A stretch of DNA of 64,000 nucleotides from positions 124,001-188,000 of the forward strand of contig NZ_ARWA01000001.1 of NCBI RefSeq assembly GCF_000385335.1, read 5' to 3'. The notes under the pieces were generated by a model, which was not told the DNA's origin, searched no databases, and saw only the letters and a program-made list of their open reading frames with translations. This DNA comes from Methyloferula stellata AR4. Its GTDB lineage: Bacteria > Pseudomonadota > Alphaproteobacteria > Rhizobiales > Beijerinckiaceae. This document shows, one piece after another, positions 1 to 64,000 of the stretch (positions within the stretch are counted from its first letter, which is position 1; the number at the start of each line of letters is the position of its first letter). The translations under genes and the position numbers were made by a program.

Positions 1-250
1 GCCATTTAAGTGCTTGTTTTCCGCCAATAAGCTGCCCGCATATGCGGCTGCCATATGGCCTCTGACACAGCTTCGCCATAATTTCCGGCTTTCTTCCGGC
101 CAACCACGGTGCTTAACTGGATCGTGGGGAGAGCGGGGGAATGCCATGGGTCCGATGGGCACGGGGTATTAACGGTTCTCGGTTTTAAACGTTAAGTCCA
201 ACGAAAACGGGCGGCATAAGCCGCGTAACCCGAGAACCGCGAGCCATCAT
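1..250. other. Upstream region of the first gene, no gene seen
   Basis: No convincing coding frame or RNA gene was seen here. An antisense open frame crosses the start of the next gene but its composition looks non-coding. The stretch presumably holds the promoter and leader of the murein hydrolase gene that begins with TTG at 251. Confidence 0.4.
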
Positions 251-2026
251 TTGCGACAACCGAGCCTCAAAAAGGCCACCAGGAATCGCGTGCGCGTCGT
301 CGTAACGACGAGCGTCATGGCGTTCTGGGCGGGTGCCTTTCTCCCGACGGCCACAGAAACGGCCGAGGCGAATGGCGATACACGGACAATCAGCCTCTAC
401 CATGCGCACCGGCACGATTCGATCGAGGCAACCTATCGCGTCAACGGCCATTACGACCCGGCCGTCCTCGAAAAACTGAATTATTTCCTGCGTGACTGGC
501 GCAACGACGATCAGACGAAGATGGACCCGCGCCTCTTCGACGTCGTTTGGGAGGTCTACCGGACCGCCGGGGCGACCGAGCCGATCACCGTCCTCTCAGC
601 CTATCGCTCTCCCGAGACCAATGCCATGTTGCGCCGCCGCTCGCGCGCGGTCGCCGAACATTCGCAGCACATGCTGGGCAAGGCGATGGATACGACCATG
701 CCCGACATGTCGATGGAGAAACTCCGCGAGATCGGCATGCGCATGCAAAGAGGCGGCGTCGGTTATTATCCGAGTTCGAATTTCGTCCATCTCGATGTCG
801 GCAGCGTCAGGCATTGGCCCCGCATGAGCTATGACCAGCTCGCCCGGCTCTTCCCAGACGGCAAAACTGTCCATATTCCGTCGAATGGACAACCGCTTGC
901 CCGTTATGAAGAAGCCCGCGCCGAAATCGAGGCGAATGGCGGCTCGGCGCCGGCCTATGCAGAGCAGCCGAAGTCGAAGGGCTTCTTTGCTTGGCTCTTC
1001 GGCGGCGGCAGCGGTGGCGAGGACGATGTCGAGGAAGTTGCTTCCGCCGTCCCGACGCCGCGCGGCGGCCCGGCCCGCGGCGCCAGCCGCAATCCGGACA
1101 CATCTTTTGTAGCCTCGGCTAATCCGCCTGCTGCGCAATCGCTTGCCGAGCGCTATGGCCAACGCCGCGCTCCCGATCCGGCTCAGACTGCGGCGGCTCC
1201 CGCACCGAGCAGCCAGCAGGTCGCGAGTCTCCAGCCAACGGCGACCCCGGCACTCCGCGGCAAGCAGGCCGATGCGGACACCGCATCCCAGGACGCCGAT
1301 ACGTCGGCTTATGGAAGCGTGCTTCCGATTCCGCCGAAGCGCCCAAGCGAGCTGATGACCCTGGCCGCCGTGCCTCTGCCACCGGCGCGTCCCGCCGGCG
1401 TCGCCACATTCGCGTCGATCGCACCAAATGATACGACGGCATCGATTGCGACCGACGCGCCAAAGGCCGGGCAAAAACTGCCCGCCGCCGCGAAACCGGA
1501 TGCGATCGCGTCTCTGATTTCAACCCCGCTACCGGCGCATCCAGCCGAGTTCGGACATGCGGCCTTACCGGCCGTCATCACGCAAGGGCCGGACAGGGCG
1601 AAAGCATCGCCCGCGGACGTTTTGGCCTATGCCGCGACGCCCGCTGCGCCTGAGTCTTCCCTATCCGCGCCTCTGCCTGGATTGCGTTCGGCGGCGCTGA
1701 ATAAAACCACGCCGTCGCGGGCCAGTAGGACAATCGTGTCGGCAAGGCTCGACGGCAGCAATTTCCGCAGCCTCACAAGCGATACGGCGACGGAGGACAT
1801 GCCGACTCAGTCGGTACTCGGCGCGAGCCTTTCGGGGCTGCGCGCCGCGGCCCGCATCCAGCCCGGCACATTGTCGAATAGACTGTCAGCCAATTATGTC
1901 GCGCGCTTCGCAAGCAATGCGACCGATCTCGACACGTCGCATTTCTCCGGCGCCGCCGTTCAACCGCTGCCCTCCGCGCGCGATTCGCTTCAGCTCGTTG
2001 CAAGTTTTTCGCGGCCGCGGAATTAA
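251..2026 (+). CDS. Exported DUF882/M15-like murein endopeptidase with long disordered tail
   Basis: 591 residues. A basic start followed by a hydrophobic stretch (about 12-40) looks like a signal peptide, so the enzyme should act in the periplasm. Residues 45-195 form a DUF882 (YcbK/MepK-like, M15 zinc peptidase) domain. The visible metal-ligand pattern is His140 and Asp147 in SQHMLGKAMD, plus His180 in FVHLDVG. Family members cut peptide cross-links in murein. The remaining 390 or so residues are Ala/Pro-rich and look disordered, with short proline motifs (PLPPARP, IPPKRP). Most family members are under about 250 residues, so the tail is the odd part. The start is TTG with a weak ribosome site, because no ATG lies upstream in frame; an internal ATG at 317 would cut into the signal peptide. 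Domain call is secure; start and substrate are inferred. Confidence 0.85.
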   Translation: MRQPSLKKATRNRVRVVVTTSVMAFWAGAFLPTATETAEANGDTRTISLYHAHRHDSIEATYRVNGHYDPAVLEKLNYFLRDWRNDDQTKMDPRLFDVVWEVYRTAGATEPITVLSAYRSPETNAMLRRRSRAVAEHSQHMLGKAMDTTMPDMSMEKLREIGMRMQRGGVGYYPSSNFVHLDVGSVRHWPRMSYDQLARLFPDGKTVHIPSNGQPLARYEEARAEIEANGGSAPAYAEQPKSKGFFAWLFGGGSGGEDDVEEVASAVPTPRGGPARGASRNPDTSFVASANPPAAQSLAERYGQRRAPDPAQTAAAPAPSSQQVASLQPTATPALRGKQADADTASQDADTSAYGSVLPIPPKRPSELMTLAAVPLPPARPAGVATFASIAPNDTTASIATDAPKAGQKLPAAAKPDAIASLISTPLPAHPAEFGHAALPAVITQGPDRAKASPADVLAYAATPAAPESSLSAPLPGLRSAALNKTTPSRASRTIVSARLDGSNFRSLTSDTATEDMPTQSVLGASLSGLRAAARIQPGTLSNRLSANYVARFASNATDLDTSHFSGAAVQPLPSARDSLQLVASFSRPRN

Positions 2027-2054
2027 CTCAGTCTAGAGCCTCGAACTTTCAATT

Positions 2055-2130
2055 GCGTCATGGCCGGGCTTGATCCGGGCATCAACCAAGTGTTGTGCTT
2101 GGATGCGCGGATCAAGTCCGCGCATGACGC
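2055..2130. repeat. Imperfect inverted repeat of the GTCATGGCCGGGCTTGA family
   Basis: The sequence opens with GCGTCATGGCCGGGCTTGAT and closes with the near-reverse complement ending CGCGCATGACGC. Related elements lie at 26385-26557 and 38297-38412. This is a dispersed intergenic palindrome common in Rhizobiales, here between two convergent genes. Confidence 0.7.
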
Positions 2131-2184
2131 CTTCAAAAGATTCGATTTGAACGTCCGCCGCTCTCGATGATCGAGATCATGCCT

Positions 2185-3387
2185 CTAAAGGGCGGTCAGC
2201 GTAAATCCCATCCATTGCGCGGCGAGCAAAGCGCAGCCGAAGAGCAGAACCAAGAGCGCGGCACCGACTTCGATCAGCCGTCCGAACACCAATGCGCGCG
2301 GCGAACCTGGACCCGCGAATTTCACCGCCGTGCGTTTGGCATAAACCGCGAAAGCCGCCAAAGCGCCGGTGGTGATGGCGGTGCCAAGCGACATCGCGAA
2401 AGTCGCGCCGACGCCCACCAAAAACATATCCTGCGCGAGCGCGAAGACCAGAACGAGGATCGCTCCTGAGCATGGCCTTGCACCCGCCGTCAGCATGGTT
2501 AGCAAGGCTCCTTTCCAGACGAAGCCTTCATCGAGTTTTGTCGGGTCCATCGCTAGGAAATGCCCGCAGTCGGGACCATGCACATGATCCTGCGCGCCAT
2601 TATCGGCGAAGAAAGCCGATGTGCCTCGTCCCATCGTCGACAGAGACGGTGCGCTTGCCGCGAAGATCTCTTCGAGAGCGGGATGAGGAAAAGTGGGTAC
2701 CGGTTTTCCGCCCGCATCCCGCTCTAATCTATAGGAATCGATCACGTTCATGATTTTGGATTGGTTAAATCCAAAATCATCGTGATCTTGTGCGCGCGGC
2801 ATGGCGCTGAGCGCGGTGGCGAAGGCCGCGCCTTTGCGCCAAAGAAGAAGAACGCCGAGGGCGACGATACCGAAATAGCTCGCCGTCTCGATCAGATTGG
2901 CGGCAGCGGTCATGCGTTGCGCGGTCGCGTGAAAGATCAAGGCGGCGATACCGACGAGACCCACGGCGACAAGGCCTTGCAACACGGCGGCAAGCAGCGA
3001 AATGACGAGACCGCGCCGAAGCGCTCTTTCATTCGAGACCATGTAGGAGGTCACGACCGCCTTACCATGGCCCGGCCCTGCGGCATGAAACACGCCATAG
3101 GCAAAGCTGACGCCGGCCAGCGCCCAACCTGCCGATTCGTGCGCCTTGATAGCGTGCAACGCCTGCGTCATTTGGCGATAGAAAACGCTTTCCTGCCCGA
3201 TGATCCAGGCGCCGAATCCGCTCACATTGCCGACTGCGCCTTCGTTCGCGCCGACGGCGAAAGGATGATGCGCGCCTTGTGCGAAAGCGCCATCGCAAGA
3301 GAAAATGATGAGCGTGATAAAGCCTAGCGCTAAGCCCGCAGCAAGCGAATCGAGCGTTTCAATCCTGCGCATGATGGATGATTTCAT
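2185..3387 (-). CDS. NicO-family nickel/cobalt transporter carrying an in-frame repeat
   Basis: 400 residues if started at the ATG at 3387, which has GAAGG about 9 bases upstream; a GTG at 3417 would add ten residues. An N-terminal hydrophobic segment and about six further membrane helices are visible. The motif HAAGPGHGK (about 101-109) is the metal-site signature of the NicO/RcnA group, which moves Ni2+ or Co2+ across the inner membrane. A loop holds a second His cluster (DHVHGPDCGH). Residues 200-238 are encoded by a 113-bp palindromic repeat (2676-2788) that reads through in frame and ends just before the His-containing loop. The DUF1007 gene upstream on the same strand is a usual partner. 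Export is more likely than uptake given the RcnA-like His loop, but that is inference. Confidence 0.88.
   Translation of the reverse strand: MKSSIMRRIETLDSLAAGLALGFITLIIFSCDGAFAQGAHHPFAVGANEGAVGNVSGFGAWIIGQESVFYRQMTQALHAIKAHESAGWALAGVSFAYGVFHAAGPGHGKAVVTSYMVSNERALRRGLVISLLAAVLQGLVAVGLVGIAALIFHATAQRMTAAANLIETASYFGIVALGVLLLWRKGAAFATALSAMPRAQDHDDFGFNQSKIMNVIDSYRLERDAGGKPVPTFPHPALEEIFAASAPSLSTMGRGTSAFFADNGAQDHVHGPDCGHFLAMDPTKLDEGFVWKGALLTMLTAGARPCSGAILVLVFALAQDMFLVGVGATFAMSLGTAITTGALAAFAVYAKRTAVKFAGPGSPRALVFGRLIEVGAALLVLLFGCALLAAQWMGFTLTAL
2676..2788 (-). repeat. RPE-like palindromic element inside the nicO-type gene
   Basis: On the minus strand the element begins AGATCACGATGATTTTGGAT and contains a perfect hairpin (ATGATTTTGGATT facing AATCCAAAATCAT). 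It ends with a second imperfect stem, GAGCGGGATG. A copy of exactly the same length lies at 44173-44285. Here it has no stop codon and adds about 38 residues to the transporter. Confidence 0.85.
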
Positions 3388-3424
3388 CCGCAAACCTTCA
3401 ACGGAGTCAGAACTCACATAGCGC

Positions 3425-3504
3425 CGTCATTGCGAGCGTAGCGAAGCAATCCAGACAAAAGCTCAGGCACTCTTATGGATTGCTTCGCTGCGCTCGCAAT
3501 GACG
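3425..3504. repeat. Inverted repeat of the CGTCATTGCGAGCG family
   Basis: Left arm CGTCATTGCGAGCG and right arm CGCTCGCAATGACG are exact reverse complements, giving a long hairpin between the NicO and DUF1007 genes. A degenerate second repeat (AAAGCATGATCTCAGCCG) follows at 3531-3580. Confidence 0.75.
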
Positions 3505-3611
3505 ATCCATAGATCGTACCGCAAAACCCTAAAGCATGATCTCAGCCGAAAAATGGCACAGGTTTTTCAGACCGTGCACATTAATTTGAAGCTCTTATCG
3601 GTGCAAAAACC

Positions 3612-4295
3612 TTACGGGCACGCGATGATGATTCGGTCGGCGAGCTTCACGCCGAAATTGGTGCCGGGCGACAGGCCGCTGAAAAAGGCTTCCGACAGTT
3701 TCTTGGTTTCCTCGGCTTGCAGCGGATTCGCGCCGAGCACATTGGCCGAACAGCCCTTCGGGGCGTTGATGAGCGTGACGGGATCTTTCGAGTCGAGACT
3801 GAAAGCGACGAAATAGGTCGGATCGTAGATCTGCAGCGAAAAGGCCTTTGACGCGCGTGCAGGAGTCTTCAAAGGCAGTGTAAATCGCAAGACGACGAGC
3901 TTGTCGTCGCGTTCTTCGAGCACGTAATCGGTCGGCTCGCCGAAGGCGACCTTGACGCCGGCTTCCTTCGCATAAGTGAAATCGTCGAACTCGGCCAAGG
4001 ATTCGATATTGGTCTTGGCGAGCGGCGCAAGCTCTTCAGGCGTTGGCGGCTTGCCGTTCTTGCCGAGGCCTTCGGTCGCAAAGGCCGAATACATTTCATC
4101 GAAGACCCAAGCGTTGCGAACGGCCTTGATCAAACCGGACTGATCGAAGATGATTTCCGTGCGCCCGGTGACCCAGACATGCGGATGCGCTTCGGCTGGC
4201 TGCCCCAGGCCGATAAGGCCAATCGCAAAGCAAACCAGCAAAGCGGCGGCCCGAGGCGCGGCGAGCAGCGTTCCGTGCAGGGCTTTTCCGATCAC
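3612..4295 (-). CDS. DUF1007 periplasmic protein, partner of the nickel/cobalt transporter
   Basis: 227 residues. A signal peptide is clear (hydrophobic core about 13-32, ending in AEA). It is followed at once by HPHVWVTGR, a His-rich N-terminus typical of DUF1007 and a plausible metal ligand once the signal is removed. The family has no proven activity but is regularly encoded beside NicO permeases, and is thought to deliver or accept metal in the periplasm. The transporter follows on the same strand after about 220 bases filled with repeats, so co-transcription is possible but interrupted. Length is normal for the family. Function is inferred from neighbours. Confidence 0.85.
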   Translation of the reverse strand: MIGKALHGTLLAAPRAAALLVCFAIGLIGLGQPAEAHPHVWVTGRTEIIFDQSGLIKAVRNAWVFDEMYSAFATEGLGKNGKPPTPEELAPLAKTNIESLAEFDDFTYAKEAGVKVAFGEPTDYVLEERDDKLVVLRFTLPLKTPARASKAFSLQIYDPTYFVAFSLDSKDPVTLINAPKGCSANVLGANPLQAEETKKLSEAFFSGLSPGTNFGVKLADRIIIACP

Positions 4296-4652
4296 GAAAT
4301 CTTACCCTTTCTTTCAACCCCTCTCGCCCGAAATGGGTTTTGAAGCAAGAGATTGATTTATTAGGGAAGGAAGTCTGGCCAAAGCGAGGCGGCGGGCCAT
4401 GCAAATGCATCTTAAACAGGGGAATTGCACTGCAATTTATCCGCAGGTCCAGGCCTCCCCCGGCAAGAGGCTGGGGCAATCCCGTTGCGCCTCCTATACG
4501 CTGCGAATGCGGGTGATTATACTGGGAAATGATGGGTTGATCCCAAACGGCCGACCGCCTATCAAAATGGCAGTGCCAAGTGACTACGACCAAACCATGC
4601 TTTTGAAGCGGGCGCGGCCAAGATGCCGCCATGGCACGGCAGGGGGACCAGG
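4296..4652. other. Intergenic region with a perfect 15-bp palindrome
   Basis: About 350 bases separate the leftward DUF1007 gene from the rightward oxidoreductase gene, so both promoters should lie here. No gene was supported. The notable sequence is the palindrome listed at 4423. Confidence 0.45.
4423..4437. promoter_or_regulatory. Perfect palindrome AATTGCACTGCAATT, possible operator
   Basis: The site AATTGCACTGCAATT is symmetrical over all 15 positions and sits between divergent genes. The TTGCACTGCAA core resembles PhaR-type sites upstream of phasin genes, but no PHB gene is adjacent. The regulator is unknown. Confidence 0.35.
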
Positions 4653-7600
4653 ATGACGGACGCGGTCGTCAGACCAATCGACATCGTCGAAGGCCTCGCC
4701 TCCGTCTCGCTTGGCGATAAATATGATCTCGCCAAGCAGCGCATTTTTGCTTCCGGCGCGCAGACGGTCGTCCGGCTTTTGCTGATGCAGGCGGAACTCG
4801 ACCGCCGCGCGGGGCTGAAGACGGCTGGCTTCGTGTCGGGCTATCGCGGTTCGCCCTTAGGCGGCCTCGATCTCAATCTCCAGCGCGCGAAAAAACAGCT
4901 CGAAGCCCGCGATATTCTATTCCAGCCGGGCCTCAACGAAGACCTCGCAGCGACGGCCGTCTGGGGCGCGCAACAGGCCGAGATGCGCGGCGAGGGCCGA
5001 TTCGATGGCGTCTTCGGTCTCTGGTACGGCAAGGGGCCGGGCGTCGATCGCTCAGGCGATGTTTTCCGTCATGCCAACCTCGCCGGCACATCGAGATACG
5101 GCGGCGTGCTCGCCCTGATGGGCGATGATCATACGGCCGAATCCTCGACCACGGCGCATCAGTCCGAATTCACGTTCGTCGATACGATGATGCCGATCCT
5201 GTCGCCCGCCGGCGTGCAGGAAATTCTCGATTACGGCCTTCTCGGCTATGCCCTCAGCCGCTACGCCAGCGCATGGGTGGGGCTCAAATGCGTGAAGGAT
5301 ACGGTCGAATCGACGGCCTCGATCGATGCCTCCTTCGGGCGCTTCATGCCGATAGTGCCGACCGATTTCGCTTTGCCGCAAGGCGGCCTCAACATCAGGC
5401 CGCGCGACGGCGTGCTCGATCAGGAAATCCGCCTGCAAACAGCCAAGCTAGACGCCATGCTCGCCTGGCTGCGCGTCAACCGGCTGAACCGGATTATTCT
5501 CTCGGGCGGCCCGCGTGCCCGCGTCGGCGTAATCACGGCGGGCAAATCCTATCTCGACGTGCGTCAGGCGCTCGATGATCTTGGTATCGACGAGACCAGG
5601 GCTAATGATCTCGGCCTACGCCTCTATAAGATCGGCTGCGTCTGGCCGCTCGAACCCAAAGGCCTGCGCGATTTCGCGCGCGGCCTCGATATGATCATCG
5701 TCGTCGAAGAAAAGCGCGCCTTGATCGAGATGCAGGTGCGCGAACATCTCTACGGCACGAGCGATCAGCCCATTCTGATCGGCAAGAAAGACGAACAAGG
5801 CAATTGGCTGTTTCCGGTGAGCGGCGCGCTCGACGCCGACGATATCGCGCTCGCGATCGGCTCGCGGCTTTTAAAATATACGCCGAACGCCGACCTCGAG
5901 CGCCGCGTGCGCCAACTCGAAGCCGCGCGGACCCGGTTTGCGAGCCAGCAGGATATCGCGTCGCGGACGCCCTATTTCTGTTCCGGCTGCCCGCATAACA
6001 CGTCGACGAATGTACCGGACGGCATGCGCGCCTATGCGGGCATCGGCTGCCATTACATGGCGCAATCCATGGACCGCGCGACCGAAGGCTATACGCAGAT
6101 GGGCGGCGAAGGCGCCAATTGGATCGGCGAAGCGCCCTTCTCGAAGCGTCCGCATGTGTTCCAGAATCTCGGCGACGGCACCTATAATCATTCGGGCAGC
6201 CTTGCCTTGCGCTTCGCCGTCGCGAGTAAGGTCAACATCACCTTCAAGATCCTCTTCAACGACGCCGTGGCCATGACCGGCGGCCAGCGTCACGAGGGCG
6301 GCCTCACCGTCGATATGATCGCGCGGCAGGTCGCGGCCGAAGGCGTGACGCAGATCGCCATCGTCACCGACGAGCCGCATAAATATGCGGCCTCCACGCA
6401 TTGGCCGGCCGGCACGTCGATCTATTCGCGGCTCGATCTCGACGAGGTGCAGCGCCAGCTTGCCGCGACCGAAGGCACTACCGTCCTGATCTACGATCAG
6501 ACTTGCGCCTCCGAAAAAAGACGCCGCCGCAAACGCGGCGAAGAGCCGGATCCCGATACCCGCGTCTTCATCAACACGCGCGTTTGCGAAGGCTGCGGCG
6601 ATTGCGGTGTCAAATCGAATTGCATCGCAGTCCAGCCGATCGAAACCGAATTCGGCCGCAAGAGGGTCATAGATCAATCGAGCTGCAACAAGGATTTCTC
6701 CTGTCTCGAAGGCTTCTGCCCGGCCTTCGTCACGGTGCATGGTGCGACGCCGCGTAAGGTCGAAGCCATGTCTCCCGATGCGTCCATCACGTCGGCGCTG
6801 CCAGCACCGCAAAAACCTGTCCTCGCCGACAAGCCTTATGGCATTCTCGTCACGGGCGTCGGCGGCACAGGTGTCGTGACGATCGGGGCCATTATCGGCA
6901 TGGCCGCGCATCTCGAAGGCAAAGGCTGCGGCATTATCGATATGGCCGGGCTCGCGCAAAAGGGCGGCGCGGTTTTCAGCCATGTGAAGATCGCCGACAA
7001 GCCCGGCGATATTCAAGCCATCCGCGTCGGCGCCGGAAGCGCCGATCTCATTCTCGGCTGCGACCTCATCGTCTCGGGCTCGACGAAGGTTCTTGCCGCC
7101 ATGCGTAAGGACGAGACGGGCGTCCTCATCAATTCGGCCGAAATCTATCCCGGCGAAATTACGCGCGACGCGGATTTTTCGCTGCCCTTCGAACGGCTCA
7201 AACGCAGCATTTCCCAGGCGGGCGGCAACCGCACGCATTTCTTCGACGCCAGCCGCATGGCCACAGCCCTTCTCGGCCATTCGATCGGCGCGAATATGAT
7301 GATGCTCGGCCTTGCCTGGCAGCAAGGCCTCGTGCCGCTCGAAGAAGCCTCGATTCTGCGGGCGATCGAACTCAATGGCGAAGCGATCGAATTGAACAAA
7401 GCGGCCTTTGGCTGGGGCCGGCGCTATGCCGTCGAGCCGCAGGCGGTCGAAGCCGCCGCCACGGCGCGGCAGAGCCCAGCCAGTCAGCCGGCGGCGGCCA
7501 CGCTCGACGAGATCATCGAGCGCCGCGTATCCTATCTCAAAGCCTATGGCGGCGCCGCCACCGTGCAACGCTATCTGGCCCTCGTCTCACATGTCGCCGC

Positions 7601-8159
7601 CATCGAGCGCGCGAAACTGCCAGGCAATGCCAGACTGACGGAAGCGGTCGCGCGCAATTTTGCGAAACTGCTCGCCGTGAAAGATGAATATGAAGTCGCG
7701 CGGCTCTACTCGGACGGCGAATTCGAGCGCGATCTTGCGCTGACCTTCGAAGGTGACCTGAAGCTCGAGTTCCACATGGCGCCGCCGCTTCTGGCCCGCA
7801 GGAACGCCAGGGGCGAAGCTCAAAAAATCACCTTCGGTCCATGGGCAATGAAGGGACTTAAATTCCTCGCGGGCCTGAAGGGCCTGCGCAAAATGCCCTT
7901 CGATATTTTCGGGTTTACGAAAGAGCGCAGGGCCGAACGCGCCTTGATCCGCGACTACGAGCAGCTTCTAGCCGAGCTCCTCGCTGGCCTCACGCGCGAG
8001 AATCACGAGATTGCCGTCGCACTGGCCTCCTTGCCCGAGCAGATTCGCGGCTATGGTCATGTCAAGATGAAGAACCTCGCCGCCGCCAAAGCGGAAGAAG
8101 CGCAGCTTCTCGCGCAGTTCCGGCGCGGGCCCGAGAGCGTTTCGCTGGCGGCGGAATAG
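4653..8159 (+). CDS. Indolepyruvate ferredoxin oxidoreductase, fused alpha-gamma form
   Basis: 1168 residues from the ATG at 4653, chosen because AGGGGGACCAGG lies directly upstream; an ATG ten codons earlier lacks this. The enzyme converts indolepyruvate (or related aryl 2-oxo acids) to the aryl-acetyl-CoA and reduces ferredoxin. Visible order: an N-terminal pyrimidine-binding domain; a central thiamine-diphosphate domain with CSGCPHN and GDGTYNHSG; a cysteine cluster near residues 640-690 (CEGCGDCGVKSNC, then SCNKDFSC and CPAF); and a C-terminal gamma domain starting at VTGVGGTGVVTIG. Aerobic alphaproteobacteria often carry this single-chain form with no separate iorA and iorB. It stands alone, with a leftward hydrolase gene converging 4 bases after its stop. 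Annotation secure; substrate inferred. Confidence 0.92.
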   Translation: MTDAVVRPIDIVEGLASVSLGDKYDLAKQRIFASGAQTVVRLLLMQAELDRRAGLKTAGFVSGYRGSPLGGLDLNLQRAKKQLEARDILFQPGLNEDLAATAVWGAQQAEMRGEGRFDGVFGLWYGKGPGVDRSGDVFRHANLAGTSRYGGVLALMGDDHTAESSTTAHQSEFTFVDTMMPILSPAGVQEILDYGLLGYALSRYASAWVGLKCVKDTVESTASIDASFGRFMPIVPTDFALPQGGLNIRPRDGVLDQEIRLQTAKLDAMLAWLRVNRLNRIILSGGPRARVGVITAGKSYLDVRQALDDLGIDETRANDLGLRLYKIGCVWPLEPKGLRDFARGLDMIIVVEEKRALIEMQVREHLYGTSDQPILIGKKDEQGNWLFPVSGALDADDIALAIGSRLLKYTPNADLERRVRQLEAARTRFASQQDIASRTPYFCSGCPHNTSTNVPDGMRAYAGIGCHYMAQSMDRATEGYTQMGGEGANWIGEAPFSKRPHVFQNLGDGTYNHSGSLALRFAVASKVNITFKILFNDAVAMTGGQRHEGGLTVDMIARQVAAEGVTQIAIVTDEPHKYAASTHWPAGTSIYSRLDLDEVQRQLAATEGTTVLIYDQTCASEKRRRRKRGEEPDPDTRVFINTRVCEGCGDCGVKSNCIAVQPIETEFGRKRVIDQSSCNKDFSCLEGFCPAFVTVHGATPRKVEAMSPDASITSALPAPQKPVLADKPYGILVTGVGGTGVVTIGAIIGMAAHLEGKGCGIIDMAGLAQKGGAVFSHVKIADKPGDIQAIRVGAGSADLILGCDLIVSGSTKVLAAMRKDETGVLINSAEIYPGEITRDADFSLPFERLKRSISQAGGNRTHFFDASRMATALLGHSIGANMMMLGLAWQQGLVPLEEASILRAIELNGEAIELNKAAFGWGRRYAVEPQAVEAAATARQSPASQPAAATLDEIIERRVSYLKAYGGAATVQRYLALVSHVAAIERAKLPGNARLTEAVARNFAKLLAVKDEYEVARLYSDGEFERDLALTFEGDLKLEFHMAPPLLARRNARGEAQKITFGPWAMKGLKFLAGLKGLRKMPFDIFGFTKERRAERALIRDYEQLLAELLAGLTRENHEIAVALASLPEQIRGYGHVKMKNLAAAKAEEAQLLAQFRRGPESVSLAAE

Positions 8160-8163
8160 GTCT

Positions 8164-9132
8164 TTACGCCCGTTTCGCCGCCGCGATAACCGCCGCCTCC
8201 TGCGTGCCCGGCACGAAAGCGTCGAAAGCCGCCCAGACCTGGGCGCGGATCGGATCGCTCTCCAAAAGAAGATCGTGGCGCGCATAAGGGATGGTGAGAT
8301 GACGTCCCGCCTTCAGCCTGCTCGCGAAGGTCTCGGTCGCCGACGTCTTCACGACGCGATCGGCGCCCGCTGCGAGAATCAAAATCGGCGTCATGGTGCG
8401 GCGCGCGAAATCCGGTTCTTCGAATTGCCGCATGAGGCGGAAGGCGGCGTTGGCCCAGCCGATGGTCGGATCGCCGATCGTCAGTTCAGGCGCCGCCGCC
8501 GCGACCGCCGCATAGCGGGCATAGCGCGTGCGGTCGGAGGTAATCACATTGCCTTCGAAGGGATGACGCGTGATCGGCCACCGGCTGCCGCCGGGAATGA
8601 AGGTGCCGCCAAGACCTATCGTATCGAGCCCTTCGGCGAAGGCACGGGCCAGGTGCGGAAATCTCAAGCCGTAGAGATCGATCATCGGCGCGGTCAGCAC
8701 CATGCGCTCGAAGAGATCGGCGCCATGATGCGCATGCGCGAGCAGAATGGCTGCGCCCATGGAATGGCCGAGCGCGAACCAGGGTTTCGGGCAGAAGGCT
8801 TCGAGCACTTGCCGCCCGACGGCCGCGAGGTCGCGTTCATAGATCAGAAAATCGTCGATATGGCCCTTGTGCGGATTGGCGAGTTCGCGTTCCGACAGGC
8901 CCTGGCCGCGCCAATCCATGACGACGACATCGAAGTGGCGGGTCAGAAGCTCCTCGACCACTTCGAAATATTTCTCGATAAATTCGCCGCGCCCCGGCGA
9001 GACGAACACCGTCCCCCGCGGCGTCGAGGCGACCCAGCGCACGGCCCGCAAGGTCAGCCCGTCTTGGGCCAGAACCGGCACTATGATCGCGCCCGGCGGC
9101 ACCGGATTTTCGGGCAGGCCGACTAAATCCAT
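8164..9132 (-). CDS. Alpha/beta hydrolase, lysophospholipase-like
   Basis: 322 residues from the ATG at 9132, which has AGAAGGG upstream; a TTG at 9174 would add 14 residues. The nucleophile elbow GHSMG, a late Asp in ILAAGADRVV and a His in PYARHDLLLE give a complete Ser-Asp-His triad. The sequence MDWRGQGLSER after strand 3 is typical of the Hydrolase_4/PldB group, which releases fatty acids from lysophospholipids or monoacylglycerol. No signal peptide is seen, so it is cytoplasmic. It converges with the oxidoreductase gene, the two stops being 4 bases apart. Substrate is not determined. Confidence 0.85.
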   Translation of the reverse strand: MDLVGLPENPVPPGAIIVPVLAQDGLTLRAVRWVASTPRGTVFVSPGRGEFIEKYFEVVEELLTRHFDVVVMDWRGQGLSERELANPHKGHIDDFLIYERDLAAVGRQVLEAFCPKPWFALGHSMGAAILLAHAHHGADLFERMVLTAPMIDLYGLRFPHLARAFAEGLDTIGLGGTFIPGGSRWPITRHPFEGNVITSDRTRYARYAAVAAAAPELTIGDPTIGWANAAFRLMRQFEEPDFARRTMTPILILAAGADRVVKTSATETFASRLKAGRHLTIPYARHDLLLESDPIRAQVWAAFDAFVPGTQEAAVIAAAKRA

Positions 9133-9330
9133 TTTTTCAAAAACCCTTCTTGCAAAGGCCCAAAGGCCACCCAAATTCAGGGTAGCGCGGGCCGCTTATA
9201 GGACGCGCAAGACAAGCTTGACCTCGGTAATCTTGGTTAGGCGCAGTTTACTGAGATGCATCTCCGGTCGGATGACGGCGATCGTATCACGTCCGCCTTC
9301 GTTGATCGGGGCATCGCTGAGCTGCGCAGT

Positions 9331-9419
9331 TGGTCTTCCACGCTTTTGACGGCGCCGGAGACTACCTTGAGGGGTGCCGATGGCAAGCTCGATGTCGCTT
9401 CTTGAAGGAGGATATTCAA
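9331..9419 (+). promoter_or_regulatory. ROSE-type RNA thermometer in the hsp20 leader
   Basis: The leader can fold into three hairpins. GGTCTTCC near 9332 faces GGAGACTACC near 9356. GAGGGGTGCCGATGGCAAGC at 9369-9388 folds on the TGCC/GGCA stem. The last stem pairs TCGCT (9395-9399) and the following TTC with the ribosome site AGGAGGA (9406-9412). This order and the UYGCU anti-ribosome-site element match ROSE thermometers of rhizobial small heat-shock genes, which melt on heating to allow translation. Confidence 0.72.
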
Positions 9420-9887
9420 ATGCGTCACTTCGATCTTTCCCCGCTTTACCGTTCGACCATCGGCTTCGATCGTCTCTTCAATATGATCGACGAGGCCGCC
9501 GGCCATGAGACCACGCCAACTTATCCGCCCTATAATATCGAGCGGACAGGTGAAAACTCCTATCGCATCAGCGTCGCCGTCGCGGGTTTTTCGGAAGCCG
9601 AGCTTTCGATCGAAACCAAAGAGCATGGCCTGACGATCCGCGGCTCGAAAGAAGTCCGCAAGGAGAGCGACCCGGCTTCCAAGGAAGTGCTTTATCAGGG
9701 CATCGCCGCGCGGGCTTTCGAGCGCCGCTTCCAGCTTGCCGAACATGTGCAGGTGATGGGCGCCAGCCTTGAGAACGGCTTGCTTCATGTCGATCTCGTA
9801 CGCGAGATTCCGGAAGCCCAAAAGCCGCGCCAAATTCCGATCGGCAAATCCACCCCGAAGGTCGTCGAGACCCAAAAGGCTGCTTAA
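9420..9887 (+). CDS. Small heat-shock protein, Hsp20/IbpA family
   Basis: 155 residues from the ATG at 9420, directly after AGGAGGATATTCAA; a longer upstream frame would run through the thermometer. Residues about 35-130 are an alpha-crystallin domain. The N-terminus PLYRSTIGFDRLFNMID is the class-A IbpA-like form of rhizobia. The protein is an ATP-independent holdase that binds unfolding proteins in the cytoplasm for later refolding by DnaK/ClpB. Synthesis is probably controlled by the upstream ROSE element. It is monocistronic, with a strong terminator 26 bases after its stop. Confidence 0.95.
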   Translation: MRHFDLSPLYRSTIGFDRLFNMIDEAAGHETTPTYPPYNIERTGENSYRISVAVAGFSEAELSIETKEHGLTIRGSKEVRKESDPASKEVLYQGIAARAFERRFQLAEHVQVMGASLENGLLHVDLVREIPEAQKPRQIPIGKSTPKVVETQKAA

Positions 9888-9912
9888 TCGCGTATCTCCC
9901 GCGGTATCAGCG

Positions 9913-9939
9913 ATAAGGGCGCCTCAAGGGCGCCCTTAT
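9913..9939 (+). terminator. Rho-independent terminator, probably bidirectional
   Basis: An 11-bp perfect stem (ATAAGGGCGCC facing GGCGCCCTTAT) with a 5-base loop is followed by TTATTTC. It lies between the convergent hsp20 and the leftward exported-protein gene, and has A/T-rich flanks on both sides. Confidence 0.85.
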
Positions 9940-9956
9940 TTATTTCGGAAGAATGA

Positions 9957-10766
9957 TCATTTCCCGTCGTTGGGAGCACTGGGCGCCGGCGGCGCCGGTT
10001 CGTCCGTATGCGGAGCCGGCGGAGGCGTCACGGCTTTCGCCTCGTCGGCCACCGGCTCATTGGCTTTGGGCCCGCCCGCCCTGCCTGGCTCCGGCTCTTT
10101 CGGCGCCTTGCTCTCTTCGGAAGGCAGCGGGCCGCCTTGTTTTTTGATTGGCCCCAAAGGCATGTTTTGAATGAGATGCCCATCCTTGGCATCATAGACC
10201 AGACGGTGGCGCACCGATTTCGAATCTTCGACTTCGGCGAGATAAATATTGCCCTTCTGCCGCGGCGGCGCGATCAACCTGTAGCCGGCCGCCTTGATGC
10301 GGCCTTGGATCATGTCGAGCGACGCGGGGCCGGCGCCGCCGCCTTGGGCTGGCGGCAAACCGGATGGACCGCCGTGCTGGGCAGGCGGCGGGCCGGACGG
10401 ACCGTCGTAAGGTAAGGGCCGGGGCCCCGGACGCCGCGGCGGGTCATACTCGCCGTAGGCCGGACCGGGCGGCGGGCCGCCGGGCCCCGCATCGTCGTAA
10501 GGCCCATAGGGCGGCGGACCGCCGTAAGGTCCGCCATAGGGGCCGGGCGGTGGCGGCGGAGCCCCATCGGGCGGAACGACGTAACGGCCGCCGCCATCAT
10601 AACCGCCATATGGGGAAACGACGTAAGGCCCGTATCCGCGCCCGTAATATTGTGCTTGTGCCGCGATCGGGAGCAACGCTGCAAGGCCAAGGCCCAAAGC
10701 CAATAAGCTTGCTCCGCGTTTCAGCTTGAATCGGCTCAAGACATCACTCGGGTTGACCGGCTTCAT
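9957..10766 (-). CDS. Exported Gly/Pro/Tyr-rich protein with C-terminal PepSY-like region
   Basis: 269 residues from the ATG at 10766, which has CGGAGG 8 bases upstream; a longer frame to 10862 has no better site. A signal peptide (hydrophobic core about 20-38, ending AAQA) is followed by about 110 residues of low complexity rich in Gly, Pro and Tyr (GPYGGPYGG, PPPPPGP). Next comes a compact domain (about 165-230) with the pattern IKAAGYRLIAPPRQKGNIY, reading like a PepSY-type or small beta domain found at the end of many rhizobial exported proteins. The last 40 residues are again Pro/Ala-rich. Probably cell-envelope located; function unknown. It lies 100 bases downstream of the aldolase start on the same strand and could be co-transcribed. 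Confidence 0.8.
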   Translation of the reverse strand: MKPVNPSDVLSRFKLKRGASLLALGLGLAALLPIAAQAQYYGRGYGPYVVSPYGGYDGGGRYVVPPDGAPPPPPGPYGGPYGGPPPYGPYDDAGPGGPPPGPAYGEYDPPRRPGPRPLPYDGPSGPPPAQHGGPSGLPPAQGGGAGPASLDMIQGRIKAAGYRLIAPPRQKGNIYLAEVEDSKSVRHRLVYDAKDGHLIQNMPLGPIKKQGGPLPSEESKAPKEPEPGRAGGPKANEPVADEAKAVTPPPAPHTDEPAPPAPSAPNDGK

Positions 10767-10868
10767 TAGAGGCCTCCGCACTTTCCCACGTACCCGCGCA
10801 ACGTATTCTACGCATCTTGCGCGAAGATCGAGGGAAATGTCGGTCGGAATAAGGCGCACCAAGCAGCT

Positions 10869-11936
10869 TTACTTGGCGATTCCTTGAGCGATTGCGATCA
10901 AGCGGTCGATATCGGCGGAAGCCGTCGCGTAAGACGTGACAAGCCGGACGAAGACCTCTCCTTCGCTCGGAGGGATGACCTCCGGCGGATAATCGCGCAG
11001 GCCCCATTCGTAATAGGCTGCTCCAGCCGCCTTCAGCCTGTTGTCGATCGCGCCCGGAATGATGACGAAAATCTCATTGGCGTCCGGCAGCCACGGGAGC
11101 CGCACGCCAGGTATTTTGGCGAGACCCGCCGCAAGCCGTGCCGCATGATCATTCGCGATCTTCGCGAGCCCGAGCCAAAGCCCCGCGTCGAGATAGGCCA
11201 GCATTTGCGCCCCGAGAAAACGGCCCTTCGAGACCGTGTGACCGGACCGCTTGCGTTGATAGGCAAAGGCTTCGGCCATGGCGGGATCGAAAAAGATCAC
11301 CGCTTCGCAGGCCAAGGCACCGTTCTTCGTCGCGCCGAGCGACAACACGTCGATGCCCGCCTGCCAGCTCATGGCAGCGGGGCTGCAATTTTGCGCGACG
11401 AGCGCATTGGCGAAACGGGCGCCGTCCATATGGACCTTGAGCCCGGCCTCATGCGCCAGCGCGGCAAGGCTCGCTATGTCCTCGCAAGCGTAGGCGGTGC
11501 CTGCTTCCGTCAATTGCGACAAGGACAAAACGGCGGGCTGAACCTGCTTGACCTGGCCACGCGGAAAGGACGCCAAAGCCTTTTTGAAATTAGCGGTTGA
11601 GATTTTACCGGCAAAGCCCGGAATGCCGACGATCTTGGCGCCGGCGGTAAACATTTCCGGCGCGCCGCATTCATCTTCGCTGATATGCGCATCTTCGTGA
11701 CAGAAGACGGCGCCCCAGGGCGGGCAGACCGCGCCAAGCGCCAAGGCATTCGCCGCCGTGCCGGTCGCGACGAAAAAGACCGAGGTTTCATGTTCGAAAA
11801 TTTCGGAGAGCCGCGCCGCGGCTTTCTGCGTGAAAGGATCTTCGCCATAGGAGGCGACGGGCCCCGAATTCGTAGCGACGATCGCTTCGAGGATTTTCGG
11901 GTGCGCCCCGAATGTATTGTCGCTTGTAAAATCCAT
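10869..11936 (-). CDS. ltaE: Low-specificity threonine aldolase family (PLP lyase)
   Basis: 355 residues. MDFTSDNTFGAHPKILEAI at the start and ATGTAANALAL (phosphate-binding loop) are typical. So are HMDGARFANAL, with the Asp that contacts the pyridine ring, and SLGATKNGAL, with the PLP-binding Lys. Together they mark the beta-eliminating lyase / threonine aldolase fold. The enzyme splits threonine or allo-threonine to glycine and acetaldehyde in the cytoplasm. Stereospecificity cannot be read from sequence. It sits upstream of the exported Gly/Pro-rich gene on the same strand, with about 400 bases of repeats before gltB. Length is normal. Confidence 0.88.
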   Translation of the reverse strand: MDFTSDNTFGAHPKILEAIVATNSGPVASYGEDPFTQKAAARLSEIFEHETSVFFVATGTAANALALGAVCPPWGAVFCHEDAHISEDECGAPEMFTAGAKIVGIPGFAGKISTANFKKALASFPRGQVKQVQPAVLSLSQLTEAGTAYACEDIASLAALAHEAGLKVHMDGARFANALVAQNCSPAAMSWQAGIDVLSLGATKNGALACEAVIFFDPAMAEAFAYQRKRSGHTVSKGRFLGAQMLAYLDAGLWLGLAKIANDHAARLAAGLAKIPGVRLPWLPDANEIFVIIPGAIDNRLKAAGAAYYEWGLRDYPPEVIPPSEGEVFVRLVTSYATASADIDRLIAIAQGIAK

Positions 11937-12020
11937 GCGGCCAATTCCAAATAGCGGACGTGTTTCTCACCCGTCTTCCTGGACGAGGCAAGGATGATAA
12001 GGACGCACCCGCGCCCAGCC

Positions 12021-12103
12021 TTCTCGCCCTCATCCTGAGGAGCTTGTATTCAAGTTGCGCAAGTGACTTGGAATACAAGCGTCTCGAAGGACGAGGGCGA
12101 GAA
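12021..12103. repeat. 83-bp inverted repeat
   Basis: The outer arms TTCTCGCCCTC and GAGGGCGAGAA are exact complements. Inside, CTTGTATTC faces GAATACAAG, so the whole element can form one long hairpin. It belongs to the CCTCATCCTGAGGAGC family also seen near 48336 and 17092. Confidence 0.75.
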
Positions 12104-12132
12104 GCGGAGCAAAAGATCGTTCTGGGCTGAGC

Positions 12133-12185
12133 GGTCCCTCGTGCTTCGAGACACCGCCTTTGGCGGCTCCTCAGCATGAGGGACC
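12133..12185. repeat. 53-bp inverted repeat, same family
   Basis: GGTCCCTC and GAGGGACC form the outer stem, and CCGCC/GGCGG the tip (CACCGCCTTTGGCGG). It is a second copy of the dispersed hairpin family, directly upstream of gltB. Confidence 0.75.
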
Positions 12186-12342
12186 TTTCATCCGATGGTC
12201 CGGGGCAACCGAGTTCCCGCTTGTGGAACCCGATCAAATCTGCAATCTTCGCCATTGATAGGACAGCTTTACTGACCATTTTAAATCAAGCCCGGCATAC
12301 GTATGGCGCCGGCGAGGTAAAGCCAAGGAGCGGAGCCCAAGG

Positions 12343-17091
<4,749 letters not shown>

Positions 17092-17152
17092 GCTGCCTCA
17101 TCCTTCAAGACGCTCACCTCGTGAGGCTCCTGGGATGAGGGAAGCTGCAAAT
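17092..17152. repeat. Imperfect inverted repeat downstream of gltB
   Basis: CTGCCTCATCC and GGATGAGGGAAGC form the arms and CTCACCTCGTGAG the tip. It directly follows the gltB stop and may act as a transcription end or RNA-stabilising hairpin. It is a member of the CTCATCCTGAGG family. Confidence 0.6.
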
Positions 17153-17178
17153 CATCGCGCCGACGTACCTTGTATGTG

Positions 17179-17523
17179 TCACGACAAGGAATCAGGCCAA
17201 CGAAAGACGATAGAGTTTCGAATTTTATCACTAAGTAAAACGGTCGCAACAGTGCAAAGTATGAAGCTGCATAGGCCTACAATAAGCAGTTTTAGTCTTG
17301 ACCAACGCTCCCTTGCGATAGCTTCGACAGCTATCGCACCGAAAACAACGACCAAGACTATTAGTAAGATCCAATTGGCGATAATTTTCGACCGGCGCAG
17401 CGGCCAGTAAAAAGCATCGATCAATTCTGCGTCGCTTGGATCTGCAATGAAAATATAGGGAAGAACGACGGCAGCTCAAATAAGGACTCTTATGCAAAAG
17501 GCGGCCTTTGTCCTTCCGCTCAT
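17179..17523 (-). pseudogene. Small two-helix membrane protein gene interrupted by an in-frame TGA
   Basis: Reading left from the ATG at 17523 gives MSGRTKAAFCIRVLI, then TGA, then continues in the same frame with AVVLPYIFIADPSDAELIDA and a clear two-helix membrane protein ending at 17179. Without the TGA the product would be 114 residues with helices near the TGA, at about 50-68 and 78-95. If intact expression persists it could restart at the TTG at 17424 (81 residues). It begins 24 bases after the hemW stop on the same strand, so it is probably the last gene of that operon. Base composition is more A/T-rich than its neighbours. I do not recognise the family. A nonsense mutation is the simplest reading. 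Confidence 0.5.
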
Positions 17524-17546
17524 GATCGTCTTTTAGACTCCCAAAT

Positions 17547-18716
17547 TTAAGCCGCCAGATCCGCCACCACGGCATCGAGCAGCGGAAAGCCCTCCTGGCT
17601 GACGCGCAGCCAGCCATGCGGCGTATATTCCACCATGCCCTCTTCGACGAGCGAGGCGATGCGCTGCGGATCGAGGCTGCGTCCGGAGAGCGCCTGAAAC
17701 CGCGACGGCTCGATGCCTTCGGTCAGCCGCAGGCCCATGAGCAAAAACTCATCGCCCTGCTCTTCGGTCGACAACAATTCGTCTTCGACAAGCGCATGGC
17801 CGTCGGTTTCGACAACCGTCAGCCACATTTCAGGATGCTGTTCGGTCGATTGCGCACGGCGACCCTTCGCGGTCTTAATGCGCCCATGCGCGCCGGGGCC
17901 GACGCCGACATATTCGCCATAGCGCCAATAGATGAGATTATGCCGGCTCTCGGCGCCCGGCCGCGCGTGATTTGAAATCTCGTAGGCGGGCAGTCCCGCC
18001 TTCGTCATGATCTCTTGCGTGATGTCCCAAAGGGCGCGCGCCTTGTCGGCATTCGGCAGTTTGAGTTTTCCCGCATCCCGCAGGCGCTCGAACATCGTGT
18101 CCGGCTCCACCGTCAATTGATAGAGCGACATGTGATCGGCCGTATGCGACAGCGCGGCTTGCAGCTCGTTTTTCCAAGCCTCCACCGTTTGGCCAGGCCG
18201 TGCATAGATGAGATCGAAGGAATAGCGATCGAAGATCGAGGCCGCGATTTTCACCGCCGCGAGCGCCTCCGCCGATGTATGAAGACGTCCGAGCGCTTTC
18301 AGATCGGCATCGTTCAAAGCCTGCACGCCGAGCGAAACGCGATTGACGCCGGCCGAACGGTAGCCGCGGAAACGTCCGGCCTCGACGCTTGTCGGATTGG
18401 CTTCGAGCGTGATTTCCGCGCCGGGCAGGATCGTCCAATGTTTGGCGATTGCCCCGAGAATGGCTGAAACCGTCTCCGGCTTCATCAAGGAGGGCGTGCC
18501 GCCGCCAAAGAAGACCGAGGCGACCTTGCGGCCTTTTGTCAGGGCGGCGCGATGCGCAAGCTCCGTGCGGAAGGCTGCGACAAATCTCTCTTCGTCGATC
18601 GGATTGGCACGAACATGGCTATTGAAATCGCAATAGGGGCATTTCGACAGGCAGAAAGGCCAGTGCACGTAAACACCGAAGCCGGGATCCGCCGGAACAT
18701 AGGTTTGGCTCGCCAT
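17547..18716 (-). CDS. hemW: Radical SAM heme chaperone HemW
   Basis: 389 residues from the ATG at 18716 (AGGA about 13 bases upstream); a TTG at 18758 would add 14. The radical-SAM cluster motif is FCLSKCPYCDFNSH. The residue after the third Cys is followed by Phe, whereas true HemN has a further Cys there, so this is HemW-type rather than coproporphyrinogen oxidase. Other matches are VFFGGGTPSLM, ITLEANPTS and RVSLGVQALND. The C-terminal winged-helix region is complete. HemW inserts heme into respiratory enzymes. Many relatives have rdgB/rph next to hemW; here the neighbours differ. The broken small membrane gene follows closely. Confidence 0.93.
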   Translation of the reverse strand: MASQTYVPADPGFGVYVHWPFCLSKCPYCDFNSHVRANPIDEERFVAAFRTELAHRAALTKGRKVASVFFGGGTPSLMKPETVSAILGAIAKHWTILPGAEITLEANPTSVEAGRFRGYRSAGVNRVSLGVQALNDADLKALGRLHTSAEALAAVKIAASIFDRYSFDLIYARPGQTVEAWKNELQAALSHTADHMSLYQLTVEPDTMFERLRDAGKLKLPNADKARALWDITQEIMTKAGLPAYEISNHARPGAESRHNLIYWRYGEYVGVGPGAHGRIKTAKGRRAQSTEQHPEMWLTVVETDGHALVEDELLSTEEQGDEFLLMGLRLTEGIEPSRFQALSGRSLDPQRIASLVEEGMVEYTPHGWLRVSQEGFPLLDAVVADLAA

Positions 18717-18982
18717 TTTCGCTCTATGTCCTGATTGCGCGGCAGAGGGCCGATCCAAAAGAACTCAACCTTCGTCGCGACACAGTGATGAGGGCAAAAG
18801 ACGCGCCATACGCTTGCCGAAAACACCCGTCATGGCTGGCCTCAGGTTTGGCTAGACCTGTGCCAAAATGATACGTGGGACATTATGCGATTCCCAGTCT
18901 CATCATGCTAGCCAAAAGTTAAGGCGGCGTTCACCACGTTTTTGAGAATCCAGGGAGAAATCCCCCAGTAAAAGGATGCGTT

Positions 18983-19801
18983 TTGAGCTATCTGGTCCCC
19001 CCGCCTCTGCCGGCGCCGGTTGTCGTCACGAAAGATGTCGGCGGCTTCGTCAGCGAATACCAGGCGCGCACCGAGGAATACCGCAAGGAGAATCGGGAAG
19101 TCAGGCTGCACGAGTGCCGTTCGGCCTGCACTTTGGCGCTCAGCCTGCCGAATGTTTGCGTCTATCCAAACAGCATCCTGAAGTTCCATCTCGCCTATAA
19201 TGCCCGAAATCACATCAGCGACTACGGCGTTTCGTCCGAGCTGTTCAACTCCTATCCCGACGCGGTGCGGGCACGTCTTGGCACGCTCACGCGCGAATAT
19301 AAAGTCATCTCGGGCGCCGAATTGATTCAACTTGGCATCAGGGATTGCAACGAACCGCGCATCATGGTCGCGTCGGTCGGCAAGACCGTGCCGCGGCCGG
19401 TCGATCCGGACATCTCGCTCTCCGGCATGATGCATAGCGTGGCAAACGCGTGGTCGAGAACAGGCGCGAGCCAGCCCCCGCCGGTTCCAAGCGAGCCGGT
19501 CAAACTGGCTTCGCGCGAGCCGGCCAAACCCGCACCGTCCGATGTGGTCTTCGCCGCTTTTCCCTTGCCGCCGGCCCGTCCGCAGGAACTCAGCGGGACA
19601 GAGGAAGAGACAGATTCGAAGCTGACCCTGGCCGAAGACAAGGCCGCCGACGTGCCGCTGCCGCCAAGCCGCCCGGCCAGTCTCACGCTTTCCTATACGC
19701 AACGGCTGCCGGTTCTGGCGCGGCCGCGGATCATGGCCGGCGCTGCGCCAATTTTGCCGAGCCAGACATTCGTCGCACTCGCCACGATCACCCAGCGTTG
19801 A
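18983..19801 (+). CDS. Putative exported ClpP/crotonase-fold protein with proline-rich tail
   Basis: 272 residues. The start is a TTG at 18983 with AAAAGGA 6 bases upstream; the frame opens only 60 bases earlier and has no ATG. The motif HECRSACTLALSLPN, with Val-Cys-Val-Tyr-Pro and LKFHLAYNA, resembles the Cys-x-Ser-Ala-Cys-Thr pattern of COG3904-type periplasmic proteins of the ClpP/crotonase fold, where the Ser is the nucleophile. No clear signal peptide is present from this start, which is odd, so an upstream exon-like portion may be lost or the start is wrong. Residues 165-250 are Pro/Ala-rich with PLPPARP and PLPPSRP, like the tail of the murein hydrolase at 251. Fold call is tentative. 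Confidence 0.65.
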   Translation: MSYLVPPPLPAPVVVTKDVGGFVSEYQARTEEYRKENREVRLHECRSACTLALSLPNVCVYPNSILKFHLAYNARNHISDYGVSSELFNSYPDAVRARLGTLTREYKVISGAELIQLGIRDCNEPRIMVASVGKTVPRPVDPDISLSGMMHSVANAWSRTGASQPPPVPSEPVKLASREPAKPAPSDVVFAAFPLPPARPQELSGTEEETDSKLTLAEDKAADVPLPPSRPASLTLSYTQRLPVLARPRIMAGAAPILPSQTFVALATITQR

Positions 19802-19954
19802 GTCATCGGAGCGAAAACACGCACGGTAAAGGCCGGTGCGCAGAGGCGCATGGCAAAGAATGGAAACTTCTCACTCCGGCGCATTGCCTGGAACTTGCAT
19901 AGGAACTCCGATAGCCGCTTGATCCCGCCTTTGACTCAGGGGAGCCAGCCAAAC

Positions 19955-20146
19955 GTGTCCGCCGACGCCTCGCAAACGCCTTCCAGCACCGACCGCAAAA
20001 TGCATCTCGACACGGCCGATGCGGAAAACCGGATCGATGGCCTGTTTCGCGATCCGCAAACCGACGCGATTTTCGACGCCTATGTCGCCGGCGAAATTCC
20101 GGCGACTGAGATCGCTCCGCGCATCCACGCCCTTCTGGGATTATGA
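19955..20146 (+). CDS. VbhA-like antitoxin of a Fic protein
   Basis: 63 residues from the GTG at 19955, chosen because GGGGAG lies 11 bases upstream and the product then matches VbhA in length; a longer frame from 19850 is less likely. Thr20-x-x-x-Glu24-Asn25 (TADAEN) fits the inhibitory motif (S/T)xxxE(G/N), and with this start it falls at residues 20-25 as in VbhA of Bartonella. In that family the Glu blocks productive ATP binding by the Fic enzyme. The rest is a small helical domain (IFDAYVAGEI). The Fic gene follows after 6 bases, so the two are co-transcribed and probably form a complex. Confidence 0.82.
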   Translation: MSADASQTPSSTDRKMHLDTADAENRIDGLFRDPQTDAIFDAYVAGEIPATEIAPRIHALLGL

Positions 20147-20152
20147 TCCTTC

Positions 20153-20998
20153 ATGCCGAATTACACTTACACGGAGACCGGCGTCCTCAAGAACAAATTC
20201 GGCATTCAAATCGCAGCGAAACTGCGCCCGGTGGAAGCAGCTTTCGTCGCCGCGCGGCGGATCGAGATCGAAGCGGGGCATGGCCCGAAGCCGACGCTTG
20301 ATTCGGCCTATCTGAAAGGCCTGCATCAGCATCTTTTCCAGGATGTCTATGAATGGGCAGGCCGGACGCGCGGCGAGAAGGTCACGCTCTCGGACGGCAC
20401 GGTTGCGAGCGAAACCGAATTCAACAAGGCCGACGGCAAGGACTATCTCTACGCCCGCCTGTTGCCGACCTCGTTCGAGCAATTCGACAAAGGCCTGCGG
20501 GACAATCATTTCTGGCGCGGCTCCGACCGTGCGGATTTCGCCAGAGCCGTCACCGACATCATCACCGATTTCACCGCCATGCATCCGTTTCGCAAAGGCA
20601 ATGGTCGGACTTTGAGGATCTTTCTGCGGGAGCTTGCGCGCGAGGCCGGCCATGCGCTGGATTTTTCGGTGATCTCGCGCGAGCGCATGCGCCATGCCGC
20701 GATCTCTCTGCACGAGCTCGACGACACGACTTTCTATCGCAGCCTGATCACCGAATTGCTCGACCCGGAGCGCGTCGCGGCGCTCAAAGCAGCGATCGCC
20801 TTTTTCGACGCAGAAAAATTTCCCTGGAACGATTATGAGATCGCGACGCCTGAACCCGGCCAAACGGCAGAGCTTGTTTTGACGAGCGTGCAAGGCCCCT
20901 ATTTCATCGGCCACGGCCCCTTGCAGATTCTCGTCGGCAAGCTGTCCGACCTGCGTGAACCGATCCCGAATGTGGGCGACGCTTTTACTCTGGCGTAA
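20153..20998 (+). CDS. Fic-domain protein (toxin partner), non-canonical Fic motif
   Basis: 281 residues. The Fic core spans about 50-200. The signature at 144-153 reads HPFRKGNGRT, where the family consensus is HxFx(D/E)GNGR. The catalytic His144 and the Gly-Asn-Gly-Arg anion-binding loop are intact, but the acidic residue that holds Mg2+ is Lys148 (codon AAA). The flap and substrate-dock region (TFYRSLITELLDPER) look normal. A C-terminal domain (about 215-281, VQGPYFIGHGPLQILVGKL) resembles the OB-like or antitoxin-binding tail of Bartonella Fic proteins. Canonical members transfer AMP to target proteins; with Lys the chemistry could be lost or altered. The VbhA-type antitoxin upstream argues that the protein still has, or recently had, toxicity. 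Confidence 0.88.
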   Translation: MPNYTYTETGVLKNKFGIQIAAKLRPVEAAFVAARRIEIEAGHGPKPTLDSAYLKGLHQHLFQDVYEWAGRTRGEKVTLSDGTVASETEFNKADGKDYLYARLLPTSFEQFDKGLRDNHFWRGSDRADFARAVTDIITDFTAMHPFRKGNGRTLRIFLRELAREAGHALDFSVISRERMRHAAISLHELDDTTFYRSLITELLDPERVAALKAAIAFFDAEKFPWNDYEIATPEPGQTAELVLTSVQGPYFIGHGPLQILVGKLSDLREPIPNVGDAFTLA

Positions 20999-21049
20999 CA
21001 ACCGCTGCGGACGGGCAGATCATAAATTTGCGGGAAATCTTAAAATCGG

Positions 21050-21125
21050 TGGTGGGCCGGGCAGGACTCGAACCTGCAACCAGACCGTTATGAGCGGCCG
21101 GCTCTAACCATTGAGCTACCGGCCC
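21050..21125 (-). tRNA. tRNA with CAU anticodon, probably tRNA-Ile2
   Basis: The minus strand folds as a 76-base tRNA with a GGGCCGG acceptor and a D arm GCTC/GAGC. The anticodon stem GGCCG/CGGTC carries loop CTCATAA, the T arm is complete and CCA is encoded. The anticodon is CAU. The body, with GGTTAGAGC and CTCATAA, resembles bacterial tRNA-Ile2, whose C34 is changed to lysidine by TilS to read AUA. An elongator tRNA-Met cannot be fully excluded by eye. Confidence 0.9.
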
Positions 21126-21303
21126 GGCAGGCCTCGAAGGTCAGCTTCGAATCCCAATTTATGCCGGATGCGCCTTTTACCGCAACGTGCGGCAGGTGCA
21201 ATCCGCGGCGCAAGGCGCGCTTGCCCGAAAGGCGTCAGCTTTGTCCGTCAGGCACATCTTGTCCGCTGTGCACATGATGCCGATGCGCGCAACGTCTCAG
21301 CAA

Positions 21304-21378
21304 TGGTGGGCGCGACAGGGATCGAACCTGTGACCCCTACCATGTCAAGGTAGTGCTCTCCCGCTGAGCTACGCGCCC
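21304..21378 (-). tRNA. tRNA-Val (GAC)
   Basis: 75 bases on the minus strand: acceptor GGGCGCG/CGCGCCC, D arm GCTC/GAGC, anticodon stem CTACC/GGTAG with loop TTGACAT (anticodon GAC), T arm ACAGG/CCTGT and encoded CCA. It is followed on the same strand by the CAU tRNA 178 bases downstream and preceded by cpdR, a familiar rhizobial arrangement. Confidence 0.95.
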
Positions 21379-21484
21379 GCAGCGGAGCGTACTCGACGCA
21401 CCGTTGCCGTTGGTCTGGGAATATATCGCCTTGCGCTGAGGTGCAAGGCGGATTTGGAGGGTCAATTTCGCGCGGGAAAAGGCG

Positions 21485-21868
21485 TCAGGCTGCGAGAAGC
21501 TTTTGGACTTCGCCGACGAGGTCCTTGAGATGAAAGGGCTTCGACAGGATCTTCGCCTGCTTTGGCGCGTTATTGTCGGGGTTGAGCGCCACGGCGGCAA
21601 ATCCCGTGATGAACATGACCTTGATGTCCGGATCAAGCTCTGTAGCCCGGCGGGCGAGCTCAATTCCGTCCATTTCGGGCATCACAATGTCGGTCAGGAG
21701 CAATTCATAGGGCTCTTCGCGCAATTTATTATAGGCGGAGAGACCATTGTCGAAGGAAGATACTTGAAAACCGGCGGTCTCGAGAGCTTTGGCAAGGAAA
21801 CGCCGCATATCATGGTCGTCCTCCGCCAGGAGAATCTTGTAATTCGGCAGAATCGGGTTTTCAGTCAT
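21485..21868 (-). CDS. cpdR: Cell-cycle response regulator CpdR
   Basis: 127 residues, a lone receiver domain. The acidic pair Asp17-Asp18 (AEDDHD), the phospho-acceptor Asp60 (LLTDIVMPEMDG), Thr/Ser in MFITGFAA and Lys in LSKPFH are all present. The sequence matches CpdR of Caulobacter and rhizobia. There the unphosphorylated form brings ClpXP to the pole to degrade CtrA and PdeA, and the CckA-ChpT phosphorelay inactivates it. No output domain is expected. Its place between tRNA-Val and the N-formylglutamate amidohydrolase gene is the usual one in Rhizobiales, which supports the identification. Confidence 0.93.
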   Translation of the reverse strand: MTENPILPNYKILLAEDDHDMRRFLAKALETAGFQVSSFDNGLSAYNKLREEPYELLLTDIVMPEMDGIELARRATELDPDIKVMFITGFAAVALNPDNNAPKQAKILSKPFHLKDLVGEVQKLLAA

Positions 21869-22088
21869 CGGAGCCTCGCTAATCGGCCCACATGTAAAAC
21901 TATTTTGGTAAAAATCGAGTGAAACCTGGCATCGACTGCGCTAACCATAATGGGTTGCAGGCAAAGCGGATCTTTGCTTCAGTCTTGGGCGCGCCCCAGA
22001 TGCTTGAGGCCGGCTGGCGTCTTTCCCCTCCGGTAAAACAAGCGGCGGCGAAACGCTGCGCCTCTGGCGCACCGGCGGAGACCAGATA

Positions 22089-23057
22089 ATGACCGAAGAG
22101 GAGCCTGGCAAAGCCGCGCACCCGACACCATCGCAAGAACCGCCTGCGCAAAGACCGCTGGAACCGGAACTCGATCCGCCCTTCGATGTGATAGAGCCTC
22201 CGGCCCTTCTTTGTCCGCTCGTGTTTTCGTCGCCGCATTCAGGCAGTCTTTATACCGAGCGCTTTCTGGCCAATGCGCGGCTCGATGCGAAAACCTTGCG
22301 GCGGTCCGAGGACGCTTTTGTCAACGGCCTGTTTGGCCGGGTCGTCGAACTCGGCGCGCCATTGCTCTCGGCCAAATTTCCGCGCGCCTATCTCGACGTC
22401 AACCGCGAGCCCTATGAGCTCGATCCGCGCATGTTCGAAGGGCGTCTGCCGGCCTTCGCCAATACGCGTTCGATCAGGGTCGCGGGGGGGCTGGGCACGA
22501 TTGCCCGCGTGGTCGGCGAGTCGCAGGAGATCTACGCCCGCAGGCTGCCGGTCGATGAAGCGATCCAGCGGATCGAGCAACTCTACAAGCCCTACCACCA
22601 GACGTTGCGCAGCCTCCTCGACCGCGCGCATCGGATCTTCGGCGTTGCCGTTCTGATCGATTGCCATTCCATGCCTTCTGTGTCCCTGCAAGGCGGCACG
22701 GCGGGCATCGTGACGGAAAAGGCGATAAAGGCCGATTTCATCGTCGGCGATCGCTACGGGACGAGCTGCGATGCCGGGCTGACCGACGCAATCGAATATG
22801 AATTGCGCCATTTAGGCTATGCGGTCAGGCGCAATAAGCCCTACGCGGGCGGCTTCATCACCGAACATTACGGCAATCCGGCCGGCCATTTCCATTCGAT
22901 CCAGATCGAGGTCAACCGGGCGCTTTACATGGATGAGAAGAATCTGAGCCCGCTGCCGCGCTTCGATCGCATCGCAGGCGATCTCATGAAAGTGGCGGCT
23001 TTCTTGATCAGCGCCGCGGGCAGCCTCGGCCACGAACGGCCCTTGGCGGCCGAATAG
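22089..23057 (+). CDS. N-formylglutamate amidohydrolase
   Basis: 322 residues. The core matches the N-formylglutamate amidohydrolase (HutG-like) family: FSSPHSGSLY near the start, RAYLDVNREPYELDP, LIDCHSMPS (likely zinc-binding His) and EHYGNPAGHFHSIQIEVNR near the end. The enzyme hydrolyses N-formyl-glutamate to glutamate and formate, the last step of one histidine-degradation route. No other hut gene is in the window, as is usual for this cpdR-linked copy, so its substrate here may differ. The first 50 residues (Pro/Glu-rich) precede the domain. Convergent with the candidate small RNA downstream. Confidence 0.9.
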   Translation: MTEEEPGKAAHPTPSQEPPAQRPLEPELDPPFDVIEPPALLCPLVFSSPHSGSLYTERFLANARLDAKTLRRSEDAFVNGLFGRVVELGAPLLSAKFPRAYLDVNREPYELDPRMFEGRLPAFANTRSIRVAGGLGTIARVVGESQEIYARRLPVDEAIQRIEQLYKPYHQTLRSLLDRAHRIFGVAVLIDCHSMPSVSLQGGTAGIVTEKAIKADFIVGDRYGTSCDAGLTDAIEYELRHLGYAVRRNKPYAGGFITEHYGNPAGHFHSIQIEVNRALYMDEKNLSPLPRFDRIAGDLMKVAAFLISAAGSLGHERPLAAE

Positions 23058-23137
23058 GCGACTTTAGATAGATAGCCATGCCTGCGAGCGTGCCTTATAA
23101 AGACGCGCCAGCGCCTCTGAGGCAAAACCCGCCCTTT

Positions 23138-23227
23138 AAAAATAAAGAGGCCGCCTGCGTTACCACAAGCGGCCCAAGTCTAGGGAGGAAACGCCCAAGG
23201 AGGGCATCGGCGACAACGATGTTGCCG
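23138..23227 (-). ncRNA. Candidate MmgR/alpha-r8-family small RNA
   Basis: On the minus strand this stretch reads GCCCTCCTTGGGC (a short hairpin with UCCUU in the loop), then a single-stranded UUUCCUCCCU (complement of 23182-23191). It ends with a GGCCGC/GCGGCC stem (23149-23174) and the T-rich run TCTTTATTTTT. The strictly kept UUUCCUCCCU followed by a terminator hairpin is the hallmark I recall for the rhizobial alpha-r8 family (MmgR, which limits polyhydroxybutyrate storage). A TATTAT box lies at 23240-23235. The 5' end is approximate. No coding frame fits. Confidence 0.6.
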
Positions 23228-23479
23228 CGCCGCAATAATATGCACGTGCGTCGCACACCTTGCAAGAGCCGGACCAAGGATGCGTCGGCCCGTCGCAGAA
23301 TTTCCCATAAGTCACTGAAAAAGCTGTACCTTCGTCCGTACTTTAGCGGCCCTTGAAAAGGGGTGCGACATTATTAACTTAAGCGCTGCTGCGCAGCAGC
23401 ATCGCTTTGATTCGGTGCTGGGATGCCTTCCGGAGTGGAGATCAAGGGTGCGAGCCCGGACGCCCGGATGGAGCCAAAA

Positions 23480-24034
23480 TCAGTCGGGTTTGGATGCCGC
23501 GCCTGGCTCCAGTGCGCAGGCATAGATCGCTTTGACGCGGGTCGTCACGCGCATGCTCGGATAGCCGTCGGCAATATATCTGATGAGAAATGTCCCGCTT
23601 TGGCCCGGTTCGACGGTCCCGCCGGCCGACATTGTAATGTCCTCCAAGGACAGGTTCTGGGTCGTGATCTCGACCTGCCGGATGATCTTGTCGGTCAGGA
23701 CATTATTGACGTCCCAGGTGAAGGCATTGGCAAAAGCGACGATCGAGGGGCTGGCGGACCGGACTTTCTTCATCTCCGCGTCGGGCAGCTTTTCCGGTAC
23801 GCACGCCGCGACCTTTTCTGCGATCCCATCCGACTCGAGTTGCGCCTTCTGCTCTTCGTCGCAGCGGGCTTTGCAGGCCTGCATGTCATCGCGGATCGTC
23901 TGGTCGTCGATATTGGGCGAAACCAGTTTCCCCTTCAGACACATATGAAAGCAGGTTTCGATCGCCCGCGCCGGCGCTATCCCGCCGGCGAAAGTGACGA
24001 GCGCACCCGCCAAAATCAGGCCCGATCTCGACAT
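23480..24034 (-). CDS. Exported protein with twin CX3C motif, function unknown
   Basis: 184 residues. A signal peptide is evident (hydrophobic 6-20, cleavage after ARA). The mature protein begins with CFHMC, then 21 residues, then CKARC: two CX3C motifs that would suit a disulfide-pinned helical hairpin. Two more cysteines follow (AACVPEK, YACALEP). The second half (about 100-175) looks like a beta-sandwich (VEITTQNLSLEDITMSAGG). I do not recognise a named family. It lies alone between the sRNA candidate and the hisN-like gene, divergent from the latter. Probably periplasmic and oxidised; no function assigned. Confidence 0.78.
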   Translation of the reverse strand: MSRSGLILAGALVTFAGGIAPARAIETCFHMCLKGKLVSPNIDDQTIRDDMQACKARCDEEQKAQLESDGIAEKVAACVPEKLPDAEMKKVRSASPSIVAFANAFTWDVNNVLTDKIIRQVEITTQNLSLEDITMSAGGTVEPGQSGTFLIRYIADGYPSMRVTTRVKAIYACALEPGAASKPD

Positions 24035-24214
24035 TTCGTCTCCTCCTGTGCCGAATTTTGCGGTTCCGGCATTCTATTTCAACTGGAGCGCCGGGGACGA
24101 CTGTCGAGCCGAACCCTGAAGAATCTCCCTCGGACGGGTTTGTTGCGCTTGCGGTGTGCTAGCGGGCATGGGACATGCTCTGGCACCGACCGCCCCGCCA
24201 ATAAAGGATCTCCT

Positions 24215-25012
24215 ATGACCGCCGTGGATTTCGCCGCTTTCGTCGAAAGATTAGCCGACGTCGCTGGTGAGACCATCCTGCCCTTCTTCCGGACGCAGAT
24301 CGGGGCCGAAGACAAAAGCCGGGGTGGCATATTCGATCCGGTGACCGAGGCCGACCGGGCCGCCGAATCGGCCATGCGGCGGCTCATCGGCGAATATTTT
24401 CCAGGCCACGGCATTATCGGCGAGGAATTCGGCGCGCATCAGGATCAGGCCGAATATGTCTGGGTGCTCGATCCGATCGACGGCACCAAAAGCTTCATCT
24501 CCGGCATGCCCATGTGGGGCACTTTGATCGGCCTCCTCCGCAATGGCGAGCCGACCTATGGCATGATGGTGCAGCCTTTCACCCAGGAACGCTTCGTCGG
24601 CGACTGCGAGGCGGCGCGCTGGCGGGGCCCCGGCCACGATCATGTACTCGGCGAGCGTAAGCTTCGCGTGCGTCCGTGCAGCGACCTCGGTCGCGCCACG
24701 CTCATGACGACCTCGCCGCTGCTCTATCCGCCGCCCAAGCTCGAAGCCTTCAGACGCCTCGAGCAAAAGGCGCGGCTCTCGCTCTATGGCTGCGATTGCT
24801 ATGCTTTCGCCATGCTCGCGGCGGGCAATGTCGATTGCGTCATTGAATGCGGCGTGCAGACTTACGATATCGCGCCCTTGATCCCCATCGTCCAAGGCGC
24901 CGGCGGAATGGTGACGTCTTGGGACGGCGGCAGCGCGGTCCGCGGCGGCGATGTGATCGCGTCGGGCGACGCGCGGGTCCATGAAGCGGCCTTGAAGCTT
25001 CTGAACGGATGA
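24215..25012 (+). CDS. hisN: Inositol-monophosphatase family, HisN-type histidinol-phosphatase
   Basis: 265 residues from the ATG at 24215 (AAAGGAT upstream); the open frame runs much further left but overlaps a convincing gene on the other strand. Metal and active-site motifs of the family are FDPVTEADRAAE, IGEEFG, WVLDPIDGTKSF and, near the end, CGVQTYDIAPLIPIVQGAGG. Alphaproteobacteria use this type to dephosphorylate histidinol phosphate in histidine synthesis; close relatives act on inositol phosphate or PAP. CDCYAFAMLAAG is typical of the HisN branch. Cytoplasmic, Mg2+-dependent. The yqeY-like gene follows after 110 bases containing a repeat. Confidence 0.85.
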   Translation: MTAVDFAAFVERLADVAGETILPFFRTQIGAEDKSRGGIFDPVTEADRAAESAMRRLIGEYFPGHGIIGEEFGAHQDQAEYVWVLDPIDGTKSFISGMPMWGTLIGLLRNGEPTYGMMVQPFTQERFVGDCEAARWRGPGHDHVLGERKLRVRPCSDLGRATLMTTSPLLYPPPKLEAFRRLEQKARLSLYGCDCYAFAMLAAGNVDCVIECGVQTYDIAPLIPIVQGAGGMVTSWDGGSAVRGGDVIASGDARVHEAALKLLNG

Positions 25013-25055
25013 TCCCGAAAAGTTGCGGACTTTTCGGATAAGATTATCCGTCAAA
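25009..25055. repeat. Short palindrome, GATCCCGAAAAGTTG family
   Basis: GATCCCGAAAAGTTGCGGAC and CTTTTCGGATAAGATTAT form a hairpin (CCGAAAAGT/ACTTTTCGG). The repeat begins inside the last codon of the hisN-like gene and supplies its TGA stop. Other copies lie at 25588, 53957 and 63705. Confidence 0.7.
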
Positions 25056-25122
25056 AAGAATTCGCCGCTGTGGTGAAGCGGCGGCTAGTTTTCAGCGCGA
25101 CGAAAACTCTTTGGAGGCGCAG

Positions 25123-25572
25123 ATGCGCGAACGTTTTACGGAAGAACTCAAGACGGCCATGAAGGCCGGCGAGAAGCGGCGGGTCGAGACGATCCGCATG
25201 ATCACTGCCGGGCTGAAGGATCGCGACATCGAGGCGCGCGGCCAAGGCAAGACGGTCAGCGACGAGGATATTTTGGGACTTCTCCAGAAAATGGTGAAGA
25301 GCCGCCAGGAATCCGTCGAGATCTACGACAAGGCAGGGCGCACCGATCTTGCGACGCAGGAGCGCGAGGAAATCGCGATCATCCAGAGCTTCCTGCCGCA
25401 GCAGATGAGCGAGGCGGATGTCGAGGCTGCGATCGCAGAAGCGATCAAAGAATCCGGCGCGACATCGATCAAGGACATGGGCAAAGTCGTCGGCCTGCTC
25501 AAAGGCAAATACGCCGGGCGCATGGATTTCGGCAAGGCGAGCGCCGTGGTGAAAGCCAAACTCGGCGCCTGA
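25123..25572 (+). CDS. GatB/YqeY domain protein
   Basis: 149 residues from the ATG at 25123; TTGGAGG lies just upstream, which makes the TTG at 25111 unlikely as start. The whole length is a YqeY helical domain like the tail of GatB (MRERFTEELKTAMKAGEKRR at the start, AIIQSFLPQQMSE in the middle, and VVGLLKGKYAGRMDFG near the end). The family is thought to bind tRNA or act in amidotransferase-related quality control; no activity is proven. In many bacteria it lies next to dnaG-rpoD. Here it is 8.5 kb away, with the oxalate genes between. Cytoplasmic. Confidence 0.9.
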   Translation: MRERFTEELKTAMKAGEKRRVETIRMITAGLKDRDIEARGQGKTVSDEDILGLLQKMVKSRQESVEIYDKAGRTDLATQEREEIAIIQSFLPQQMSEADVEAAIAEAIKESGATSIKDMGKVVGLLKGKYAGRMDFGKASAVVKAKLGA

Positions 25573-25587
25573 CGCATGACATGAGAT

Positions 25588-25632
25588 CGCTGATCCCGAA
25601 AAGTTGCTTCGACTTTTCAAACAGGGTCAGGC
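25588..25632. repeat. Degenerate GATCCCGAAAAGTTG repeat
   Basis: GATCCCGAAAAGTTGCTTCG followed by ACTTTTCAAACAGGGTCAG is a shortened, decayed copy of the repeat at 25009. It lies directly after the yqeY-like gene. Confidence 0.6.
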
Positions 25633-25680
25633 ACGCCCATCCAAGCTCGAAGCGCGTGACCCTGAAAGCGATTGACCTTG

Positions 25681-26385
25681 ATGAGCCCCATGATATTCGG
25701 CCGAAGGCAGATTCTTGCCGGTGCGCTCGCTGGCGCAGCAGGTGTGGCGATCCGCGCGCAAACGGCGCTAGCACAAACCAGCAATCTTTTCGATCTCATC
25801 GGCGACGACGGCAAACCCATCGTCAATTATCGCCTGCCGGCCGAATTATCGGTGACCGATCTGCCGGGCGTCGTCTGGGTGGGTTCTTCCAGCCCCGATG
25901 TGATCCTCGTCGAATTTTTCGATTATAATTGCCCCTATTGCCGCAAGGCGACCGGCGATCTCGATACCCTGGTCGCCAAGGACAAGAATTTTCGCTTAGG
26001 GCTCGTGAACAATGCCGTTGTCGGCGGCGTCGGCTCGGTGCAGGCCGCGAAAGTGCAGCAGGCCGTGCTGAAACTCTATGGACCCGCGCGCGCCTATGAA
26101 TTTCATAAGGCTCTATTTGCCCATCATGGGCAAAACGACGGGCTGAGTTCCCTGGATATTGCCAAGAAAATGAAGCTCGATGCCGCCGCCATCGAGACCA
26201 ACGCCGATGCGGACGATGTCGGTTCGGTCCTGATCAAGCAAGCCAAACTTGCTCAGAGCCTCGGCTTCGACGCGACCCCGTCCTTCATGCTGAAAGGCGT
26301 GGGTCTCCTCGGCTATCCCGGCGCAAAAAGCCTGCATGCGATGATCGCGGCGGTGCGCTCATGCGACAAGCTGAAGTGCGGGTAG
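25681..26385 (+). CDS. DsbA-family thioredoxin-fold protein, Tat-exported
   Basis: 234 residues from the ATG at 25681; a TTG three codons earlier and an ATG three codons later are alternatives. The N-terminus FGRRQILAGALAGAAG has a twin-arginine motif with a hydrophobic stretch, ending ALA. The thioredoxin domain starts near 70 (VILVEFFDYNCPYCRKATG) with active-site CPYC, and the cis-Pro region is DATPSFML. The two extra C-terminal cysteines (RSCDKLKCG) are unusual and may form a regulatory disulfide. It is expected to oxidise or isomerise disulfides in the periplasm, or to reduce specific partners. A Tat signal on a DsbA-like protein is seen in other alphaproteobacteria. Confidence 0.87.
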   Translation: MSPMIFGRRQILAGALAGAAGVAIRAQTALAQTSNLFDLIGDDGKPIVNYRLPAELSVTDLPGVVWVGSSSPDVILVEFFDYNCPYCRKATGDLDTLVAKDKNFRLGLVNNAVVGGVGSVQAAKVQQAVLKLYGPARAYEFHKALFAHHGQNDGLSSLDIAKKMKLDAAAIETNADADDVGSVLIKQAKLAQSLGFDATPSFMLKGVGLLGYPGAKSLHAMIAAVRSCDKLKCG

Positions 26386-26557
26386 CGTCATGCGCGGGCT
26401 TGACCCGCGCATCCAGGCACAAATGATAATAATAGTGCCTTCCCTCCGCGTCATGGCCGTGCTTGTCACGGCCATCCACGCCGAGACATTGCTTCAATGA
26501 TCGGGGTGCTGGAGCGACGTCCAAACGTGGATGGCCGGGTCAAGCCCGGCCATGACG
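26385..26557. repeat. Repeat cluster, GTCATGGCCGGGCTTGA family
   Basis: Three arms are visible: CGTCATGCGCGGGCTTGACC with its mate CCGCGCATCCAG; CGTCATGGCCGTGCTTGTCACGG; and GGATGGCCGGGTCAAGCCCG ending CCATGACGG. They fill the spacer between the convergent dsbA-like and panB genes and start within the stop codon of the former. Confidence 0.65.
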
Positions 26558-26577
26558 GTTGAAAAAAAGTCAGGCCC

Positions 26578-27399
26578 TCACGTCGCTTCCGACATGAAGA
26601 TCGCCAATTCCTCTTCGCTCATGTGAAAGAGATTGGCCTCAGCCGGAAAGGCACCGCGGCGCACATCCTCGACATAGGTGCGATAGGCGTTGTCTTGCAG
26701 GATGCCCGCTTCGGCATAGCGCTTATTGTGGCGGAAATTATTGCCTGTCGTGCCCAAGAGGTCGGTGACAACCAGAACCTGCCCGTCGGTCTTGCGTCCG
26801 GCGCCGATGCCGATGCTGGGCGCTGTGACGCGGCTTGTGATCTTGCCCGCCACTTCTTCCGGCACGAGTTCCAAAATCAGCATCGACATACCGGCTTTGT
26901 CGAGCGCAAGCGCCGCATCGATCAGGGCGGCGGCATCGGCCGCCGAGCGGCCCTTGACGCGTTTATCCTCGTGATGCTGCGGCTCGAGACCGATGTGGCA
27001 GCAGACGTCGATCTTCGCCGCCACAAGCGCCTCGACGATTGCCGGCCGCGCGCCTTCGAATTTGACCATGTCGGCGCCGGCCTCGACGAGAGACCGCGCA
27101 TGAGTGAGTGCGGCCTCTGGCGTCTCATAGGTCTTGTAGGGAAGATCGGAGAGGATGAAGGCCTCAGGCGCGCCGCGCCGGACGGCACGCGTATGGTGGC
27201 AAATGTCATTGAGCGTCACCTCGCGCTCGCTGGCATAGCCGAGAATATTGGTGCCGACGCTGTCGCCGACGAGCAGAATATCGACGCCGGCCTGCCATTC
27301 GGCCGCGGCCGTCGGCGCATCATAGGCCGTCAGCATGACGATGGGCTTACCCTGACGTTTCATCTCGAAAAAACGCTGCGCGCGGGTCGTCTCTGCCAA
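26578..27399 (-). CDS. panB: 3-methyl-2-oxobutanoate hydroxymethyltransferase (ketopantoate synthesis)
   Basis: 273 residues. The start is TTG at 27399, supported by GGAAGGGAG upstream; the next ATG is twelve codons in, past the first helix. Family markers are MLTAYDAPTAA, LVGDSVGTNILGY (Mg2+-binding Asp), VKFEGA, CCHIGLEPQ and PSIGIGAGRKTDGQVLV. The enzyme adds a hydroxymethyl group from methylene-tetrahydrofolate to 2-oxoisovalerate, the first committed step of pantothenate and CoA synthesis. panC is not adjacent. It lies directly downstream of the oxalate operon on the same strand, but two hairpins between suggest separate transcription. Confidence 0.96.
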   Translation of the reverse strand: MAETTRAQRFFEMKRQGKPIVMLTAYDAPTAAAEWQAGVDILLVGDSVGTNILGYASEREVTLNDICHHTRAVRRGAPEAFILSDLPYKTYETPEAALTHARSLVEAGADMVKFEGARPAIVEALVAAKIDVCCHIGLEPQHHEDKRVKGRSAADAAALIDAALALDKAGMSMLILELVPEEVAGKITSRVTAPSIGIGAGRKTDGQVLVVTDLLGTTGNNFRHNKRYAEAGILQDNAYRTYVEDVRRGAFPAEANLFHMSEEELAIFMSEAT

Positions 27400-27527
27400 G
27401 ACCGGCTCCCTTCCATCCGCTCTGAACGCGTATCGGCGGAAAAAGCCGACAAAAACACATGTAATAGCTTGGAGCGGAAAATGCCTGGGGTCTTGGTGTA
27501 ATAAGGCAGGGCTTTTTAAACGGCAAC

Positions 27528-27590
27528 GGGCGGCCCGACATCAGCCGGACCGCCCGCAATTTGTATCATGCGCTGGCCTTATACCAGCGC
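27528..27590 (-). terminator. Tandem hairpins after frc
   Basis: Two stems lie just after the frc stop. GCGCTGG and CCAGCGC (27570-27590) pair perfectly over 7 bases. GGGCGGCCCGAC and GCCGGACCGCCC (27528-27555) pair over 12 positions with two G-U pairs. A short T-rich stretch follows on the minus strand. They probably end the oxalate operon before panB. Confidence 0.65.
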
Positions 27591-27599
27591 GGCATGGGT

Positions 27600-28853
27600 T
27601 CACACCGCCCGCGCGGCGTGCATCTCCTTGATCTGCTCGGCATTATAGCCGAGCTGGGCCAAAACCTCGTCCGTGTGCTCGCCCAGCAGCGGCGAGCCGG
27701 TGATCTCGACCTTCAAGTCGGAGAATTTGATCGGGCTGCCGACGGTCAGATATTTGCCACGCTGCTTGTGATCGACCTCGACGATCGTGCCGCTGGCGCG
27801 CAGCGACGGATCGGCCGCGATTTCCTTCATCGACAGCACCGGCGAGCACGGGATGTCGAACTTGCGCAGAATATCGACGGCTTCGAACTTCGTCTTGTCG
27901 GAGAGCCACTCCTCGATGAAGGCGAAGATGTCGAAGATCTTGTCCTGGCGCGCTTCGGCCGTCTTATAGGCCGGATCTTCGATCCATTCGGGCTTGCCAA
28001 GCGCCTTGCAGATCGGCGCCCAGGCATGACCCTGGATGGTGAAATAGATATAGGCGTTGGGATCGGTCTCCCAGCCCTTGCACTTCAAGACCCAGCCAGG
28101 CTGTCCGCCGCCGCCGGCATTGCCGCCACGCGGCACGACGTCGGTGAATTTGCCGTGCGGATATTGCGGATATTCTTCGAGATATCCAACCTTGTCCAAA
28201 CGCTGCTGGTCGCGCAGTTTGACGCGGCAGAGGTTCAAGACGCTGTCTTGCATCGAGACGGCGACCTTCTGGCCCTTGCCGGTCTTGTTGCGCTGATGCA
28301 GCGCCGTGAGAATGCCGATGGCAAGGTGCATGCCCGTGTTCGAGTCGCCGAGCGCGGCGCCCGAGACTGTGGGCGGGCCGTCCCAGAAGCCCGAGGTCGA
28401 GGCAGCGCCGCCAGCGCATTGCGCGACATTCTCATAGACCTTCAGATCTTCGTAATGATGGCCGTCGCTGAAGCCCTTGACCGAGGCGACGATCATGCCG
28501 GGGTTCAGCTCTTTGATGTGCTCCCAGGTGAAGCCCATGCGGTCGAGCGCGCCCGGGCCGAAATTCTCGACGAGAATGTCGGATTCCTTGATGAGCTTCG
28601 TCAGCACCTCTTTGCCAGCCGGCGTCTTGGTGTCGAGCGTCAGCGAGCGCTTGTTCGAATTCAGCATGGTGAAGTAAAGCGCGTCGGCGCCGGGTACGTC
28701 GCGTAATTGCGAGCGCGTCACATCGCCGGAGCCGGGCCGCTCGACCTTGATGACGTCGGCGCCGAACCAGGCCAGAAGCTGAGTGCAGGCGGGCCCTGCC
28801 TGCACATGGGTGAAGTCGATAATTTTAATGCCCTCGAGTGGCTTGTCGCTCAT
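27600..28853 (-). CDS. frc: Formyl-CoA:oxalate CoA-transferase
   Basis: 417 residues, start ATG with AGGAAATGG upstream. The protein matches class-III CoA-transferase FRC closely. It begins [20 protein letters not shown]. The catalytic Asp170 (ALGDSNTGM) is the residue that forms the aspartyl-CoA anhydride, and a glycine loop [12 protein letters not shown] gates the site as in Oxalobacter FRC. It moves CoA from formyl-CoA to oxalate, making oxalyl-CoA for the decarboxylase, and forms an interlocked dimer in the cytoplasm. It is last in the gntR-oxc-PAS-frc operon, 97 bases after the PAS gene. Confidence 0.96.
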
Positions 28854-28950
28854 TGGTCCATTTCCTTTCCAACTTTTTGCTTTGTACCGAAACGGGAAAC
28901 CTTGCGGCCCGCTCCGGTCGTGAATGATCCACCCTTCCCGGTGGAAACCC

Positions 28951-29406
28951 TCATGGCCGAAGGCCTTTACCTTCCATCTCGCTTAGCTTGGCTTCGAGTT
29001 CCGCGACCCGCTTGCGCAGATCGCGCTCCTCGGCCCATCGCTTGGTCTCGTCACGAATGACGGCGACAATGGCTGTCAGCGCACCTTGCGGCGAATGCAG
29101 AAGCGCAACCGTGAAGGCGATCGACAAAGCGCTGCCATCCTTGTGCACTGCGGGCACCCGCAGGACATCGAAGGCGTAACGGGTCTCACCCGTTTTCATC
29201 GTCTGATGATAGCCGTCCCAATGCCGCTGGCGCAGGCGCTCGGGGATGATCAGATCGAGGGAATGGCCCAGCGCTTCGTTCTCGCTGAAGCCGAAGATGC
29301 GCTCCGCCGCTGGGTTCCACAACGTGATGGCACCATTAGCATCGGATACGATGATCGCATCGCCGATCGCCGCAACCAGTTCGTTCAAGTTCACTGCCGA
29401 GTGCAT
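28951..29406 (-). CDS. Single PAS-domain protein inside the oxalate operon
   Basis: 151 residues from the ATG at 29406; a GTG two codons earlier is an alternative. Residues about 5-125 form one PAS domain ([40 protein letters not shown] and [16 protein letters not shown]). A C-terminal coiled coil ([19 protein letters not shown]) follows. No kinase, GGDEF or DNA-binding output is present. Such PAS-plus-coiled-coil proteins sense a ligand, redox state or heme and dimerise with a partner. It lies between oxc and frc with gaps of 95 and 97 bases, so it is probably co-expressed with oxalate breakdown. Ligand and partner are unknown. Confidence 0.85.
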
Positions 29407-29501
29407 TGACACCTACTCTCGACTTCAAAACTGGAGGTGGGCAGCGCGTTACGCCGCCCGCCCGGATTGTCCCGCATCTCCGCCGCCGGCGGGACAGGGC
29501 T

Positions 29502-31319
29502 TTACGCAGCCGCCTTCTTGCGAACCACGCTTTGCGGATTGAGGTTCCCGATATTGCCGCTCTCGCTGCCGGCGGCCGGATCGATCGCGGCGTTGATGAG
29601 GGTCGGCCGGCCGGAGTCCATCGCCTCGTTCACGGCGCGCGAAAGCTCGTCGGGCGTCGCCACATGAACGCCGACGCCGCCGAAAGCTTCCATCATCTTG
29701 TCGTAGCGTGAGTCCTTGACGAAGACCGTTGTGCCGGGGTCGCGACCCGTCGGGTCGGTGTCGGTTCCGCGATAGATGCCGTTATTGTTGAAGACGACGA
29801 TGCAGATCGGCAGATTGTAGCGACAGATCGTTTCGACCTCCATGCCGGAGAAGCCAAAGGCGCTGTCGCCTTCGATCGCGAGCACGGGCTTGCCGGTCTC
29901 GACCGCGGCGGCGACGGCGAAGCCCATGCCGATGCCCATGACACCCCAAGTGCCGACGTCGAGGCGTTTGCGCGGCTGGTACATGTCGATGACGCCGCGC
30001 GCCAAATCGAGCGTATTGGCGCCTTCATTGACGAGGATGGCGTCCGGCCGCTCCTTAATCACGGTGCGCAGCGCGCCGAGCGCGGAATGGAAATCCATCG
30101 GCGACGAATTTTTCAAAAGCTTCGACGCCATTTTCGCGAGGTTCGCTTCCTTGCGCGCATTGATCGCGCTCGTCCATTCGACCGGCGGGACCGACCAGTT
30201 GCCGTCGATGCCCTTGAGAAGAGCGGATACGCAGGAGCCGATGTCGCCGACGAGCGGAGCGGCGATCTCGATATTCGAGTCCATCTCCTTGGGCTCGATG
30301 TCGATCTGGATGAACTTCTGCGTTCCGGGCTCGCCCCAGGTCTTGCCCTTGCCATGCGACAGCAGCCAGTTGAGGCGGGCGCCGATCAGCATCACGACAT
30401 CGGCTTCTTTCAGCACCATGGAACGCGCCGCGGAGGCCGATTGCGGGTGCGTGTCGGGCAGCAGGCCTTTGGCCATGCTCATCGGCAGATAAGGAATGCC
30501 GCTTTGTTCGACGAGAGCGCGGATTTCGCTATCGGCCTGCGCATAGGCAGCGCCCTTGCCGAGAATGATCAGGGGCCGCTTGGCGCTCTTCAGAACATCG
30601 AGAGCGCGCTCGACAGCGGCGGGCGCGGGAAGCACGGCTGGCGCGGGATCGATGACCTTGACGAGCGACTTGGCGCCGGCCTTCGCATCCATGACCTGAG
30701 AGAACAATTTCGCCGGCAGATCGAGATAGACGCCGCCCGGACGGCCGGACACGGCGGCGCGGATCGCACGCGCGACGCCGATCCCGATGTCCGCCGCATG
30801 CAGCACGCGGAAGGCCGCCTTGCAGAGCGGCTTGGCTATGGCAAGCTGGTCCATCTCTTCATAGTCGCCCTGCTGCAGGTCGACGATTTCGCGCTCGGAC
30901 GAGCCCGAGATCTGGATCATCGGAAAGCAATTGGTCGTGGCATTGGCGAGCGCCGTCAGACCGTTGAGAAAGCCGGGGGCCGACACGGTCAGGCAGATGC
31001 CGGGCTTTTTCGTGAGATAGCCGGCGATGGCCGCCGCATTTCCGGCATGCTGCTCGTGCCTGAACGAAATGACGCGCATGCCTTCGGCCTGTGCGAGACG
31101 GCCGAGATCGGTGACCGGGATGCCGGGCACGCCATAGATCGTGTCGATGCCGTTGAGCTTGAGCGCGTCGATGACGAGATGAAAGCCGTCCGTCAGCTCC
31201 TGTTCGGCGCCGGCTTCGGCCACGACGATTCCGGCATCGCGCGGCTTCGCCTTCAGCGCATCTTCGGCTCCGGTCGTTTCGCCCTGCCGAACCTCGGCTC
31301 TTGCGGCCTCTTTCAACAT
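29502..31319 (-). CDS. oxc: Oxalyl-CoA decarboxylase
   Basis: 605 residues, start ATG with GGAGAG upstream. Thiamine-diphosphate enzyme: the N-terminal pyrimidine domain has [13 protein letters not shown] and [17 protein letters not shown], with the catalytic Glu-Gln pattern of the family. The centre has an ADP-binding domain. The C-terminal diphosphate motif is [11 protein letters not shown] through FNNNGIYRG, which binds Mg2+. It converts oxalyl-CoA to formyl-CoA and CO2. The first 35 residues are an extra, Lys/Glu/Ala-rich leader absent from the Oxalobacter enzyme, so translation might start later. The gene follows gntR by 39 bases and forms the core of the oxalate operon. Confidence 0.96.
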
Positions 31320-31358
31320 CGTCTCTCTCCCTATGAATATCGCGGACTGTTTTCCGTC

Positions 31359-32078
31359 CTATTGGAACAATTCGGTCCCCTGCTCTTCGACCACGGCGGC
31401 TAGACCGAGCGTGTGGTCGCGCGACAGACGCACGGCTTCCTCGGTTTCGCGCTTTTCCAGCGCAGTGATGATTGCAAGATGTTCTCCGAACGAACGTTCG
31501 GCGCGATCATGCTTGCTGATCATCAATTGCCGGATGCCGCGGACATGCAGCAGAAGATTTTCGGTCATGTCGGCCAAGACCTGCGAGCCGCTCATGCGGA
31601 TGATCGCCTGATGAAAGGCGATATTGGCCGACGAATATTCGTTGATATGCTCGGACGGCTTATGGTTCGCGCTGAATTCCTCGAAAATCTGGCGCAGCGC
31701 GCCGACATCCGCATGAGGGTTCATCGAGATGAGGCGGACGGCCATGCTCTCCAGAGCGGCCCAGGCTTGCACCATCTCGACGATTTCGCGCTGTGTCTTC
31801 CGGACGACGAGAATCCCGCGGCGCGGAACCGTGCGCAGAAAACCGTCTTGTTCGAGCATGGCGACGGCTTCGCGGATCGGCGTCCGGCTAACACCGAGCC
31901 GTTCCGAGAGCTCGCGTTCGTCGAGCATCACCGGATCCGGATCCGAATAAACGTCCATCCGGATGATCGCTTCTTTGAGGGCTGTGTAGACCTTGTTTTT
32001 GAAGCTCTCCTCGGCCCGAATTTTCGGGAAAAGCTCGCCATTGTCGGTCAGCCCTGACCGCTTGATGTCTATTGCCAT
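31359..32078 (-). CDS. GntR-family (FCD/FadR-type) regulator of the oxalate genes
   Basis: 239 residues. The N-terminal winged helix-turn-helix is seen at ELSERLGVSRTPIREAVAML. The C-terminal all-helical FCD domain (about 105-230) carries Asp/His residues of the metal-ligand type (FHQAIIRMSGSQ, and HLAIITALEKRE). FCD regulators respond to small carboxylates or acyl-CoA. It is the first gene of the leftward operon, 39 bases before oxc, and divergent from oxlT, so it most likely controls both by binding the palindromes at 32130-32189 and 32485-32496, with oxalate, formate or a CoA ester as effector. The effector is inference. Confidence 0.9.
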   Translation of the reverse strand: MAIDIKRSGLTDNGELFPKIRAEESFKNKVYTALKEAIIRMDVYSDPDPVMLDERELSERLGVSRTPIREAVAMLEQDGFLRTVPRRGILVVRKTQREIVEMVQAWAALESMAVRLISMNPHADVGALRQIFEEFSANHKPSEHINEYSSANIAFHQAIIRMSGSQVLADMTENLLLHVRGIRQLMISKHDRAERSFGEHLAIITALEKRETEEAVRLSRDHTLGLAAVVEEQGTELFQ

Positions 32079-32129
32079 CCTTAATCCTGCCCTAACCCGT
32101 CAAAACGGGTTCAATTATTAAAATAACAT

Positions 32130-32189
32130 TGGCATGCCACATGCCAGCATGTCAACGGGGATGATTATGCCAACTGTTGGAATGCCAAC
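32130..32189. promoter_or_regulatory. Palindrome cluster next to gntR, candidate operators
   Basis: Three overlapping symmetrical sites lie 50-110 bases upstream of gntR: TGGCATGCCA at 32130, CCAACTGTTGG at 32170 and GTTGGAATGCCAAC at 32176. TGCCA/TGGCA recurs five times. GntR-type proteins bind short inverted repeats of this kind, so autoregulation is likely. Confidence 0.55.
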
Positions 32190-32484
32190 TACAACATATC
32201 ATTTCGATTGTGGCGCCGCGCCTCACGATTGGCGGAACTGCGGATAAAGATTTTTGGGCCGCAGGTTGCTGAAGGCGTCCAAAGAAGAGCCATCTTTATG
32301 TATAAATAATTGATTATATTTATTGTTTTATGCGCGGACCGAAATCTCTATCGATTTTTTGCCGCAAGGCGCGGCCGTGGCCAAACCCTTAAAATTATGT
32401 TGAGAAATGGACCTGCCGACAGAGCGCGTCCATTGATACGGCTTGTCATCCAATAGAAATAAACTCTTGCATGGTGGCATATCT

Positions 32485-32496
32485 TATACAAGTATA
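32485..32496. promoter_or_regulatory. Palindrome TATACAAGTATA upstream of oxlT
   Basis: The 12-base site TATACAAGTATA is a perfect TATAC-NN-GTATA inverted repeat 52 bases before the oxlT ATG. Similar GTATAC-containing sites are bound by FCD-type GntR regulators. It may overlap the oxlT promoter. Confidence 0.5.
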
Positions 32497-32547
32497 CCAG
32501 CATAGCCGGCGCCAAAAGCCAGCAATAAAGAGTTCTGGGAGGATTTA

Positions 32548-33864
32548 ATGGAGACGTCACAATCTCCTGCGGACGTAGGTGCGCCTGCTCCGTGGTTTCG
32601 TTGGCTTCAGCTCGCCATGGGCATCATCTGCATGGCGATGATTGCAAACCTGCAATATGGGTGGACCCTGTTCGTCGATCCGATCGACGCCAAATTCCAC
32701 TGGGGCCGGCCGGCCATCCAATTGGCCTTCACAATCTTCGTCGTGACCGAAACCTGGCTCGTTCCCATCGAAGCCTGGTTCGTCGACCGCTACGGTCCGC
32801 GCGTGGTGATCATGTTCGGCGGTGTCATGATTTCGCTCGCCTGGATGCTAAACTCCATAGCCAGCTCGCTCTTCGTCCTTTACGCCGCCGCTGTCGTCGC
32901 CGGCATTGGAGCGGGCGCCGTCTACGGCACATGCGTCGGCAATGCGCTGAAATGGTTCCCCGATCGCCGCGGTCTCGCGGCCGGCGCGACGGCCGCGGGA
33001 TTTGGCGCGGGCGCCGCGCTCACCGTGGTCCCGATCGCCAAGATGATCGCCACAAGCGGCTATCAAAACGCCTTCTTCAGCTTCGGCATCGGCCAAGGCA
33101 TCATTGTCGTCTTGCTCGCGCTTTTCCTGCGCAAGCCCGAACATACGATGCCGCCGCGCAAGAAGAAGCTCCACCTGCCGCAAACCAAAATCGATTACCA
33201 GCCGTCAAAAACCATCAAGCAGCCGGTTTTCTGGGTCATGTATGCGGCCTTTGTGATGGTCGCAGCGGGCGGCCTCATGACAGCCGCGCAAATCGGCCCC
33301 ATCGCGCATGATTACAAGATTGCCGATGTGCCGGTCAGCCTGCTCGGCTTCCAAATGGCGGCTTTGACCTTCGCCATCTCGCTCGATCGGATCTTCGACG
33401 GTTTCGGCCGTCCGCTCTTCGGGTATATCTCCGATCATATTGGACGCGAGAACACGATGTTCATCGCCTTCAGCCTCGGTGCGGCGGCGCTCCTGACGCT
33501 CTGCGCCTATGGTCAAAATCCGATCGTCTTCGTGCTGGCGTCGGGCCTGTTCTTCGGCGTCTTCGGCGAAATCTACAGCCTGTTTCCAGCGACTTGCGGC
33601 GATACGTTCGGCTCCAAATATGCCGCGACCAATGCCGGAATGCTCTATACGGCCAAAGGAACCGCCTCGTTGCTCGTGCCGCTCGCGAGTCTCCTGGCTG
33701 CCGCCTATGGATGGTATGCCGTGTTCAGCATCGCGGTCGGGCTCAATATTACAGCTGCGCTTTTGGCGCTCTTCGTCATCAAGCCGATGCGCCGTGCTCT
33801 GATCCTGCAAAGCGAGCCTGCGGCGGCGGCCACCGTTCAGACGGCGAACGGCAGTCTCGTCTAA
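32548..33864 (+). CDS. oxlT: Oxalate:formate antiporter, MFS family
   Basis: 438 residues with twelve predicted membrane helices. The start ATG has GGGAGGA upstream. The sequence WFRWLQLAMGIICMAMIANLQ and the loop GPRVVIMFGG are typical of OxlT. Two basic residues expected in the substrate path are seen, Arg in DRIFDGFGRPLFG (helix 8) and Lys in MLYTAKGTASLL (helix 11), matching the pair that binds oxalate in the Oxalobacter transporter. It exchanges external oxalate for internal formate. With decarboxylation inside the cell consuming a proton, this can create a proton-motive force. Divergent from the gntR-oxc-PAS-frc operon and closed by a strong terminator. Confidence 0.95.
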   Translation: METSQSPADVGAPAPWFRWLQLAMGIICMAMIANLQYGWTLFVDPIDAKFHWGRPAIQLAFTIFVVTETWLVPIEAWFVDRYGPRVVIMFGGVMISLAWMLNSIASSLFVLYAAAVVAGIGAGAVYGTCVGNALKWFPDRRGLAAGATAAGFGAGAALTVVPIAKMIATSGYQNAFFSFGIGQGIIVVLLALFLRKPEHTMPPRKKKLHLPQTKIDYQPSKTIKQPVFWVMYAAFVMVAAGGLMTAAQIGPIAHDYKIADVPVSLLGFQMAALTFAISLDRIFDGFGRPLFGYISDHIGRENTMFIAFSLGAAALLTLCAYGQNPIVFVLASGLFFGVFGEIYSLFPATCGDTFGSKYAATNAGMLYTAKGTASLLVPLASLLAAAYGWYAVFSIAVGLNITAALLALFVIKPMRRALILQSEPAAAATVQTANGSLV

Positions 33865-33883
33865 AAATTTCCTCCCCGCGAAG

Positions 33884-33916
33884 AAAAAGGGCACGCCTTC
33901 CCAGCGTGCCTTTTTT
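33884..33916 (+). terminator. Rho-independent terminator after oxlT
   Basis: GGCACGC and GCGTGCC form the stem, preceded by AAAAAGG and followed by six T. It closes the oxlT transcript before dnaG and may also work for leftward transcripts. Confidence 0.9.
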
Positions 33917-34054
33917 CATGTCCAAAATCCGAAGCTTTGCAGCTTCGGCCGGCAAGGCCCCAGACTGCGTCAAAATTTCGATTTTTTTCTGTGAGTTGCT
34001 GTGGGTTAAGTCCTTGCTCCTTGCGCCGGATGGCGGGATGCGGACAATCCAAAA

Positions 34055-36022
34055 ATGCGTTTTCCACCGTCTTTTCTCGAAGAGATCAAAGCTAGGCTTC
34101 CTGTCTCGGAAGTCGTGCGGCGGCGCGTCAAATTGATGAAATCCGGCCGCGAATGGAAAGGCCTGTCGCCGTTCAATGCGGAAAAGACGCCGTCTTTTTT
34201 CGTCAACGACCAGAAGATGGCCTGGTTTGATTTTTCCTCCGGCAAGAACGGCAATATTTTCGACTTCGTGATGGCAACCGACGGGCTTTCCTTTCCGGAA
34301 ACCGTCGAACGTCTCGCGGCCGACGCCGGATTGCCCTTGCCCACCGTGACGCGCGAGACCGAGGAACAGGAAATAAAGCGCGCCAGCCTGCATGAGGTGT
34401 TGGAACAGGCGGCGTTGTTTTTCGAGACGCATCTGCATGGGCGCCTTGGCCAGCGGGCTCGGACCTATCTCGATCAGCGTGGCCTCGGCCTCGACACCCA
34501 AAAGCAATTTAGGGTCGGCTATGCGCCGGCGGAAAAATATGCCTTGCGCGATGCGCTCGCGGCCAAGGGCATAACGGTCGAAGCCATGATCGAGACAGGG
34601 CTCCTGATCCATGGCGACGAGATCGCCGTCCCCTATGACAAGTTTCGCGATCGCGTGATCTTTCCGATCTGCGATCGCTCTGGCCGGGTGATCGCTTTCG
34701 GCGGACGTACGCTCGATAAGGACGGGCAGCCCAAATATCTGAACTCGCCGGAGACGCCGCTCTTTCACAAAGGCTCTGTTCTTTACAATCACCATCGGGC
34801 GCGCAAAGCCGCGCATGAACGCGGCGGCGTGATCGTCGTCGAGGGCTATGTCGACGTCATCTCCATGTCGAATGCGGGCTTTCCGCAATGCGTGGCGCCG
34901 CTCGGCACAGCGCTGACGCCCGACCAATGCGAACTTCTGTGGAAAATGGCCGAGGAGCCGGTGCTCTGTTTCGACGGCGACCGGGCCGGCCGCAAGGCAG
35001 CCTACCGGGCGATGGACATGGCTTTGCCTTTGATCGGCAATGGCCGCTCGCTGCGCTTCGCGCTTCTGCCGGATGGGCAGGATCCGGACGATCTCGCCCG
35101 CTCCGGCGGCGGCGGCGCGATTCAATCCGTCATCGGCCAAGCTCTGCCGCTCGTCGATCTGATCTGGATGCGCGAGACGGAGGGCGTCGATTTCCACACG
35201 CCCGAACGCCGCGCCGCCTTTCACCGGAGGCTCGGCGAGATCGCCAGAACGATCACCGACGAAACGCTGCGGCATTATTATCAAGCCGAGTTCAAGACGC
35301 GGCTCGACACGCTTTTTGGTGCGGACCGGGCGGTTCAAGTGCGCGACCGCGGCGCCCCGCCGCGCGGCCAATTCGGCGCGTCTCGTTTTGAGACATCGCG
35401 ATTTGGCGGCTTTGGCAACAGGCGCGGATTCGGCCCGGGCGACGAGGCCAAAAGCCTCGCAGCGGCGCCCTCCGTCAGCACGAGTCTCGCCCGCAGCGCT
35501 TTGTTCCGCCCGGCGACGGCAGGTTTGCCGCCGCGAGAAGCTTTGATTTTATTGCTTCTTCTCAACCATCCGGCGTTGATCGAAACCTATCTGGAAGATA
35601 TAGCGGCGCTTGAGCTTTCAACGCCGGAGGCCGCCAAATTCCGCGAAAAACTGCTCGGTCTTGCCGGACGGGAAGGGCTGGATCATCATGGGTTAGGGGC
35701 GGAATTGGCGCAAAGCGGGTTTGAACCGTTTCAGCGCAAGCTTGAGTCGATAAGTGCCCTGGCTTCGCATTGGTATATGGACCCGAAGGCCTCGGATGCA
35801 GATGCGGAAGAGGTTTTGAAACAGGCCTTGACCTTGCATCATAAGGCAAGGGCGCTACATAGGGAGTTGCAATTAGCCGAATTAGCTCTAGGAAATGACG
35901 CAAGCGAGCTCAATCTCGCGCGCCTCAAAGATATCCAAGAGCAATTATCCGCTCTTTCCGGGATGGAAGCCGCTGTGGAGGGTTTCGGTGCTCTATCTGG
36001 CCATCCAAGCGGAAGTCTTTAG
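34055..36022 (+). CDS. dnaG: DNA primase without zinc ligands
   Basis: 655 residues. It makes the RNA primers for replication. The N-terminal CHC2 module keeps its shape (GLSPFNAEKTPSFFV ... WFDFSSGKNGNIFDF), but the four zinc ligands are replaced: Ser38, Asn41, Asp59 and Ser62 stand where Cys, His, Cys and Cys are expected. The Toprim catalytic centre is intact (VVEGYVDVISM and CFDGDRAGRKA). A linker of Arg/Phe/Gly-rich sequence (about 425-470) precedes the C-terminal DnaB-binding domain. Loss of the zinc site is seen in other Rhizobiales, so the gene is likely functional. It is followed by rpoD after 214 bases, the classic dnaG-rpoD order. Confidence 0.96.
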   Translation: MRFPPSFLEEIKARLPVSEVVRRRVKLMKSGREWKGLSPFNAEKTPSFFVNDQKMAWFDFSSGKNGNIFDFVMATDGLSFPETVERLAADAGLPLPTVTRETEEQEIKRASLHEVLEQAALFFETHLHGRLGQRARTYLDQRGLGLDTQKQFRVGYAPAEKYALRDALAAKGITVEAMIETGLLIHGDEIAVPYDKFRDRVIFPICDRSGRVIAFGGRTLDKDGQPKYLNSPETPLFHKGSVLYNHHRARKAAHERGGVIVVEGYVDVISMSNAGFPQCVAPLGTALTPDQCELLWKMAEEPVLCFDGDRAGRKAAYRAMDMALPLIGNGRSLRFALLPDGQDPDDLARSGGGGAIQSVIGQALPLVDLIWMRETEGVDFHTPERRAAFHRRLGEIARTITDETLRHYYQAEFKTRLDTLFGADRAVQVRDRGAPPRGQFGASRFETSRFGGFGNRRGFGPGDEAKSLAAAPSVSTSLARSALFRPATAGLPPREALILLLLLNHPALIETYLEDIAALELSTPEAAKFREKLLGLAGREGLDHHGLGAELAQSGFEPFQRKLESISALASHWYMDPKASDADAEEVLKQALTLHHKARALHRELQLAELALGNDASELNLARLKDIQEQLSALSGMEAAVEGFGALSGHPSGSL

Positions 36023-36236
36023 GAAGAGACGGGTCGTTCTGCCGCATGGCCGCGGCGCGTTCCTTATCCTGACCAGGCATCGGGACATTTGAAATATTGG
36101 ACGGTTTTGTGTCGGTTCTGTGTGTCGGGGCCGGCCCGGAATGAGTTTGATACAGGTCTTTGCAGAAATGCGGGCCCCTCTCTCATTTCGCCAGAAGCCG
36201 CGCGTGCGAGACAAAATTAGAAATTGGAGACCATTG

Positions 36237-38282
<2,046 letters not shown>

Positions 38283-38296
38283 GCTCAGCCATTTGG

Positions 38297-38412
38297 CGCG
38301 TCATGCGCGGTCCCCGGATCAAGTCCGGGGATGATGCGCGCATCCAGGAACGTTGTTTCTTTCTTATTCAAGAATTGCGCTTGGATGGCCGGGTCAAGCC
38401 CGGCCATGACGC
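38297..38412. repeat. Repeat cluster after rpoD
   Basis: GCGCGTCATGCGCGG, TCCCCGGATCAAGTCCGGGG and GGATGGCCGGGTCAAGCCCG are inverted-repeat arms of the same family as at 2055 and 26385. They occupy the spacer between the convergent rpoD and peroxidase genes. Confidence 0.65.
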
Positions 38413-38432
38413 CGTGATCGGCGGCCCAGACA

Positions 38433-40061
38433 CTACGTCGGATCAACCACACCGAGCCCGATCATGCGCAGTGCCGTCATCGAAGGCACGAAGAAATAAT
38501 CGCCGCCGCGCGTCTCGACGAATTGCGGCAGGCCTTCGACGATGAAAGGCGCGTTGCCCGAGGCGGGATCGGCCGGAATCACGAATTTCGCTTTTGCGCC
38601 GTCGCCTTGCGGACGGTTGCCGACGAGCGGGCATGTGTCATTGCCGGCGTTGAAATCGAGCCCGTAATTGATCCATTGCTGCTGCACGAATTCGAATTGC
38701 CTAAACAGGCTCGAACAAATGTTCAGCATGACGATGCCGTGATCGCCATGATCGTCCGTCAAGCCTTGCGGCGCCGCGCCATAAGGCAGGCCGCGCCGCA
38801 AGATACGGCGGCGATTGTTGAGCACGGAGCCGTCGCCCGGCGTCGGCGCCAGCGCGTCGCGCGTGTTGACGCGCCTCATATGCGCCGTCACTGGGCATTT
38901 CGCACCGGCCTGATCGTCGCCATAGGTGAAGTCGGCGAGCGCACGATCGCGCGCAAGGCTTTGCGCCACATCGGTCGGGTCGGCGGGCGCGGGCACTTTT
39001 TGATTGAACGCCTGCCAGGCGGCGAAGTCGGGCGCCTTGGAGACCGGCACGCCATCGGACCAACGGCCCGATATTTTCGCCATGAAGGTTTCGCGCGCCT
39101 CATGCGGGTCGGCAATTCCGAAGGCGCCGCCGAAAGCCGTGGCCGCCTTGTCGATGAAAGAGCGGAAAGCCAAGACGTTCTCGTGCAGCTTGCGATAGGA
39201 CATGAACGTCCCATTACGGCTGAAGGCGAGCGGCATGGCGGCGCCTGGAATTTCCTGCGCCTCGTCTGGATAGCCAAGCAGAAACTCACCCGTCGCCAAT
39301 GGCGACCATTTCCCCTGGCCGTCGACCTTGCCATTGCCGATGACACGGCGATCGAGATCCTGTTGCGCAAGCTGGCCGTCGAAGACGGGATCGCCGATCG
39401 CATCGGTGAAACCGAAATGCTCCTTCGGCACCGGCTGGATCTGACCCGCCACCGTTTCCATGATAGCCGAAAGGTTCTGGAACTCCGGCGCATCGCCGCG
39501 ATGCCCATCGAGCAGGCTCACGCCGTTCTCCGGCGCCGCGCAATAATGGGAGATCGCTTGCGTCAGAATGTCGAGCTCGGCGACGGGCGTCCCGTCGGGG
39601 TTCATCTGCGCATTGAGCATGATGAGAATATGGACGGCTTTGGTGCCGTCATGCAGGCCGGCGGTCCAGACCGGGTCCCATGTTCCGGGCCAGCCGGGAC
39701 CCGATGCATCATCGCCAAGGACGGGCGCGCGCTTGATCATGCCGTCGATGAATTCGTCCGGCAGGCCGCGCAGGGTCCGCGTCGGCACGTCGAGTGCCAG
39801 CAGCCCATAGAAAGTGAAGGCCATGTTGACGGCGACCTGCGGACGCTCGGCTCCTTTGCCCTCCGGAACATGGAGGGCCGAGCGGTGCGACGGCCAGCGC
39901 AGAGCCGTCGTGACGCGCGGCAGGAGCCATGTCACGAAGGCGCGCCCGCCGGCCGCATTGTTGACGTGCAGGAGAATGAAACGCCCTTTGGGAAAACCCA
40001 TGCGCCCATAGGCGGTGAGGATATTGCCCTGGATATCGGCGAGATCGAGTTCGATGCTCAT
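38433..40061 (-). CDS. DyP-type heme peroxidase, long form
   Basis: 542 residues from the ATG at 40061 (MSIELDLADIQGNI), the usual start of the long DyP group; the frame runs 138 codons further upstream into the next gene. The proximal heme His is in CPVTAHMRRVNTRD. The distal site is FGFTDAIGDP, where the consensus GxxDG has Ala for the last Gly. The conserved ILRRGLPYG and a late IC(S)SLFRQFEFVQQQW are present. These enzymes use hydrogen peroxide to oxidise dyes, phenols or other bulky substrates. No signal peptide is visible. It is the last gene of a three-gene leftward operon, 14 bases after the preceding stop. Fold is secure; substrate unknown. Confidence 0.9.
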   Translation of the reverse strand: MSIELDLADIQGNILTAYGRMGFPKGRFILLHVNNAAGGRAFVTWLLPRVTTALRWPSHRSALHVPEGKGAERPQVAVNMAFTFYGLLALDVPTRTLRGLPDEFIDGMIKRAPVLGDDASGPGWPGTWDPVWTAGLHDGTKAVHILIMLNAQMNPDGTPVAELDILTQAISHYCAAPENGVSLLDGHRGDAPEFQNLSAIMETVAGQIQPVPKEHFGFTDAIGDPVFDGQLAQQDLDRRVIGNGKVDGQGKWSPLATGEFLLGYPDEAQEIPGAAMPLAFSRNGTFMSYRKLHENVLAFRSFIDKAATAFGGAFGIADPHEARETFMAKISGRWSDGVPVSKAPDFAAWQAFNQKVPAPADPTDVAQSLARDRALADFTYGDDQAGAKCPVTAHMRRVNTRDALAPTPGDGSVLNNRRRILRRGLPYGAAPQGLTDDHGDHGIVMLNICSSLFRQFEFVQQQWINYGLDFNAGNDTCPLVGNRPQGDGAKAKFVIPADPASGNAPFIVEGLPQFVETRGGDYFFVPSMTALRMIGLGVVDPT

Positions 40062-40075
40062 GGTCTTTTCTCGCT

Positions 40076-41011
40076 TCAAGCGCCGATGACGCCCGGCGCC
40101 TGCGTCGGCGACGCAACATGGTCGGGCTGATGGGTTTGCAGAAAGGCTGCGAAAGCCGCGTGAAGCGCGGCGGGATCCGCGCCCTGGTTGTCTATGGCAA
40201 AGCGGGTGAATTGCTTTTGCAGATAAAGCGATTTGAGGACGCCCGGCAGATCCGCGCCATGGGCCGCCGGGAAGGGTTGCACGCCGCGCGCCATGACGAA
40301 CTTGTAAAGGCCGAAGAAAATGCCCGCGCCGATCAGCGTCAGCAGAAGCCAGACCAGGACATGGCCATGCGCGACGAGCGCGACGAAACCCACCAGAAGC
40401 GCGAGACCACCGATAAGGGCGGCAGCGCCCATCAAAGGCAATGGCAGTGTCGGCAGCTTCGGCGTGTCGATCCAATAATCATGGAACGGCATGGTCGTCT
40501 CGACCTGCCCGCGTTTGATGAAGGCGGTGAATGTCGCGGCGGACTCGACCGTTTCGAACCCATAGCAATATTGAAAGATCTTGCGGATCTCCGGCTCCAT
40601 CGTCGCCCAGAGAGTTGCGAGATAAGACTCGAGATCCCGGTCGTCGCCGTGGATGCAATTGAAATCGGCCGAGAAGAAAAGATAGGGCGTGTTCAACTGA
40701 TCGACGGGCTGGGGCACGATCGGATTGATCTTGCGCAGGGCCATGACAACGGCATCGGTTTGCACCCGTCCATTGAAGGCCGGCACGTCGATCACGGAAA
40801 AGCGCGCGAAATGATTGCGCAAATTGCGCGCGAAAGGACTGTTACCGGCCGATACGCAGACGGGCGATTGATGCGCCGTCGGCAGGCCTGCCAGCCATTC
40901 GCGTACGGCCAGCATGGGCGTCGTGACGACATGGTCGTAGATCTCGACGGGGTCCCTCCTGATCGGAAGGAGCACGGTCAGAAAATAATGTCCCGCATCG
41001 ATATTCGGCAT
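40076..41011 (-). CDS. Membrane-anchored protein of the DyP operon, function unknown
   Basis: 311 residues from the ATG at 41011 (AAAGGA 9 bases upstream). The N-terminal 180 residues read as a soluble alpha/beta domain beginning HYFLTVLLPIRRDPVEIYDH. They contain LNTPYLFFSADFN, similar to CSNFNGTWDQYID in the next gene. Two close membrane helices lie at about 193-213 and 218-238. The remaining 70 residues include LKSLYLQKQFTRFAIDNQG. The FxSxFN pattern recalls the ferredoxin-like barrel strand of DyP/EfeB-type proteins, so it could be a heme-free relative that docks the peroxidase at the membrane. I do not recognise a named family. It is 14 bases before the peroxidase gene. Confidence 0.8.
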   Translation of the reverse strand: MPNIDAGHYFLTVLLPIRRDPVEIYDHVVTTPMLAVREWLAGLPTAHQSPVCVSAGNSPFARNLRNHFARFSVIDVPAFNGRVQTDAVVMALRKINPIVPQPVDQLNTPYLFFSADFNCIHGDDRDLESYLATLWATMEPEIRKIFQYCYGFETVESAATFTAFIKRGQVETTMPFHDYWIDTPKLPTLPLPLMGAAALIGGLALLVGFVALVAHGHVLVWLLLTLIGAGIFFGLYKFVMARGVQPFPAAHGADLPGVLKSLYLQKQFTRFAIDNQGADPAALHAAFAAFLQTHQPDHVASPTQAPGVIGA

Positions 41012-41077
41012 CGGGAATCCTTTTAAAAACGATCGGTCTAAAACCAGCAAAAAATCATATGGACCCGGTAGCGCGCT

Positions 41078-41737
41078 TCAGGCGCTGCGCGGCCATTGCA
41101 GCGCGATAAGCGGCTGACGGTTGATATCGGCATTCTTCGTATCGTTGCTCGCGACGGGCGCGTAACCTTGCGACCCCAAATCGTTTTGAAGCTTCACCAG
41201 CATCGCTTTGTAGCGAAGGGCGAATTCCTCCGGCGACAGCGTGGCGAAATCCCGCGACAGCACGGTAAGTTCGGCGCGCACGCGTAAGGCCGCTTTGACA
41301 TCGCGCTGCGCTGCGCCGGGCGTCGCGTTATAGTAATAATCCGTGTCGATCTGATTGGCGCGAATGTAATTCTTGAATGGCGTGATCGGGATCGAATGCG
41401 GATATTTCGTGCTCCCATACCACAAGAGATCGAGCCCGCCCGGAAGGCCATCGGCGAAGGCGTCGATATATTGATCCCAGGTGCCGTTGAAATTGCTGCA
41501 AAATAGCATGTAGTCGTTTTGCAGCGTCTGTTTGCCCTGGCCGAGATCAGGCCATTGATCGCGCTTGATGATCACCCAGCGCGCGAAATGAATGAGCGAC
41601 AGGCCGAGCAAGCCGGCGAGGCTTTGCGGCAAGGCCCGCGTCAACATGAAAATGAAGCGGTTGACGCCGGTCCAAAAGGGCGGCCGCATCGGCGTGATGA
41701 CATTCATGCCATAGGCCTTGCCGGCAACATTCGACAT
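41078..41737 (-). CDS. Conserved-looking protein heading the DyP operon, function unknown
   Basis: 219 residues from the ATG at 41737 (GGGGGTGG upstream). A hydrophobic stretch near 36-58 (MLTRALPQSLAGLLGLSLIH) could be a membrane anchor. The core YMLFCSNFNGTWDQYIDAFA (77-96), then LLWYGSTKYPHS and TDYYYNATPG, reads as an alpha/beta ferredoxin-like domain. The pattern FxSNFNGxWDxYIxxF is shared in part with the second gene of the operon. No catalytic motif is visible. Neighbouring genes suggest a role together with the peroxidase, such as substrate handling at the membrane. Confidence 0.8.
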   Translation of the reverse strand: MSNVAGKAYGMNVITPMRPPFWTGVNRFIFMLTRALPQSLAGLLGLSLIHFARWVIIKRDQWPDLGQGKQTLQNDYMLFCSNFNGTWDQYIDAFADGLPGGLDLLWYGSTKYPHSIPITPFKNYIRANQIDTDYYYNATPGAAQRDVKAALRVRAELTVLSRDFATLSPEEFALRYKAMLVKLQNDLGSQGYAPVASNDTKNADINRQPLIALQWPRSA

Positions 41738-41835
41738 CGCCACCCCCGTTTGGAGAACTCGCACCTCTTAAAGGTTAAGCTTGTTCAGCGTGACTTGGCA
41801 ACAGTCATAAAGCCGTTGTCATGCCGGCTGCCCGA

Positions 41836-43425
41836 TCACAGCCCGGCCGCGCCGCCATCCGAGCGCGGATCATGCGTGGCTTCAACTTTTCCGTTGGGAA
41901 AGCGCATCAAAGCCCCCGCATGGCCGACGCGGCTCACATAGGGCTCGGCGAAGATTTCAATATCGTGACCGGCTTTTTCGAGCTGTTCGAAGAGCCGGCT
42001 GTCGAAGCGCGGCTCCAGTTTGAGCGTCGTCGTCGCATCGCCCCAGGTCTTGCCGAAGAGGAAACGCGGCGCATCCACCGCGCCCGCGAGACTTTCTCCG
42101 AACAAGATGCGTGTCATGACTTGCGCCTGGAATTGCGGCTGGCCGTCGCCGCCCATCGAGCCATAGGAGAGCACGCGCCCATCGTCGAAAACCGTCAACG
42201 GCGGATTGAGCGTATGGAAGGGCCTTCGTCCCGGCTGCAACGGGTTCATGGCTTTCGGATCGAGCGAAAATGAAATGCCGCGATTTTGCAGATTGACGCC
42301 GGTGCGCGGCAAGACGCAGCCCGACCCATATTCCCAATAGATCGATTGAATGAAGGACACGGCGCGGCCTTCCGCGTCGATCGCACCCATCCAGACCGTA
42401 TCGCCCTCTTCGGGCGGTAAAGGAAAGGGTGCCGCGCGCTTCATGTTGATCTTGGACGCCTCGCGCTCGAAGGCATCGGGGCAGAGATAGCCGTCAGGAT
42501 CGATCGCGAGCGCGTCGAAATCCGTGCAGACCCGATCGCGGATGGTCAGCGCGCGTTTTGAAGCTTCCACGAGCGCATGAATGTGCTCGAAACTCTCGGC
42601 CTCCTTGACGCCGAGCTGATTGAAGATGCCGAGAATGATGAGTGAAGCCAGGCCCTGCGTCGGCGGCGGCGCGTTATAATGTGTGCGTCCCGGCAGGCGC
42701 AGCGAGAGAGGCTCGCGGCGCACGGCCTGGAAGCCTTCGAGATCGGCGCGCGTGATGGCGATACCGAGTTTCTCCATATCGGTCGCAAGCTCGCGGCCGA
42801 TATCGCCGCGATAGAAATCCGGAAAGCCCGCTTGTGCCAGATGCGCGAGCGTATCGGCGAGCTTCACGTTGCGGCGAGGCGTGCCTTCCGGCGGAATTTT
42901 TCCATCGACGAGATAGGTCTCGGCAAAGCCCGGCGCGTCGCAAAGCGCCGCGAATTCGAAGGGCTGGGCCTTAGCCTCGGTCTTCGATTGCGGATAGCCG
43001 TCCCGCGCCAGCCGGACCGCGTCATGCAACAGATCCGTGCGCGGGATCTTTCCGCCGACCGCCGTCGCAATCTCCTGAGCGACCTGCCAGCCGCCAACTG
43101 TGCCCGGCACGGTCAGAGCCGCGAACGGGCCGCGCGCGGGGATCGCGTCATAGCCGAGCGTCCGGTAGCGCTCGATCGTGGCGAGGCTGCCGGCCGGGCC
43201 GCAGGCCTCGATGTAAAGCACTTTGCCCGATGGCTCGCGGATGAGCCAGAATCCGTCGCCGCCGATCGCATTCATATGCGGATAGACCACGGCGATGGTC
43301 GCCGCCATGCCGATCATGGCCTCGATCGCATTGGCCCCCTCGGCGAGAAGCGCCCGGCCCGTCTCAGCCGCCAGATGATGCGGGGCCGCGACCGCCGCCT
43401 TGGAAAAGACCGGAGTTTCAATCAT
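41836..43425 (-). CDS. Gamma-glutamyltransferase family protein
   Basis: 529 residues. The Ntn-hydrolase fold is recognised by AAPHHLAAETGRALLAEGANA and NAIGGDGFWLI in the large part. The autoprocessing nucleophile Thr is in EEGDTVWMGAIDAEG, followed by VNLQNRGISFSLDP, and the oxyanion Gly-Gly is in YGSMGGDGQPQFQ. No signal peptide is present, unlike classic periplasmic Ggt, so it belongs to the cytoplasmic or YwrD-like branch, whose substrates may be cephalosporin-type acyl groups or glutathione conjugates. It precedes the DyP operon on the same strand by 98 bases. Active-site residues appear intact. Confidence 0.88.
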   Translation of the reverse strand: MIETPVFSKAAVAAPHHLAAETGRALLAEGANAIEAMIGMAATIAVVYPHMNAIGGDGFWLIREPSGKVLYIEACGPAGSLATIERYRTLGYDAIPARGPFAALTVPGTVGGWQVAQEIATAVGGKIPRTDLLHDAVRLARDGYPQSKTEAKAQPFEFAALCDAPGFAETYLVDGKIPPEGTPRRNVKLADTLAHLAQAGFPDFYRGDIGRELATDMEKLGIAITRADLEGFQAVRREPLSLRLPGRTHYNAPPPTQGLASLIILGIFNQLGVKEAESFEHIHALVEASKRALTIRDRVCTDFDALAIDPDGYLCPDAFEREASKINMKRAAPFPLPPEEGDTVWMGAIDAEGRAVSFIQSIYWEYGSGCVLPRTGVNLQNRGISFSLDPKAMNPLQPGRRPFHTLNPPLTVFDDGRVLSYGSMGGDGQPQFQAQVMTRILFGESLAGAVDAPRFLFGKTWGDATTTLKLEPRFDSRLFEQLEKAGHDIEIFAEPYVSRVGHAGALMRFPNGKVEATHDPRSDGGAAGL

Positions 43426-43566
43426 TTAAAAGCCGTCCTCGGGGTCATGACGCTCTTGCCGCCATGCAGGTATAATGACAAGGGCCTTGAGCCTTCGCAG
43501 CGGCGCTTGCATCCGCCGCTTCTTTGGTTAGGGTCCGTCCCCACCAAGAGATATGGGATCGCATAA

Positions 43567-43803
43567 GTGGCAGGACCAACCAAGATCAACTGGCTTCACC
43601 TTTCGACGATCGTCGCCGTCGCCATTCTCGTCGGCACCGAAATGGTCGGCGCGTCCTGGGCCGCGGGATGGGCGCTCGGCGGCCTGTTGCAGCTCGATCC
43701 CTCAATCAGCCGCGGGCTTGAAGTCATATTCGGACTCTCAGGCTTCGTCCTGCTCTATTTCTTCATGCGCACCGCGATCCGCCACGAGCCGATCAAGAAT
43801 TAG
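43567..43803 (+). CDS. Small two-helix membrane protein
   Basis: 78 residues from a GTG at 43567. Two hydrophobic segments are clear: about 13-40 (STIVAVAILVGTEMVGASW) and 50-66 (VIFGLSGFVLLYFFM), joined by a short polar loop. The basic end RHEPIKN suggests the C-terminus is in the cytoplasm. I recognise no family, but the codon use is like that of neighbouring genes. It is divergent from the gamma-glutamyltransferase gene with about 140 bases between. Probably real; function unknown. Confidence 0.6.
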   Translation: MAGPTKINWLHLSTIVAVAILVGTEMVGASWAAGWALGGLLQLDPSISRGLEVIFGLSGFVLLYFFMRTAIRHEPIKN

Positions 43804-43935
43804 TGACGGCCTTCGCGTCACAAGCGTCACCTCATTTGATAATAAGGCGTTAAGTGCCGCGCCGCACGGCGGGCGCAGCTTTCTTGGGGCTTGATGTGCC
43901 CATGCCAGTCCGGCAGCCAGCACAGGAAAACCCCG

Positions 43936-44061
43936 ATGAACCAGAACCAGACTTTCCGCCGCATCGTCCTCGCGCTTGTCGCGCTCGCCGCCAGCGCGAC
44001 TTTCGTCGCCGAAGGCACTGTCGTTGCCAGTGCGGCGGTTTTTCCGTCGAGCCCTAAATAA
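43936..44061 (+). CDS. Very small exported peptide, 41 residues
   Basis: An ATG at 43936 with AGGAAA upstream opens a 41-codon frame: NQNQTFRRIVLALVALAAS, then ATFVAEGTVVASAAVF and a short end. The N-terminus is a standard signal peptide (two Arg followed by a hydrophobic core), so most of the product is the signal, leaving about 15 residues after an ASA or AEG site. A strong 13-bp hairpin follows at 44090. It may be a genuine small envelope peptide or a leader. Conservation is untested. Confidence 0.45.
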   Translation: MNQNQTFRRIVLALVALAASATFVAEGTVVASAAVFPSSPK

Positions 44062-44089
44062 GCCCATTCCGCCGTCCCCGGCAGGTCTG

Positions 44090-44123
44090 GAGAGCTGCGG
44101 GGTTCCCCCGCCCCGCGGCTCTC
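44090..44123 (+). terminator. Strong hairpin after the 41-residue peptide gene
   Basis: GAGAGCTGCGGGG faces CCCCGCGGCTCTC over 13 positions with one G-U pair and an 8-base loop. No T-run follows, so it may be a Rho-independent terminator of weak type or an RNA-stabilising hairpin. Confidence 0.6.
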
Positions 44124-44172
44124 TCAATGTTCATCCGAGATCGGATCAAAACGGCGCCAAGTATCCCGCTCT

Positions 44173-44285
44173 AGATCACGATGATTTTGGATCGAATCGA
44201 TCCAAAATCATGGATGTGATCGATTCTAATAAGTTAGGGCGGGATGCGGGCGCAAAACCGCTTACACTTTTGCTCATCCCGCCCT
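44173..44285 (+). repeat. RPE-like palindromic element, intergenic copy
   Basis: It starts AGATCACGATGATTTTGGAT and ends CTCATCCCGCCCT, exactly 113 bases like the copy within the NicO gene at 2676-2788. The first 45 bases are nearly identical and the hairpin GATTTTGGATCG/CGATCCAAAATC is perfect. Translated in the matching frame it reads DHDDFGSNRSKIMDVIDS, close to DHDDFGFNQSKIMNVIDS in the transporter. Confidence 0.85.
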
Positions 44286-44476
44286 GGGACTCGACAGCCA
44301 AGCGGCTCATGCTTTAAGTCCCTACCGTCCCGCGAAGCCATTTTTTCAACGTCTTTCCATAGCATGTGACGGTCGCTTCCCATCCTTCCAGCTTCCCTCA
44401 ATCCCAAACCCCAGCCTCGTTTGGCTGAGGCATCCTCTTTGCCAATCAGCCGCATGGCCGCCGTGAAAGACACCGA

Positions 44477-46051
44477 ATGACCGCATCCCTCGATCGCAGG
44501 TTTCTTTTAAAGGCGGCCGGCGCCCTTGCGCTTGCCGCGAGCACGGATGAGACGGCGCAAGCCATGGACATGCTGAAATTTGGCCCGCCCCGGCCATTTT
44601 CCTTCGACCTCCTGAAGGAGACGGCCAAACGCATGGCAGGCGAGCCCTATGTGGGGCCGAAGCGGCCATCGCCCGAAATCCTGGCAAAGATCGATTACGA
44701 GGCCTGGGGCAAGATCAAATTCAAGATGGACCATTCGCTTTTCGCCGATGGCCCGCAGCGCTTTCCGGTCAGCTTCTTCCATCTCGGCATGTTCTTCGCC
44801 AAAGCCGTCGAGATGAATGTCGTCACGAATGGCGAGGCGCGCGAGATCATTTACGATCAAAGCTATTTCGACATGCCGGACGATTCCGTCGCCAGGCAAT
44901 TGCCGGAGGGCGCGGGCTTCGCGGGCCTGCGCATCCAGGAGGCGCGCGACGGCACGCTCGATTGGACAAAGAACGATTGGGTCGCTTTTCTCGGCGCCGC
45001 TTATTTCCGCTCGATCGGCGAACTCTACCAATATGGCCTCTCGGCCCGCGCCGTCGCTCTCGATGTGGCGGTCGCCGACCGCTCTGAGGAATTTCCCGAC
45101 TTCACCAAATTCTTCATCGATAGCGCCGAGACCGGCAACACGATCACGATCTATGCGCTGCTCGAAGGCGCCTCAATCGCCGGCGCCTGCAAGTTCCGCA
45201 TGGAGCGTGGCAAAAGCGTCATCATGGATATCGAGCAGAGCCTGCATCTGCGCGCCGAGATCGTCCGCTTCGGGCTTGCGCCTTTGACGTCGATGTACTG
45301 GTTTTCCGAAACGGTGAAGCCGACCGGCGCCGACTGGCGGCCGGAGGTGCATGATTCCGACGGACTCGCCATGTGGACGGGCGCGGGCGAACACATCTGG
45401 CGGCCGCTCAACAATCCGCCGCGCATCATGGCGTCTGCCTTCTTGGACGAGAATCCGCGCGGCTTCGGTCTTTTGCAGCGCGACCGCAATTTCGATCATT
45501 ATCAGGACGGCGTGAATTACGACAAACGTCCGAGCCTTTGGGTCGAGCCGCATGGCCAATGGGGCAAGGGCGCGATCCATCTCGTCGAGATTCCGACCGA
45601 TGACGAGATCCACGACAATATCGTCGCCATGTGGGTGCCGGCGACGCCCGCCGCCGCGGGTACGAATGTCGATCTCGCCTATCGGCTTTACTGGGCGGCG
45701 GACGAACCCTTCCCGACCCCGCTCGCGCGCTGCGTGGCGACGCGGCTCGGCAACGGCGGCCAGCCGGGCAAGCCGCGCCCGAAAGGCGTGCGCAAATTCG
45801 TCGTCGAATTTTTAGGCGGAGAACTCGCCACGCTGCCTTATGGCGTGAAACCCGAACCGGCGCTCTGGGCCTCGCGCGGCACGTTTTCTTATGTCTTTAC
45901 GGAAGCCGTGCCAGACAGCGTGAAGGGCCATTGGCGCGCCTGGTTCGATCTCACCGTGACGGGCTCAGATCCCGTCGAAATGCGGCTTCAGCTCAAAGTG
46001 GACGATAAGATCATCAGCGAGACCTGGCTGTTTCAATATCATCCGTTTTAG
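44477..46051 (+). CDS. Periplasmic glucan biosynthesis protein, OpgG/OpgD family
   Basis: 524 residues. The N-terminus DRRFLLKAAGALALAAST has paired Arg before a hydrophobic core, a Tat-type signal as in OpgD. The MdoG domain starts at FSFDLLKETAKRMAGEPY and contains FFHLGMFFAKAV, APLTSMYWFSE, WRPEVHDSDGLAMWTG and RGFGLLQRDRNFDHYQD, all typical of the family. These proteins shape or branch osmoregulated periplasmic glucans after synthesis by OpgH. No opgH or cyclic-glucan synthase gene is in the window. Recent work shows that OpgD/OpgG are beta-1,2-glucanases; Asp in VHDSDG is a candidate catalytic residue (inference). Confidence 0.93.
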   Translation: MTASLDRRFLLKAAGALALAASTDETAQAMDMLKFGPPRPFSFDLLKETAKRMAGEPYVGPKRPSPEILAKIDYEAWGKIKFKMDHSLFADGPQRFPVSFFHLGMFFAKAVEMNVVTNGEAREIIYDQSYFDMPDDSVARQLPEGAGFAGLRIQEARDGTLDWTKNDWVAFLGAAYFRSIGELYQYGLSARAVALDVAVADRSEEFPDFTKFFIDSAETGNTITIYALLEGASIAGACKFRMERGKSVIMDIEQSLHLRAEIVRFGLAPLTSMYWFSETVKPTGADWRPEVHDSDGLAMWTGAGEHIWRPLNNPPRIMASAFLDENPRGFGLLQRDRNFDHYQDGVNYDKRPSLWVEPHGQWGKGAIHLVEIPTDDEIHDNIVAMWVPATPAAAGTNVDLAYRLYWAADEPFPTPLARCVATRLGNGGQPGKPRPKGVRKFVVEFLGGELATLPYGVKPEPALWASRGTFSYVFTEAVPDSVKGHWRAWFDLTVTGSDPVEMRLQLKVDDKIISETWLFQYHPF

Positions 46052-46233
46052 GCAGGGAAGAGAGCTGGCGCTGGCGGTTTGAGTTTGGCGCCCATGTCGG
46101 CCGCCGGGCGGCGCTCTGGTCGTTTCCGAAAGCGGACGCTACGTTGACCAAATACCAAGATTTATGTGACACGCAAGAAGGCCATCAAATTCGCATGTTT
46201 TGAGAGAGACGCGGAAGAACATGGAAAGCTGCT

Positions 46234-47313
46234 ATGAGAATAATCTTCTTGTCGCTTTTTGCTTTGTTTGCTCTCTTTGGCGAAGGGAATGCCGCACCAA
46301 GTTTTGATTGCTCGAAAGCATCGGCTTATCTCGAGCAACTGATCTGTAGCAATCGGGCACTCGGCGATCTGGATGGTCAGCTTTCCGACGCATTCCTAGC
46401 GAAAAAAACCGAGCTTGGGCCTGATTTATTCAAGACATTTCTGGAAGCTCAGAGACAATGGCTTAAGAGTCGAACTGATGCATGCCGTGTGCAGTCACCG
46501 TCTCAAACTCCTCCACGAAAGACCGCTGCGGTCGATTGTCTCGCAAAACTTTATCGAGATAGAGTCGATTGGCTGAGCTCGACGGCTAAACTCTATTATA
46601 GCGCCGACGATAGGATTTGCCGGCCTATGACCAAATCGCTCGTGACATTGCACCTGCGGTTTCCGCACGCGATTTATTTGAGCGATGTACGCAATGCCTT
46701 GATGATGGAGCCGGGAGTAAAGCCACTGCCCTGGATTGATCGTCCCGATAACGATTTAGACGGTTTTTATACCAGTGAAACTCCTGCCGATGCCGTAAAG
46801 GATTTTCTGAGACAGCCAGCTGATCCACCTTCAGACGTCTTTTTCAAAGGAGATGTGAAAGGTAACGGGGAGCACCGCCTAGTGCGGGTTAGAAACGATG
46901 GGCTCGGATCGCATGGCGATTATCAAACAACTATTTGGTTTTTGAAACCCGATACGCCTTTTAGAAGTCCAACTCCTGATAAAGACGATTTTTTTAACAT
47001 CGACCCCAGCGTCGTCGATCTGCAAGTTCCCGCTAAAAACTCTAGGGGTACACTTTCGCTTTCGTTTCCGACCGGTCATCCGCCGGACGAGATCACTAAG
47101 ACTGTTGTCAGAGGCATCGGCGATCACTTTCCGCAAGAGCCAATCAATTATTACGACCACGTCTATATAATTGCTGGCGATGTTTTTGGCGGCGAGGCGG
47201 CTGTTTATCTCCTCAACGATGCGAAGCAGAGCGAAACAGTGTGTGTAATCGCTCCTGACTCAGCACCATCAGAAATCGAAAAAGTAGAGAAATTGTTCAA
47301 GCTTCAGAAGTGA
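46234..47313 (+). CDS. Exported protein with LprI-like (DUF1311) domain
   Basis: 359 residues. A signal peptide is clear (MRIIFLSLFALFALFG, cleavage after GNA). Residues 23-85 form an LprI/DUF1311-type helical domain: FDCSKASAYLEQLICS, then ALGDLDGQL and QRQWLKSRTDAC, with four cysteines placed for two disulfides. The rest (about 110-350) is unlike any family I know. Related N-terminal domains bind lysozyme or act in envelope stress. The gene is visibly more A/T-rich than its neighbours and has less biased codons, which suggests recent acquisition. It is isolated, with spacers on both sides. Confidence 0.82.
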   Translation: MRIIFLSLFALFALFGEGNAAPSFDCSKASAYLEQLICSNRALGDLDGQLSDAFLAKKTELGPDLFKTFLEAQRQWLKSRTDACRVQSPSQTPPRKTAAVDCLAKLYRDRVDWLSSTAKLYYSADDRICRPMTKSLVTLHLRFPHAIYLSDVRNALMMEPGVKPLPWIDRPDNDLDGFYTSETPADAVKDFLRQPADPPSDVFFKGDVKGNGEHRLVRVRNDGLGSHGDYQTTIWFLKPDTPFRSPTPDKDDFFNIDPSVVDLQVPAKNSRGTLSLSFPTGHPPDEITKTVVRGIGDHFPQEPINYYDHVYIIAGDVFGGEAAVYLLNDAKQSETVCVIAPDSAPSEIEKVEKLFKLQK

Positions 47314-47416
47314 CGAACGTCTGCTTTGCAGTGCCGAAGACTCCAAACCAGCCAGCCCGCTTCGCGCCCCAAACCTGCCATTCGGGCTGCCAAACCTCAT
47401 CCGACGCCAACAACAT

Positions 47417-48211
47417 TCAAATGATCGACTCGACCACGCCGCCGTCGACGCGCAGCGCCGCGCCCGTCGTGGCTGAGGCCTGCGGCGAGCAGGCATAGAC
47501 GATCATATTCGCAACCTCTTCGACGCTGGCGATGCGCTCGATGATCGAAGTCGGACGAATGCTCGGCACGAATTCCTTCTCGACTTGCGCGACGGGTTTG
47601 CCACTCTCTTTCGCCATCTTCTCGATCATATGCCCCACGCCCTCGGAAAGGGTCGGACCGGGCAGCACCGCATTCACGGTGACGCCGGTGCCATGTGCGA
47701 GTTTCGCAAGGCCGCGCGAGATGCCGAGCACCGCCGTGCGCGTAAATCCGTAATGCAGCATTTCGGGCGGAATATTAATGCCGGATTCGGAGGAGAGGAA
47801 AACGATGCGACCCCAATTGCGCTCCATCATGCCCTTCAGATAGGCGCGAGACAGCCGCACGCCCGACATGACATTGGTCTGAAAGTAATGTTCCCACTCT
47901 TCGTCGGGAATGTCGAAGAAGGGTTTCAACTCGAAGATGCCGGCATTATTGACGAGGATGTCCGCGCGCGGCACGGCGGCAACGAGCGTATCGCACCCCT
48001 TCGCGGTCGAAACATCGGCGGCGACGCCTTTCACCTTGGCGTCGGGAACGGCCGCCTTGAGTTTTGCGACGGCGTGATCGACCTTTTCTTGCGTGCGGCC
48101 GTTGATAACGACCTCGGCGCCGGACTGCGCAAGGCCCAGCGCGGTTCCATAGCCGATGCCTTCGGTCGAACCCGTGACGATGGCTGTTTTTCCGGTCAGA
48201 TCGATTTTCAT
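47417..48211 (-). CDS. Short-chain dehydrogenase/reductase with Tyr-x-x-x-Arg
   Basis: 264 residues. The NAD(P)-binding motif TGSTEGIGYG (Gly-x-x-x-Gly-x-Gly), Asn in LVNNAGIF, Ser in FLSSESG and Tyr in HYGFTR are all in place. The active-site Lys that normally follows Tyr by four residues is Arg (codon CGC, bases 47738-47740). The end region TTGAALRVDGGVVESII is of the classical 3-oxoacyl reductase type. The residue Arg in the motif DNA (NGR) favours NADP. Substrate unknown. It stands alone and reads towards the LprI-like gene; a repeat block separates it from pgk. Confidence 0.88.
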   Translation of the reverse strand: MKIDLTGKTAIVTGSTEGIGYGTALGLAQSGAEVVINGRTQEKVDHAVAKLKAAVPDAKVKGVAADVSTAKGCDTLVAAVPRADILVNNAGIFELKPFFDIPDEEWEHYFQTNVMSGVRLSRAYLKGMMERNWGRIVFLSSESGINIPPEMLHYGFTRTAVLGISRGLAKLAHGTGVTVNAVLPGPTLSEGVGHMIEKMAKESGKPVAQVEKEFVPSIRPTSIIERIASVEEVANMIVYACSPQASATTGAALRVDGGVVESII

Positions 48212-48335
48212 GCTGCACTCCCACTGTTTGCCGGAAGGTAGTGCGGAGAGCCGGGAGTGGAAATACGCAAAGGCAACAGCCGGTCACACATTCGCGTCAG
48301 AGCGTGCCTTTGGATCGGCTGAAGCTATGAAAAAT

Positions 48336-48409
48336 CCCCTCGCCCTTCGAGGCTCGCTTTGCTCGCGCCTCAGGGTGAGGGGAACTTCCGGCCCTCATCC
48401 TGAGGAGGG
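48336..48409. repeat. Inverted repeats downstream of pgk
   Basis: CCCCTCGCCC (48336) pairs with GGGTGAGGGG (48373) allowing G-U, and CCCTCATCCTGAGGAGGG (48392-48409) is a second small hairpin. They belong to the CTCATCCTGAGG family and may end the gap-pgk transcript. Confidence 0.65.
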
Positions 48410-48425
48410 TCCACCCGTTTCGGGT

Positions 48426-49652
48426 TCAGCCTTCGGTGCCGGTCATCTTTGCCGGCGCGGCGCGCTGCAGGGCTTCGACGCCCGGCAGGCTCTTGCCCTC
48501 GAGCCATTCGAGAAAAGCGCCGCCCGCCGTCGAGACATAGGTAAAGGAGCTGAAGGCACCGGCGACATTCAGCGCCGCGATCGTATCGCCGCCGCCCGCG
48601 ATCGTCTCCAGCGCCGAAACCTTGGTCAGCAGCGCCGCGACCTTCGCGACAGTCACCGTGCCGATGTCGAAAGGCGCCACTTCGAAGGCGCCGAACGGGC
48701 CGTTCCAGACGAGCGTGCGGGCCGAGGCCAGAAGACCGACGACCTTCGAAATCGTCCTCGGGCCGATGTCGAGGATCATGTCATTTTCACCGACGGAATC
48801 GATATCGACGGCACGGACCGTGACGTCGGGCGCGAGCTTTTGCGCGACGATCGCATCGCAAGGCAGAACAAGCTCGCATTTCGCCGCTTCGGCATCGGCC
48901 ATGATTTTACGCGCGACATCGGCGAGTTCCATTTCGCAAATCGATTTGCCGATCGCCTTGCCACTCGCCGCCAGAAACGTATTCGCCATGCCGCCGCCGA
49001 TGAACAAATATTCGACCTTGCGCATGAGATTGCCGAGCAATTCGAGCTTGGTCGAGACTTTGGCGCCGCCGACGAAAGCCGCGAGCGGGCGCACCGGATG
49101 CGCCAGCATGCTCGTCAGCATTTCGAGTTCGAACTGCATGGTGCGGCCGGCATAGGCCGGCAATATATGCGCGAGACCTTCGGTCGAGGCATGCGCGCGA
49201 TGCGCCGTCGAGAAGGCGTCGTTCACATAAACATCGCCGAGTTCGGCGAGCGCCTGCACGAAGGCCGGATCGTTCTGAACCTCGCCCTTATGGAAGCGTG
49301 TATTTTCGAGGAGGAGAATATCGCCGGCATGCAAGGCGCCGACGGCGCTTTTGGCGACATCGCCGACGCAATCCGACGAGAAGGCGACGATGCGCCCGAG
49401 CTGCCGTTCGAGTTCGACAGCGACCGATTTCAAAGAGGTCGAAGGGTCTGGCCCGTTCTTCGGACGGCCGAGGTGCGACAAGAGAATGACCTTGCCGCCC
49501 TTTTCGGAGATTTCGCGAATATTCGCAAGAATGCGGTCGATGCGCGTGACGTCGGTAATGCGCCCGTCTTCCATCGGCACATTGAGATCGACGCGCACAA
49601 GAACGCGCTTGTTTTTGAGATCGACATTATCGAGCGTCGGGAAGCTAGACAT
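48426..49652 (-). CDS. pgk: Phosphoglycerate kinase
   Basis: 408 residues from the ATG at 49652; the open frame extends 24 codons upstream into the gap gene. Signature sequences are RVLVRVDLNVPMEDGRITD, LLSHLGRPK, LLLENTRFHKGE, AFVGGAKVSTKL, WNGPFGAFE and the nucleotide loop GGGDTIAAL. It transfers phosphate between 1,3-bisphosphoglycerate and ADP. It follows gap by 14 bases in a glycolytic/gluconeogenic operon. The last ten residues (APAKMTGTEG) are a short extension. Length is standard. Confidence 0.97.
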   Translation of the reverse strand: MSSFPTLDNVDLKNKRVLVRVDLNVPMEDGRITDVTRIDRILANIREISEKGGKVILLSHLGRPKNGPDPSTSLKSVAVELERQLGRIVAFSSDCVGDVAKSAVGALHAGDILLLENTRFHKGEVQNDPAFVQALAELGDVYVNDAFSTAHRAHASTEGLAHILPAYAGRTMQFELEMLTSMLAHPVRPLAAFVGGAKVSTKLELLGNLMRKVEYLFIGGGMANTFLAASGKAIGKSICEMELADVARKIMADAEAAKCELVLPCDAIVAQKLAPDVTVRAVDIDSVGENDMILDIGPRTISKVVGLLASARTLVWNGPFGAFEVAPFDIGTVTVAKVAALLTKVSALETIAGGGDTIAALNVAGAFSSFTYVSTAGGAFLEWLEGKSLPGVEALQRAAPAKMTGTEG

Positions 49653-49666
49653 CTTCGACGCCCTCA

Positions 49667-50674
49667 TCAGCCGAGTTTGCCCATGGCGACAGCGGTATCT
49701 GCCATGCGGTTCGAAAAGCCCCATTCGTTGTCGTACCAGGATACGACGCGGACGAAATTATCGCCCATGACCTTCGTCTGATCCATATGAAAAATGGACG
49801 AGCGGGAATCATGGTTGAAGTCGATCGAGACGTTCTTGAAATCAGTATAGCCCAGAATGCCTTTCAGCTCCTGCTCGCTCGCGCGCCGCACGATATCCTT
49901 GACCTCGTCGGCACTGGTCGAGCGTTTGGCGACGAATTTGAGGTCGATGACGGAGACATTCGGCGTCGGCACCCTGATCGCCGCCCCGTCCAATTTCCCG
50001 GCGAGCTCGGGCAGCACCAGCCCCAAGGCTTTCGCGGCGCCGGTGGTGGTCGGCACCATCGAGAGGCTCGCGGCGCGGCCGCGATAGAGATCCTTGTGCA
50101 TCGTATCGAGCGTCGGCTGATCGCCGGTATAGGAATGAATCGTCGTCATGAAGCCGGTTTCGATTCCCAAAGCGTCGTTCATGATCTTGGCGACGGGCGC
50201 GAGACAATTCGTCGTGCAGGAGCCGTTCGAGACGACGTAGTGGTCCCTGGTGAGCTTTTCGTGGTTGACGCCATAGACGACCGTGAGATCCGCCTGTTCC
50301 GCGGGCGCCGAGACAAGCACGCGTCGTGCTCCGGCCTTGAGATGCGCGGAGGCCTTCTCCTTGCTGGTGAAGAAGCCCGTGCATTCAAGCGCGATATCGA
50401 CACCCAGTTCCTTATGCGGCAATGCAGCGGGGTCCTTGATGGCCGTAACCCTGATCGGGCCAGTACCGACATCAAGGCAATCGCCTGAAACTTTCACCTC
50501 GCCGGGAAACCGGCCGTGAACCGAGTCGAAACGCAAAAGATGCGCATTGGTTTCGACCGGGCCCAAATCATTGATTGAAACCACGCGGATGTCCTGCCGC
50601 CCGGATTCGATGATCGCCCGCAACACGTTGCGGCCGATGCGGCCAAATCCGTTGATCGCGACATGAACGGCCAT
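49667..50674 (-). CDS. gap: Glyceraldehyde-3-phosphate dehydrogenase, type I
   Basis: 335 residues from the ATG at 50674 (AGGAAGGAACATTCGG upstream). NAD-binding [14 protein letters not shown], catalytic Cys in [15 protein letters not shown], His in [10 protein letters not shown], and [12 protein letters not shown] at the end are all present. It makes 1,3-bisphosphoglycerate from glyceraldehyde 3-phosphate. Asn in INDLGP favours NAD or dual use. It heads gap-pgk. In relatives the transketolase gene is often directly upstream; here that position is a 560-base spacer. Confidence 0.97.
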
Positions 50675-51238
50675 TCCGAATGTTCCTTCCTGTTGGAAAT
50701 CAAGTGCGGCGTGAGACAATCGGGACCCCTATGGATCCGCGACGACGGTCGGCCTGAGCTTCAGGTCCGCAGAGCCTCGGACGTTTAAGTTGAACCAGGT
50801 CCAATGCTCCAGCTCTTTGTCTTCGCACCGGATTTTCCGAAATCGCTGCCCGCTTCCGAACCCGATGCTTTCGACCGATTTTTTCGGCTTATATCATATA
50901 GCCGGAGGCCAGCTATCCGTCGTTATGCTCTCCCGTCTTGCGCTTAGATCACGATGACCTTCCGTGAAAACAAGCCCGGAGCGCCCTGCCCGCCTCCCCA
51001 ATGGGCTGCCCGCCCGCATCGGCGGCCACGCTTTTGATGTCTTTTTCGTTTTGCATCGGGCGGCGCCGCGCGCAATGCGGGGTTCTCCTAGCGAGCCAAA
51101 ATGTCGCGGCGGTATTGGAGGGGCAACTGAGCGATCCCAAACGGGCATAGACTCACTCCCCTGTGGTGAACCCCGAACTGCGCGTTGACGGGTGCGGCGG
51201 ACTGCCTCCTAATGGATGATCTTGGTAAATCACGGCAA
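50675..51238. other. Long spacer between divergent gap and DUF4164 genes
   Basis: No convincing full gene. A minus-strand frame opens at an ATG near 51057 (MQNEKDIKSVAADAGGQPIG) and stops at 50949 after about 35 codons, close to a partial palindromic repeat (AGATCACGATGACCTTCC at 50946). It could be the start of a truncated gene. Promoters for gap and the DUF4164 gene should be here. Confidence 0.4.
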
Positions 51239-51529
51239 ATGACAACGCCACCCCGACTTGAGACCGCGCTCAAACGGCTCACTGCTGCGCTCGACCAACT
51301 CGAGGCGGCGGCAGAGAGGCGTGCGCAGGCCGACGCGGGGCGGGCCAATCGGGAGGAAGAATTCACCGTGATGCAGGATGATCGCACGCGGCTCGCCGTC
51401 GAACTCGACGGCGTGCTCGCCCGCTCGTCCACTTTGGAATTGGCCAATGACGAGGTGGCCCGGCGCCTTCAGGGCGTCGGCACGACGATCAAGACGATTT
51501 TGGAAAAGGCCTATTTGACAGAGAAATAG
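51239..51529 (+). CDS. DUF4164 coiled-coil protein
   Basis: 96 residues from the ATG at 51239; an ATG at 51212 is equally possible since neither has a strong ribosome site. The whole length is one amphipathic helix rich in Ala, Leu, Glu and Arg (RLETALKRLTAALDQLEAAA, and ELANDEVARRLQGVGTTIKT), typical of DUF4164, a short coiled-coil family restricted to Rhizobiales. It is always next to zapA, and here the two are 48 bases apart on the same strand. A role in division with ZapA is plausible; no function is proven. Confidence 0.85.
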   Translation: MTTPPRLETALKRLTAALDQLEAAAERRAQADAGRANREEEFTVMQDDRTRLAVELDGVLARSSTLELANDEVARRLQGVGTTIKTILEKAYLTEK

Positions 51530-51577
51530 CGCATTTCTCCTTCAAATAAGCGGCAGCTCACGCCTCTGGTGATCCTA

Positions 51578-51946
51578 ATGCCTCAAGTGACCGTGACGAT
51601 CTCTGGCCATACCTATCGCATGGCCTGCGCCGAGGGCGAAGAAGCGCATCTGCAAGGCCTCGCCCGATCGGTCGATGAAAAGATCGAGCACCTGAAAGAG
51701 ACATTCGGCGAAATCGGCGATCAGCGCATCACTATTATGGCAGCGATCACGGTTGCCGATGAATTGGCCGAGGCCAAAGGCAAAATCGCCAGGCTCGAAG
51801 CCGAAGTTCAAAACCTCAAGGCCAATGCCTCGCATGTGCTGTCGAATCGCGAGGCCTGGGCCGATCACATAGCTGATTCGCTCGTCGACGCGGCGGCCAG
51901 GATCGAGCGCGTGGCGCAGGATCTGAACGGCGGCGTTCAAGACTGA
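51578..51946 (+). CDS. zapA: Cell division protein ZapA
   Basis: 122 residues from the ATG at 51578 (MPQVTVTISGHTYRMAC); an upstream GTG three codons earlier is less likely. The N-terminal ZapA domain (about 1-60, with LQGLARSVDEKIEHLKE) precedes a coiled coil (LAEAKGKIARLEAEVQNLKA). The protein crosslinks FtsZ filaments in the division ring. It follows the DUF4164 gene. In most alphaproteobacteria the 6S RNA gene comes next; here a leftward diguanylate cyclase gene lies in between. Confidence 0.93.
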   Translation: MPQVTVTISGHTYRMACAEGEEAHLQGLARSVDEKIEHLKETFGEIGDQRITIMAAITVADELAEAKGKIARLEAEVQNLKANASHVLSNREAWADHIADSLVDAAARIERVAQDLNGGVQD

Positions 51947-51956
51947 ACGGCGCAGA

Positions 51957-53519
51957 TCACGATGCCCGCGCCGAGGGCCGTCCGTCCCGACTTTGACTGG
52001 GGTCGGGCTCAGCTTTTAAGGCGATCATCCGATTACGCCCGAGGCGTTTCGCCTGATACAATCTTTGGTCGGCCTCTGCGATCAATTGCTTTGCGGTCAA
52101 GTCGGCGTTGCCCGACATGATAGACACGCCGCCGCTTATGCTGACATAGGGTCCCGCGGGTGAATATCCGTGTGGAATCCGCAGCCGCGACACGGCCTCG
52201 AGCGCCGCCTCGGCAAGCTGAATCGCGCCGGCAAGTTCGGTCTCAGGCAAGACCATGGCGAACTCCTCACCACCATATCGGGCCGCCAAATCGGCCGGCC
52301 GACGGCAGCAAGAGCGTATGGCTTCCGCGACTTGCTTCAAACATTCATCACCCTTTGGATGCCCGTAGTGATCGTTATAGGCTTTGAATGCATCGATATC
52401 GCACAAGACGAGCGCCAAGGTGCGGTGGAAACGCATCGCGATAGCGATCTGAGCTTCGAGATAAGTGTCGAAGAAACGCCGGTTGGCGAGATGGGTCAGC
52501 CCGTCTTCCAAAGCCAATTGCTCGAGTGATTTATTCGCGGCCTCGAGCTGTTGGGTGCGTTCGTAAACCCGCTGTTCAAGGTCTGCATTGAGCGCTCTTA
52601 TCTCAACCTCGGCACGCTTGCGGATGACGTCGGTCCCGTGAAGCGTGATCGCCGTCGATGCGACAGCGATGATACAAACCACCATGCTGAGGAGAACCAG
52701 CAAGGCAACACCGAATTGGTAGCCGAAAAACCCTGCACGGCCGCCCGCTATATGTACCCATCCCAGTCCAAAGAGGAAAACAGGAAGGGCGGGAAACAGT
52801 CTTCGGCATACGACGCCTCCGGCCGTATCGCTCGTGGCGAGGCCGGCAAATCCATAGGCTCTATCCGAGCCCATAATGGCCAGTTCGAGAATGAAAAAAG
52901 CCAAGGCCGTAGGCAACGCCATCGTCGTGTACAGCCTGATCTGATAAAGAGCGTCGACGCCATATATGTAGCCCATGAGCGCCAGGGTCGAGATGAATAG
53001 ACCCGGAATCACGACCCAATGGGCCCAAAGCGCGATACTTGGCTTGCGCGCCTTGAGACACAATAGAGCAGTGCCTACGGACATAAAGGAAAGGGATGTC
53101 GCGGGCGACATCAGGCCTGGTCGGCGGCCTGGTGGGGACAATTCGTTGTCGCGCAGAATGAATTGATCGATCCTGAGATCAATATTGAAGACGTTTTCGA
53201 CTATCGAAAGCGCGCCGATCATCGCCGCGAGTGCTGCAAGGATCCTGGCCAAACGAGACGTCCAGGATTTTGGGGCCGGGCTATTCAATAACCAAAGCGA
53301 TGCAGCAGCGGTGAGGAAACCGAAGGCCGTGTTTATTTTCAATGTCGCCAAGCCAGGCAGCAAGCTCCTAAGGATTTCGATGTCGAAAACCCAGCCAATG
53401 GCGGCAGTCGTCGCGACGGCGATGACAAACAGGGCACCCGCTTGAGCGAAGCAACCGAGGCAGAAGCCATACGACTCGCCGGGTGTCCTATGCTGTCTGG
53501 TCGTGGACGAAGCGTGCAT
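51957..53519 (-). CDS. Membrane-bound diguanylate cyclase (GGDEF)
   Basis: 520 residues from the ATG at 53519; a TTG four codons earlier is possible. Seven or eight membrane helices fill residues 20-295, with a periplasmic stretch at about 105-140. A coiled coil (EIRALNADLEQRVYERTQQL) leads to the GGDEF domain (about 335-500). The active site GGEEF (416-420) and the upstream inhibitory site RPAD (407-410), exactly five residues before, are intact. The enzyme should make cyclic di-GMP from GTP with product feedback. The N-terminal sensor resembles MASE-type membrane sensors but I cannot name it. It stands between zapA and the 6S RNA gene on the opposite strand. Confidence 0.92.
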   Translation of the reverse strand: MHASSTTRQHRTPGESYGFCLGCFAQAGALFVIAVATTAAIGWVFDIEILRSLLPGLATLKINTAFGFLTAAASLWLLNSPAPKSWTSRLARILAALAAMIGALSIVENVFNIDLRIDQFILRDNELSPPGRRPGLMSPATSLSFMSVGTALLCLKARKPSIALWAHWVVIPGLFISTLALMGYIYGVDALYQIRLYTTMALPTALAFFILELAIMGSDRAYGFAGLATSDTAGGVVCRRLFPALPVFLFGLGWVHIAGGRAGFFGYQFGVALLVLLSMVVCIIAVASTAITLHGTDVIRKRAEVEIRALNADLEQRVYERTQQLEAANKSLEQLALEDGLTHLANRRFFDTYLEAQIAIAMRFHRTLALVLCDIDAFKAYNDHYGHPKGDECLKQVAEAIRSCCRRPADLAARYGGEEFAMVLPETELAGAIQLAEAALEAVSRLRIPHGYSPAGPYVSISGGVSIMSGNADLTAKQLIAEADQRLYQAKRLGRNRMIALKAEPDPSQSRDGRPSARAS

Positions 53520-53801
53520 TGGCGGGGCCAACTTTCATCTCGCGCGGCTTGGAAGCCAGCGATCTGGTCTGCGCTCTATCCATTTCTGCGGCCTTAAATA
53601 TCAAGGCAGAATTGAGTACGCCCCATATACCCATAATATTTACAATGGTTTGAGCCTGCACCAGGCTATATTAAGTCTGCTTTTAAGTGTCGCCGTGGAC
53701 CTCGGCTTATGGCTGGTTTCACGGAAAATGGATATTTAACCGAGACGCACCGCGCCCGCTGGCACTTTGCATCATTGCGTCCTACATTACGCAGGCGGAG
53801 C
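53520..53801. other. Spacer before 6S RNA
   Basis: About 280 bases without a supported gene. The first half is A/T-rich (CCCATATACCCATAATATTT near 53620). It should contain the promoters of the diguanylate cyclase gene and of the 6S RNA. Confidence 0.4.
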
Positions 53802-53949
53802 TGCGGGGTGCGTGTTGGATCTGTATTCCCGGGGCCTTATCGATCTCTAAGGGAGCTGTCCCTGACCAAGTCCGTGGACTTGGACACACGGCGCCCACCT
53901 ACGTTGTAGGTTCCCGGGGTCGATATCCCACGGCCTTGGCGGCCCCGCA
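53802..53949 (+). ncRNA. ssrS: 6S RNA
   Basis: A 148-base segment closed by TGCGGGG (53802) and CCCCGCA (53943). Inside, a long imperfect stem with GTATTCCCGGGGCCTTATCG on one side and GGTTCCCGGGGTCGATATCC on the other is separated from a terminal arm (CAAGTCCGTGGACTTGG), leaving a large open bubble as in 6S RNA. The position just upstream of the 5-formyl-THF cyclo-ligase gene and near zapA is the standard one. 6S RNA binds sigma-70 RNA polymerase and dampens transcription in stationary phase. Ends are approximate. Confidence 0.85.
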
Positions 53950-53956
53950 CTTCACA

Positions 53957-54003
53957 TAATCCCGGAAAGTTGCTGACTTTCCGGGTGGGTTATGCGTCAA
54001 AAC
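53957..54003. repeat. Palindrome of the CCCGAAAAGTTG family
   Basis: ATAATCCCGGAAAGTTGCTG and ACTTTCCGGGTGGGTTATGC form the hairpin CCCGGAAAGT/ACTTTCCGGG. It separates 6S RNA from the cyclo-ligase gene and is related to copies at 25009 and 63705. It might help end the 6S transcript. Confidence 0.7.
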
Positions 54004-54032
54004 CAAAAGCCCCTTCTCACCTGCCAGGCGTA

Positions 54033-54611
54033 ATGACTCTTCCCGAACCGAAGGCCGCGCTGCGCGTGCAAGCGCTTTCAAGGCGTGGCCTCGTCACCAA
54101 GGCCGAGGCCGAGGCCTTTGCGAAACGGCTCGCCGAAATCGGCGCCGGACTCGCCGCCGAATATCAGGCAGAGGCGGTTTCCGGCTTCTGGCCGATCAAG
54201 AACGAGCCTTCGACCCTGCCGCTGCTCGAAACGCTCAGCGGTCGCGGCATCGTCACGAGCCTCCCGGTGATGACGGGCCGCGACCAGCCCCTGACCTTCC
54301 GCGCCTGGCGGCCGGGCGAGCCGCTCGCCGAGGTCCAGATGAAGATCAAGGAGCCGCCGCCCGAGGCGCCAGAGGTCTTGCCGGACCTGCTGTTCGTGCC
54401 GCTCGCTGGTTTCGACAGGCGGGGCGGACGGCTCGGCTACGGCGCCGGCTATTATGACCGCACCCTCGCCAAGCTTCGCGCCATGAAGAAGATCACAGCC
54501 GTCGGCATCGCCTTCGAGGTGCAGGAATTGCAAGAAATTCCGCAAGAGCCGCACGATGAGCCGCTCGATTATGTGCTAACCGAGCGCAGTCTGATTGTCT
54601 GCCGGCACTAA
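54033..54611 (+). CDS. 5-formyltetrahydrofolate cyclo-ligase family protein
   Basis: 192 residues from the ATG at 54033; the frame extends 21 codons upstream into the repeat. Family motifs are seen: the basic start KAALRVQALSRRGL, FWPIKNEPST, LLFVPLAGFDRRGGRLGYGA with YYDRTL (ATP/substrate loop), and an end resembling DYVLTER. The enzyme turns 5-formyl-THF into 5,10-methenyl-THF at the cost of ATP. Placement downstream of 6S RNA is a conserved bacterial arrangement (ssrS-ygfA). A YmdB-like gene follows after 34 bases, so the two are likely co-transcribed. Confidence 0.93.
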   Translation: MTLPEPKAALRVQALSRRGLVTKAEAEAFAKRLAEIGAGLAAEYQAEAVSGFWPIKNEPSTLPLLETLSGRGIVTSLPVMTGRDQPLTFRAWRPGEPLAEVQMKIKEPPPEAPEVLPDLLFVPLAGFDRRGGRLGYGAGYYDRTLAKLRAMKKITAVGIAFEVQELQEIPQEPHDEPLDYVLTERSLIVCRH

Positions 54612-54645
54612 TCCCGATCCGGGGATCGGGTTTTAAAGGATAAAT

Positions 54646-55464
54646 ATGCGTCTTTTGTTCATCGGCGATGTCGTCGGCAAGGCCGGCCGCGCTGCGATTC
54701 TCGACGAAATTCCGGCCTTGCGGGCCGCCTGGGATCTCGATTGCATCGTCGTCAATGGCGAGAATGCCGCCGGCGGCTTCGGCATCACCGAGACGATCTG
54801 CGGCGAGTTTTTATCAGCCGGCGTCGATTGCGTGACGCTCGGCAATCATGCTTTCGATCAGCGCGAGGCGATGGTTTTCATCAATCGCCAGCCGCGCCTG
54901 ATCCGGCCGGCGAATTACCCGCCGGGCACGCCTGGCTGCGGCGCCAATCTCATCGAAACCGCCAAGGGCCAAAGAGTGCTTGTCGTCAATGTGCTCGGCC
55001 GGCTTTTCATGGACGCGCTCGACGATCCCTTTCCGGCGATCGAGCGCGAGCTCTCCGCCTGCCCGCTGGGTGCCGCCTGCGACGCGGCGATCGTCGATTT
55101 CCACGCCGAGGCAACGAGCGAGAAACAGGCTTTCGCGCATTTCGTCGACGGGCGCGCCTCACTGGTCGTCGGCACCCATACGCATGTGCCGACCGCCGAT
55201 CATCAGATTCTGCCCCAGGGCACCGGCTATATGACCGATGCCGGCATGACCGGCGATTATGATTCGGTGATCGGCATGGAAAAGGAAGAACCTGTGCGGC
55301 GATTCTCGACACGCCTGCCGGGGCCGCGGGTCGAACCTGCCTCGGGCAAGGCGACGCTCTGCGGCGTTGCCGTCGAAACCGATGCGAAGGGCCTCGCGAT
55401 CAATATCGCGCCGGTTCGGGTCGGCGGGCGGCTGTCCCAGGCGAAGCCGGAATTTTGGGGCTGA
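54646..55464 (+). CDS. YmdB-like metallophosphoesterase (TIGR00282)
   Basis: 272 residues. It begins MRLLFIGDVVGKAGR (Asp of the first metal motif). Then follow VVNGENAAGGFG (Asn/Glu metal ligands), TLGNHAFDQRE, FHAEATSEKQAFAHF and GTHTHVPTADHQILPQGTGY, a full di-iron phosphoesterase set. Relatives hydrolyse 2',3'-cyclic AMP and affect biofilm and motility in Bacillus. Cytoplasmic. It follows the cyclo-ligase gene by 34 bases. Its phosphate target here is unknown. Confidence 0.92.
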   Translation: MRLLFIGDVVGKAGRAAILDEIPALRAAWDLDCIVVNGENAAGGFGITETICGEFLSAGVDCVTLGNHAFDQREAMVFINRQPRLIRPANYPPGTPGCGANLIETAKGQRVLVVNVLGRLFMDALDDPFPAIERELSACPLGAACDAAIVDFHAEATSEKQAFAHFVDGRASLVVGTHTHVPTADHQILPQGTGYMTDAGMTGDYDSVIGMEKEEPVRRFSTRLPGPRVEPASGKATLCGVAVETDAKGLAINIAPVRVGGRLSQAKPEFWG

Positions 55465-55541
55465 CAGGGCCCGCTCGCGGGCGGCAAAAGCACAAACCTC
55501 GAGGAACCCGCTCTTAAGGAAGCCGCGCTAAAGCTGCGGGC

Positions 55542-56780
55542 ATGGCCCAAACGACTTCTCCCGCACAGGATTTCAGCCCGTCGGCGACCGGCGCCTCGGC
55601 AACCTCCCGAGAGACTCTCAGGTTTCTCGCGCTCACCTCGGCGGTCCTTTTCATTGGCATGCTTGGCGCCTATGCCCTCGGACTGCATGGCTCCCTGCCT
55701 TTTCCGCAGGACGGCAATGGCAATATTCTCGGCCATGATTTTCTAAATACATGGTTCTTCGGCAAGGCCGCTTTTCTCGACGATCCCGGCAGGTTTTACG
55801 ATCACGACGCCTATGCAGGCTGGGTCAGCGAGGTCGTGCCCAATAATATTGTCGAACGCCTATGGTCCTATCCGCCGCATTTTTTGCTGATGGCAGCGCC
55901 TCTTGGCTATCTTCCCTATCCGCTGGCTCTGGCCGTCTGGACCCTCACAGGCCTCGCCGCGCTTTACGGCGCAATACGCGGCGACCGGCTTTCGACCTTT
56001 ACGATTCTGACCTCGCCCGCCGCTTTGTTTTGCATCATTTCTGGCCAGATCTCGTTCTTTCTGGCGGCTTTCATGCTGGCCGCCTTGCGGCATCTCGACC
56101 GCAGGCCGCTCATCGCCGGCTTTCTCATCTCGCTTTGCACGGTCAAGCCGCAGACAGGGCTCCTGATTCCAGTTCTGCTCGTCGCTTCGGGACGCTGGCG
56201 GGTCTTATGCGCAGCGGCGCTTGGCACATGCGGCCTCGCCGCCGCGAGCCTGCTGATCTGGGGCGTCGACATCTGGCGCGATTACATCGGCCTCGGCCTG
56301 CCGGCTCAGCTCGCCGATACGGCCGGGACCTATCAGGTGCTCACCCCCTGGTCCCCGACGATCACGACGGCGCTGATCATGGCTGGCCTTGATGCGAAAG
56401 CCGCGGCGATCCTTCAATTGGGCTTTGCCGCGCTCGCCGCTCTGCTGGTCGCAATCGGATGCCGGCGCGGCCCAATGGACGCGCGCAAGACCGCCCTATT
56501 TCTCGCCTGTTCGGTCTTTGCCGCGCCCTATCTTCTGGCGCACGATCTCGTCGCCGTCACCGCCGCGGCGGTCATGCTGGCGGTGGCCGAGCCTTTGGAC
56601 AAATGGGGCTCCCTTGCCGTGAAAGCCATATTCCTTCTGCCCATGCTGCAGATGGCCGCCGGCGTCGCCCATATACCGGGGGTGGCGATCGTCCCGGTTG
56701 GCTTCGCGCTTTGGGCTTTTCTGCGCCGCGACCCGGCACCGCCAAATCCCTGCCCTTCCGCCGTGCCTATAGCACCCTGA
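55542..56780 (+). CDS. GT87/DUF2029 polyprenyl-type membrane glycosyltransferase
   Basis: 412 residues with about ten membrane helices. The start ATG follows GCTAAAGCTGCGGGC (weak site), with a disordered 24-residue head. The first periplasmic loop has GHDFLNTWFFGKAAF and PGRFYDHDAYAGW, where the Asp matches the catalytic acidic residue of GT-C enzymes. YPPHFLLMAAPLGYLPYPLA and CTVKPQTGLLIPVLL are characteristic of GT87 (DUF2029), whose mycobacterial members add mannose from polyprenyl phosphate. Acceptor unknown. It stands between the YmdB-like gene and yebC, same strand, gaps of 77 and 147 bases. Confidence 0.87.
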   Translation: MAQTTSPAQDFSPSATGASATSRETLRFLALTSAVLFIGMLGAYALGLHGSLPFPQDGNGNILGHDFLNTWFFGKAAFLDDPGRFYDHDAYAGWVSEVVPNNIVERLWSYPPHFLLMAAPLGYLPYPLALAVWTLTGLAALYGAIRGDRLSTFTILTSPAALFCIISGQISFFLAAFMLAALRHLDRRPLIAGFLISLCTVKPQTGLLIPVLLVASGRWRVLCAAALGTCGLAAASLLIWGVDIWRDYIGLGLPAQLADTAGTYQVLTPWSPTITTALIMAGLDAKAAAILQLGFAALAALLVAIGCRRGPMDARKTALFLACSVFAAPYLLAHDLVAVTAAAVMLAVAEPLDKWGSLAVKAIFLLPMLQMAAGVAHIPGVAIVPVGFALWAFLRRDPAPPNPCPSAVPIAP

Positions 56781-56927
56781 CGGTTGCTTCCGCCATATGG
56801 GGCCGAGAGACTGCGTCAGAGGCGCGCGATAGGGCTGCTTTTCTCCCTGAAATAAGAGCATTATAAGACACGCTGACAGCATCGGCCGGGCCGGGACCCG
56901 GCAAACCTTTGGGCACTGAGGACGGGA

Positions 56928-57674
56928 ATGTCAGGTCATAGTCAGTTTAAAAACATCATGCATAAGAAGGGCAAGCAGGATGCGATCCGCTCCAAGCTCT
57001 TCTCCAAGCTGGCGCGCGAAATCACCGTCGCCGCGAAGCTCGGCCTCCCCGACCCCAATATGAATGCGCGGCTGCGCGCCGCCTGTATCGCGGCCCGCGT
57101 CGAAAATATGCCGAAAGACAATATCGAGCGCGCCATCAAGAAGGCAGCAGCCACCGATGGCGAAAATTACGATGAAGTCCGCTACGAGGGCTATGCGCCG
57201 GGCGGCGTCGCCGTCATCATCGAAGCCCTGACCGACAATCGCAACCGGACGGCGGGCGAGGTACGCTCCGCTTTCACCAAGGCGGGCGGCGCCTTGGCCG
57301 AGACGGGCGCGGTCTCCTTCATGTTCGATCATGTCGGCATGATCGAATTCGATCCCAAGGTCGCGACTGAGGACGCCATGATGGAAGCGGCGATCGAGGC
57401 CGGTGCCAATGATGTCGCCACGACCGAGTTCGGCCATGAGGTCGTCACGGCGCTCGAAAGCCTGCGCGAAGTGGCGCAAGCGCTCGAAAGCAAGTTCGGC
57501 GAGCCGCGTAAGTCGGCCTTGATCTGGAAACCGCAGAACACGATTGCGGTCGAAGATGAGGCGGGCGAAAAGATCTTGAAGCTTGTCGGCGTGCTCGAGG
57601 ACAATGACGACGTGCAGAACGTCTATGCCAATTTCGAGATTTCCGACGCACTGATGGCGAAGCTCAGCGGCTAG
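56928..57674 (+). CDS. YebC/PmpR-family translation/transcription factor
   Basis: 248 residues. It starts [19 protein letters not shown], the TACO1/YebC beginning, with GAGGACGGGA upstream. Family motifs continue as [20 protein letters not shown] and [21 protein letters not shown]. Long annotated as DNA-binding, the family is now linked to relief of ribosome stalling at proline-rich stretches. In many genomes ruvC follows; here a leftward thpR gene overlaps its stop by 11 bases. Cytoplasmic, standard length. Confidence 0.95.
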
Positions 57675-58230
57675 CGATGGCGTCTTGCCGCGTCCTCGAC
57701 TGCAGCGGATACGCCGCCTCGACCACATAGGGGCCGCCGCCGACCGAGTCGCGCGATGAGAACAGCACGAACCGCGCCGCCTCGAAGCTGCGGGAGAAAA
57801 ACCCGCCGCGCATCGCGAGATAATCGGCCACGGCCAAAGTCGAGGCCCCGCGCAGCCGCGCCAAGGTCACATGCGGCGTGAATTTGCGCGGCTCCGGCGG
57901 AATGCCGATCCGCCGCATCAGGCGCTCTTGTTCGGCCTGCAATTCGAGAAGCGCCTGCGCCGGCTTTGCCTTGGCAACGATGGCGCGGGGCCGGTCGCCG
58001 CCGAAGGAGCCGAGCTCTTCCAGCCTGACCGTGAAAGGCTGCCGGCGCACCGTTTCGAGCACGGCGGCGACGTCGTAAGCTGTCTTGTCGTCTATATCGC
58101 CGATGAAGCGCAAAGTGAGATGATAATTCTCGACATCGATCCAGCGCGCTCCTGAGAGGCCGCCGCGCAGCAAAGCAAGATCCGCTGCGAGATCGATCGG
58201 AATTTCGAGGCCGGTGAAGAGACGGGGCAT
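57664..58230 (-). CDS. thpR: RNA 2',3'-cyclic phosphodiesterase
   Basis: 188 residues from the ATG at 58230 (GAGGAGGG upstream), the normal family start [11 protein letters not shown]; the frame continues 50 codons upstream into the next gene. The two catalytic HxTx motifs are HLTLRFIG and HVTLARL. The enzyme (formerly called 2'-5' RNA ligase) opens cyclic phosphate ends of RNA. It is convergent with yebC, sharing 11 bases at the stops, and lies 52 bases downstream of the SGNH hydrolase gene on the same strand, so it may be in one transcript with it. Confidence 0.92.
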
Positions 58231-58282
58231 GAGGCCCTCCTCGGCGTCTTGAGCTGCGAAGGTCGAGAAAATGCGCTGAAAA

Positions 58283-58957
58283 TCAGCTCCGGCTCGAAAG
58301 GCTTTTGATAAAGTCCTCGACGCTTGGGAGCATGTTTTCGACGATCTTTTCGACCCCCTCGCGATTCGGATGCAAACCATCCGCCAGCTGCAATGTGGGG
58401 TTGTTCATGACATCTTTAAGAAAGAAGGGATAGAGCGGCGCATCATACTTGTGGGCAAGATCCCTATAGATCCCGTCGAAGGCCTCTTGATACTCCACCC
58501 CGAGGCTGGGCGAGGCCAGCATGCCCGCGATCAGGACCGGGATCTTGCGGCTCTTGAGCCTCGCGAGAATCGTATCGAGCGTCGCGCGCGTCAGCTTGGG
58601 ATCGAACCCGCGCAACATGTCATTCGCGCCCAATTCGAGGATAGCGGCATCGGCGCCTTCGGCGAAGGTCCAATCGAAGCGGGCGAGCCCGTCCTCGGCC
58701 GTTTCGCCGGACACGCCGGCGTTCACCACATTGACGTCGAATCCTTTGGCCCGCAGCGTTTTTTCGAGGACGGCCGGAAAGGCATCCCCCTCCGGCAGCT
58801 TATAGCCGGCGATGAGGCTGTCGCCGAAGGCAACGATTTTCACTGGCGCCGAGGCTTTGAGACGGCCGGGGAACAGCAGAGCTGAAAGAGCAAATGCCAA
58901 GCCAAGTTGGAGGACTTGGCGGCGGTGCCCATATAGGACCGGCCGAGGCTCTGCCAT
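58283..58957 (-). CDS. SGNH/GDSL arylesterase, TesA-like
   Basis: 224 residues from the ATG at 58957; the frame opens at 59038 but that would overlap the divergent ABC gene. A hydrophobic N-terminus (LQLGLAFALSALLFPG) after RRQ acts as signal peptide. The four blocks of the family are present: AFGDSLIAGY with the nucleophile Ser, NAGVSGETAEDG with the oxyanion Gly, LGANDML with Asn, and DGLHPNREG with the Asp-His pair. The periplasmic enzyme cleaves acyl thioesters, aryl esters or lysophospholipids. Divergence from a YbbA-like ATPase gene is the classical tesA-ybbA arrangement. Confidence 0.93.
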   Translation of the reverse strand: MAEPRPVLYGHRRQVLQLGLAFALSALLFPGRLKASAPVKIVAFGDSLIAGYKLPEGDAFPAVLEKTLRAKGFDVNVVNAGVSGETAEDGLARFDWTFAEGADAAILELGANDMLRGFDPKLTRATLDTILARLKSRKIPVLIAGMLASPSLGVEYQEAFDGIYRDLAHKYDAPLYPFFLKDVMNNPTLQLADGLHPNREGVEKIVENMLPSVEDFIKSLSSRS

Positions 58958-59014
58958 AGAAGCGGCCCGATCGCTGGCTAGGTCAGTGCCCGGCTGAAAT
59001 TCGGGAATGGATCT

Positions 59015-59704
59015 GTGATCGAACTTGACGATGTGCATTTAAGCCTCGGCCGGGGGGCTGCCCATGTTCATATATTGAAGGGCATCACCCTGCATATAGG
59101 GCGCGGCGAAACGATCGGCCTCGTCGGGCCGTCGGGCTCAGGCAAATCCACATTGCTCATGGCGATCGCCGGGCTGGAGCGGCCGGATCGCGGCAAAATC
59201 ATGGTCGACGGCACCGATTTGTCAGGGCTCGACGAAGATGATCTGGCGCGCTTTCGCGGCGCCCGGATCGGCATCGTCTTCCAATCTTTCCATCTGATCC
59301 CGACGATGACGGCGCTTGAAAATGTCGCCATCCCGCTCGAATTCGCCGGCGTCAAAGACGCCTTCGAGAGAGCCGCGGCCGAGCTCGAAAGCGTCGGGCT
59401 CGGTACCCGGCTCACGCATTATCCGGCGCAGCTTTCGGGCGGCGAGCAGCAGCGCGTCGCGCTGGCGAGGGCGCTTGCGCCTTCGCCAGCCATTCTCGTT
59501 GCCGACGAGCCGACTGGCAATCTCGACGAGACGACCGGCGAGAGCATCATCGATCTCATGTTCGCGCTGAAACGACGCCGCGAAGCGACTTTGGTGCTCG
59601 TCACGCATGATCTTTCGCTGGCGGCACGCTGCGACCGCACGATCGGCCTGCGCTCCGGCCGGATCGAGGCGGCGCCAAAATCCGCCACGGAGCTGACGGC
59701 CTGA
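59015..59704 (+). CDS. ABC transporter ATP-binding protein, YbbA/LolD type
   Basis: 229 residues from a GTG at 59015. Walker A is GPSGSGKST, the signature LSGGEQQRVALARAL, Walker B ILVADEPTGNLD and the switch His is in LVTHDLS. It is a MacB/LolD-type ATPase. Its natural partner is the FtsX-like permease encoded at 60172, and divergence from the TesA-like gene matches E. coli ybbA-ybbP. Here about 470 bases with repeats and a small opposite-strand gene separate ATPase and permease, although in relatives they are adjoining. The complex probably helps lipid or lipoprotein handling at the inner membrane. Confidence 0.93.
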   Translation: MIELDDVHLSLGRGAAHVHILKGITLHIGRGETIGLVGPSGSGKSTLLMAIAGLERPDRGKIMVDGTDLSGLDEDDLARFRGARIGIVFQSFHLIPTMTALENVAIPLEFAGVKDAFERAAAELESVGLGTRLTHYPAQLSGGEQQRVALARALAPSPAILVADEPTGNLDETTGESIIDLMFALKRRREATLVLVTHDLSLAARCDRTIGLRSGRIEAAPKSATELTA

Positions 59705-59728
59705 ATGATAACAAGCGCCGCATTCGTC

Positions 59729-59947
59729 TCAGATCGTCACGCCCTTGGAAGCCTCGTTCAAAGGGCCTTGATAGAGGACATTGCCATTTTTCTTCTCGCT
59801 AAAGATGATCTGAGCATCCTGTGGAGCGCCTTCCGTCAAAGCGCGGCGGGCCACATGTTTGATGGCGCTCACAGCCTCCTTTTCATTCGTCCAATTGCGT
59901 TCCTCGCGATGTTTATGCGCCGGAATTTCATAGACATAAAAGGGCAC
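59729..59947 (-). CDS. Small protein of unknown function between ABC subunit genes
   Basis: 72 residues from a GTG at 59947, chosen because GAGGAGGGGCAT lies directly upstream; the open frame continues left of this only through repeat sequence. The product begins PFYVYEIPAHKHREERNW and continues with KEAVSAIKHVARRALTEGAP, soluble and charged. I do not recognise it. It ends 25 bases from the ATPase stop, on the opposite strand, and its upstream flank is the repeat block at 60022. Codon use is like real genes, but A/T content is a little higher. It may be a foreign insertion into the ABC operon. Confidence 0.5.
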   Translation of the reverse strand: MPFYVYEIPAHKHREERNWTNEKEAVSAIKHVARRALTEGAPQDAQIIFSEKKNGNVLYQGPLNEASKGVTI

Positions 59948-60021
59948 ATGCCCCTCCTCATGTTTGATCGAGTTGAAATCAAGAATAAGCCCCTGTGCGC
60001 CTATAACAAGATCGTTAGCGC

Positions 60022-60162
60022 CAGCCCTCTCCCTGTGGGAGAGGGTGGCTTGCAAAGCAAGATGGGTGAGGGGTTACGAACGTCGAAAAAATGCGCTCTT
60101 TTTCAAAGATCGCAACCCCTCATCCGCCGCCTGCGGCGGCACCTTCTCCCACTGGGAGAAGG
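60022..60162. repeat. Two facing hairpin repeats (CCCTCTCCCTGTGGGAGAGG family)
   Basis: CCCTCTCCCTGTGGGAGAGG (60025), with CTTGCAAAGCAAG and GGGTGAGGGG, is one element. ACCCCTCATCCGCCGC (60115), with CCTGCGGCGG and CTTCTCCCACTGGGAGAAGG, is a second in reverse orientation. The last arm supplies the GAGAAGGA ribosome site of the permease gene that starts at 60172. Confidence 0.75.
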
Positions 60163-60171
60163 ACGCGCCTG

Positions 60172-62766
60172 ATGACCGATATAGCCGAAGAGAAACTTGT
60201 CCCTTCGCGGCTGCCCGCATCCAGCCTGCCGTTGGCTCTGCGGATCGCCGTCCGCGAATTGCGCGGCGGACTCGGCGGCTTTGCCATTTTCCTCGCCTGT
60301 ATCGCCTTGGGCGTGATGGCGATCACCGGCGTCGGTTCGCTCTCGCGATCACTCGCCGACGGGCTCGCCCGGCAAGGCCATATCATCCTTGGCGGCGATC
60401 TCTCCTTCGATCTGATCCAGCGCGAGGCGAGCGACGCGGAGCGGCAATTCTTCCTCAGTCATGGCCAATATGCGCCGGTGGCGCTGTTGCGCGCCATGGC
60501 ACGGACTGGGGCGGGCGATTTCACGCTCGTCGAGATCAAGGCCGTCGATCCCACTTATCCGGTGGCTGGCGCGGTCGATCTCGATCCGCCGCAGGATCTG
60601 CACCAAAGTTTCGAAGACAAGGATGGCGCCTTCGGAATCGCCGCCGACCCGGCGCTTTTTACCAAGCTTAATCTCAAGGTCGGCGACCGGCTCAAGATCG
60701 GCAATCAGTCTTTTCAATTGCGCGCCATGCTCATCGCCGAGCCCGACAAGCTCGCGGCGGGCATCGGCTATGGCCCGCGCGTCTTGATGTCGGAAAAAGC
60801 GCTGCGCGCCACGGGCCTCATTCAACCTGGCTCGCTCGTCAGATGGCTGAACCGCCTGACGCTCGGCACGGCCGAGCACCCCGCATCGGACGCCGCGCTC
60901 GATCACGTGATCGACGAAGCCAAGGCCGCCTTCCCCGATGCCGGATGGGAGATCCGCACGAGGACGAAAGTCTCGGTGCAGTTTTCACGCAATCTCGATC
61001 AGTTCACGCAATTCCTGACGCTCGTCGGACTGACCGCGCTGATCATCGGCGGCGTCGGCGTCGCCAATGCGATCCGCGCCTTCGTCGCGCGCAAACAGGC
61101 GAGCATCGCGACGATGAAAGCACTTGGCGCGACAGGCTCGCATGTCTTCGGCCTGATGCTGCTCCAGGTGATGCTCATCGCCGCATTCGGCACGGCGATC
61201 GGCGCCGCGCTCGGGGCGTCGCTGCCCTTCCTCGCGCAAGCGCTCTTCGGGCAGCTCCTGCCATTTCCCTTGGCGCCGGCGCTTTACCCGACTGAGATCG
61301 CCACCGGATGCCTTTATGGCCTCCTGACGGCGCTTGCCTTCTCGCTGGCGCCGCTTGGTCACGCTCATGACGTACCAGTTTCGGCGCTGTTTCGCGACCG
61401 GATCGATCCCGATCCGCATCGCCTCAGGCTGCGTTATCTTCTCATGACGGGCGCGGCCGCCCTCCTGCTTGCCGCGACGATTCTCATCCTGTCGCAGGAC
61501 CGGCGGCTTGCCTTGATCTATATGGGCGTGACGCTCGCGGGCTTCCTGCTGTTGCGCGGCGTCGCTTTTCTTCTGATGGCGATCACCCGGCGCCTGCCGC
61601 GGTCGCGGCACGTCATCCTGCAGCTGGCCATTGCCAATATTCACCGGCCGGGCGCGCTGACGCCGTCGATCGTTCTGTCGCTTGGTCTCGGCCTCGCGCT
61701 TCTCGTCACTTTGACTTTGATCGACGGCAATATTCGCCATCAGCTCCATGAGGCAAAGCCGGGCGAGACTCCGAGCTTCTATTTCCTCGACATCCCAAGC
61801 GCCGAGGCCGGACGGTTCGAAACATTTCTGCAAGGGTTGGCGCCACAGGCGAAGACCACATTCATGCCGATGATGCGCGGCCGCATCGTCAAGGTAAAAG
61901 GCATTCCCGCCGAGCAGGTGAAGCCCAAGGACAATGCGGCCTGGGCGCTGCAAGGCGATCGCGGCATCACCTTTTCCGAGACGGTTCCGCAGGGGTCGGA
62001 ACTGACGGCTGGGGCCTGGTGGCCTGTAGGCTATGCCGGCCCCCCGCTCGTCTCGGTCGAGACCGAAGTCGCCGACGGGATCGGGCTGACCGTCGGCGAC
62101 GACATCACGGTCAATGTTCTCGGCCGCGCCGTCACGGCGCGCGTCGCCAATTTGCGCAAGGTCAATTGGCGCAGCTTCGGCATGAATTTCGTGCTGGTCT
62201 TCTCGCCGAATGCCTTCGCCGGCGCGCCGCATAGCGATCTCGCGACATTGGCTTTCCCGGACGGCGGCCATGAAAGCACCGAGAAATCCCTGTTACGCGA
62301 TACGACAAACGCTTTCCCCACGGTCACGACGATCAGGGTCAAGGAAGCGCTCGATGCCGTCAACGATCTCGTCACTCGGCTCGCGGTCGCCGTCCGCTCG
62401 GCCTCGGCCATCGCGGTTTCGGCCTCGATCCTGGTGCTCGCGGGGGCGCTCGCCGCCGGACAGCAGGCAAGGCTCTATGACGCCGTCGTCCTGAAAGTGC
62501 TTGGCGCGACCCGTGCCCGCCTGCTCGCCGCTTTTTTGGCCGAATTCGGATTTCTCGGGCTCTGCACCGCGATTTTCGGCATTTTGGCTGGAGCGGGTGC
62601 CGCTTATGCGATCGTGACCCAGGTCATGCACCTCGATTTCGTCTGGCTTTGGCCGCAAGCGCTTCTGGCGGCTTTCGGCGCCATCCTGGTCACCATCGTG
62701 CTGGGGCTTTTGAGTACCTGGCGCATCCTGGGACGCAGCCCGGCGCCTTATTTGCGGGAGCTTTGA
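60172..62766 (+). CDS. FtsX-like ABC permease, YbbP family
   Basis: 864 residues from the ATG at 60172; the open frame begins 27 codons earlier inside the repeat, where GAGAAGGA then serves as ribosome site. The ten-helix architecture of YbbP is visible: helix 1 near 30-55 (FAIFLACIALGVMAITGVG), a large periplasmic domain at 55-270, and a first FtsX block at 280-420 (TQFLTLVGLTALIIGGVGVA). A second periplasmic domain follows, then a final FtsX block at 740-855. The function is probably transfer of lipids or export of hydrophobic compounds with the ATPase at 59015 and the TesA-like hydrolase. No partner in the MacA class is seen. Confidence 0.92.
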   Translation: MTDIAEEKLVPSRLPASSLPLALRIAVRELRGGLGGFAIFLACIALGVMAITGVGSLSRSLADGLARQGHIILGGDLSFDLIQREASDAERQFFLSHGQYAPVALLRAMARTGAGDFTLVEIKAVDPTYPVAGAVDLDPPQDLHQSFEDKDGAFGIAADPALFTKLNLKVGDRLKIGNQSFQLRAMLIAEPDKLAAGIGYGPRVLMSEKALRATGLIQPGSLVRWLNRLTLGTAEHPASDAALDHVIDEAKAAFPDAGWEIRTRTKVSVQFSRNLDQFTQFLTLVGLTALIIGGVGVANAIRAFVARKQASIATMKALGATGSHVFGLMLLQVMLIAAFGTAIGAALGASLPFLAQALFGQLLPFPLAPALYPTEIATGCLYGLLTALAFSLAPLGHAHDVPVSALFRDRIDPDPHRLRLRYLLMTGAAALLLAATILILSQDRRLALIYMGVTLAGFLLLRGVAFLLMAITRRLPRSRHVILQLAIANIHRPGALTPSIVLSLGLGLALLVTLTLIDGNIRHQLHEAKPGETPSFYFLDIPSAEAGRFETFLQGLAPQAKTTFMPMMRGRIVKVKGIPAEQVKPKDNAAWALQGDRGITFSETVPQGSELTAGAWWPVGYAGPPLVSVETEVADGIGLTVGDDITVNVLGRAVTARVANLRKVNWRSFGMNFVLVFSPNAFAGAPHSDLATLAFPDGGHESTEKSLLRDTTNAFPTVTTIRVKEALDAVNDLVTRLAVAVRSASAIAVSASILVLAGALAAGQQARLYDAVVLKVLGATRARLLAAFLAEFGFLGLCTAIFGILAGAGAAYAIVTQVMHLDFVWLWPQALLAAFGAILVTIVLGLLSTWRILGRSPAPYLREL

Positions 62767-62916
62767 AATCCTTACCGTTCTTTAAGACGGGCGTCGCATT
62801 GATCCCTCTTGTAGCGTTTCGAGGACCACGCCATATTATCACCGACGCTTCCGGGCCATATCGGCCCGAACAAGCGGATGGAGGCAATCGCGCCTCTCCA
62901 ACCTTTAGAGGGAAAC

Positions 62917-63702
62917 ATGTCCGACTTTGACCGCAACGCAGGCGCCCGCTGGGGACAAAGCGTAGCCCAAGCCGGTCGCGCCGAGATCGACCAGGGCCTC
63001 CGCTCCTTCATGCTCGGCGTCTATAATAACATGGTGATTGGTCTCGCCATCACGGGCCTTGTCGCCCTCGGCGCCAATATGCTTGCCGTGGCAACCGACC
63101 CGTCGCAGGTGGCCGCCCAGATGGGCAAGATCGGGCTCACATCCTTTGGTGTCGCAATCTATGGTTCGCCGCTCAAATGGCTGATCATCTTCGCGCCGCT
63201 CGCCTTCGTCCTGTTCATCTCGTTCAGGATCGAAAAAGTATCGGCCACGACGGCCCGCATGCTCTTCTTCGCCTTCTCGGCGGCGATGGGCCTGTCCATG
63301 TCGACGCTGCTGCTCGTCTATACCGGAACATCGGTGGCGCGGGCCTTCTTCGTGACGGCCGCCGCCTTCGGCGCCTTGAGCCTTTACGGCTACACGACGA
63401 AGCGCGATCTGTCGCCGATCGGCTCGTTCCTGATCATGGGCCTCTTCGGCCTCATCATCGCGAGCGTGGTCAATCTCTTCGTGCAGAGCACGGCGTTCCA
63501 GTTCGGCCTGTCGATCCTGTCGGTGCTGATCTTCTCCGGCCTCACCGCCTGGGATACGCAAGCGATCAAGGAGATGTATTACGAGAGCGACGGCTATGAG
63601 GTCGCGACCAAGAAATCGGTGAACGGCGCCTTGCGGCTCTATCTCGATTTCATCAACATCTTCCAGTCGCTGCTGATGCTGACCGGCTCGCGCAACAACT
63701 AA
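62917..63702 (+). CDS. Bax inhibitor-1 / YccA family membrane protein
   Basis: 261 residues from the ATG at 62917 (AGAGGGAAAC upstream). Seven membrane helices cover residues 30-258. The family signature is seen in NNMVIGLAITGLVALGANML and in the end region LDFINIFQSLLMLTGSRNN, with the acidic pair in TAWDTQAIKEMYY that forms the pH-sensing Asp site. Members leak Ca2+ or modulate FtsH protease in bacteria. It is a single gene, with a repeat pair and a strong terminator downstream. Confidence 0.94.
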   Translation: MSDFDRNAGARWGQSVAQAGRAEIDQGLRSFMLGVYNNMVIGLAITGLVALGANMLAVATDPSQVAAQMGKIGLTSFGVAIYGSPLKWLIIFAPLAFVLFISFRIEKVSATTARMLFFAFSAAMGLSMSTLLLVYTGTSVARAFFVTAAAFGALSLYGYTTKRDLSPIGSFLIMGLFGLIIASVVNLFVQSTAFQFGLSILSVLIFSGLTAWDTQAIKEMYYESDGYEVATKKSVNGALRLYLDFINIFQSLLMLTGSRNN

Positions 63703-63704
63703 AC

Positions 63705-63790
63705 ATGGCCCCGGAAAGATGCAGGCTTTTCGGATAGGGACGATGCGGTAAAAAAGGCGTCGTCCCGAAAAGTTGAAGACTCTTCGGCTT
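63705..63790. repeat. Tandem CCCGAAAAGTTG-family palindromes
   Basis: GGCCCCGGAAAGATGCAGGC, CTTTTCGGATAGGGACGATG and then GTCCCGAAAAGTTGAAGACT are two joined copies of the repeat at 25009. They lie directly after the Bax-inhibitor-like gene. Confidence 0.65.
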
Positions 63791-63804
63791 GGTCCATCAC
63801 ATGA

Positions 63805-63832
63805 AAAGCCCCGCGTGAGCGGGGCTTTTTTT
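63805..63832 (+). terminator. Rho-independent terminator
   Basis: AAAGCCCCGC and GCGGGGCTTT form a 10-bp perfect stem with a 4-base loop, followed by four more T. It ends the transcript of the Bax-inhibitor-like gene. Confidence 0.92.
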
Positions 63833-64000
63833 GCGCCTGACGGCCGTGAGTACCGCGCCAGCGTGACCGGGGCTCTTGCATCTGGCCGCGCAGAGCTTCA
63901 CAAAGCATGACAATTTAATCTGCGCGCACCGCGACGATACGGAACTTATGGGGGAACAGAAACTTACAGTTGAGCTCCATCAAAGACAGCCATCCCGGCT
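63833..64000. other. Window end, no supported gene
   Basis: A short frame could start at the ATG at 63950 (MGEQKLTVELHQRQPSR) and leave the window, but nothing supports it as a gene from this piece alone. Confidence 0.3.

Follow-up and report, generated by a model that had tools for sequence, protein, structure and literature searches.

A nickel/cobalt transporter gene of Methyloferula stellata AR4 carries, in frame, a 114-bp mobile repeat with two hairpin arms. We are confident, on the evidence as a whole, that this is a recent copy of a non-autonomous element of the CIR/RIME kind, one that would be mobilised in trans, would enter genes with indifference to frame and be sorted there by selection, and would add a near-neutral peptide to its host. 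The insertions confirmed in conserved genes combine a stop-free frame with a length divisible by three. A first, sequence-only reading had proposed that a mobile palindromic repeat adds peptide in frame here, outside Rickettsia; this is supported by empty sites in a congener and by separate in-frame insertions elsewhere, in different genes and genera. Window positions refer to the whole stretch of 64,000 nucleotides that was analysed (Table 1).

Table 1. Features of the window discussed in the text
Feature	Position	Strand	Basis
NicO nickel/cobalt transporter gene with insert, 410 codons	2185..3417	-	ORF and Pfam PF03824
Mobile repeat of 114 bp with two hairpins, in frame; peptide DHDDFGFNQSKIMNVIDSYRLERDAGGKPVPTFPHPA followed by Leu	2675..2788	-	repeat copies and congener empty site
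Arm B, G+C-rich hairpin	2676..2724	-	folding and paired-arm analysis
GATTC (GANTC) at start of linker	2735..2739	-	sequence
Arm A, A+T-rich hairpin	2740..2787	-	folding and paired-arm analysis
DUF1007 gene, context only	3612..4295	-	ORF and Pfam
Second repeat copy, 113 bp, out of frame in last third	44173..44285	+	model match; overlapping ORFs without coding signal

The repeat in the NicO gene

The product of the host ORF matched NicO in Pfam (PF03824, E 2.8e-39), in agreement with the earlier placement of the repeat in frame within a nickel/cobalt transporter. The DUF1007 gene is the usual neighbour of NicO genes. In the direction of the gene, on the minus strand, the repeat reads AGATCACG...CCCGCTCT, equally given as AGATCACGATGATTTTGG...CTCATCCCGCTCT. 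It had been described as 113 bp at 2676-2788; the repeat was recovered, and its extent corrected to 114 bp by one base at 2675. The missed base matters, because 113 is not a multiple of three and 114 keeps the frame. No stop had been seen in the frame used, and the translation is indeed open throughout, leaving the host ORF intact.

An alignment with orthologues had been proposed as a check. It contained NicO from 29 of the 30 other genomes with a NicO match (G023 was left out) in 30 orthologue rows, two of which, L043 and L072, are one and the same congener gene. A clean gap was found, with at most four residues per row in the 37 insert columns. NicO has gained 37-38 residues, as against the approximately 38 first estimated, and these are absent from NicO of the 29 other genomes. 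The insert starts in the loop preceding the His-containing stretch, the position that had been read from the sequence and that the alignment confirmed; among orthologues this loop varies in length.

In the congener (G001, same genus) the NicO site is empty, and the proteins are 91-93% identical on both flanks. The net gain over the congener is 111 bp rather than 114, because 3 bp at the site differ. Changed codons between the two genes were 50 synonymous and 17 nonsynonymous before the insert, and 41 and 10 after it.

Between the NicO gene and its neighbour, at 2055-2131, the window also contains a G+C-rich imperfect palindrome (GCGTCATGGCCGGGC...GCGCATGACGCC), which looks like another dispersed repeat.

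Two arms and one open frame

The description of the repeat as palindromic held strongly for its pairing (-47.1 kcal/mol, z -7.6) but not for its architecture, which is two separate hairpin arms and a linker rather than one palindrome. Compared in the way that the terminal inverted repeats of a MITE would be, the ends of the element, AGATCACGATG and AGAGCGGGATG, are alike at 8 of 11 positions. GANTC, the recognition site of the CcrM methylase, was present in 26 of the 30 full copies, against an expectation of 0.24 per 114 bp from the window background. It lies at position 22, in the loop of arm A, in 12 copies and at position 50, at the start of the linker, in 11; the NicO copy has the linker site only and lacks the loop site of other copies.

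Compensatory changes keep the pairing in 10 of the 36 arm pairs, compared with 3.7 in shuffles. Strong arms with such changes would also suit a device acting at the RNA level (a terminator, an mRNA stabiliser or a small-RNA site) that sits in genes only incidentally. Several copies adjoin gene ends, and REP-like elements are credited with such roles. A hairpin needed for mobility would, however, also give compensatory change. We regard an RNA-level device as unlikely; it is no competitor to in-frame insertion, and both could hold.

Across copies, the consensus of the repeat is 113-114 nt with two arms. Taken by majority over 21 aligned copies, the consensus comes to 113 nt and would alone shift the host frame in its last third, so that a copy needs 114 nt (or 111, or 117) to keep the frame of its host. 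Of the six possible reading frames, sense frame 2 alone is free of stops in the consensus, and the NicO copy is open there too. In the in-frame inserts the first base of the element closes a codon and its last two bases (CT) open a leucine codon, which is why the inserts end in HPAL.

The second copy in the window had been taken to be of exactly the same length and to encode nearly the same peptide in the same frame. Its length is in fact 113 bp, against 114 bp for the copy in NicO, and it lies on the opposite strand. The peptide agrees over the first 29 residues or so; after that the frame shifts (end GAKPLTLLLIPP vs GGKPVPTFPHPA).

Copies, empty sites and insertion targets

A covariance model was built from 21 copies, and 150 of 2239 first-look candidates were scored. 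The M. stellata genome (G000) gave 116 model matches, and 77 places were retained once echoes on the opposite strand and some of the lowest-scoring rows had been removed. Scores of at least 42 bits were reached at 71 places, and 30 copies were full length, with at least 98 bits. A genome-wide count of copies, with the frame used inside genes, had been suggested; the 71 places provide the count, and the confirmed genic copies use one frame. Over most of the element, the NicO copy has 81-90% DNA identity to many copies at unrelated places.

For 23 of the 77 copies, flanks of 90 bases were joined and searched in the congener. Fourteen of these sites were empty, four were occupied (the MiaB remnant, 2284643, 990284 and CobB) and five were without a clear call; NicO is a further empty site. 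Because the congener keeps empty sites, the element has been mobile recently. At nine of the 14 empty sites the excised sequence aligned without gaps within five columns of the junction, indicating that nothing was duplicated or lost. Gaps of 1-13 bases were present at the remaining five (1268436, 3465504, 3087162, 1595062 and 988007), but in no case does the gap sequence duplicate the other flank. No target-site duplication was found at the 14 empty sites by comparison with G001.

Of the 30 full copies, 12 are flanked by T|A and six by T|G; TA makes up 1.9% of the dinucleotides of the window. In most cases the element has entered between a T and a purine, and it has not duplicated its target. 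A duplication of TA was ruled out, because the first A and last T of the element are near constant even at congener targets that are not TA.

The Y1 transposase domain (PF01797) was sought in 41 genomes. Matches were obtained in nine, eight of them above the cut-off, and none in the five full-length carriers (G000, G001, G011, G019 and G021); of the genomes with arm B only, G035 had one match and G026 none. The absence of PF01797 from the five full-length carriers led us to reject a Y1/RAYT transposase encoded in the carrier's own genome as the mobiliser.

The left flank of one copy (G000:C1, about 4092370-4092455, TTTTCGGTCAAGATCATGCGC...) had many matches in the congener, and is apparently a second dispersed repeat, unrelated to this one.

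Insertions in other genes

In-frame inserts were found in further genes of the M. stellata genome. A PAP2 phosphatase (659173) contains one where the congener is continuous (...WFFIAPGHF...), and a methyltransferase (965447) has one just ahead of its DYGCG motif, the congener reading ...SPDTVVLDYGCG... at this point. In NicO and the methyltransferase, changes at third codon positions, or synonymous changes, are in excess both before and after the insert. PAP2 and its congener counterpart differ in 12 synonymous and 18 nonsynonymous codons before the insert, and in 42 and 38 after it; there is no synonymous excess before the insert and little after.

CobB contains the arm-B half-element only, in frame in both M. 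stellata and G001 (VRRPFHLERDAGGKPGATFPHPAPPGH vs ...LEQD...PAPQGH), with four synonymous and two nonsynonymous changed codons between the two species. This insert is absent from all 10 other genomes with a readable site (13 were fetched), and is an older insertion.

In MiaB (G000:C1:4010223-4010415) a full copy abuts an older remnant, so that the N-terminal extension comprises two units. The remnant is common to the congener and open in both species, with two synonymous and seven nonsynonymous codons. It has no codon-position bias (4, 4 and 3 at the three positions, vs 7, 14 and 94 in the core) and is therefore untranslated or unconstrained, giving no evidence of translation. In MiaB, LivM and an ArsP-like permease the N-terminal end contains element sequence; these three were left out of the clean cases because of uncertain start codons and the bias-free MiaB remnant.

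All four full copies in Pfam-supported genes (MiaB included) were open and of a length divisible by three, compared with 6 of 26 elsewhere (p 0.008); without MiaB the figures are 3 of 3 and 7 of 27 (p 0.03), and the test is weakened in both forms because broken genes are harder to recognise. The search for interrupted genes was insensitive, recovering NicO and CobB and missing PAP2 and the methyltransferase. It returned three rows in which the element contains a stop, one (3465504) at a doubtful N-terminus and two (659173 and 437109) antisense to Pfam-supported genes. ORFs at copies 1809080, 4092455, 1595062 and 513806 had no Pfam match and were rejected as genes, those at 1595062 and 513806 being also without coding signal.

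Among the matches listed from other genomes, 21 of 45 copies with at least 101 bits kept this same frame open and had a length that is a multiple of three. Ten such open ORFs were compared with Pfam, and three proved to be genes: AddA of Nitrobacter winogradskyi, TsaD of Ensifer sp. MPMI2T and PBP1C of Methylocella silvestris TVC. Six of the ten were rejected as genic for want of a Pfam match; the one other unmatched ORF, L156, runs into the end of its locus and, by eye only, looks like an amino-acid ABC permease. Genic counts of this kind come from small samples selected for open frames and are not rates. Candidate ORFs containing the element were also judged by eye in the congener (L073, 558 codons) and in G021 (L296, MtnA-like, and L295, glycosyltransferase-like), and ORFs around copies in G151, G183 and G268 were set aside as they look spurious.

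TsaD of MPMI2T is 37 residues longer than TsaD in all five Ensifer/Sinorhizobium genomes compared, to which it is 87-94% identical. The difference lies between the same two motifs (269 vs 306; FATVPEPA-LVVAGGVAAN vs FAAVDQPA-insert-LVVAGGVAAN), and an alignment with the solved TsaD chain 3zet_B sets 47 residues against 3. The protein acts in tRNA modification, in a pathway that is essential in many bacteria; the gene is single copy in MPMI2T, whose genome yielded no other TsaD. AddA of Nitrobacter sp. 62-23, the one relative compared, is without the 38 residues at the insert site. In PBP1C (L161) the element is in frame in a single sequence.

These cases bear on whether the insertions inactivated NicO and the other genes, so that the open frame is accidental and the genes are pseudogenes in waiting. 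The insert is too young for its own substitutions to be informative, the MiaB remnant looks unconstrained, and PAP2 has little synonymous excess. We nevertheless judge inactivation improbable. In NicO and the methyltransferase the synonymous excess lies on either side of the insert, although most of this divergence may be older than the insertion; the confirmed cases keep the frame, CobB has its insert in frame in two species, and MPMI2T showed no second TsaD. As far as sequence can tell, the proteins with the insert would still work.

It might instead be supposed that the insertions were selected as a portable protein module supplying a useful peptide, such as additional Asp/His metal ligands in NicO, where DHDD and HPAL stand beside the His-containing loop of a metal transporter. 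One peptide does recur in unrelated proteins, but the single stop-free frame explains its sameness. The recipients (transporter, phosphatase, methyltransferase, TsaD, AddA, CobB) are unlike one another, and 26 of the 30 full copies lie outside any supported gene, so we think selection for the peptide very improbable. There is next to no chance that the 38 residues are an old lineage-specific NicO loop, likened to the repeat by coincidence or by copying from gene to intergene: the loop does vary in length among orthologues, but the element matches copies at unrelated places at 81-90% DNA identity, and the congener has a clean empty site between flanks 91-93% identical.

We therefore favour insertion of a mobile repeat followed by the survival of tolerable placements. 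The element would be copied by machinery acting in trans. Its insertion into genes would be roughly frame-indifferent, selection removing the harmful placements. A sense landing between codon positions 2 and 3 would give the host D-H-D-D-F-G...H-P-A-L, and the tolerated sites would be a loop, a linker or a terminus, in NicO the loop before the His-containing stretch. The frame is the same every time because only one consensus frame is stop-free, and its repeated use most likely comes from harmless insertions having survived rather than from targeting. The added residues are probably a translated, nearly neutral stretch and not a functional domain, and their function is probably nil.

Relationship to known repeat families

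Anatomy and host range point to the CIR and RIME repeats of Caulobacterales and Hyphomicrobiales rather than to Rickettsia palindromic elements (RPE). RIME are reportedly Rhizobium-specific intergenic mosaic elements, said to go back to Osteras in 1995. The present element resembles them in being full length in Sinorhizobium, including pSymB of S. meliloti 1021, and in having arm B also in series. RIME differ in being named intergenic, and the element is likened to them by description and hosts, not by sequence.

REP elements, which have hairpins and insert without duplication, are moved by RAYT Y1 transposases. The hairpins and duplication-free insertion are shared by the present element, but Y1_Tnp is missing from its own genome and from four other full-length carriers. 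The target-site duplication of MITEs was not seen at the 14 empty sites.

CIR are approximately 110 bp long, with two arms, a linker and GANTC at the loop, and are tabled without an ORF and with '?' for target duplication (PMC2229807); in Caulobacter crescentus they are given as strictly intergenic (PMC10969869). The present element has both the size and two-arm feature and the GANTC feature of CIR. The likeness covers the long inverted repeats of the arms, the linker between them and the placing of GANTC at a terminal loop. For the TA found at the ends of CIR, the observation here is T|A flanks at 12 of 30 copies and T|G at six. In contrast to the strictly intergenic CIR of PMC10969869, it lies in frame in NicO, PAP2, the methyltransferase, CobB, TsaD and AddA. 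Unlike the CIR tabled in PMC2229807 it has a stop-free sense frame 2, and the absence of target duplication, a question mark in that table, was shown here.

RPE are reported to be palindromic, approximately 100-150 bp long, ORF-bearing and in frame in unrelated conserved genes (Ogata 2000, 2002). The present element is likened to them by behaviour only, its hosts being Hyphomicrobiales and some Caulobacterales and its anatomy the two-arm, GANTC-bearing one of CIR. PMC10969869 describes in-frame insertion for RPE and allows that something comparable could happen in other prokaryotes. ERIC/RU-1, YPAL/RU-2 and RU-3 are likewise small mobile repeats with ORFs fused in frame (Delihas 2007; PMC2759123; PMC2229807); they differ in their enterobacterial hosts and in size and termini, and ERIC and YPAL are listed with target duplications (PMC2229807), whereas the present element makes none. 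By anatomy, host range and descriptions we class it as a repeat of the CIR/RIME kind working like RPE. No account of CIR/RIME repeats in frame inside genes was found in the open-licence PMC literature, as judged by title and the opening of the abstract.

We give about even credence to a wider proposition, that CIR/RIME are a coding-compatible mobile family of free-living and symbiotic alphaproteobacteria, repeatedly placing one 38-residue peptide, in the single stop-free frame, into unrelated and even essential proteins (TsaD) by a non-Y1, duplication-free route. If true, protein-coding palindromes would be a general alphaproteobacterial phenomenon and not a peculiarity of Rickettsiales. The in-frame 'selfish' palindromes of Rickettsia have been proposed as a source of new protein segments from mobile DNA, with weak selection in reduced genomes as a possible cause. 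Weak selection is a less likely excuse here, because the same behaviour occurs in genomes of 4-8 Mb with an empty site in a sister species.

The matched pairs with and without insert (NicO, PAP2, methyltransferase, TsaD and AddA) make the cost or use of the inserted peptide directly measurable. Annotators should note that repeats of the CIR/RIME kind can sit within genes. The question of target duplication for CIR-kind elements is answered by none at the sites seen here.

Distribution and arrangement in other genomes

A scan with the arm-B pattern gave at least 120 stretches. Among the 80 listed were many from Sinorhizobium/Ensifer and Nitratireductor, and the matches listed also included Nitrobacter, Methylocella, Phenylobacterium and others; the carriers named among them are Hyphomicrobiales and some Caulobacterales. 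When the peptide was searched in 249 genomes of the order, five (M. stellata included) had a match with E 1e-7 or better, and carriage is therefore patchy.

Matching plasmid records numbered 97, of which 93 were from Sinorhizobium. In the best 60 of the 97, there was no listed gene under the match in 52, six were unannotated and two matches touched a gene, the gene tables being incomplete. pSymB of S. meliloti 1021 has a full-length copy with 122 bits, and full-length copies were present elsewhere in Sinorhizobium too.

Arm B occurs in series at 58-bp steps in Sinorhizobium saheli (L218:4217-4434), and the two arms can therefore spread separately. Two to three head-to-tail copies of the element were seen in G021 (L297:2579-2896) and also at L298 and L300; those at L297 and L298 keep one frame throughout and give a tandem peptide repeat in candidate ORFs. 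In a plasmid of Terrarubrum flagellatum (L308:2480-2589) pxpB is annotated as starting at a codon within a copy of the element, and a gene start may thus be supplied by the repeat.
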